From a virus, in IMG/VR virus record IMGVR_UViG_3300009130_000119, positions 1 through 25,853 of that record: a stretch of 25,853 nt of DNA; one strand, given 5' to 3'. Made by a program: the position numbers and the translations under genes. Below are positions 1 through 25,853 of the stretch, in pieces (position 1 is the first letter of the stretch; every line of letters begins with the position of its first letter). The notes under the pieces were generated by a model. That model worked only from the letters and a program-made list of their open reading frames with translations. It was not told the DNA's origin and did no database searches.

Positions 1-124
1 CGGGCCGCCACTTGCAGCCACACTGAGCGCACCTCTTGGCCTTGACCGCAGGTGTCGCCTCCGGATCGCCGTAGACATAGCGCCCAAGGTGAGTCCCCTC
101 GTAGTAGTGCAGCGGATCAGACAT
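1..124 (-). CDS. Partial Cys-rich protein of unknown function, cut by the left edge
   Basis: An ATG at the right end of this stretch overlaps the stop of the preceding gene in a TGATG junction, the same tight coupling used between many genes here. About 41 residues are visible before the window ends, with no stop. They begin MSDPLHYYEG and contain a CAQCGCKW cluster (C-x2-C-x-C at about residues 32 to 37), which could bind a metal. The position, third from the tail tip gene in the direction of transcription, suggests a tail-tip accessory, fiber-assembly or lysis-region gene, but the visible part does not decide. I do not recognise the family. The start is well supported by the coupling; the function is not. 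Confidence 0.6.
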   Translation of the reverse strand, partial: MSDPLHYYEGTHLGRYVYGDPEATPAVKAKRCAQCGCKWRP

Positions 125-534
125 CAGGCGGTGACGTCGGGCTGGATCCTTCGGACATACCAGCCCCTGAGGCTGATCTTGTCATCGTCCCCGGCGCCGA
201 CGTAGGCGCCGACGACGTAGGCGCCCGTGCTATCCCGGAACCGCTCGCCCTCCAGGACGTACACGGTACTGTTGGCCCGGATGGAGACCGAGGACAGGGC
301 CGCCGCCACGTTCGCGGCGTTAGTGTCGTCCACCGGATTCAGGACGAGGTTCAGGACCACGGACGAACTGGTGTTGTTCGTCGCCGCGAGCCACACAGCG
401 TCCACCGCCGTGGCGTCGGTCATGGCGTGGACCGTGTCCGCAGCCGTGGAGGTCGTACTGCTGACCAGGAACGAGCGACCGTCGGGGCACCCGCTCACCG
501 GGTCGGTTTCGACTTCGTGAAGGCGGGTCGCCAC
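124..534 (-). CDS. Small beta-rich virion protein downstream of the tail tip gene (hypothetical)
   Basis: This 136-residue protein starts at a GTG that shares one base with the stop of the giant tip gene (TAGTG), so it is probably translationally coupled to it. There is no signal peptide or membrane segment. The middle is rich in Val, Thr, Ser and Asn in alternating patterns typical of beta strands (around AVDAVWLAATNN, residues 45 to 56), and the end has a strand-rich stretch around VVGAYVGAGDDD and GWYVRRI. By my recollection this resembles the small beta-sandwich proteins found beside tail fibers or on capsids of many phages, but no specific family is certain. The position right after the J-like gene suggests a tip, fiber or decoration component. 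It could equally be an additional receptor-contacting protein. Reality of the gene is likely; function is inference. Confidence 0.75.
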   Translation of the reverse strand: MATRLHEVETDPVSGCPDGRSFLVSSTTSTAADTVHAMTDATAVDAVWLAATNNTSSSVVLNLVLNPVDDTNAANVAAALSSVSIRANSTVYVLEGERFRDSTGAYVVGAYVGAGDDDKISLRGWYVRRIQPDVTA

Positions 535-3500
535 TAGAACAGCTCCGACTCTAGGGATCTACGGGACGGAGGTGCTTGCTCCACGGTGATTGTAGGTGCC
601 GTGATTCTGGTATGCAACTTCCTAAGACGCATGTTGTATCCGGTGCTGGGGCGGCTCGCCCTAATCCGGAATCGGATGTCGGCTAGGGCGTAGCGGCCGG
701 GCTGGAAGGGGAGCCAGCCGGTCCACCCGCCGGACTCCCCCGTCTCGTTGATGTTGGCCTCCATCCAGAGCTTCGCCTCGGTGTCCGACTGGGCGGGGCC
801 CTCGCAGGACCACTGCTCCGTGCTCCTGGAGTTGCAGCTCCACGGGGCGAGGCTGCAGGTAATCGGGTGAACCTGATCGGCCTCCCAGTACGCCTCCACA
901 AAGCAGGTGCGGGGCTCCCGGATGGGCGTCCCAGATGTGGGGATACGGTCGCTGTCACTCGACTCCCACACCGTGGCAGCGTCCGTCTGCACCGAGGCGT
1001 CCGTCCAGCGCAGGTAGCCGTCGGCGTGCTGCTCGAACTCTGCTCCCACGGAGGGGTCCCCGACCTGCGGGACCGTCCGCTCCCAGCCTGCGGCGGCGAA
1101 GCTCTCCCACGCCATGGAGGGGTCCGTGACGTCCGGGGTCACGACGTCCAGGTCCGGCGTGGCGGCCGTGATGACCTCTGTGACCGGCCCGTAGGCACCC
1201 GCCGGGTTCATCGGGCGGTAGAGCAGGCGGGCGCTGGCGAAATCGGACCCGCTCCAGTCGCGGGTGGCCCCCCAGGAGTTCGCCCCAGGGGCCGCCGTGA
1301 AGACACGGTATCCGAGAATCCAGCTACCCCGACGGCACTCCACAGCCATCTGGCCCTCGCCGTCGGGCTGCGACCACTCGTGGAGGGCGTAGTGGGCCTG
1401 GAGACGCTCTGTGGCGGCGTCTAGGGCCGGGGGAGGCGTGGAGTTGCCACTGATCGTCATGGAGAACCCGCCGCACCTGTCGGGGCTCCTGGAGGCCCCA
1501 TAGCGCGTCACAGGCTGGATCCCCACCTCAACCCTGTCCCCCTTGGACCCGAAGGGCAGGACGCAGTCAGCGAAGGCGTCCGACCCCGCCGTCTCCCCAA
1601 TCAGGGTCCACCGGCCGCCCGTGCTGGCAGACCTCACCCAGATCCGGTTGCGGTCGATGATCCAGCGGTCAGCCGGGTCCGGCTCCCAGGACACCCGGAG
1701 GTTCGTCGTCCACACGCCGCTGCCGCTGCGGACGAACCAGTCCTCCCCACGGGTGATCGAGACCCTGCCCGGCACCCGCTGCTCGCCAGTCTGGGCCGTG
1801 AGGCCGCCGTGGTCGTCGTCGGAGACCACCAGTTCCTCCACAGAGTGGGCGCGGTCCTCAAACGCGGCGTCGTTGTACTCGATCCACTCGACCTTGGTGT
1901 TCAGGCCATCTCCGAGCCTTGTCGACACCACCTCGCCCAGAAGCTCACTTCCAGCCGTCACCAGGAGGAATTCGTCGTCGCGCCCCGTCACCACAGAGTC
2001 GGGGAGGGGGGACGCTGTGAAGATCGCGTCGCCAGCAGAGAACGTCCCGAACTGCGAAGACAGGACCTCGCTCTCGACGAGGCGGTCGTCGCGGTCGCGG
2101 ATGTAGACCTTGTCACTCGCCGCCACCGTGACCTCCGAGTCCACGACGAACCCGCGACCAGAAGCCGCGCCGGACATGAGGGGGTAGCGCCCGGCGTTCA
2201 GCATCACTGTGGACGCCTCGATCCCGGCCGTGCCAGAGACGCCAGTGGCGTCAGGGATGATCTTGCAACGGATTCGACCAGACGATGCGAACTTGAACCA
2301 CACCTGGCAGAAGTAGTCGCCCGAGATCTTCGTGATCTGCGCCCCGCCGTCGACCGAACCGCTGACCGTCGCCGTCCCGTCACCTGTGAGGCTGAACTCG
2401 GCCCGGCAGTTCTTGCTGGAGTCCGACTCGTACTGCAGCTCCAGGGCGAACGTGGGAGTCCCCGTGTGCGAGAAGTTGCCGAAGACCCCGGAGAGGCAGT
2501 AGAGGCCAGGGCCCAAAGTCACGGAACTGAGCGAGTCCTGGTAGAGGTAGCCCTCAGCAACCGCAGTCGTGTCCTGGACGCTCCAGTTGGGGGATCCGAG
2601 CGAACTGGCGCTAGAGGCGCCGACGCCAGACCCGACCTTACTCCATGTGGTCGCATTCAGATTCTCGCCGTCACGGAGGAGCTGGGCCTCATCCGGGGGC
2701 GCGTTCAGGCAGTAGCCCCCATACCCCCTGGGGAGGAGGTCGCTTGAAATGCGGAAGACGTCCCCGACCTCCACAGCCAGCGCCCCCGGGCCAACCTGGA
2801 AGCTCCCGGACCTGACCGTGAGACGGTTGATGCTCGCCTCGAAGCGGGCCTGGCGGGCAGCCTGACCATAGCGCGTCACGCCGAACAGCTCGCGCTGGTC
2901 CCGGCGTACGTCGTTCAGGCTCGTGGGATTGATGACGTCGTCATCTACGTAGGTGGCCGAATCGTTCTCGTACTGCAGGGAACGGTTGCGGAACAGGAAG
3001 TCGAACGCATTGAATCGCTCCCGAGTGTCCGCGTATGAGATCGAGAAGGAACCCTCCTTGACCGCAGACTTGGTGACGAGCCACGACGGGTCAGTCTTGT
3101 GGGTGTACCTGAAGTAGATCTCCGAGCCGCGCTTGATCGGTGCAGCGCGCCCCACAGCGGCGATCTCCTGCAGTGCGTCCCAGCCGCCACGCGCAGTATC
3201 AAACGTGCCGTTGAACTCGAACCTGCGCTCCCCGCCCTCCATGATGAGACCGGCGTCTAGCGCGCTACCAGTCGCGGCGGTGAGGCTACCGGCTGTGGAT
3301 GTGTCGTCGACGAAGTCGCCTTGGCCCGCCCAAAGGACGGCCGGGGCCTGCTCGCCCGGAGGCGCGACGTACATCTTGACCACGTGATAGCCGGGCTCCT
3401 CCGCCAGCCCGGCGTCCCCCTGGTCAACGCCAACCTCGTAGATCTCGTAACCGCCAGCGTCAGAGCCGCCAGAGCCCGACGGCGAGTTGATGTCCCAGCC

Positions 3501-6134
3501 GCCGAGGGCGTCGGTCCCCAGATCCAAGGGCGTCGGCCACCCACGGAGGCGCAGGAATGCGCCTATCTCCCACTCAGTGGGGAGCGCAGCGTTGATGACC
3601 TCGCCTGTGCCCTGGTCCCTGTAGAGGATGTGGAGGATAAACGCCCCTCGGACGTCGCCATTCTCGTCCGCCACAGAGCTGTCGTACCACAAGTTCTCGC
3701 ACAGGGTCGCCCCTGTGACCGCCGAGCCGCTCGTCTCCAGGACAGGGCCGCCGTCGTAGACAACCTCGTCGCAGTAGTCCGCCCACGCCTTGAGAGAAGG
3801 GAGGTGCGGCTTGTAACTGCCCGGGAGGCGGACGAACTTCGATCCCTGCAGGAGGGCAAGGCACAGCCACGCGGGATTGCGTGAGTGCTCCATGTTCATC
3901 GCAGGCGCCGCGAGGTTTTCGCCGTCCCACACGGGGGGCTTCATCGCCTCAACGATGGCGTTTGTCCTAGGGAGGCCGCCGCCCAACTGCTCTGTGGCCC
4001 TGATGCGGTACGCCAAGAGGGCACGGTTGGGGTAGGTGAGCTGGGCGTAGCGCACACCCTGGACCTCAACCCAGTCGATGTCGTCGAGGGTCCGCGTGTT
4101 GGTCGAGTCCAGGTTGGTACGGACAATCTCCACACGGGCCTTCATGCGCTTGAAGGCCCCGAGCGAGTAGTTGTCGACCACACCGCCGTCAGTGTTCACG
4201 CCGCCGCCGAGCAGGTTATCCAGGTCGTCCCACCACTTCGGCGTCTGGTTAGCGGACACGGCCGTATTCGGGGACGGGTCCGCATTCATCTTCCACTCGC
4301 AGGAGATGTACGGAAGCTGGGGCACAGATGCCGGGCCGTTCCTCTCGTTGTAGAGCCCAACCACCTGTGACGAGGTGAGTTCTCCGGCGTAAACGCGGCA
4401 GACGTCGAACTCTATTTCGGTGGGCGTCGTCCCGTAGTTCTCGGCAAGGGTCGAACCCGTCGCCGGGTAACCGAATGTCAGCGGGTTGCCCGACCACGTG
4501 GGGGGGGACGCCTGGCTCACGCCCGGGGCCATTGTGCCATTCACGGCGACCCTGACGCGGGACGTAGTAGTCCCCCAGCCGAAAGCGACATGATGCCACT
4601 CGCCCGCCGACTGCTCGATTACGTCGTTGTACTTCGAGACGGCCAGCGCCATCGGCGCCTCGGAGCCGCCGATGTGCTCACCGTAGATCATCACCCGCTG
4701 TTTCCACACGAACGTGGTCGACGGGGAGTCCAGGCCCCAGAAGCCGCTCTTCTCGGCCCATACGCGGAACCCGTCCGTGGCCGTGTCTGTCCCCACTAGA
4801 TAGTGGGTGCGCTTCGTTGACGAGCCCTCGGAGATGTAGTGCCAGAAGTCACTGTCTGCCGCGATCTTGAACCAGAACGAGATATACATCCCGTCAACGA
4901 GGTCGCCGCCAACCGACGCAGGGGCGCTCAGGATCGGCGCCTCGGCCCTGTTGGTCCCTCCGGCCCCGTCCTTGGTGATCAGGAATGAGTTACCCGGCGT
5001 AACCTGGGCGATTACTTGCGGGTCCCGGAGCTGGAAGCGGACCTCGTAGTCAAACAGCCCTTGCTGGGAGAATGTCGGGAAACCCGTCCCGTTGTTAGGC
5101 GGCATGCGGAACCACCCGTCGTTGTTGTCGCCTCCGGCCGTGATCGGGTTATTCGATATGTCAAGCTCTTGGTATCTAACCGCGTACTTGAAATCCGCGC
5201 CGGTCAGGTTGCCCGCATTGTCGGATGAGTAGTACCCACCGCCAGCCCTGAGGCGCAGAACTAGCTCGTCGTACTCCGTGGTGACGTCGAACGTGCGGGC
5301 GTACAGGTCCCAGTGCTCGTCGTTGTTGGGAGCCGTCGCGCCTCCGTTCTGCCAGTAAGCGTTGTCCCAAGTAGAGGCGGAGGCCGAGTTGTCCGCCCCA
5401 TCGGTCTCCTCGCCCGTCAGTTCGAACGGCCCCACGGAGATCGGGACCACAACCTGCTCAAAACCCTGGATCGGCTGCTGCTCGTTAGTGCCGAGGCGAA
5501 CTTGAGCGAATACGTCGTCGTAGTTCTCGATCGGGTTGTCGTTGATGAACATCTTCCCGGCGAGCATGCTCCCCTCGATCTCCTCACCGACCGGAGTGTC
5601 TTCCGTTATCCCGGCAATGGACTCGAACTCGCCCCACCCGAAAGATATGAGCTGGTACAGCGTCGACGACACGGGCGCATACGTGGACCGGATGTACTCC
5701 GAGATGACCGTCCCGCCACCACGGATCTCGCCGTAACTGACCTCGACCGGCTGGTAGGGGTCGCGGCTCTGCGTGATGCCCGTCCAACCATACGTCGGAG
5801 AGGACTCGTCGTCGCGCTTGCGGGGCGGGCCCGGCGGCTTGTACAGCAGATAGCTGACGTAGGCCACCACCAGAGCGATGACGAGCTGGATGAGGATCTT
5901 TCCGACAAGCCCCGGGCCCGCAGCAGGAGTCGTGGCGACGACCACCGCGCCGTCAGGGAGGGCGTCGCCCAGGTCAGCCTCGCGACCATTGACCCAGAAG
6001 CGCGTGTGCTCGCTGTCGCGCAGGGGCTCCGGGAGACTCAGGCGCACATCTTCCACCGTCTCCGCGTGGACGGCGTACGGAGTCACCTTGGAGATCTCCA
6101 GAGGGTTGGTCGTCGCGATTACTTCAACTAGCAT
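534..6134 (-). CDS. Giant central tail hub/tip protein, lambda I-like domain fused to J-like hub
   Basis: From the ATG at 6134 the product is 1866 residues; a TTG at 6152 in the same frame would add six, but I prefer the ATG. It overlaps the stop of the NlpC-like gene by 11 bases. Domains in order: residues 1 to about 70 look like a beta-grasp (ubiquitin-like) domain as in lambda gpI (FWVNGREADL and PDGAVVVATTP segments); a hydrophobic stretch lies at about 75 to 97 (ILIQLVIALVVAYVSYLL); a J-like N-terminus follows (DPYQPVEVSYGEIRGGG, then ISFGWGEFESI); a laminin-G/concanavalin-like domain at about 405 to 600 (MYISFWFKI, EWHHVAFGWG); J-like hub strands at about 1025 to 1140; a carbohydrate-binding-like jelly-roll insert at about 1150 to 1310; and a fibronectin-III-like domain at about 1458 to 1568. 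Lambda J forms the tail tip and binds the receptor. The place after M, L and K equivalents supports this strongly. Confidence 0.88.
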   Translation of the reverse strand: MLVEVIATTNPLEISKVTPYAVHAETVEDVRLSLPEPLRDSEHTRFWVNGREADLGDALPDGAVVVATTPAAGPGLVGKILIQLVIALVVAYVSYLLYKPPGPPRKRDDESSPTYGWTGITQSRDPYQPVEVSYGEIRGGGTVISEYIRSTYAPVSSTLYQLISFGWGEFESIAGITEDTPVGEEIEGSMLAGKMFINDNPIENYDDVFAQVRLGTNEQQPIQGFEQVVVPISVGPFELTGEETDGADNSASASTWDNAYWQNGGATAPNNDEHWDLYARTFDVTTEYDELVLRLRAGGGYYSSDNAGNLTGADFKYAVRYQELDISNNPITAGGDNNDGWFRMPPNNGTGFPTFSQQGLFDYEVRFQLRDPQVIAQVTPGNSFLITKDGAGGTNRAEAPILSAPASVGGDLVDGMYISFWFKIAADSDFWHYISEGSSTKRTHYLVGTDTATDGFRVWAEKSGFWGLDSPSTTFVWKQRVMIYGEHIGGSEAPMALAVSKYNDVIEQSAGEWHHVAFGWGTTTSRVRVAVNGTMAPGVSQASPPTWSGNPLTFGYPATGSTLAENYGTTPTEIEFDVCRVYAGELTSSQVVGLYNERNGPASVPQLPYISCEWKMNADPSPNTAVSANQTPKWWDDLDNLLGGGVNTDGGVVDNYSLGAFKRMKARVEIVRTNLDSTNTRTLDDIDWVEVQGVRYAQLTYPNRALLAYRIRATEQLGGGLPRTNAIVEAMKPPVWDGENLAAPAMNMEHSRNPAWLCLALLQGSKFVRLPGSYKPHLPSLKAWADYCDEVVYDGGPVLETSGSAVTGATLCENLWYDSSVADENGDVRGAFILHILYRDQGTGEVINAALPTEWEIGAFLRLRGWPTPLDLGTDALGGWDINSPSGSGGSDAGGYEIYEVGVDQGDAGLAEEPGYHVVKMYVAPPGEQAPAVLWAGQGDFVDDTSTAGSLTAATGSALDAGLIMEGGERRFEFNGTFDTARGGWDALQEIAAVGRAAPIKRGSEIYFRYTHKTDPSWLVTKSAVKEGSFSISYADTRERFNAFDFLFRNRSLQYENDSATYVDDDVINPTSLNDVRRDQRELFGVTRYGQAARQARFEASINRLTVRSGSFQVGPGALAVEVGDVFRISSDLLPRGYGGYCLNAPPDEAQLLRDGENLNATTWSKVGSGVGASSASSLGSPNWSVQDTTAVAEGYLYQDSLSSVTLGPGLYCLSGVFGNFSHTGTPTFALELQYESDSSKNCRAEFSLTGDGTATVSGSVDGGAQITKISGDYFCQVWFKFASSGRIRCKIIPDATGVSGTAGIEASTVMLNAGRYPLMSGAASGRGFVVDSEVTVAASDKVYIRDRDDRLVESEVLSSQFGTFSAGDAIFTASPLPDSVVTGRDDEFLLVTAGSELLGEVVSTRLGDGLNTKVEWIEYNDAAFEDRAHSVEELVVSDDDHGGLTAQTGEQRVPGRVSITRGEDWFVRSGSGVWTTNLRVSWEPDPADRWIIDRNRIWVRSASTGGRWTLIGETAGSDAFADCVLPFGSKGDRVEVGIQPVTRYGASRSPDRCGGFSMTISGNSTPPPALDAATERLQAHYALHEWSQPDGEGQMAVECRRGSWILGYRVFTAAPGANSWGATRDWSGSDFASARLLYRPMNPAGAYGPVTEVITAATPDLDVVTPDVTDPSMAWESFAAAGWERTVPQVGDPSVGAEFEQHADGYLRWTDASVQTDAATVWESSDSDRIPTSGTPIREPRTCFVEAYWEADQVHPITCSLAPWSCNSRSTEQWSCEGPAQSDTEAKLWMEANINETGESGGWTGWLPFQPGRYALADIRFRIRASRPSTGYNMRLRKLHTRITAPTITVEQAPPSRRSLESELF

Positions 6135-6492
6135 TGTGGCGGTATACCCCAATCAGTGCCCGAAGGCGGTCACGACCGAACACGTGGACACCCAGCCCCG
6201 CAGAAGACGACAGGACGCGAGGCGGAGAGTCGTCAACGAGGATTACGGCGTGAGGGCGATCGTCGGTCCCCTCCATCAGGACTACGTCGCCCAGCTGCGT
6301 CGCGTCCGTCATCTTGCCGCCAATGCGCTCCCAGGTCTCCGCCGGAGCCCCCGTCTCCAGGGACTGGAGAAGGTCGCGTGCGGCGTCGTCGCGGCCCATG
6401 CGGCGCAGGACCTCAGCGCACCCGTGGAGGCAGTCCCCATCCGGGTCGGAGATCACACTGCCGATCAGATCTGAGCAGTTGACCTTAGCCAC
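6124..6492 (-). CDS. Small NlpC/P60-like tail tip protein (lambda K-like), possible peptidoglycan hydrolase
   Basis: The 122-residue product starts at a GTG that overlaps the end of the L-like gene by 8 bases. Visible features match the phage-tail NlpC/P60 pattern: a DC pair at residues 20 and 21 followed by a helix (CLHGCAEVLRRMG), then GDVVLM at about 68 to 73, then a PH motif with His81 in a strand (HAVILV), and an end of the type LIGVYRH. In NlpC/P60 enzymes the catalytic Cys starts a helix and the His lies in a strand, so Cys21 and His81 are the candidate pair. The protein lacks the N-terminal JAB-like domain of lambda gpK and is short, so it may be a minimal or inactive version. Gene order (M, L, this, I-J) fits lambda K. 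The tape measure shows no recognisable muralytic domain, which makes this the best candidate for local wall digestion during entry. Confidence 0.75.
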   Translation of the reverse strand: MAKVNCSDLIGSVISDPDGDCLHGCAEVLRRMGRDDAARDLLQSLETGAPAETWERIGGKMTDATQLGDVVLMEGTDDRPHAVILVDDSPPRVLSSSAGLGVHVFGRDRLRALIGVYRHNAS

Positions 6493-7189
6493 GGCTCATC
6501 CCCGGCTCGCCGCCGTAACGCTGGGGGTGAAGGGGGGTCAGCCCGTTAGCTACCTCGTCGTCCCCTACGGCCTGACAAGCCTTCAGGCTGTAGGGACGGG
6601 CCACCTCCTTTCCGGCGGCGTTGACCCCGCAGGAGATGAAGCCCGCCGACGGGTGGTGGAGGTTGTATCCACACTCGGCCGTGCCGAGCGGGCCCCACTT
6701 GCATCCAATCGGGCTGTAGATGTACTGGGGGAACCTGGCCTGGAAGACCTCCGATCCAGTGATCTCGAACTGGATGCCCTCGTGGGTGACCGTTGCACCG
6801 GCAACCCGGGCCGTCTCGTCGATGATCGGACTCCCCGAGTCGAGGTCCAGCGTGGAGACAACAAGGACGCGGGCGGGCTGCCCCGTGAACCCGGCGGCCG
6901 AGTCCATGAGGCTCATCGGGATCGCCCCGAAGTTCCCGACGCTCACTTCGACCGTGGGCAGGTCTCCCTCGGACCCCTTCTCAAGGTCGCCTACAGCAAT
7001 CTGGGCCGGATAGTATTTGATGGGCTCGCCCAGAGAGTTCGAGCCCCAGTTGACGATCTTGTCCCCGCTGTGGAGCCGGAACCTCTTCGGCGGGTCGTCC
7101 AGCGTCTGAAGCTCGAACATGAACAGGAACGGCGCCATGGCCGCGACCTGGTTCTTATGCCTCGTGGCAATCGGTGTGAGTTCCTTCAC
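6485..7189 (-). CDS. Minor tail tip protein, lambda L-like, with four-cysteine C-terminal domain
   Basis: The 234-residue protein starts at a GTG within a GTGA overlap with the M-like gene. Its N-terminal half is beta-rich, with FLFMFELQTL and FRLHSGDKIVNWG segments, as in tail-hub proteins. The C-terminal part carries four cysteines, C163, C173, C187 and C205, in the contexts IGCKWG, AECGYN, ISCGVN and KACQAV. Lambda gpL, in the same position between M and K, has four conserved C-terminal cysteines that bind an oxygen-sensitive iron-sulfur cluster, as I recall from the literature. The spacing here (9, 13 and 17 residues between cysteines) differs from lambda, so cluster binding is inferred, not shown. 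In lambda the protein links the distal tail ring to the tip. Gene order and the cysteine set make the assignment good. Confidence 0.85.
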   Translation of the reverse strand: MKELTPIATRHKNQVAAMAPFLFMFELQTLDDPPKRFRLHSGDKIVNWGSNSLGEPIKYYPAQIAVGDLEKGSEGDLPTVEVSVGNFGAIPMSLMDSAAGFTGQPARVLVVSTLDLDSGSPIIDETARVAGATVTHEGIQFEITGSEVFQARFPQYIYSPIGCKWGPLGTAECGYNLHHPSAGFISCGVNAAGKEVARPYSLKACQAVGDDEVANGLTPLHPQRYGGEPGMSRG

Positions 7190-9531
7190 GGCGCTACGGG
7201 GTTGTACTCAGAGTCGTCGAACAACTCCTCGATGACGAGCGAGACCTCCATGTAGCCGTCGCCTCCTGCGGAGTGAACGTGGCGGAAGGGAAGCGTACCG
7301 CCAACAAACCTCGCAGCCACGGTCTCCCCGGTGTCAGCCCGGGTCCAGTCAAACGGCAGGCCCGCGTCCCACACAGCCCTGACCGCGTCAAGCTCCGTGT
7401 AGGTGAGGCCCGACGATCTGATCGTCCAGCGACGGCGCATCCTAAACCCGCGAGGCGAACTGATCATCGCCCCCGTCTGCGTCTTCAGGTCCACGCGGGG
7501 GACCTGGAGGATTTCGTCGACGGCCCATGAAGAGTCCGTCGTAAGGGACCCGGTCTTGTCGGCGTCTTCGGCCCCCACAACCACCGAGGCGTGGTCCGAC
7601 GACTGGGCCCCTCCAGGCTCCTCCGGGGTGTCCACCGTGAAGTTGCCGAAGCGGACGGCGTCGTCAACGAAGCTCGACCCAAGGTTACGGAAGAACAAGC
7701 CCGTACTTGGGCCGCCTTCGATCCGCGCCGTGCGGAAGTCGTACGTCCAGTCGCCCGTGACCTCGACCCCATCCTCATCGGCGCTAACAAGCGTCTGTTC
7801 GGTGCCGTCCAACCTCAGTTGAGCGGCGACCATGTTTTCGCCAGAGATGTTGAATACCTGGAAGTCCAGCTCAAAGGTATCCCCGACATTCGGTGCAGGG
7901 TCCGTGACATCAAGCTCCGAGAGGACGGTTCCGTCGTACGTCAAACCGGCGGCGGCGCCCTGCGAGTCGTAAGACCGTATACCCACAGTGAACGTGCCGC
8001 CCACGCGCTTTGCGAAGCCCACGTAGCACCGCTGGAACTGGCCGTAGTATGTGGAGCCGTTGGGCGTGTCGGGGGACCCGGCGATCTGGGACTGCGCCTG
8101 GAATATGTACGCAGGCCAGCCGTTGGGGGCGATCGGTGTGAAGCGCAGGACAACTCCGACCTCGTAATCTGTGCCGCCCCCGGCGTTCACCTCCTGTGCG
8201 GTGAAGGTCGCCTTGTACCTCTGGTTCTCGGAGAGGACAGGGTCCTGCGAGATGTAGAACCCGTGGTTCTGCGATCGGTCCTCGGTGCCGTCCGGGTCAG
8301 CCGCGAGTGTGGCATCGTCAGGGTTGCGGCCCACCTTCACGACATCCGCTCCCGACACCCCCTCCAGGTGGAGGCCATGCACAGTCGCGTCATGCACGTG
8401 CGGCTGGGTGCTGAACCACCCCCGACTGTGCGCGTCGCCGGTCCACGCCTGCGCCAACGACGGCCCCTCCAGCTGCGGGTGATTATTCGCCGTACTGCTC
8501 TCAGGGACCTCGTAGGAGGCGCGGATCCAGTTGCGACGGAACTCGTCGAGGAGATGGACGTCAAAGTTCCCGTCAAGGATCTTCAGCTCGTCGCAAGTCA
8601 TGCTGGCGTCGTAACCAGAACTCCCCGACTTACGCAAAAACATCTGCATCCCAAACCCGAAGCGCCCAGGCGTGTCGACAAAGACCGGGTCGTCGATCTC
8701 AAAGATCAGCACCTCACCCACAGAGATGCCGCCTCCGTCGCCGCCAACCATCGATGGCGTGACGTTCTGGTAGGGGATCACACGCGGGTTACCGCCCAGG
8801 TCGGCGTAGCACTGCACCTTCGTCCCGGTAACCCGGAGGCGGAGCGACTTGGGCTCGAAGAACCCCCAGGGCTGCGCCAGGTAGGAGGCGATTCCGGGGA
8901 GGGCGGGAGACGCCCCCACCTCCATCTCGGCCACCGCCGTGAGGTCGCCGCCCTGAAAGGTGCCCACAACGAACGAGTCCGCCCTCGGTGCGGCCGTGGA
9001 CCCGGCCTGGATGTGACCGAAGAAGATCCCACGCGGCTCCTTGATCACCTTGCGGGGGTTCGCCGTATCCCCGGCCGTGTCCGAGTTGACGAGAGTGCCG
9101 GAACGAACACGGGCAAAGACGTAGTACCCGTGCAGGATGCCCCCGTCGATATCCCCGGGCGAGACCTGCCCGGCTACGGTCATGTTGAACTTCCCTGAGA
9201 CCTCGCCGTCGCTAGACCACAGGTCCCGCTCTACGCACGCGCCGAGGCTGGCGTTGGCCCCGTTGTGTTGGCCGTTGTGGATCTGGAACGAAGCCGAGAG
9301 GCGGCTACCCGAAACGTATCCACCCTCGAATGCGCCGGGAGCGTAGAGAACGGAGGGGCGGCCAAAGACCGTCTTCGTGACAGCAGTGCCGTCAAAGGAC
9401 TTGTCGGACGGGATTTGCAGTTGGCCGTCCCCGTTATTGGCGAACGGCAGTACGTCGATGTACCTGTCAGGCCACGCCCACGCGACGGAGTCCCTCCGAG
9501 CGAACGTCTCTGCGGGCCAGACCTGTGTCAC
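7186..9531 (-). CDS. Distal tail protein, lambda M-like, enlarged by two lectin-like domains
   Basis: The 781-residue product starts at a GTG overlapping the tape measure stop (GTGA). Lambda gpM has only about 110 residues, so this is far larger. Residues about 80 to 320 look like a concanavalin/laminin-G-like sandwich (LRLRVTGTKVQCYADL, then GRFGFGMQMF and CDELKILDG). Residues about 436 to 633 look like a second sandwich of the same kind (TDYEVGVVLRF, YVGFAKRVGG, GLFFRNLGSS, FGNFTVDT). The final 100 or so residues (MRRRWTIRSSGLTYTELDAV through YMEVSLVIEELFDD) carry the conserved-looking distal-tail core. Such proteins form the ring between tube and hub, and lectin-like additions would project outward and contact cell-surface sugars. 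The order tape measure, this, L-like supports the role. Sugar binding is inference; a lytic glycanase activity is not indicated by any motif I can see. Confidence 0.8.
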   Translation of the reverse strand: MTQVWPAETFARRDSVAWAWPDRYIDVLPFANNGDGQLQIPSDKSFDGTAVTKTVFGRPSVLYAPGAFEGGYVSGSRLSASFQIHNGQHNGANASLGACVERDLWSSDGEVSGKFNMTVAGQVSPGDIDGGILHGYYVFARVRSGTLVNSDTAGDTANPRKVIKEPRGIFFGHIQAGSTAAPRADSFVVGTFQGGDLTAVAEMEVGASPALPGIASYLAQPWGFFEPKSLRLRVTGTKVQCYADLGGNPRVIPYQNVTPSMVGGDGGGISVGEVLIFEIDDPVFVDTPGRFGFGMQMFLRKSGSSGYDASMTCDELKILDGNFDVHLLDEFRRNWIRASYEVPESSTANNHPQLEGPSLAQAWTGDAHSRGWFSTQPHVHDATVHGLHLEGVSGADVVKVGRNPDDATLAADPDGTEDRSQNHGFYISQDPVLSENQRYKATFTAQEVNAGGGTDYEVGVVLRFTPIAPNGWPAYIFQAQSQIAGSPDTPNGSTYYGQFQRCYVGFAKRVGGTFTVGIRSYDSQGAAAGLTYDGTVLSELDVTDPAPNVGDTFELDFQVFNISGENMVAAQLRLDGTEQTLVSADEDGVEVTGDWTYDFRTARIEGGPSTGLFFRNLGSSFVDDAVRFGNFTVDTPEEPGGAQSSDHASVVVGAEDADKTGSLTTDSSWAVDEILQVPRVDLKTQTGAMISSPRGFRMRRRWTIRSSGLTYTELDAVRAVWDAGLPFDWTRADTGETVAARFVGGTLPFRHVHSAGGDGYMEVSLVIEELFDDSEYNPVAP

Positions 9532-12500
9532 CTGGCACCCCTCGACGACTCGCGGACGCCTCGAACCAGGCGGGCGCGGCGACCGCTGCTCATATAGGAC
9601 CCCAGCGTGTCCGCGATCCTCGGCATCGACTTGTCGATGGCGCGGTTCACTGCCTCCTCCGTGGCGACAGGATCCTGTGATCCGCGAGCGTCGATGTTGA
9701 CGTTGAGGGACATCTCTCCGCCCATGTTCGATGGAGCATGAGCCATGCCGACGGCGCGGACGAGGTTCGTCATAGCCTTCTGCATGCCGAGGAGGCCAGA
9801 GATGTCCAGGGCCACAGGGATCCGCTTGCCGTCCGGCAGGGGAACGAAAGCCTCTGCGCCGTCTCCCTCACCGAAGATCGCGAGCTGCGGGCTGTCCGCG
9901 ACGCCCCCAGAAGCGTAGGCGTTCACCGGGAGGCTCGCGTGGCCGAGCATCTCGCCCTTCATCACGCCACCGCGAGCGAACTTACTCGTGGACCCGACGG
10001 TGTTAGCGACCAGGAGGAGGGTGGCCGCAGCGGCTAGCTCCTTCGCCGCTAGGGACAAGTTAGACGCCACGCCCTGCCACAGCCCCCCGGCCACGATCAG
10101 CAGGAGGCTGTTCACTCCAAGGGTATCGCCAGCGGAGGCAAGGCCGCCCGCAGCGCCCTTCGTATCCGTCGCAGCCTGAGACGTCTTAGTGGCGGCCTGC
10201 TCCTGATCTGCGGCCGCATCAGACGCGGCGTCAGCGGTCTCTGTGCCGTCGCCAGAGAACTCGTTACTTATCCCCTGGAGGGCGCTCTGGAGGGCGCTCA
10301 GGATCAGCCACTGCGTGACCATGTCCAGGATTCCCCGGATCACGGTGTCCTTGAAAGACTCGAACGCATTCCCGCGCTCGTCAAGCGACGCCGCCCACTG
10401 CGCGGTGGTCGAGGCGAATGTGGCACCAAGAAGCTCGTCGATCTTGCCGAACTCGCCCAGGTCGCCAGCCGCACCCTCGAAGCCCTTCATAAAGCCGCTC
10501 TTGTCCGCCTCCTGCAGCTGCAGGCCAGCGTTCTCGATCAAGAGGGCACGCTTCTGTTCGAGCAGGGCCACCTCCTGAGCGGTCAAGTCGCCAACCGCGA
10601 TCTTCGCGTCGATCTCCTTGACCGCAGCTTCCAGGGTGGCCTGGATCACCATCTTCCGGGCCGCAACCTCGTCTCCGAGAAGCGCGAGCTGGTCAGACTG
10701 CAAGAGGGCGACCTCTCGCTCCGCAGAGATCAGCTTCTGGAGATCCGCGAGTTGCTTCTGGGTACGGGCGTCGCCAGCTGCTTCGACCTGGAGGCCAGCG
10801 ATGTCTCGCAGAACCTGCAGCTTCTGATTCAGTAGGTCGCGCTCCTTCTCTGAAAGGCTGTTGCCCTGCAGGAGCTTCTCGATCTCCGCCTCTTGAGCGG
10901 AGAGGGTAGTATTCGCCAGGGATGCTGCCGCTGCCTCCTGCTCACCGAGGAGCGTCAGGCGCTTCGCATACAGGGTCCCCAGTTCTTGCTCCAGGGCCAA
11001 TTCCCTATCGGCCTGCCGGTCCACAGCGGCCAAGCTAGCGGCAGCGCGGGTCGCCTCAAGCAGCGCCACGTGTCGGGCGTACTCGCCGGACAGGAGCTTC
11101 CCAGCCTCAAGCCTTTCCTGGAGGCCAATCAGGTCCGCCTTGTGGGCAGCGTCGATGGCCGCAAGCTCTGCTGCCAGACTGCCCTCGCGCTGGGCGACCG
11201 CAGCGGCCTCGTCGGCGGCCAGCTCCGCCTCTTGGCGCTGTGTTTGAAGAACACCGAGTTTCGTCTCGGTGATGAGTTGTTCCCTCAGGCGCTCGCCGCG
11301 ATTCTGCGCTGACACCTCCACCGCCTCGCTCACCGACGCTATCTGGCGGATGGTGCCTAGCTGCTTCTGATACTCCTCTTCCGAGATAGCGACAGCCTGG
11401 CCTGTATCGCGCTGGAGGGTCAGGACCTCCGACACTGTGCGCGAGACGTCCTCCAGATAGCGCAGCTCTTCCTGCAGCAGTTTTGCGTTATCCGACTCTG
11501 CGTCCAGGCCAGCAATCCTCACCTGAAGCTCCTGGCGACGAAGCTCCAGTCTGTCCTGGACCGCCTTCGTGTTCTCAAATTCAGCGGCCCGCTGTTTGGC
11601 GAGAACCTCCAGGGTCTCCCCCGCTGCACCCGGCTGCGCGTCAATGGAGAGCGCGAATGTCTCCGGGTCCACAGCGACCAGGGGGGCCAGCCTTTCGCCT
11701 GACTTCAGCTTCTCCGCCGCTGCCTGGACCCCCTCCTCGATGCCGTCCACTGTCCCCGCCGCCAGGCGGCGCGACCACTCGAAGGCTGCTGCGTCCACCC
11801 CCTCGCCCGTTGCTATGGCGAAGTTCACGGCGTCCTGGAGTTCCGCAGCAAGGTCCTCCTCAACCTCCAGTATCACCGGGATGACGAGGTTCTTGCCTTC
11901 AGCGAAGTCTTCCCTGGTGAACCGCGTGACGATCCCGGTGATACCCTCCTCTAATTCGAGGGCGATGAGGTCCCCACCGGCAGCCAGGCTCTGGCTATAC
12001 CCATCCACCAAGCCTTCGCCCGCCAACCGCCCGACCTCGACGGACCTCTCGGTGAATTCCTTCTCGTCCAGGAACTCTCTAGCGATCGTGGCCGGAGTGA
12101 CGCCCTCCATGGACGAGGCCACCATGCCAACAGGGCTCATGGTGGCGAAGTATTTTTCAAGCGGGCCGCGATCCTCTATTCGCGGCGCACTCTTGCCGAA
12201 TTCTTCTGCGGCAGCCTCGGCGACTTCGTTGCTGACCTCCCTCGCCCGACCGACGAGCTTCGCCGCAGCCTCGTTGCTGAGGCCCAACACCTGGATCATC
12301 CCCTCGCCGCCGCCTGCGGTCTCGAAGCCGACGACGCCCTGGTCAGACAGGTCCAGTTCCCCCAGGACACCCTGATCCCGGAGCCTCTTGAAGAGATCCT
12401 CCGTCGCCGCACTCAGCCCGGTGACCTCGCGTTTAGCACGTAGCGCGTTACCTGCAACCTGCTCCAGCCCCGTAAGACTCTCGTCTGGGAGGAGGTCAAG

Positions 12501-13778
12501 GAACTCCGCGAGTTTGACTGTCGCGGTCACCAGTTCGTCCCCCGCCTCGGCGGCGAAGTTCGAGATCTGGTTGCCGAGAACCTTGAACTTGCGGCCAGAG
12601 GACGACGCCAGTTCACCAAACGCCTGGTCGGCCCGACCGGCGCTGCTGTTCATCCCTTCGAGCGCCTCATTGAAGAGGCGAGCGTCGTCGTCGACCAGAG
12701 AGAGGGCTCCAGTCAGGGCCTCCACACGCCCGAAGGTCTTGCCGAGAGCCTCGTTGTTACCCTCCAGGGCCCGGTCCAGCGTCTGCAGGGTCCCGATGAA
12801 CCCCAGACTCTTGAGCGTGGTCGAGTCGAAGCGCAGACCGATGCGCTGGAACGCCTCGTCGAAGTCCTGCTGCTTCTTGGTCGTGGCGTTCAGGATTGAG
12901 CGGATCTTGGTGATCGCCTCGGACGCCGAAGAGCCAGACCGCGTCAAGGCGACGAGGGCGGCACCCAGCTCCTTGAAGCTCACACCGGACGCCTTGGCGA
13001 GTGGCGTCAGACGACCCAGCGACGGGTCCAGCTCCTCCAGACGCAGCTTCCCCTGCCTGACGATAGCGAAGAAGTCGTCAGTGACCTCGGCAGCGCCCTC
13101 GACCTCATCGCCGTAGGCGTTCAACACACCCACGAGGAGCGAAGTCGCCTGCTGCTGCGTGGAGATCGTGCCGATCGACAGCTTCACGGCGCTGTCCAGA
13201 AGCTCGTTCGCCTCGGCAGCGTCCGTGGCGCCCGCACTGATCGCATCGTAAAGCGCGGGGGCGGTCTGGAGGAAGGTCTCACCGTAGGCGTTCGAGACCG
13301 ACTCGATCAGGTCGCGCTGCTGCTGCGACGAGAACGACGCCTCGTCCGTCAGCGTGGCGATCTCAGCAAGCCTGAGGCTGTACTCCGCGCCCGCTGCTGC
13401 CACACGGCGGGTGACCGCTACCACACCGGCAAGGCCCGCACTGACGCCCAGGAAGGACGTCAGGGTGCCTGCAGCGACCTTCCACGCCTTGCCGTAGTTC
13501 TGGACCTGCTTAGTGGCCCCCTTGAGGGGGTTGCCCTTCGTCCCGGGGATTGCGCCGCCAGCAGCAGTGCCGCCAGCAGCGGCGCTGCCAGCCTTGGGCA
13601 GGGCGACCTTGGGGACCTGGACGCCCTTGAGGGCCTCACGGATCCGCTTCCCGTCCTTCTCGACGCTGTTGGCAACAATCTTGAACTTCTGCGAGAACTT
13701 GTACAGCTCACTAAGAGCCTTCTCGCTGTTCAACTGCAGCGTGATGTCGACGATGCCGGAGTTCCGCTTGTCAGTCAT
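9528..13778 (-). CDS. Tail tape measure protein (TP901-type core)
   Basis: The 1416-residue protein sets tail length and is ejected ahead of DNA. The ATG at 13778 is preceded by a near-perfect Shine-Dalgarno (GAGGGTGATT), which fixes the start. After a basic, Ala-rich N-terminus and a hydrophobic helix (FLGVSAGLAGVVAV, about residue 107) comes the TP901-type core from about residue 125 to 400: repeated helices with YSLRLAEIATLTDEASFSSQ, LYDAISAGA, QQATSLLVGVLNAYG and SFKELGAALVALTRSG. The middle is long coiled coil with repeat units near residues 834, 931 and 1019. Hydrophobic stretches near 1140 to 1160 and 1210 to 1260 may enter membrane. The end has the motif common in this family (FARGGVM, then YASGGVADSP, FGEGDGAEAFVPLPDG). 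No lysozyme or peptidase domain is visible. At roughly 0.15 nm per residue, a known rule for this family, the tail would be about 200 nm. Confidence 0.95.
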   Translation of the reverse strand: MTDKRNSGIVDITLQLNSEKALSELYKFSQKFKIVANSVEKDGKRIREALKGVQVPKVALPKAGSAAAGGTAAGGAIPGTKGNPLKGATKQVQNYGKAWKVAAGTLTSFLGVSAGLAGVVAVTRRVAAAGAEYSLRLAEIATLTDEASFSSQQQRDLIESVSNAYGETFLQTAPALYDAISAGATDAAEANELLDSAVKLSIGTISTQQQATSLLVGVLNAYGDEVEGAAEVTDDFFAIVRQGKLRLEELDPSLGRLTPLAKASGVSFKELGAALVALTRSGSSASEAITKIRSILNATTKKQQDFDEAFQRIGLRFDSTTLKSLGFIGTLQTLDRALEGNNEALGKTFGRVEALTGALSLVDDDARLFNEALEGMNSSAGRADQAFGELASSSGRKFKVLGNQISNFAAEAGDELVTATVKLAEFLDLLPDESLTGLEQVAGNALRAKREVTGLSAATEDLFKRLRDQGVLGELDLSDQGVVGFETAGGGEGMIQVLGLSNEAAAKLVGRAREVSNEVAEAAAEEFGKSAPRIEDRGPLEKYFATMSPVGMVASSMEGVTPATIAREFLDEKEFTERSVEVGRLAGEGLVDGYSQSLAAGGDLIALELEEGITGIVTRFTREDFAEGKNLVIPVILEVEEDLAAELQDAVNFAIATGEGVDAAAFEWSRRLAAGTVDGIEEGVQAAAEKLKSGERLAPLVAVDPETFALSIDAQPGAAGETLEVLAKQRAAEFENTKAVQDRLELRRQELQVRIAGLDAESDNAKLLQEELRYLEDVSRTVSEVLTLQRDTGQAVAISEEEYQKQLGTIRQIASVSEAVEVSAQNRGERLREQLITETKLGVLQTQRQEAELAADEAAAVAQREGSLAAELAAIDAAHKADLIGLQERLEAGKLLSGEYARHVALLEATRAAASLAAVDRQADRELALEQELGTLYAKRLTLLGEQEAAAASLANTTLSAQEAEIEKLLQGNSLSEKERDLLNQKLQVLRDIAGLQVEAAGDARTQKQLADLQKLISAEREVALLQSDQLALLGDEVAARKMVIQATLEAAVKEIDAKIAVGDLTAQEVALLEQKRALLIENAGLQLQEADKSGFMKGFEGAAGDLGEFGKIDELLGATFASTTAQWAASLDERGNAFESFKDTVIRGILDMVTQWLILSALQSALQGISNEFSGDGTETADAASDAAADQEQAATKTSQAATDTKGAAGGLASAGDTLGVNSLLLIVAGGLWQGVASNLSLAAKELAAAATLLLVANTVGSTSKFARGGVMKGEMLGHASLPVNAYASGGVADSPQLAIFGEGDGAEAFVPLPDGKRIPVALDISGLLGMQKAMTNLVRAVGMAHAPSNMGGEMSLNVNIDARGSQDPVATEEAVNRAIDKSMPRIADTLGSYMSSGRRARLVRGVRESSRGAR

Positions 13779-13780
13779 CT

Positions 13781-13790
13781 AATCACCCTC
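13781..13790 (-). promoter_or_regulatory. Strong Shine-Dalgarno site of the tape measure gene
   Basis: On the minus strand the sequence reads GAGGGTGATTAG followed directly by the ATG, close to the ideal complement of the 16S rRNA tail. It overlaps the stop codon of the T-like gene. It decides the tape measure start and shows that the host uses Shine-Dalgarno pairing. Confidence 0.75.
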
Positions 13791-14262
13791 GGACGCGCTT
13801 GGACGCCCTGGCAGCCTCGGCCTTCTGCTTCTGGACCTTGTGCTCTTCGTCACGCACACGAGCAACCTCGCCGCTCACGACAGAGCACGCATGAAGGAAA
13901 CTGGGGGCCTGCTCCAGCAAACCTCCGGGAGCCGGGAACCCGCCAGCCTCGGCGTGGGCATAGTGACGAAGCATGGCCGATACGCTGGCATCCACATGGC
14001 TGGTCGGGCACCTATCAAGGGCCTTCTCGCCGCGCACGCACACCTCGCACCTGGCGCCTGTCCTCAGGTCGACACCCGACCCGTCGCAGTGCGGGCAGGT
14101 GATCGTGTACATCGCACGGGCCGCAGCCTTGTCGCACCCCCAGAGACGCCTGATCGAACGCTGCGTCTCTGTGAGTGATTCGGGATAGCTACGACCGATG
14201 GGCCCACCGCAGTCCTGGGGACAGCGGGGGAGGCCCTCGGCGGTAGCCATCCCGACGGCCAC
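13783..14262 (-). CDS. Tail assembly chaperone C-terminal part (lambda T-like), with zinc-ribbon-like cysteines
   Basis: This 159-codon frame lies between the G-like chaperone and the tape measure gene, exactly where lambda T sits. It is in the -1 frame relative to the G-like gene, is open back through that gene's stop, and can therefore be made as a G-T fusion of about 294 residues by a -1 slip. The GTG at 14262 could also serve as an independent start, since AGGAAGG lies nearby. The protein has cysteine pairs (CPQDCGG, CPHCDGSG, CEVC, later RCP), with CPHCDGSG resembling a DnaJ-type zinc ribbon. Its C-terminus is basic and helical (HKVQKQKAEAARASKRVRG). G and GT proteins chaperone the tape measure while the tube polymerises and are absent from the finished virion in lambda. 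The zinc-ribbon-like part is not found in lambda T. Confidence 0.72.
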   Translation of the reverse strand: MAVGMATAEGLPRCPQDCGGPIGRSYPESLTETQRSIRRLWGCDKAAARAMYTITCPHCDGSGVDLRTGARCEVCVRGEKALDRCPTSHVDASVSAMLRHYAHAEAGGFPAPGGLLEQAPSFLHACSVVSGEVARVRDEEHKVQKQKAEAARASKRVRG

Positions 14263-14267
14263 GGCCC

Positions 14268-14666
14268 TCAGCCTTCCTTTTCCTCGTCCTCCAGCATCGC
14301 GCCGGAGGTGATCGCCAGGAACATCTCCTGCTTGTACAGCGTGGGGATGCGGCGCAGGAAATCGTCCGACACGCGGCCATCGGGGTCCTTCTCGAAGAGC
14401 ACCGGCTCGCCAGCGGCATCGGGGAAGACCGAGCCGTCGGCAATGCCCACGAGGCCGGCCTTCAGCGTCAGGTAGACACGGGTGCCCATGCCCGTGGACG
14501 TCATGCCCATGGAGTCGTCGTGCTTGATCAGCACGGCATCCTCCAGGCTCACACGCTCGCGCTCAGTGAGGTCACGGATGACCCAGTACGTGCGCTTATC
14601 CGAGGGTTGGTTGAGGTCGTCTTGCGAGCACCAGCGGCGCTCACCAGCGGGAGTAACGGCAATCAT
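14268..14666 (-). CDS. Tail assembly chaperone, lambda G-like
   Basis: The 132-residue protein follows the tail tube genes after a 63-base gap holding a strong hairpin. It begins MIAVTPAGERRW, has a beta-rich N-terminal part (TYWVIRDLTERERVSLEDAV) and a helical C-terminal half with a very acidic end (MLEDEEKEG). The length, acidic C-terminus and position between tube protein and tape measure fit the G family of tail chaperones, which are diverse in sequence. The region upstream of the ATG has only a purine run (AAGAAGAAGA) as possible ribosome binding site. The last codons contain the A/G-rich run where a -1 shift would lead into the T-like frame. The role is assigned mainly by gene order and the overlapping -1 frame. 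Confidence 0.8.
   Translation of the reverse strand: MIAVTPAGERRWCSQDDLNQPSDKRTYWVIRDLTERERVSLEDAVLIKHDDSMGMTSTGMGTRVYLTLKAGLVGIADGSVFPDAAGEPVLFEKDPDGRVSDDFLRRIPTLYKQEMFLAITSGAMLEDEEKEG
14271..14285 (-). promoter_or_regulatory. Candidate -1 programmed frameshift site joining the G-like and T-like frames
   Basis: The minus strand reads GAGGAAAAGGAAGGC just before the G-frame stop at 14268 to 14270. In the zero frame this is GAG GAA AAG GAA GGC TGA. Shifting back one base after AAG gives GGA AGG CTG AGG GCC GTG and enters the T-like frame with no stop. The run is not a classical X XXY YYZ heptamer because the P-site codon would mispair; AAG to AAA slipping in the A site is favourable. Frameshifting between these two genes is a conserved feature of long-tailed phages, so the location is meaningful even though the exact slip site is uncertain. 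Confidence 0.5.
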
Positions 14667-14695
14667 CGAAAGTCTTCTTCTTGGGGTTGGTTTGA

Positions 14696-14721
14696 GGGGC
14701 CCCGGGACAGCCCGGAGCCCC
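14696..14721 (-). terminator. Strong GC hairpin after the second tail tube gene, likely partial terminator or processing site
   Basis: Arms at 14696 to 14706 and 14711 to 14721 pair over 11 base pairs including one G-T pair (minus strand GGGGCTCCGGG, loop CTGT, CCCGGGGCCCC). It lies in the 63-base gap between the tail tube and chaperone genes, starting nine bases past the tube stop. No T tract follows (next bases are TCAAACC), so it is not a classical intrinsic terminator. Placement after a very abundant structural product and before low-abundance chaperones suggests partial attenuation or mRNA 3'-end protection. Confidence 0.6.
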
Positions 14722-14729
14722 AGAACTGT

Positions 14730-16274
14730 CTAGTCGGTGATGTACATGAGCACGATCTCGTTGTCACCCGAGGTGGAGCTGATCTCGCCGTCGGGGGTGG
14801 CCCCCAGGTTGTTGATCACAGCTCCGTTCACGCTGAAGTCCATGTTCCGAGTCAGGATCCCGTCGGAGTCTCCAGAGGAGGCGCCGGTGTACTGGATCGC
14901 AGGCATCTGGAGGACGAACCCGTTCTCCGGGTCACCGGAAGATCCGCCGACCTGGACGGACACGCGCATCACCTCGCCGGAGCGGAACGTGGTCAGCCAC
15001 GGGATCTCCGCCTCAAGGGTGGCGTCCGCCTCAAGCGACCCGCTGGCCGAACGGGACGAGCCGACGATCTCCTTCAGGCCATCGACGGCGTTCGCACACT
15101 TCACATCCGTCAGGGTGACGCCGGCGTCGACCGACAGGGTCTTCAGGCAGGGGGACATGGCGTCCGCCTCGTCCATCTCGGCCAGAGTCTCGTTCAAGCC
15201 AAGAAGGGTCGCCTGACCGGCCCACAGCTTCGGATCCACCACGGTAGGGGCGCCGCCGACGAGCGGGGTGTCGCCCACTCCGTCAAGGTCGGAGCCCGTG
15301 TCGGGGGAGTCCCATCGACCACGGGTAGTCACGGTCATCAGGACCGGGCGGTTCACCTCGAACTGCCAGGACACGCTTGCGCGAGAGGCGGCGAAGTCGA
15401 GCGCCACGCCGTCCTCGTTCAGACGGATCGAGCCAGTCGGCCACTGGTAGAAGGTCTCGTTGGTGGTGGCTGCGACCGTCAGCGTCGCCGGGCCAGACCC
15501 GGACTGCAGGTTGAGCGTCTCGCCACCGGTAATCGTCCCGCTTCCGGCGCGGTAGACCAATTCCGTGGCCGAGGTGGAAGCCTCCTTAGCCACGACCAGC
15601 GTCTCACCGCTCGTGGCGCCCTTGTAGACCGCGCCCACCGAGACGGTGCTCGCGGGATTAGAGATGTCGATCTGCTTCCAGGGCTCGCTGACCGGGACCC
15701 ACGCCCAACCGCAGTTGGTCTGGATGGAGTCCACAGCAACCGACAACTCGGTGTCGCTGGTCGTCCAGGTCTCGCCATCGTCCATCGTACCCGAGACCGG
15801 CTCGTAATAGATGTACCCGGTGCCACTCTGGAAATGGACGTCGCCAACGACCCTGGCGGTATCGCCGCCAGTAGTGTCCGTGATGATTTCGCCGTGGCGG
15901 ATCGGGCCATCACCGGCGGACCAACTGGTCTGCGTGTCAAGGGCGACCTTGTGGAGCGCGACAAGCCGGAAGCCAGCCATCTCCATGAACTTCGACCAGG
16001 CCGGGACGCCAGAGGCGAAGGCGTCGTCCGAGTTGCCCAGCATCTCGAAGGTCATGGAGACCCCGCCGGTCTTCTGGCCGGGGATCGACTTCAGCTTCGA
16101 GATCGTCGACCGGAGGTACTCGCGATCGAAGAACTCGACGTCCAGAGTCGGCTCTGCGGAGTTCAGGAGAACGTCAGCGTTCGCGGCGGACGTCAGGTCA
16201 CCAGAGGACGGCGTGCTGCCAACAATGTCCTCAGTGACTGCGACAACCTCTTTCTTTGCAGTAAGTAGTGCCAT
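14730..16274 (-). CDS. Major tail tube protein, second tandem copy (lambda V-like)
   Basis: The 514-residue protein is a clear paralog of the gene immediately upstream, from which it is separated by only five bases. Shared blocks include MALL.AKKE at the start, EPTLDVEFFDREYLRSTISK, GVPAW.KFMEMAG, WPTGSIRLNEDGVALDF, EIPWLTT.RSGEV, and IQYTGASSGDSDGILTR near the end. Tail tube proteins polymerise as stacked hexamer rings around the tape measure. The place between the tail terminator and the G/T chaperones supports this. At over 500 residues it is about twice the length of lambda V; the extra lies in about residues 123 to 275, where two small beta modules (about 123 to 170 and 212 to 262) interrupt the tube core. 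The Shine-Dalgarno is poor: TTAGG abuts the ATG. Cleaved or decorated forms cannot be judged from sequence. Confidence 0.88.
   Translation of the reverse strand: MALLTAKKEVVAVTEDIVGSTPSSGDLTSAANADVLLNSAEPTLDVEFFDREYLRSTISKLKSIPGQKTGGVSMTFEMLGNSDDAFASGVPAWSKFMEMAGFRLVALHKVALDTQTSWSAGDGPIRHGEIITDTTGGDTARVVGDVHFQSGTGYIYYEPVSGTMDDGETWTTSDTELSVAVDSIQTNCGWAWVPVSEPWKQIDISNPASTVSVGAVYKGATSGETLVVAKEASTSATELVYRAGSGTITGGETLNLQSGSGPATLTVAATTNETFYQWPTGSIRLNEDGVALDFAASRASVSWQFEVNRPVLMTVTTRGRWDSPDTGSDLDGVGDTPLVGGAPTVVDPKLWAGQATLLGLNETLAEMDEADAMSPCLKTLSVDAGVTLTDVKCANAVDGLKEIVGSSRSASGSLEADATLEAEIPWLTTFRSGEVMRVSVQVGGSSGDPENGFVLQMPAIQYTGASSGDSDGILTRNMDFSVNGAVINNLGATPDGEISSTSGDNEIVLMYITD
14773..14897. repeat. 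Direct repeat copy 1: 3' end of the second tail tube gene
   Basis: This 125-base stretch matches 16326 to 16450 at a constant offset of 1553 bases with about eight mismatches. It includes identical blocks of 38 bases (14785 to 14822) and 47 bases (14851 to 14897). It encodes the shared C-terminal segment of the two tube proteins. Confidence 0.85.
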
Positions 16275-16279
16275 CCTAA

Positions 16280-17848
16280 CTATGCGTCTGTGGAGTAGAT
16301 GATGATGAGTTCGTTGTCTCCGCTAGTGGAGCTGATTTCGCCGTCGGGGGTGGCCCCCAGGTTGTTGATCACAGCGCCATTCAGACTGAAGTCCATGCTG
16401 CGCGTCAGGATCCCGTCGGAGTCTCCAGAGGAGGCGCCGGTGTACTGGATGCCGGGAATCTGGAAGATCAGGCCGCCAACCGTCGTGGGGGCTCCCCCAA
16501 CCTGGACTTTGAGACGCACGACCTCGCCCGAGCGAAGCGTCGTCAGCCACGGGATCTCCTCCTCCACAGTCGCGTTCGTCTCCAGGGATCCGCTCCCGGA
16601 ACGGGACGAGCCGATGATCTCAAGCAGGCCATTCTCGGAGGCCGCGCACTTCACATCCGTCAGCGTGACCCCGGAGTCCAGGCTCATGCTCTTGAGGCAG
16701 GGGACCTCCTCAGCTTCGAGGTGCATCTCCGAAATCGTCTCGTTGATGCCGATGCCGATAGCCTGGCCTTGCCAGACCTTCGGGTCGAGGACTTCCGGCG
16801 CTCCGCCCAGAAGCGGGGCGTCACCGACGCCGTCGATGGACTCTCCAGAATCCCCAGTGCTCCATCGGCCACGAGCCGTGAACGTCGCCGTGACGGGGCG
16901 GTTGACCTCGAAGTTGAACGAGATGTTCCCCCGGCAGGCCACGAAATCAAGCGCCACGCCGTCCTCGTTCAGGCGGATCGAGCCAGTCGGCCACTGCTTG
17001 AAATCCTCGTTGGTGGGCGTAGCGGCCGTGAAGCTGGCCGGGCCGCTGCCGGAGGCCAGGTTGAAAACCTCGCCATCGACCGGAGCAACGCTACCGGCGC
17101 GATAGACAACTGTGGTCGAGGACGAGCTGTCCTCCGCGATCACGATCACCGCGCCATCGTCCGCCGCGCCTCCTGCACCGCCGTCACCCCGGTAGACGTC
17201 ACCGGCCACAACAGAGATACTGCCCGTAGCCGTCAGCTGCTTGAGGGACTCGCTGACGGGCAACCAAGCCCAGCCACGGTCGCCCGCAGCGGCCGGGGAG
17301 CCCGACATGACGACGCTGATCTCGGTATCAGAAGTCGTCCACGGCGTGTTCGACGCGCTCACGGACCCCGACAAGGGCTCGTAGAAGAAAGTCCGCTGGC
17401 CGAAGGGGACATCCCCAACGATCCGAGCAGTGGCGCCCACGGAATCCTCGATAATCTCGCCATGACGAAGGGGCCCGTCGCTCTCAGACCAGGAAGTCTG
17501 GGATGCCGAGCCCGCCGCAGTCGCCCGCCCGATGGCAACGCGCCGATACCCGGCCATCTCCATGAACTTCGTCCAGGCCGGGACGCCAGCGGCGAAGGAG
17601 TCGCCGTCGTTGCCCTGAAGCTCGAAGGTGGCCGTTACGCCTCCGGCCAGCTGGCCCGGGACCGACTTCAGCTTAGAGATCGTCGAACGGAGGTACTCCC
17701 GGTCGAAGAACTCAACGTCCAGAGTGGGCTCCGCAGTGCTCACAAGGATGTCGGCGTTCGCAGCGTCCGCCAGGTCCCCCGTGGTGGTCTCGCCAGCGAC
17801 CTTCTCCAGCGCAGTCACTAGCTCTTTCTTCGCGCTTAGTAGTGCCAT
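16280..17848 (-). CDS. Major tail tube protein, first tandem copy (lambda V-like)
   Basis: The 522-residue protein starts seven bases after the tail terminator stop, with a modest ribosome site (CCTAGGTAACCC before the ATG). The tube core is residues 1 to about 125 and about 285 to the end; between them lies an insertion of about 160 residues with two small beta modules, near 127 to 170 (HGEIIEDSVGATARIVG, FYEPLSGSV) and 214 to 264 (GDVYRGDGGAGG, VVYRAGSVAPVDGEVF). Both modules follow the same pattern, ending in a Tyr-x-x-x-Gly turn, and probably project from the tube surface. The second copy downstream shares long identical blocks. Both genes are intact, so neither is a decaying duplicate. 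They may form a mixed tube, or one may be restricted to one end of the tail. I assign tail tube from order (terminator before, chaperones after) and general character. Confidence 0.88.
   Translation of the reverse strand: MALLSAKKELVTALEKVAGETTTGDLADAANADILVSTAEPTLDVEFFDREYLRSTISKLKSVPGQLAGGVTATFELQGNDGDSFAAGVPAWTKFMEMAGYRRVAIGRATAAGSASQTSWSESDGPLRHGEIIEDSVGATARIVGDVPFGQRTFFYEPLSGSVSASNTPWTTSDTEISVVMSGSPAAAGDRGWAWLPVSESLKQLTATGSISVVAGDVYRGDGGAGGAADDGAVIVIAEDSSSSTTVVYRAGSVAPVDGEVFNLASGSGPASFTAATPTNEDFKQWPTGSIRLNEDGVALDFVACRGNISFNFEVNRPVTATFTARGRWSTGDSGESIDGVGDAPLLGGAPEVLDPKVWQGQAIGIGINETISEMHLEAEEVPCLKSMSLDSGVTLTDVKCAASENGLLEIIGSSRSGSGSLETNATVEEEIPWLTTLRSGEVVRLKVQVGGAPTTVGGLIFQIPGIQYTGASSGDSDGILTRSMDFSLNGAVINNLGATPDGEISSTSGDNELIIIYSTDA
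16326..16450. repeat. Direct repeat copy 2: 3' end of the first tail tube gene
   Basis: This partner of 14773 to 14897 differs at about eight positions, including third-position changes and short clusters where the proteins differ (VNGAV versus LNGAV). Such high DNA identity, greater than across the rest of the two genes, is what recent gene conversion or strong constraint would leave. Confidence 0.85.
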
Positions 17849-17855
17849 GGGTTAC

Positions 17856-18338
17856 CTAGGCTGATGTTGTCAGTGTCGGGTTGTCAGAGAGGTGTCGGTA
17901 AACGACACGCAACGAAACAGCGGCCAGCGCCGTTGACTGGTCCGTGATCTCGTAGGCGTCCGCATCCTCCACCTCGTGGTAGATGCAGGTGCCGGAGAGT
18001 TGAGGGTTGCCGCGCAAGGCGACCTCGATGTCGGAGACCAGCCAGTGGAGGTCCTTCTTCCACACCGTGTCACGGGGGTCGCAGCGGACGGCCGCCACCA
18101 GGGAGATCACCGCCTCGCGCTCGACCACGGCGCAGGAAAGCTCCCGGAGACGGTTGTCCGACTCAGGGACAATCGCACAGAAGGGGAACGCCTCGCCCAT
18201 CAGGATCCGGCCAGAGTCGAAGACCTGGACCTCCTGGAAGTCGAAGTGGTAGGTGGGCGTCGCGATCGCGGCCACGGTGGTCCGGATCGCCTCAAGCATC
18301 TGGTACTTGACCGGGTCGCCGTCCAGGGGGTAGGCCAT
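17856..18338 (-). CDS. Tail terminator protein (lambda U-like)
   Basis: The 160-residue protein begins in a TAATG overlap and has a strong Shine-Dalgarno (GGAGGAGG, seven bases before the ATG). Its pattern fits phage tail terminators of the gpU/gp24-like fold: an N-terminal helix (VKYQMLEAIRTTVAAI), central strands (FPFCAIVPESDNRL, REAVISLVAAVRC), a helix with conserved-looking DLHWLVSDIEVALRGNPQLSG, and a last strand LRVVYRHLSDNP. Terminators form a hexameric ring that caps the finished tube and presents it to the head. The gene lies immediately before the first tube gene, its usual place. The assignment rests on both order and sequence pattern. Confidence 0.85.
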   Translation of the reverse strand: MAYPLDGDPVKYQMLEAIRTTVAAIATPTYHFDFQEVQVFDSGRILMGEAFPFCAIVPESDNRLRELSCAVVEREAVISLVAAVRCDPRDTVWKKDLHWLVSDIEVALRGNPQLSGTCIYHEVEDADAYEITDQSTALAAVSLRVVYRHLSDNPTLTTSA

Positions 18339-18706
18339 TACTGATCCTCCTCCAAGACAACCGAAAGCTCGTAGTTGTTGAACCCCAACTGCCTAAATGA
18401 GAAGGGAGCCCGCAGGCGCCCGATGATCGTTGACTGCTCCGCCGGGCGGGAGCTGTTGGGGTCAGTCGGCGGCGTGTACACCACCGGGGCGAACCCCCGG
18501 GCAAGCGACTGCAGGGTCACACGAAGCGCGACGGCCGCCGCCTCCGTGGCCGGGCGCCACACCAGCCGCAGGGACCGAAGGGGGACTGACGGGGCCACGT
18601 ACTGCCCGCTCCAGGTCTCGTCGCCCCCAGACTCCGCGCCCACAACCACTCTCGGAGTGGTCTCGACACTTAGGGGGGCGCAAGAAACTGAGGCGAGGTC
18701 GATCAT
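18338..18706 (-). CDS. Small beta-rich neck/connector protein, possible head closure (hypothetical)
   Basis: The 122-residue protein is joined to the neck gene upstream by an ATGA overlap and to the tail terminator downstream by TAATG. Nothing like it lies between Z and U in lambda. The C-terminal half (LRLVWRPATEAAAVALRV, then FAPVVYTPPTDPN, then FSFRQLGFNNYELSVVLEED) has the rhythm of the last 100 residues of the M-like protein in this window, including the final strand and acidic end. That suggests a shared small beta-barrel fold, the kind used by tail-ring and connector proteins. Candidate roles are head closure or tail completion. No obvious ribosome site precedes the ATG, so translation is probably coupled. 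Function is inferred from location and this resemblance only. Confidence 0.65.
   Translation of the reverse strand: MIDLASVSCAPLSVETTPRVVVGAESGGDETWSGQYVAPSVPLRSLRLVWRPATEAAAVALRVTLQSLARGFAPVVYTPPTDPNSSRPAEQSTIIGRLRAPFSFRQLGFNNYELSVVLEEDQ
18346..18353 (-). promoter_or_regulatory. Strong Shine-Dalgarno site of the tail terminator gene
   Basis: The minus strand carries GGAGGAGG seven bases before the ATG at 18338. It lies inside the last codons of the upstream gene, coding for LEED, and decides the terminator start. Confidence 0.7.
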
Positions 18707-19356
18707 CTGGAGCCAAACCCCGACTGAATCGCATCGCGGATAGCCGCACGGAACCGCCGCTTGCGATCCTCCAAAAGATGCTTGCTGTGACGGAACGTCT
18801 CGCGGAACTTGAAGCGCGGGGGGATCCGCACCCGGTCCTTCATCACGAAGAGGTAGTCGAACGGGTTGGCCGAGCGATCCCCCCTGGTCTGAAGGCGGAC
18901 CATGAGCTGACCTTCCGGGCTCTCCCAGAAGTGCGCCCCGGCAGCCAGGGCGGCCTCAACCGTCTCGTGCTTGCGGCGACCAGTCCGGGTTGTGTTGGCC
19001 GCGAGGGGCACCGGAATCTGCGGGGGGGCGCTGATAATCCGCCCGTACTCGTTGTCCGTTGCACGGCGATCGCCAACACCACGGCCAGCCTCGACCACCA
19101 CGCCACCGTTGCCACCCACCTTGCGCGAGCGGATCGACCTCCTCAGAGCGCCGGTGCGCGAGTACAGATGGTTGCGACCAGGATCCTGGGACTCGAACCC
19201 CGGGTACTTCTCGAACCGGCTCTTCCGGAGATGCTCCACAGCAACGCGGCCGTGCTGCTCCGCCGCCTTCTGCATCTTCGTCGGAATGCGCTGGCCCAGC
19301 TGACGCAGGCCCGCCAGCAGGGGGCCGATGTTCATCGTCTTCTTGTACCGACCCAT
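18703..19356 (-). CDS. Neck/tail completion protein, HK97 gp10-like (lambda Z-like)
   Basis: The 217-residue protein starts at an ATG that shares one base with the stop of the adaptor gene (TGATG). It shows the pattern of the HK97 gp10 family: a basic N-terminus with a helix (IGPLLAGLRQLGQRIPTKMQKAAEQHG), the hallmark RTGALRRSIRSR at about residues 67 to 78 followed by beta strands, then a YGRIISAP segment and a closing amphipathic helix (RFRAAIRDAIQSGF). It is longer than the usual 110 to 190 residues because of a basic central loop (RTGRRKHE) and a region around PPRFKFRETFRHSKH. Proteins of this family act at the head-tail junction so that tails can be joined to heads. Order, just after the gp6-like adaptor and before the terminator, agrees. 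Confidence 0.85.
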   Translation of the reverse strand: MGRYKKTMNIGPLLAGLRQLGQRIPTKMQKAAEQHGRVAVEHLRKSRFEKYPGFESQDPGRNHLYSRTGALRRSIRSRKVGGNGGVVVEAGRGVGDRRATDNEYGRIISAPPQIPVPLAANTTRTGRRKHETVEAALAAGAHFWESPEGQLMVRLQTRGDRSANPFDYLFVMKDRVRIPPRFKFRETFRHSKHLLEDRKRRFRAAIRDAIQSGFGSR

Positions 19357-19979
19357 CAGACAGCCTGGCGTCGGTATGCGTCCAGAACGCGGCGCGTCTG
19401 CGCCAGAAGCCCATACTGGGAGTTGTACGTGGTCTTCGCCCCAGCGAGGGTCGTCACGCTGCCCCCGATCGAGTCGCGGCGCTCGTGGAGGAACTTCACC
19501 TGCAACGCAGCTGCCCGAGCAAGCTCCGGGTAGTTGGTGATGATCCCAGAGGAGTCAGCGGCCAGGCCGCCGGTGTACGTGACGCGCACAAAGGAAGTGT
19601 CACGCGCCATCCGGCGGCTGAACTTGATCCAACCCGCCTCCTGGTGGACCACGTAGTCCCGCGAGTCGATCTCCGATGCCGCAGAGAAGTCGTCTGGGTG
19701 GTTGGCGATCTTCAGGGAGGTCGGAAGAACCGTCACCGGGCGGGCATCCAGCGTGAGCACGCGCTTGCCGTGACGCAGGACGTAGGTCTCCGTGCGAGAC
19801 GCCGACAGGGTGTGGAACCCCAGGTAGCGGGTCATCTCGGCGGAGATGTCACCGATCTCCGTGGCGATCAAGCCGTCCAGCGCCGTACTGGAGGAAGTCG
19901 TATTCATCGCCGTCTTCACCGCCGCGAGGTCGGTGAAGTCAACAGCGTCGAATACAGTCGTCTCCAGTGCGGTCGCCAC
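19356..19979 (-). CDS. Head-tail adaptor, HK97 gp6-like
   Basis: The 207-residue protein starts at a GTG two bases past the preceding stop. It fits the gp6/gp15-like adaptor family: N-terminal helices (DLAAVKTAMNTTSSSTALDGLIATEIGDISAEMTRYL, here quoted only by its ends: residues about 17 to 53), a strand pair with LTLDARPVTVLPTSLKI, a VTYTGGLA turn at about 139 to 146, then a helix with ELARAAALQVKFLHERR. Such proteins form a dodecameric ring under the portal that continues the DNA channel. The N-terminus up to residue 15 looks disordered. The position downstream of the capsid cluster and upstream of the gp10-like gene is standard for HK97-like heads. Confidence 0.82.
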   Translation of the reverse strand: MATALETTVFDAVDFTDLAAVKTAMNTTSSSTALDGLIATEIGDISAEMTRYLGFHTLSASRTETYVLRHGKRVLTLDARPVTVLPTSLKIANHPDDFSAASEIDSRDYVVHQEAGWIKFSRRMARDTSFVRVTYTGGLAADSSGIITNYPELARAAALQVKFLHERRDSIGGSVTTLAGAKTTYNSQYGLLAQTRRVLDAYRRQAV

Positions 19980-19981
19980 AG

Positions 19982-20212
19982 CTAGAAGGTCTCGTAGGGG
20001 CCCTCGTCGTCGCCGTTCTCGGAGATCTCGGTCTCGACCTCCATCTCCACGGCCTCCTCGACCGCCGGAGCAGGCTCGTCGCCGGAGATCGGGAAGAGGC
20101 TAGGCCAGCCCTCGACCACCGCCGGGTGGTCCTCACCGACGATGTCCCCGCGACGCAGGACCACGCCTGAGCCACGGAGGACGTTCTTGCCCCGGTACAT
20201 GTACCGCGCCAC
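19982..20212 (-). CDS. Small hypothetical protein with acidic tail, in the head gene cluster
   Basis: This 76-residue product starts at a GTG one base into the upstream stop (TAGTG), so it is probably coupled to the preceding gene. The first 40 residues (MYRGKNVLRGSG, VLRRGDIVGEDHPAVV) form a compact domain with a pattern also seen in the previous gene: basic start, VL, Gly turn, R-x-G-x-I-V, then DH. The last 30 residues are very acidic (EEAVEMEVETEI, ENGDDEG) and probably unstructured. No known family is recognised with confidence. Its place between decoration and adaptor genes suggests a head-completion or minor capsid role. Confidence 0.72.
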   Translation of the reverse strand: MARYMYRGKNVLRGSGVVLRRGDIVGEDHPAVVEGWPSLFPISGDEPAPAVEEAVEMEVETEISENGDDEGPYETF

Positions 20213-20658
20213 TACTTCTCCTCCAGCGCCTTCAGGCGCTCCGCAAACTCTGCGTTCTGCTTCGCCAGGGCGGCGTTCTCGCGCTCCAGGGCGTCCACCT
20301 TGTCCTGAAGCTCGCGCTGCGGGCGGGACACGCCAGGCATCGAGGCGTCGCCCCGGTCGGCGCGGCGGTCGAACTCCTCGATCTCGCGCTGAATGCGCTG
20401 CGGGAGTTCCTCGCTCACGGTGCAGCCAGCGGGGAGCCCGTCCAGCTTGTCCAGCTTGTGGTACTGGCCCTCGGCGTAGCGCCGGATGACCTCGTGGTCA
20501 ATCCGGACAATCGCGCCCTCGCGAGCCCAGACAATGAGCCCGCCGTGGGTCGCGGGGAAGCTAAGGACACGCTTGGCGCGAACGCGGTACAGGTTCCGCT
20601 CCTTGGGAGGGCGCCCCGGGCCGCGCTTCACCGTCTTCTTCTTCATGGTAACGTCCAT
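20212..20658 (-). CDS. Small protein with AT-hook-like N-terminus and C-terminal coiled coil (hypothetical, head cluster)
   Basis: The 148-residue protein has three parts. Residues 11 to 19 (KRGPGRPPK) match the AT-hook core (GRP flanked by basic residues), suggesting DNA contact. Residues about 24 to 62 (YRVRAKRVLSF through IVRIDHEVIRRY) form a small domain shared in pattern with the next gene. Residues about 85 to 148 are helical, ending in a Leu/Ala coiled coil with regular spacing (LQDKVDALERENAALAKQ). An ATG at 20658 or a second at 20646 (MKKKTV) could start it; the only ribosome-site-like run, AAGAAGA, is too close to the first and better placed for the second. The function is unknown. 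A DNA-associated or scaffold-like head protein would fit its shape and position. Confidence 0.7.
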   Translation of the reverse strand: MDVTMKKKTVKRGPGRPPKERNLYRVRAKRVLSFPATHGGLIVWAREGAIVRIDHEVIRRYAEGQYHKLDKLDGLPAGCTVSEELPQRIQREIEEFDRRADRGDASMPGVSRPQRELQDKVDALERENAALAKQNAEFAERLKALEEK

Positions 20659-20667
20659 TCTTCTTCG

Positions 20668-21150
20668 TTAGTAGGTCGACTTGGCGCTGGAGTGAATCTC
20701 AAACTGCAGCGTGTTGCCGACAAGACTGCGGCGCGATGCGCCAGAGAGGACGGCGTAGGCGCCGCCAATGATCACGTTCGACCCGCCACCGTTCACAAAC
20801 GCGGCCTCGAAGAACTCGTCCGTGTGGCGCAGGTCGATCTCCCCGAAGAAGATGCCCGTCTCGCCAGCAGGGACCGTGATAGTCGCGGTAGATGCCACAC
20901 CAGAGGCATTCAGGTTCGCGCCATCGTCCGTGATCAGAGAGTAGCTCCCGCCAGATGCGGGAGACGACTTGACTGTGAAGGTGGAGTCCCCGGTCGCGTT
21001 ATTGGTCGTGACCACGAGGGCGACAAACGCCCACCGGAACCCCCCGGTGCAGTCGTTATCGGACTGCGTCGCCGTCGCGTCAGCGATGACGTCCTGCGCT
21101 TCAAGCAGCTCAACGAATTTGCCGTGCTGGGAAAAGGTCTGGTTCGACAT
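20668..21150 (-). CDS. Probable capsid decoration protein, second tandem copy
   Basis: This 160-residue protein is a paralog of the gene before it. Shared points include an N-terminal helix ending in a (D/E)AQ segment, GFRWA at about residue 37, STFTV followed by ASGGS, TDD, a (A/G)EIDL segment, GGGS, and an ending of the form NTLQFEIHSSAKSTY. It is beta-rich, with no signal or membrane segment. The location directly after the major capsid gene suggests a protein that binds the capsid surface, but no database family was confirmed. It starts after a 79-base gap that contains a strong hairpin, so it may be made at lower level than the first copy. Confidence 0.78.
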   Translation of the reverse strand: MSNQTFSQHGKFVELLEAQDVIADATATQSDNDCTGGFRWAFVALVVTTNNATGDSTFTVKSSPASGGSYSLITDDGANLNASGVASTATITVPAGETGIFFGEIDLRHTDEFFEAAFVNGGGSNVIIGGAYAVLSGASRRSLVGNTLQFEIHSSAKSTY

Positions 21151-21184
21151 GAGGCTGCCCGTCTAAGCGTCTAGCGTAGGAGAT

Positions 21185-21208
21185 GGGGCGCCGCCCATGC
21201 GGCGCCCC
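21185..21208 (-). terminator. Perfect 10-bp GC hairpin between the two decoration genes
   Basis: Arms at 21185 to 21194 and 21199 to 21208 pair perfectly (minus strand GGGGCGCCGC, loop ATGG, GCGGCGCCCC). It begins about 21 bases past the stop of the first paralog. The next bases on the minus strand are ATCTCCTACG, with no T tract, so a full intrinsic terminator is unlikely. Partial attenuation or an mRNA stabiliser that raises capsid and first-copy expression over the downstream genes is more likely. Confidence 0.65.
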
Positions 21209-21229
21209 GTGAGGTCAGAAGATCAAGCC

Positions 21230-21736
21230 CTACCAGGCGGACTTGTTCTTGGTGTGGATCTCGAACTCCAGCGTGTTGCTGACGTCCGTTCCGGTGTTGC
21301 GGGCCTCGGACAGGACCACAAAGCCCGAGAAGACGGCGGCGCCAGCCGACGAGCCTCCACCGGCCACGTTCACCTTGAGGAAGCCCTCGTGCTGCTCAAG
21401 GTCGATCTCAGCGAACTGAGTCTCGGAGGCGTCGTCGGTCGTGCCCGTGGTTGTCGTCGCCACAGCCGTGACGTCCGCAGACGCGCCATCAGTCATGTTG
21501 CTGGTGTCGTCCGTGACGGTCGTGAACGACCCGCCGGACGCAGCAGCCGAAGTCACCGTGAAGGTCGACTGCGCGTCAATCGCAGTGGACCCCTGGGTGG
21601 TGTGGAAGACAAAGTAGGCCCAGCGGAATCCGCGAGCATCGACCTCGTCGCCAGTGATGGTGCCGTTGTAGGCGATCGACTGCGCGTCGAACAGGGAGAC
21701 AACCTTGTGGCTGTCAGAGAAGTTTCTAGCTGACAT
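21230..21736 (-). CDS. Probable capsid decoration protein, first tandem copy
   Basis: The 168-residue protein begins 17 bases after the major capsid stop and has a reasonable ribosome site (GGGAG nine bases ahead of the ATG). It is rich in Thr, Ser, Ala and Asp with strand-like alternation (TQSTAIDAQSTFTVTSAA-type texture around residues 48 to 64) and ends NTLEFEIHTKNKSAW. The next gene is its paralog. It lies directly downstream of the capsid gene without an intervening hairpin, so it may be made in amounts close to the capsid protein, as expected for a decoration or cement protein. I have no family match and infer the role from position, size and duplication. Confidence 0.8.
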   Translation of the reverse strand: MSARNFSDSHKVVSLFDAQSIAYNGTITGDEVDARGFRWAYFVFHTTQGSTAIDAQSTFTVTSAAASGGSFTTVTDDTSNMTDGASADVTAVATTTTGTTDDASETQFAEIDLEQHEGFLKVNVAGGGSSAGAAVFSGFVVLSEARNTGTDVSNTLEFEIHTKNKSAW

Positions 21737-21752
21737 CAGTTATCGCTCCCGC

Positions 21753-22985
21753 CTAGTAGGCGCTCAGGTTCATGGAGAGGCTGACGAAGGCTTCGGGGTA
21801 GCGGACCCCGTAGTCGATGTCAGTGTAGGCCACGATGTGCGTCTGACGGCGCCGCAGGGCGTCACCAGCCACGTTCGAAGCCTCGATGACCATGTTGCCC
21901 CACTGGGCGAAGATCATGTGCTCCCACACGCCGAGGATGCCCTCGGCGCTCGCGCCGCCCGCGAGGAGGTTGGTCTCCTCATAGGGCATGCCGAGGATCG
22001 AATCCTCCTTGGAGTCGCTGAACACCCGGTTGGGGGCGCCCATCCAGGTTCCGGTGGAGTCATCAGACTTCAGCTGACGGAGACCGCGAATGAAGGAGTA
22101 CGGGATGCACCACTTCGGCATCTCGCCGTCCTCAAGGACGTCCGCATCAGCCAACTGACCCTCAGCAGCGAGGAGGTCAGGGTAGGCGTTCGAAAGCAAG
22201 TCGCTGCCGAAGTTGATCGTCTCGGTCGAGATGCCCGTTGCGTTCAGGATGCCCACCGGCTCGCCGTCAGCACCAGTGCCGTTCAGCGCCCACTCGTTGT
22301 ACTTGCGAGCGAGGCCGCGAACGATGGTGTCGCGGATGATGCCCTCAGCGCCAGCACCCATGCGGAGGAACTTCCTAGACGACACCAGGTAGGTCTGGCA
22401 GGTCTTCGGAGTCATCTGCAGCATGCCGAAGGTCGCGTTCTGGTCGGGAGTACCCTGGTTCTCAGCGACCGCCTCAGGGGTCGGCTCGCTGACGATCGTC
22501 GGGATCTCGACCGGAGTGCCAACGACGTCGGTCATCTGGGTCATGCCCAGACGGCTGGCGACGATGCGCGGCTGCAGCAGCGGGACCAACATCTCGTTGT
22601 GGACCTCGTTCGGGACGAGGATGCCACCGAGATCGTCGGGGCTGGTGGCCTGCGCGGCGTAAGCCTCGCCACGACCAACCTTCTCGGCCAGCTCCTGCGA
22701 CATGGCCCACTCCATGGGAGCGACCTTCTCAGGGTTGCTGGAAGCCACGGCCTGCATGGCCTTGGCGAACGAGTAGGTCTCGCCCTTGTAGGTCTCCTCT
22801 GTGGAGCCCGGGAGGTCGTGGGCGCGGCCCGCGTCCTCAAGGAACGTCATCCGGTCGTCGAGGGCCGACAGGCGCCCAGTAATCTTGTCAGTCGCGGCGC
22901 CGACAGCGCCCTCGACCGAATCGTTGATGCGGGCGAGGAAAGCCGACTCTGCCTCCGCCGCCAACTCTTCTTTGGTTTTTTCCAT
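21753..22985 (-). CDS. Major capsid protein, HK97 fold
   Basis: The 410-residue protein fits the HK97 gp5 family. Residues 1 to about 105 are helical and charged (LAAEAESAFLARI, KITGRLSALDDRMTFLE), matching the delta domain that acts as internal scaffold and is cut off by the protease. The core begins near DDLGGILVPNEV (about residue 117), followed by the typical RIVASRLGM and VEIPTIV strand region, then a long-helix region (IIRDTIVRGLARKYNEWALNGTG), and a C-terminal block with MPYEETNLL and FAQWGNMVIE. An in-frame TAG directly precedes the ATG, so no longer form is possible. No good Shine-Dalgarno is present (ACTAAGATAG before ATG), which is odd for the most abundant virion protein. The upstream protease gene supports the assignment. 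Confidence 0.95.
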   Translation of the reverse strand: MEKTKEELAAEAESAFLARINDSVEGAVGAATDKITGRLSALDDRMTFLEDAGRAHDLPGSTEETYKGETYSFAKAMQAVASSNPEKVAPMEWAMSQELAEKVGRGEAYAAQATSPDDLGGILVPNEVHNEMLVPLLQPRIVASRLGMTQMTDVVGTPVEIPTIVSEPTPEAVAENQGTPDQNATFGMLQMTPKTCQTYLVSSRKFLRMGAGAEGIIRDTIVRGLARKYNEWALNGTGADGEPVGILNATGISTETINFGSDLLSNAYPDLLAAEGQLADADVLEDGEMPKWCIPYSFIRGLRQLKSDDSTGTWMGAPNRVFSDSKEDSILGMPYEETNLLAGGASAEGILGVWEHMIFAQWGNMVIEASNVAGDALRRRQTHIVAYTDIDYGVRYPEAFVSLSMNLSAY

Positions 22986-22996
22986 CTATCTTAGTG

Positions 22997-23010
22997 GCCC
23001 GAGTTCGGGC
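22997..23010. repeat. Short palindrome in the gap before the major capsid gene
   Basis: GCCCGAGTTCGGGC has six-base arms around two bases. It sits in the 32-base gap between the protease stop and the capsid start, about 12 bases before the ATG. As RNA it could form a small hairpin with a four-base loop near the ribosome-loading zone. No T tract follows. Confidence 0.5.
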
Positions 23011-23017
23011 AGAGGGA

Positions 23018-23977
23018 TTAGGTAAGGTTCTCCTGCTTGCAGACCTCGATCACCCGACTCAGCGGGAGACCGAACAACGTCTCTTCGTCTTCTTGTGCAG
23101 GCTCCGGGTCAGGAACCTGCATGCTCTCAAGGGCGGTCACGCGGGCGACCAGTTCGGCCACCGAGGCAGTCATGGCCGTCAGCTCGTCGGCCTGGCGCGA
23201 TTGCCAGGTCTCCAGGCCGGCGTCGCGCTCGAACCACTCGCGCAGGGCGAAGGTGGAGCGACCAGAGGGCTTGCGAAGAAGCTCCTCACGAACCTCGCGG
23301 ATCGCCTCCGGCTCGTACACACCCTCGTTGTCGATCAGGAACTGCTCAAAGGCCGCGTCGCCAGCCTCAGAGTAGATGACGCCAGCCTTCGGGTCGCGGC
23401 CAAGCGTCACCACGCTGTACTCGACCAGGCTCATGTCCGTGAAGACCGTCGAGTACTTGCCGAGGCCGAACAGCTCGACCTCCTCCTCTGTGGGCTCACG
23501 AGCCTTGTTGATGTCGAAACCCACGCTGCCGCCGCTGAGGAAGCCGTTAGCAACGAGCCCCTCCACAAGGTCGGCCTTCGGGGAGAGCCCTTCCGGGGCG
23601 AACTCGACATGCCCGGTCATGGCCTTCACATCGCCCAGCTCCACACCGCGCCGAACAGTCAGGGCGCGGCCCACGGGCTCCGCAATGTGGTCGTGGCCGA
23701 AGAGCACGGGGCTCTTGCGCTCGCGGAACAGGTCCAAGTTCCAGCCGTCAGACAGAGGCAGGTCCTTGAACTGGCCGATGGCCGACTCCGTCACAAAGAC
23801 GTAGCCATAGGTCCGATCACCCAGCTTGCGGGGAACGCCAGCGCCGTCAGCGACACCGAAACGCTCCGTGTCCTGACGCATCTTGAAGAAGTCACTGGGA
23901 GTGACGTTCTCCTCCTCAAGGTTCTCCGTGGTGAGGGTGCCCTCGCTGAACCGCTTCTGAAGGTCGCTGAACTTCAT
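23018..23977 (-). CDS. Prohead maturation protease, HK97 gp4-like (peptidase family S78)
   Basis: The 319-residue protein overlaps the portal stop by four bases (ATGA). The protease domain spans residues about 35 to 200. The first catalytic element is the His-Asp pair at 95 and 96 in VLFGHDHIAEPVGRA; the second is Ser151 in FLSGGSVGFD; the DMSLVEYSVVTLGRDP segment at about 181 to 196 is also typical. These enzymes are packed inside the prohead, cut the delta domain from the capsid protein and digest themselves. The C-terminal 100 residues (LTAMTASVAELVARVTALE) are helical and may work as an additional scaffold, as in other phages where protease and scaffold are joined. The neighbour order portal, protease, capsid is standard. 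Confidence 0.94.
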   Translation of the reverse strand: MKFSDLQKRFSEGTLTTENLEEENVTPSDFFKMRQDTERFGVADGAGVPRKLGDRTYGYVFVTESAIGQFKDLPLSDGWNLDLFRERKSPVLFGHDHIAEPVGRALTVRRGVELGDVKAMTGHVEFAPEGLSPKADLVEGLVANGFLSGGSVGFDINKAREPTEEEVELFGLGKYSTVFTDMSLVEYSVVTLGRDPKAGVIYSEAGDAAFEQFLIDNEGVYEPEAIREVREELLRKPSGRSTFALREWFERDAGLETWQSRQADELTAMTASVAELVARVTALESMQVPDPEPAQEDEETLFGLPLSRVIEVCKQENLT

Positions 23978-25470
23978 TCCTTGGCTGCCTCTTCCTGTAG
24001 CTGGCGCATTACCGCGATTAGACGGGCCTGCTCCGAGTCGCGGGGCGCAGCCCCGCTGTAAACGTCGCCCGTGTCCAGGTCCGTCATGCCAGCCTTGACC
24101 CAGTGCTTGTCACCGGACTCAGTAAGGCCGACACGTGTGCCGAGGAGACCAAGGGCCTCGTTGAACGACACGCCGATGCCCGACTGAGAGATCTCGCGGG
24201 CGAGTGTGAGTTCGCTGATGAAGTCCTCCTGAAGAACCTCGATCGACGAGTGATCGAAAGCGGCGACGAGCCCTGGCGTATCGCGCCACACACGAGACAA
24301 CCTGGGAATCAGACTGTGAGTGATGATGTCCGTTGTGCCATCTGCGAGAGCCAGGACTCCGTTCGCGCCGCGCCAGAATTCGAGGTACGCCGTACGCACG
24401 TTCTCGTACGTAGCGTTCTCGAAGATCCCAACCACGGGCTCTGGCGCACCCAGAGAGGTCAGGATTGCTGAGGTCATCGCCCGCCAGAGCTTCTCGTACT
24501 CGAAGTCCTTGGGCGTGAAATTCGAGGGGTAGAACTTCGCCTTACGGTCGAAGACCTTGATCCGCCCCGCGTTCTCGATGTTGAGGTCGTCGTCCACCTC
24601 GGACTGACGGCGCTCAAGTTCTGAGGGGGCAAGCGCCTCGTCGAAGATGAGTACGCCACTAGGGGCACCACCGTTGCGAAGAGACGCATCCAGATACCGG
24701 ATGATCTGGTGCTGGATGTCAATCGGCCTGATTGCTGTTTCAGCGTCCCCCAACCCCCGCACAGAGCTTTCGGGGTTGAACTCCGCGAAGCTCACCACCG
24801 AGTACCAAGGGAACGGCTCAGACTCGCCGCCGTTCGGTGAGCCAAGACGGTAGCGCAGCGTCTTCGGCCGCCCGTCCTTGCCGTACTCGATCTTCACAGA
24901 GCTGCCGCCAGCCTGGATGATCTGGCGCGGAACCTGCGTCAGGACGCCCGTCGCGGCAGAGCCGCGCAGCGGGCGCCCGTCAGCTGTAGCCAAGAACCAG
25001 TGGCTCTCGCCCTCCAGCTTCAATGCCGATGTGTGAGCACGCCACAGCTGCTTCTCCGTCTGGCTGCGGTTCGGCCGACGCAGGAGGCGCATCAAGGGGT
25101 GGCGGTCAGGAACGCGCTCCGCGTCCTGCAGCGAGGGGTCGCCGTTCCACAGCCCGAAACGCATGCGGCCCACGCCGTCGGCAAAAGCCTTCACGGCGGC
25201 CTTCACGAACACGTTCTCGCTGTACGGGCTAGATACGTGCTCGCCGCCCGAAAGCTCGTACGAGAGCCGGGCGAAGTTCAGGAAGGATCCGTGACCGTAC
25301 GCCTCGCGGGACGCTCCGTTAGAATCAAAGAAGCGTCCGCCGCCACCCCCACCGCCGCCATTCAATAGGCCCTCGTCATCCCCAAGGAGACGTACTTGCG
25401 GACCCCCTCCTCCTGTGAGGGGGGATGCTTGCCGGGTACGACCCGACCAACGGTGAGCTGCAGCCTCCAC
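23974..25470 (-). CDS. Portal protein, HK97 type
   Basis: The 498-residue protein forms the dodecameric vertex ring through which DNA enters and leaves the head. Typical parts are an N-terminal clip and wing region (VKAAVKAFADGVGRMRFGLW at about 88 to 107), a bridging HPLMRLLRRPN segment, a core with PWYSVVSF and GLGDAETAIRPID, a stretch LFDEALAPSELERRQSEVDD-like helix, then AILTSLGAPEPVVGI and the ENATYENVRTAYLEFWR segment near residue 350 that is characteristic of the family, and an acidic end (RQLQEEAAKE). The GTG at 25470 is the first usual start after an upstream stop, but it has no Shine-Dalgarno; a hairpin abuts it. The first 50 residues are odd, with an eight-glycine run at 38 to 45. 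A TTG at about residue 36 preceded by GAGGG is another possible start. Confidence 0.9.
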   Translation of the reverse strand: MEAAAHRWSGRTRQASPLTGGGGPQVRLLGDDEGLLNGGGGGGGGRFFDSNGASREAYGHGSFLNFARLSYELSGGEHVSSPYSENVFVKAAVKAFADGVGRMRFGLWNGDPSLQDAERVPDRHPLMRLLRRPNRSQTEKQLWRAHTSALKLEGESHWFLATADGRPLRGSAATGVLTQVPRQIIQAGGSSVKIEYGKDGRPKTLRYRLGSPNGGESEPFPWYSVVSFAEFNPESSVRGLGDAETAIRPIDIQHQIIRYLDASLRNGGAPSGVLIFDEALAPSELERRQSEVDDDLNIENAGRIKVFDRKAKFYPSNFTPKDFEYEKLWRAMTSAILTSLGAPEPVVGIFENATYENVRTAYLEFWRGANGVLALADGTTDIITHSLIPRLSRVWRDTPGLVAAFDHSSIEVLQEDFISELTLAREISQSGIGVSFNEALGLLGTRVGLTESGDKHWVKAGMTDLDTGDVYSGAAPRDSEQARLIAVMRQLQEEAAKE

Positions 25471-25490
25471 GTGCGGTACAATACCGCCAC
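25471..25490. repeat. Imperfect inverted repeat directly before the portal start
   Basis: The plus strand reads GTGCGGTA, loop CAA, then TACCGCCAC, an eight-base-pair stem with one bulged base. It ends exactly at the GTG start codon on the minus strand and so occupies the ribosome site zone. It may be an operator, a translational control hairpin, or a sign that the true start lies further inside. Confidence 0.45.
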
Positions 25491-25583
25491 ATAGAAAGGG
25501 CAGTTAGGGGTAAGTTGTCGGCCTTTTCCCTAGTATCTGCAGAATAACGACTTACGGCCGCCGACCGGCGGAGGGGGTCAGCC
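25471..25583. other. AT-richer non-coding gap upstream of the portal gene
   Basis: The 113-base gap is noticeably richer in A and T than the rest of the window. It contains the hairpin at 25471 to 25490 and a wider imperfect inverted repeat: GTAAGTTGT near 25511 to 25519 and ACGACTTAC near 25547 to 25555, matching over eight of nine positions. All reading frames on both strands contain stops. It could hold a promoter for the head genes, but no pair of -35 and -10 boxes is convincing. Confidence 0.4.
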
Positions 25584-25832
25584 TCAGCAGCGCCGGAAGC
25601 GCCTGGATGCGCGTAACTCCTCTGCTGACAAGGACCCAGAGCCCTCCAAGAGGCTCAGAATCCTCCGGTGAGCCAGGTTCACCAGGCGACCACGCGCAGA
25701 ACTGCCAAGATCACGCCACGCACGGGGCGGATTCACCACCTTCGGAGGCGATAACGGGCCGCGCCGCGACTCTCGGAATAGGAACCTGCGGCGCCCACTC
25801 CGGATCTCCACCTCTACTGGACGCGACGCCAT
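25584..25832 (-). CDS. Possible small Arg-rich protein between terminase and portal positions (uncertain)
   Basis: An 82-codon frame starts with ATG at 25832 (MASRPVEVEIRSGRRRF) and ends LEGSGSLSAEELRASRRFRRC. The C-terminal half (LVNLAHRRILSLLEGSGSLSAEELRASRRF) reads like helix-turn-helix-forming sequence, but the protein is very rich in Arg, as wrong frames in GC-rich DNA also are. There is no Shine-Dalgarno, and third codon positions look less GC-rich than in the confident genes. Two other minus-strand frames enter from the right edge, one stopping near 25815 and one near 25710, and either could be the end of a terminase gene. I cannot choose among them, so this entry is a weak call. No other gene is visible between 25471 and the right edge. 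Confidence 0.33.
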   Translation of the reverse strand: MASRPVEVEIRSGRRRFLFRESRRGPLSPPKVVNPPRAWRDLGSSARGRLVNLAHRRILSLLEGSGSLSAEELRASRRFRRC

Positions 25833-25853
25833 TGCCGACGGTCACGACGGCGC

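Follow-up and report, generated by a model that had tools for sequence, protein, structure and literature searches.

Tail tubes are usually regarded as being built from one repeated protein. The tubes of phages P74-26 and T5 are stacks of trimeric rings, in which every subunit contributes two tube domains (PMC10034513; PMC10038345). A two-form tube is already known from SPP1, in which gp17.1 and gp17.1* share their core but are decorated differently on the outside, and occur at a ratio of about 3:1 in the tube (PMC8718954). Two or three related tube genes per phage have likewise been annotated, in clusters DJ and EL. The Gordonia phages of cluster DJ carry two related major tail protein genes in all 56 genomes; those of FortCran, genes 22 and 24, are 43% identical with one gene between them, for which the authors suggested horizontal transfer, and the role of the extra related tube genes was stated to be unknown (PMC12859696). 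In the Microbacterium phage DizzyRudy (cluster EL), we found that gp17, gp19 and gp20 share their first ~215 residues (42-51%), and that the remainder differs in length.

Here, we analyzed a 25.9-kb virus record (the window, meaning this whole stretch of DNA), which encodes its head and tail proteins on the minus strand and carries two adjacent tube genes, designated A and B. Judging from the sequences, we give a probability of roughly 0.5 to the hypothesis that A and B are the bulk subunits of one tube, having shared contacts and different outer inserts. According to this hypothesis, both proteins would be made in bulk and would assemble together into a single tube whose rings are trimeric and pseudo-hexameric; the contacts for ring formation and for stacking would stay compatible between A and B, and the outer inserts would diverge, resulting in a tube with two kinds of surface decoration. 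Both proteins would then be present in virions, mixing along the tube.

Layout of the tandem genes and the tail operon

The genes on the minus strand are arranged in the order portal, protease, major capsid protein, adaptor, neck, tail terminator, A, B, two chaperone-position genes, tape measure and three tip genes (Table 1). The preliminary description had reported two intact tandem tube genes of more than 500 codons each, separated by five bases and flanked by the tail terminator and the chaperones. The map of open reading frames (ORFs) agreed with this: each gene starts with its own ATG and runs without interruption, A begins 7 bases after the terminator gene, its stop is separated from the start of B by a 5-base gap, and 63 bases lie between the end of B and the first chaperone-position gene. 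The length, which had been singled out, is real but not unusual in itself, because each protein comprises a pair of tube domains together with an insert at residues ~109-282. Similarly, the domain layout is common to both copies as claimed, but the insert is the most divergent part, with 54% identity between A and B as compared with 60-86% in the other regions. Over their full length, the two proteins are 61% identical (E = 0), and the genes are 69% identical at the DNA level (~1,590 aligned columns). The dN/dS ratio was ~0.33, with synonymous change near saturation, indicating that both A and B have been under purifying selection. A faster evolution of A than of B, as read from the branch lengths of a tree, was dropped in view of relative-rate tests (p 0.21-1.0), and frameshift read-through from A into B received no support, as each ORF has its own start.

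Table 1. Coordinates of the tube genes, their parts and other features of the window and its relatives.
Feature	Position	Strand	Evidence or remark
Tube gene A, two-domain tail tube protein with inserted domain, 522 aa	16280..17848	-	ORF; 61% identity to B; HMM family including annotated tail tube proteins
Tube gene B, two-domain tail tube protein with inserted domain, 514 aa	14730..16274	-	ORF; AlphaFold2 model; VIA-align fold matches
Strand 2 and long hairpin loop (Loop1 position), B residues 37-64	16083..16166	-	Model secondary structure; site patterns
Insert, B residues 109-282	15429..15950	-	JP1_029 HMM alignment skips model positions 107-268; insert tree
GC-rich hairpin, 11-bp stem, -24.1 kcal/mol, gap between B and chaperone gene	14696..14721	-	
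Tail terminator	17856..18338	-	phrog_4204, E 2e-6
Putative tail assembly chaperone, first gene	14268..14666	-	Position only; kept in all relatives having the region
Putative second chaperone-position gene, cysteine-rich	13783..14262	-	Position only; conserved
Tape measure protein, 1416 aa	9528..13778	-	PF10145, E 8.1e-24; phrog_23013, E 9.6e-34
J-like tip protein, 1,872 aa, last of three tip genes	534-6152	-	Related to lambda J protein
First ~165-aa gene after the capsid gene	20668-21150	-	
Second ~165-aa gene after the capsid gene	21230-21736	-	
Hairpin in relatives	L003:11173-11208; L028:9666-9700; L029:5829-5863; L018:16203-16240; L030:1871-1904		Tube-to-chaperone gap
Diverged 540-aa tube paralogue	L015:1339-2961; L013:1257-2879		phrog_290 match
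Portal fused to Mu-F-like domain	L013:2959-5502		PF04860 + PF04233

The GC-rich hairpin located after B has counterparts in the tube-to-chaperone gap of all the relatives checked (L003, L028, L029, L030 and L018). The hairpin sequence differs between lineages and shows no clear T run, and the stem lengths are unexceptional as compared with shuffled sequence; only the recurring place stands out. No hairpin was found between A and B in either double-tube genome (the window and L003). Judging from its position, the hairpin would set the tube genes, with their high expression, apart from the chaperones, with A and B both on the bulk side. One could also imagine that A and B are deployed in different conditions or in different virions, making the tail surface switchable. 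The inserts, being the diverging part of the two proteins, would suit such alternative decoration, but scans for promoters and terminators between A and B found nothing, and the location of the genes only 5 bases apart suggests joint translation. We regard a switchable tail surface as very improbable.

Several other features of the operon were noted. The J-like tip protein contains a weak laminin-G/ConA-like stretch at residues 424-597. A second tandem duplication, consisting of two ~165-aa genes that are 38.6% identical, lies directly after the capsid gene; this pair is tandem in L003 and L008 too, is represented by a single gene in L009-type relatives, and perhaps encodes head decoration. 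The L008 contig stops shortly ahead of the tube genes. The tape measure protein is 1416 and 1419 aa long in the double-tube genomes versus ~1050-1340 aa in the single-tube genomes, which are too few genomes for use, and a link between tape measure length and the tube pair was set aside for this reason.

Identity and distribution of the tube proteins

Sequence searches with A and B against Pfam, PHROGs and PDB gave no matches, and the Phage_tube_2 family (PF18906) did not match them even at E <= 1, so that both fall short of the Pfam gathering threshold. The identity of A and B was therefore taken from their relatives and their fold. A scan with the capsid protein of the window yielded relatives, whose tube genes then led to wider kin. 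The family profile matched JP1_029 of Agrobacterium phage JP1, annotated as 'tail tube protein', in two blocks (E 1.7e-68). A profile of the A/B tube family also recovered the remote relatives L035 and L037, which score above the PF18906 threshold; ~310-aa relatives in bacterial genomes exceed this threshold. These sequence comparisons make kinship of A and B with Phage_tube_2 likely; we do not claim membership.

The AlphaFold2 model of B, based on a 41-sequence alignment, reached a pLDDT of 82.1 and a pTM of 0.85; on a 4-sequence alignment, the pLDDT was only 37.6. Among the matches in the VIA list (VIA-align), from which all the fold evidence was drawn, the model of B matched the tube proteins of P74-26 (8ed0_A; Z 24.1, rmsd 3.5, 314 residues aligned, model residues 3-514), T5 (9iny_A; Z 23.3) and SH-Ab15497 (8xan_A; Z 22.9). 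These matches were nearly full length and included both tube domains, such that B resembles the two-domain type of T5 pb6 and P74-26 from end to end, and the gene is located between the tail terminator and the tape measure, as in that type. Taken together, remote homology, gene order and the confident fold match of B support the assignment of A and B as two-domain tail tube proteins, in keeping with the preliminary description, which had called them tail tube genes and had suggested structure prediction for both copies; the copy that was modelled, B, has the tube fold. By analogy with P74-26 and T5, the rings of A and B would be trimeric and pseudo-hexameric.

The insert, ~170 residues in length and situated within domain 1, contains GE..SGA-type repeats and is missing from the ~310-aa relatives, e.g., the tail tube protein of phage JP1. 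In one relative (L009:8163-9659, residues ~110-255), insert repeats of the GE..SGA type weakly match tail fibre and other virion families (phrog_9851, phrog_18802, phrog_358).

The preliminary description had also proposed a search for related genomes and for conservation of the pair in them. We found that a 67.7-kb contig, IMGVR_UViG_3300030095_004938 (L003), carries the same tandem tube pair in the same gene order, with tube proteins 57-67% identical to those of the window. An assembly artefact was rejected, as the same pair is carried by this separate contig. The presence of the pair in a second phage, together with the purifying selection, supports the view that both copies are maintained. 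The least probable of the explanations appears to be that A or B has no place in the virion; nothing direct is in its favor, both proteins retain the complete fold, and both recur in the second phage. A 4.4-kb contig (L007, IMGVR_UViG_3300013108_000541) has the same sequence as the window across portal, protease and capsid and ends before the tail genes; it is the same virus in another sample.

In a survey of 48 contigs, a tandem pair appeared only in the window and L003; the survey comprised viral and bacterial contigs having a tube gene of the A/B family flanked on either side by 1.7 kb or more, and its flanks were limited to the fetched stretch, such that distant second copies may have escaped notice outside the records that were searched in full. 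Relatives with 29-40% tube identity have one tube gene in the same slot, including the nearest single-gene relatives (L009/L028, L010, L029 and L030; 37-40% identical) and the 59-kb record L018. The earlier statement that most long-tailed phages have one tube gene is thus true of the surveyed relatives, but two or three are annotated in clusters DJ (PMC12859696) and EL. The distant relative L015 has a tube gene in the slot after the terminator and, in addition, a diverged 540-aa paralogue directly upstream of the portal gene. The same paralogue was found upstream of the portal gene in L013, whose contig ends before the tube slot; the portal of L013 is fused to a Mu-F-like domain, whereas that of the window is short and unfused.

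Ancestry of the contact segments and the insert

Trees of different regions gave different groupings. The whole-length tree gave weak support to a grouping of the A proteins of both phages (85/85; 78/86). For residues 1-108, A and B of the window grouped together (97/97), and the orthology pairing was rejected (p-AU 0.013 and 0.007). For the insert, A grouped with A across the phages (99/99), with the within-genome pairing rejected (p-AU 0.003 and 0.002), indicating that the insert is paralogue-specific. The tree of the C-terminal part gave no resolution. The informative sites in residues 1-64 comprised 11 within-genome, 0 orthologous and 2 crossed patterns (n=13), as compared with 6, 8 and 1, respectively, in the insert. 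The site patterns of residues 1-108 and of the insert differed (Fisher p 0.002), in a test comprising two pair-bearing genomes and few sites, with regions defined after seeing the alignment. Taken together, the contact segment and the insert differ in ancestry, and the duplication is older than the split of the two phages.

The sites shared within genomes lie on the N-terminal arm and Loop1. At B residues 37-64, all six informative sites agree between the two copies of one genome; the model of B has strand 2 and the long loop at residues 37-63. P74-26 uses its N-terminus and Loop1 (Q43-T65) for contacts inside a ring as well as from ring to ring, and deletion of Loop1 almost abolishes assembly (PMC10034513). 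The patterns in the alignment indicate that the contact segments of A and B have been kept alike in each genome, whereas their inserts have remained different. Recent gene conversion as the cause of the N-terminal likeness was unsupported, as 54% of the fourfold sites in Loop1 agree between A and B (n=13), near the value of other regions. The matched contacts may stem from old gene conversion or from selection for fit; an old conversion unrelated to function would look similar at the protein level. The insert would be placed on the outer surface of the tube and may serve, e.g., in binding to the host surface or the environment. A more specific form of our hypothesis, to which we assign a somewhat less than even chance, is a tube of two paralogous two-domain subunits, in mixed trimers or alternating rings, with contacts matched in each genome and inserts specialising.

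Another possible explanation for the pair is that the duplication only adds tube protein, or that the copies are interchangeable and their differences reflect drift. Tube protein is required in large amounts, A and B are adjacent, and the relative-rate tests showed no asymmetry between them, in agreement with this explanation. However, the inserts of A and B stayed distinct (p-AU 0.002-0.003) through near-saturated synonymous divergence, over which exact redundancy is seldom retained, and long-tailed relatives have a single copy. We consider mere dosage or redundancy to be distinctly improbable.

A mixed or segmented tube, as put forward in the preliminary description, is consistent with the mosaic evolution of the two genes and the hairpin placement. 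The main rival to our hypothesis is the segmented form, in which one copy would build the bulk of the tube and the other would be limited to a single ring or a small number of rings at the tip or the neck, acting as an adaptor or initiator. Examples are the TTP-derived trimeric ring p140, inserted between tube and distal tail protein in T5, and gp54 of T4 (PMC10038345). The model of B is also similar in fold to T5 p140 (7qg9_G, 9ioz_A), the diverged second paralogue of L015 is located outside the tube slot, and the shared loop contacts are expected in a segmented tube too, because a ring at the end has to stack on the rest of the tube. However, p140 shares 9% identity with pb6, carries no decoration and belongs to the tip genes (PMC10038345), whereas A and B are 61% identical, both carry the insert, and both are located in the bulk-tube slot before the hairpin. 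An end ring of the p140/gp54 type, undecorated and encoded with the tip genes, thus resembles neither A nor B, and a segmented tube appears possible but rather unlikely. We prefer the hypothesis that A and B together form the bulk of one tube.

Comparison with known tail tubes

B resembles the tube proteins of P74-26 and T5 (pb6) in its full-length fold, both tube domains, the N-terminal arm, the long loop and the position in the tail operon, but the sequence identity is ~10%, and those phages have one bulk tube gene. The decoration of T5 is a C-terminal Ig domain, in contrast to the insert in domain 1 found here. JP1_029 is homologous over both tube domains, but JP1 has a single gene of ~316 aa with no insert. 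T5 p140 and T4 gp54 are likewise second tube-type proteins in one phage and provide a precedent for two tube proteins that stack; unlike them, A and B are adjacent genes in the bulk slot, and the products of both are decorated. In SPP1, two forms of tube protein occur as well, but they arise from one gene by programmed frameshifting, whereas A and B are two complete ORFs. In clusters DJ and EL, several related tube genes lie close together between the terminator and the tape measure; the window, like L003, similarly has two paralogous tube genes in its tail operon, and these are adjacent. No sequence relation was found between the DizzyRudy tail proteins and A or B, and the variable part is C-terminal in DJ and EL, unlike the inserted one of A and B.

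Several unrelated phage groups have two or three related tube genes, and A and B add a case of the trimeric-ring class with single-gene relatives. Our hypothesis predicts that residues 1-64 are the shared contact surface and that residues 109-282 are the part differing on the outside; if true, one tail would have two kinds of surface. As compared with the known systems, what is new is the combination: two-domain, trimeric-type subunits are encoded by directly adjacent genes of full length, their variable part is an insert, and this insert and the contact segments have opposite ancestries.
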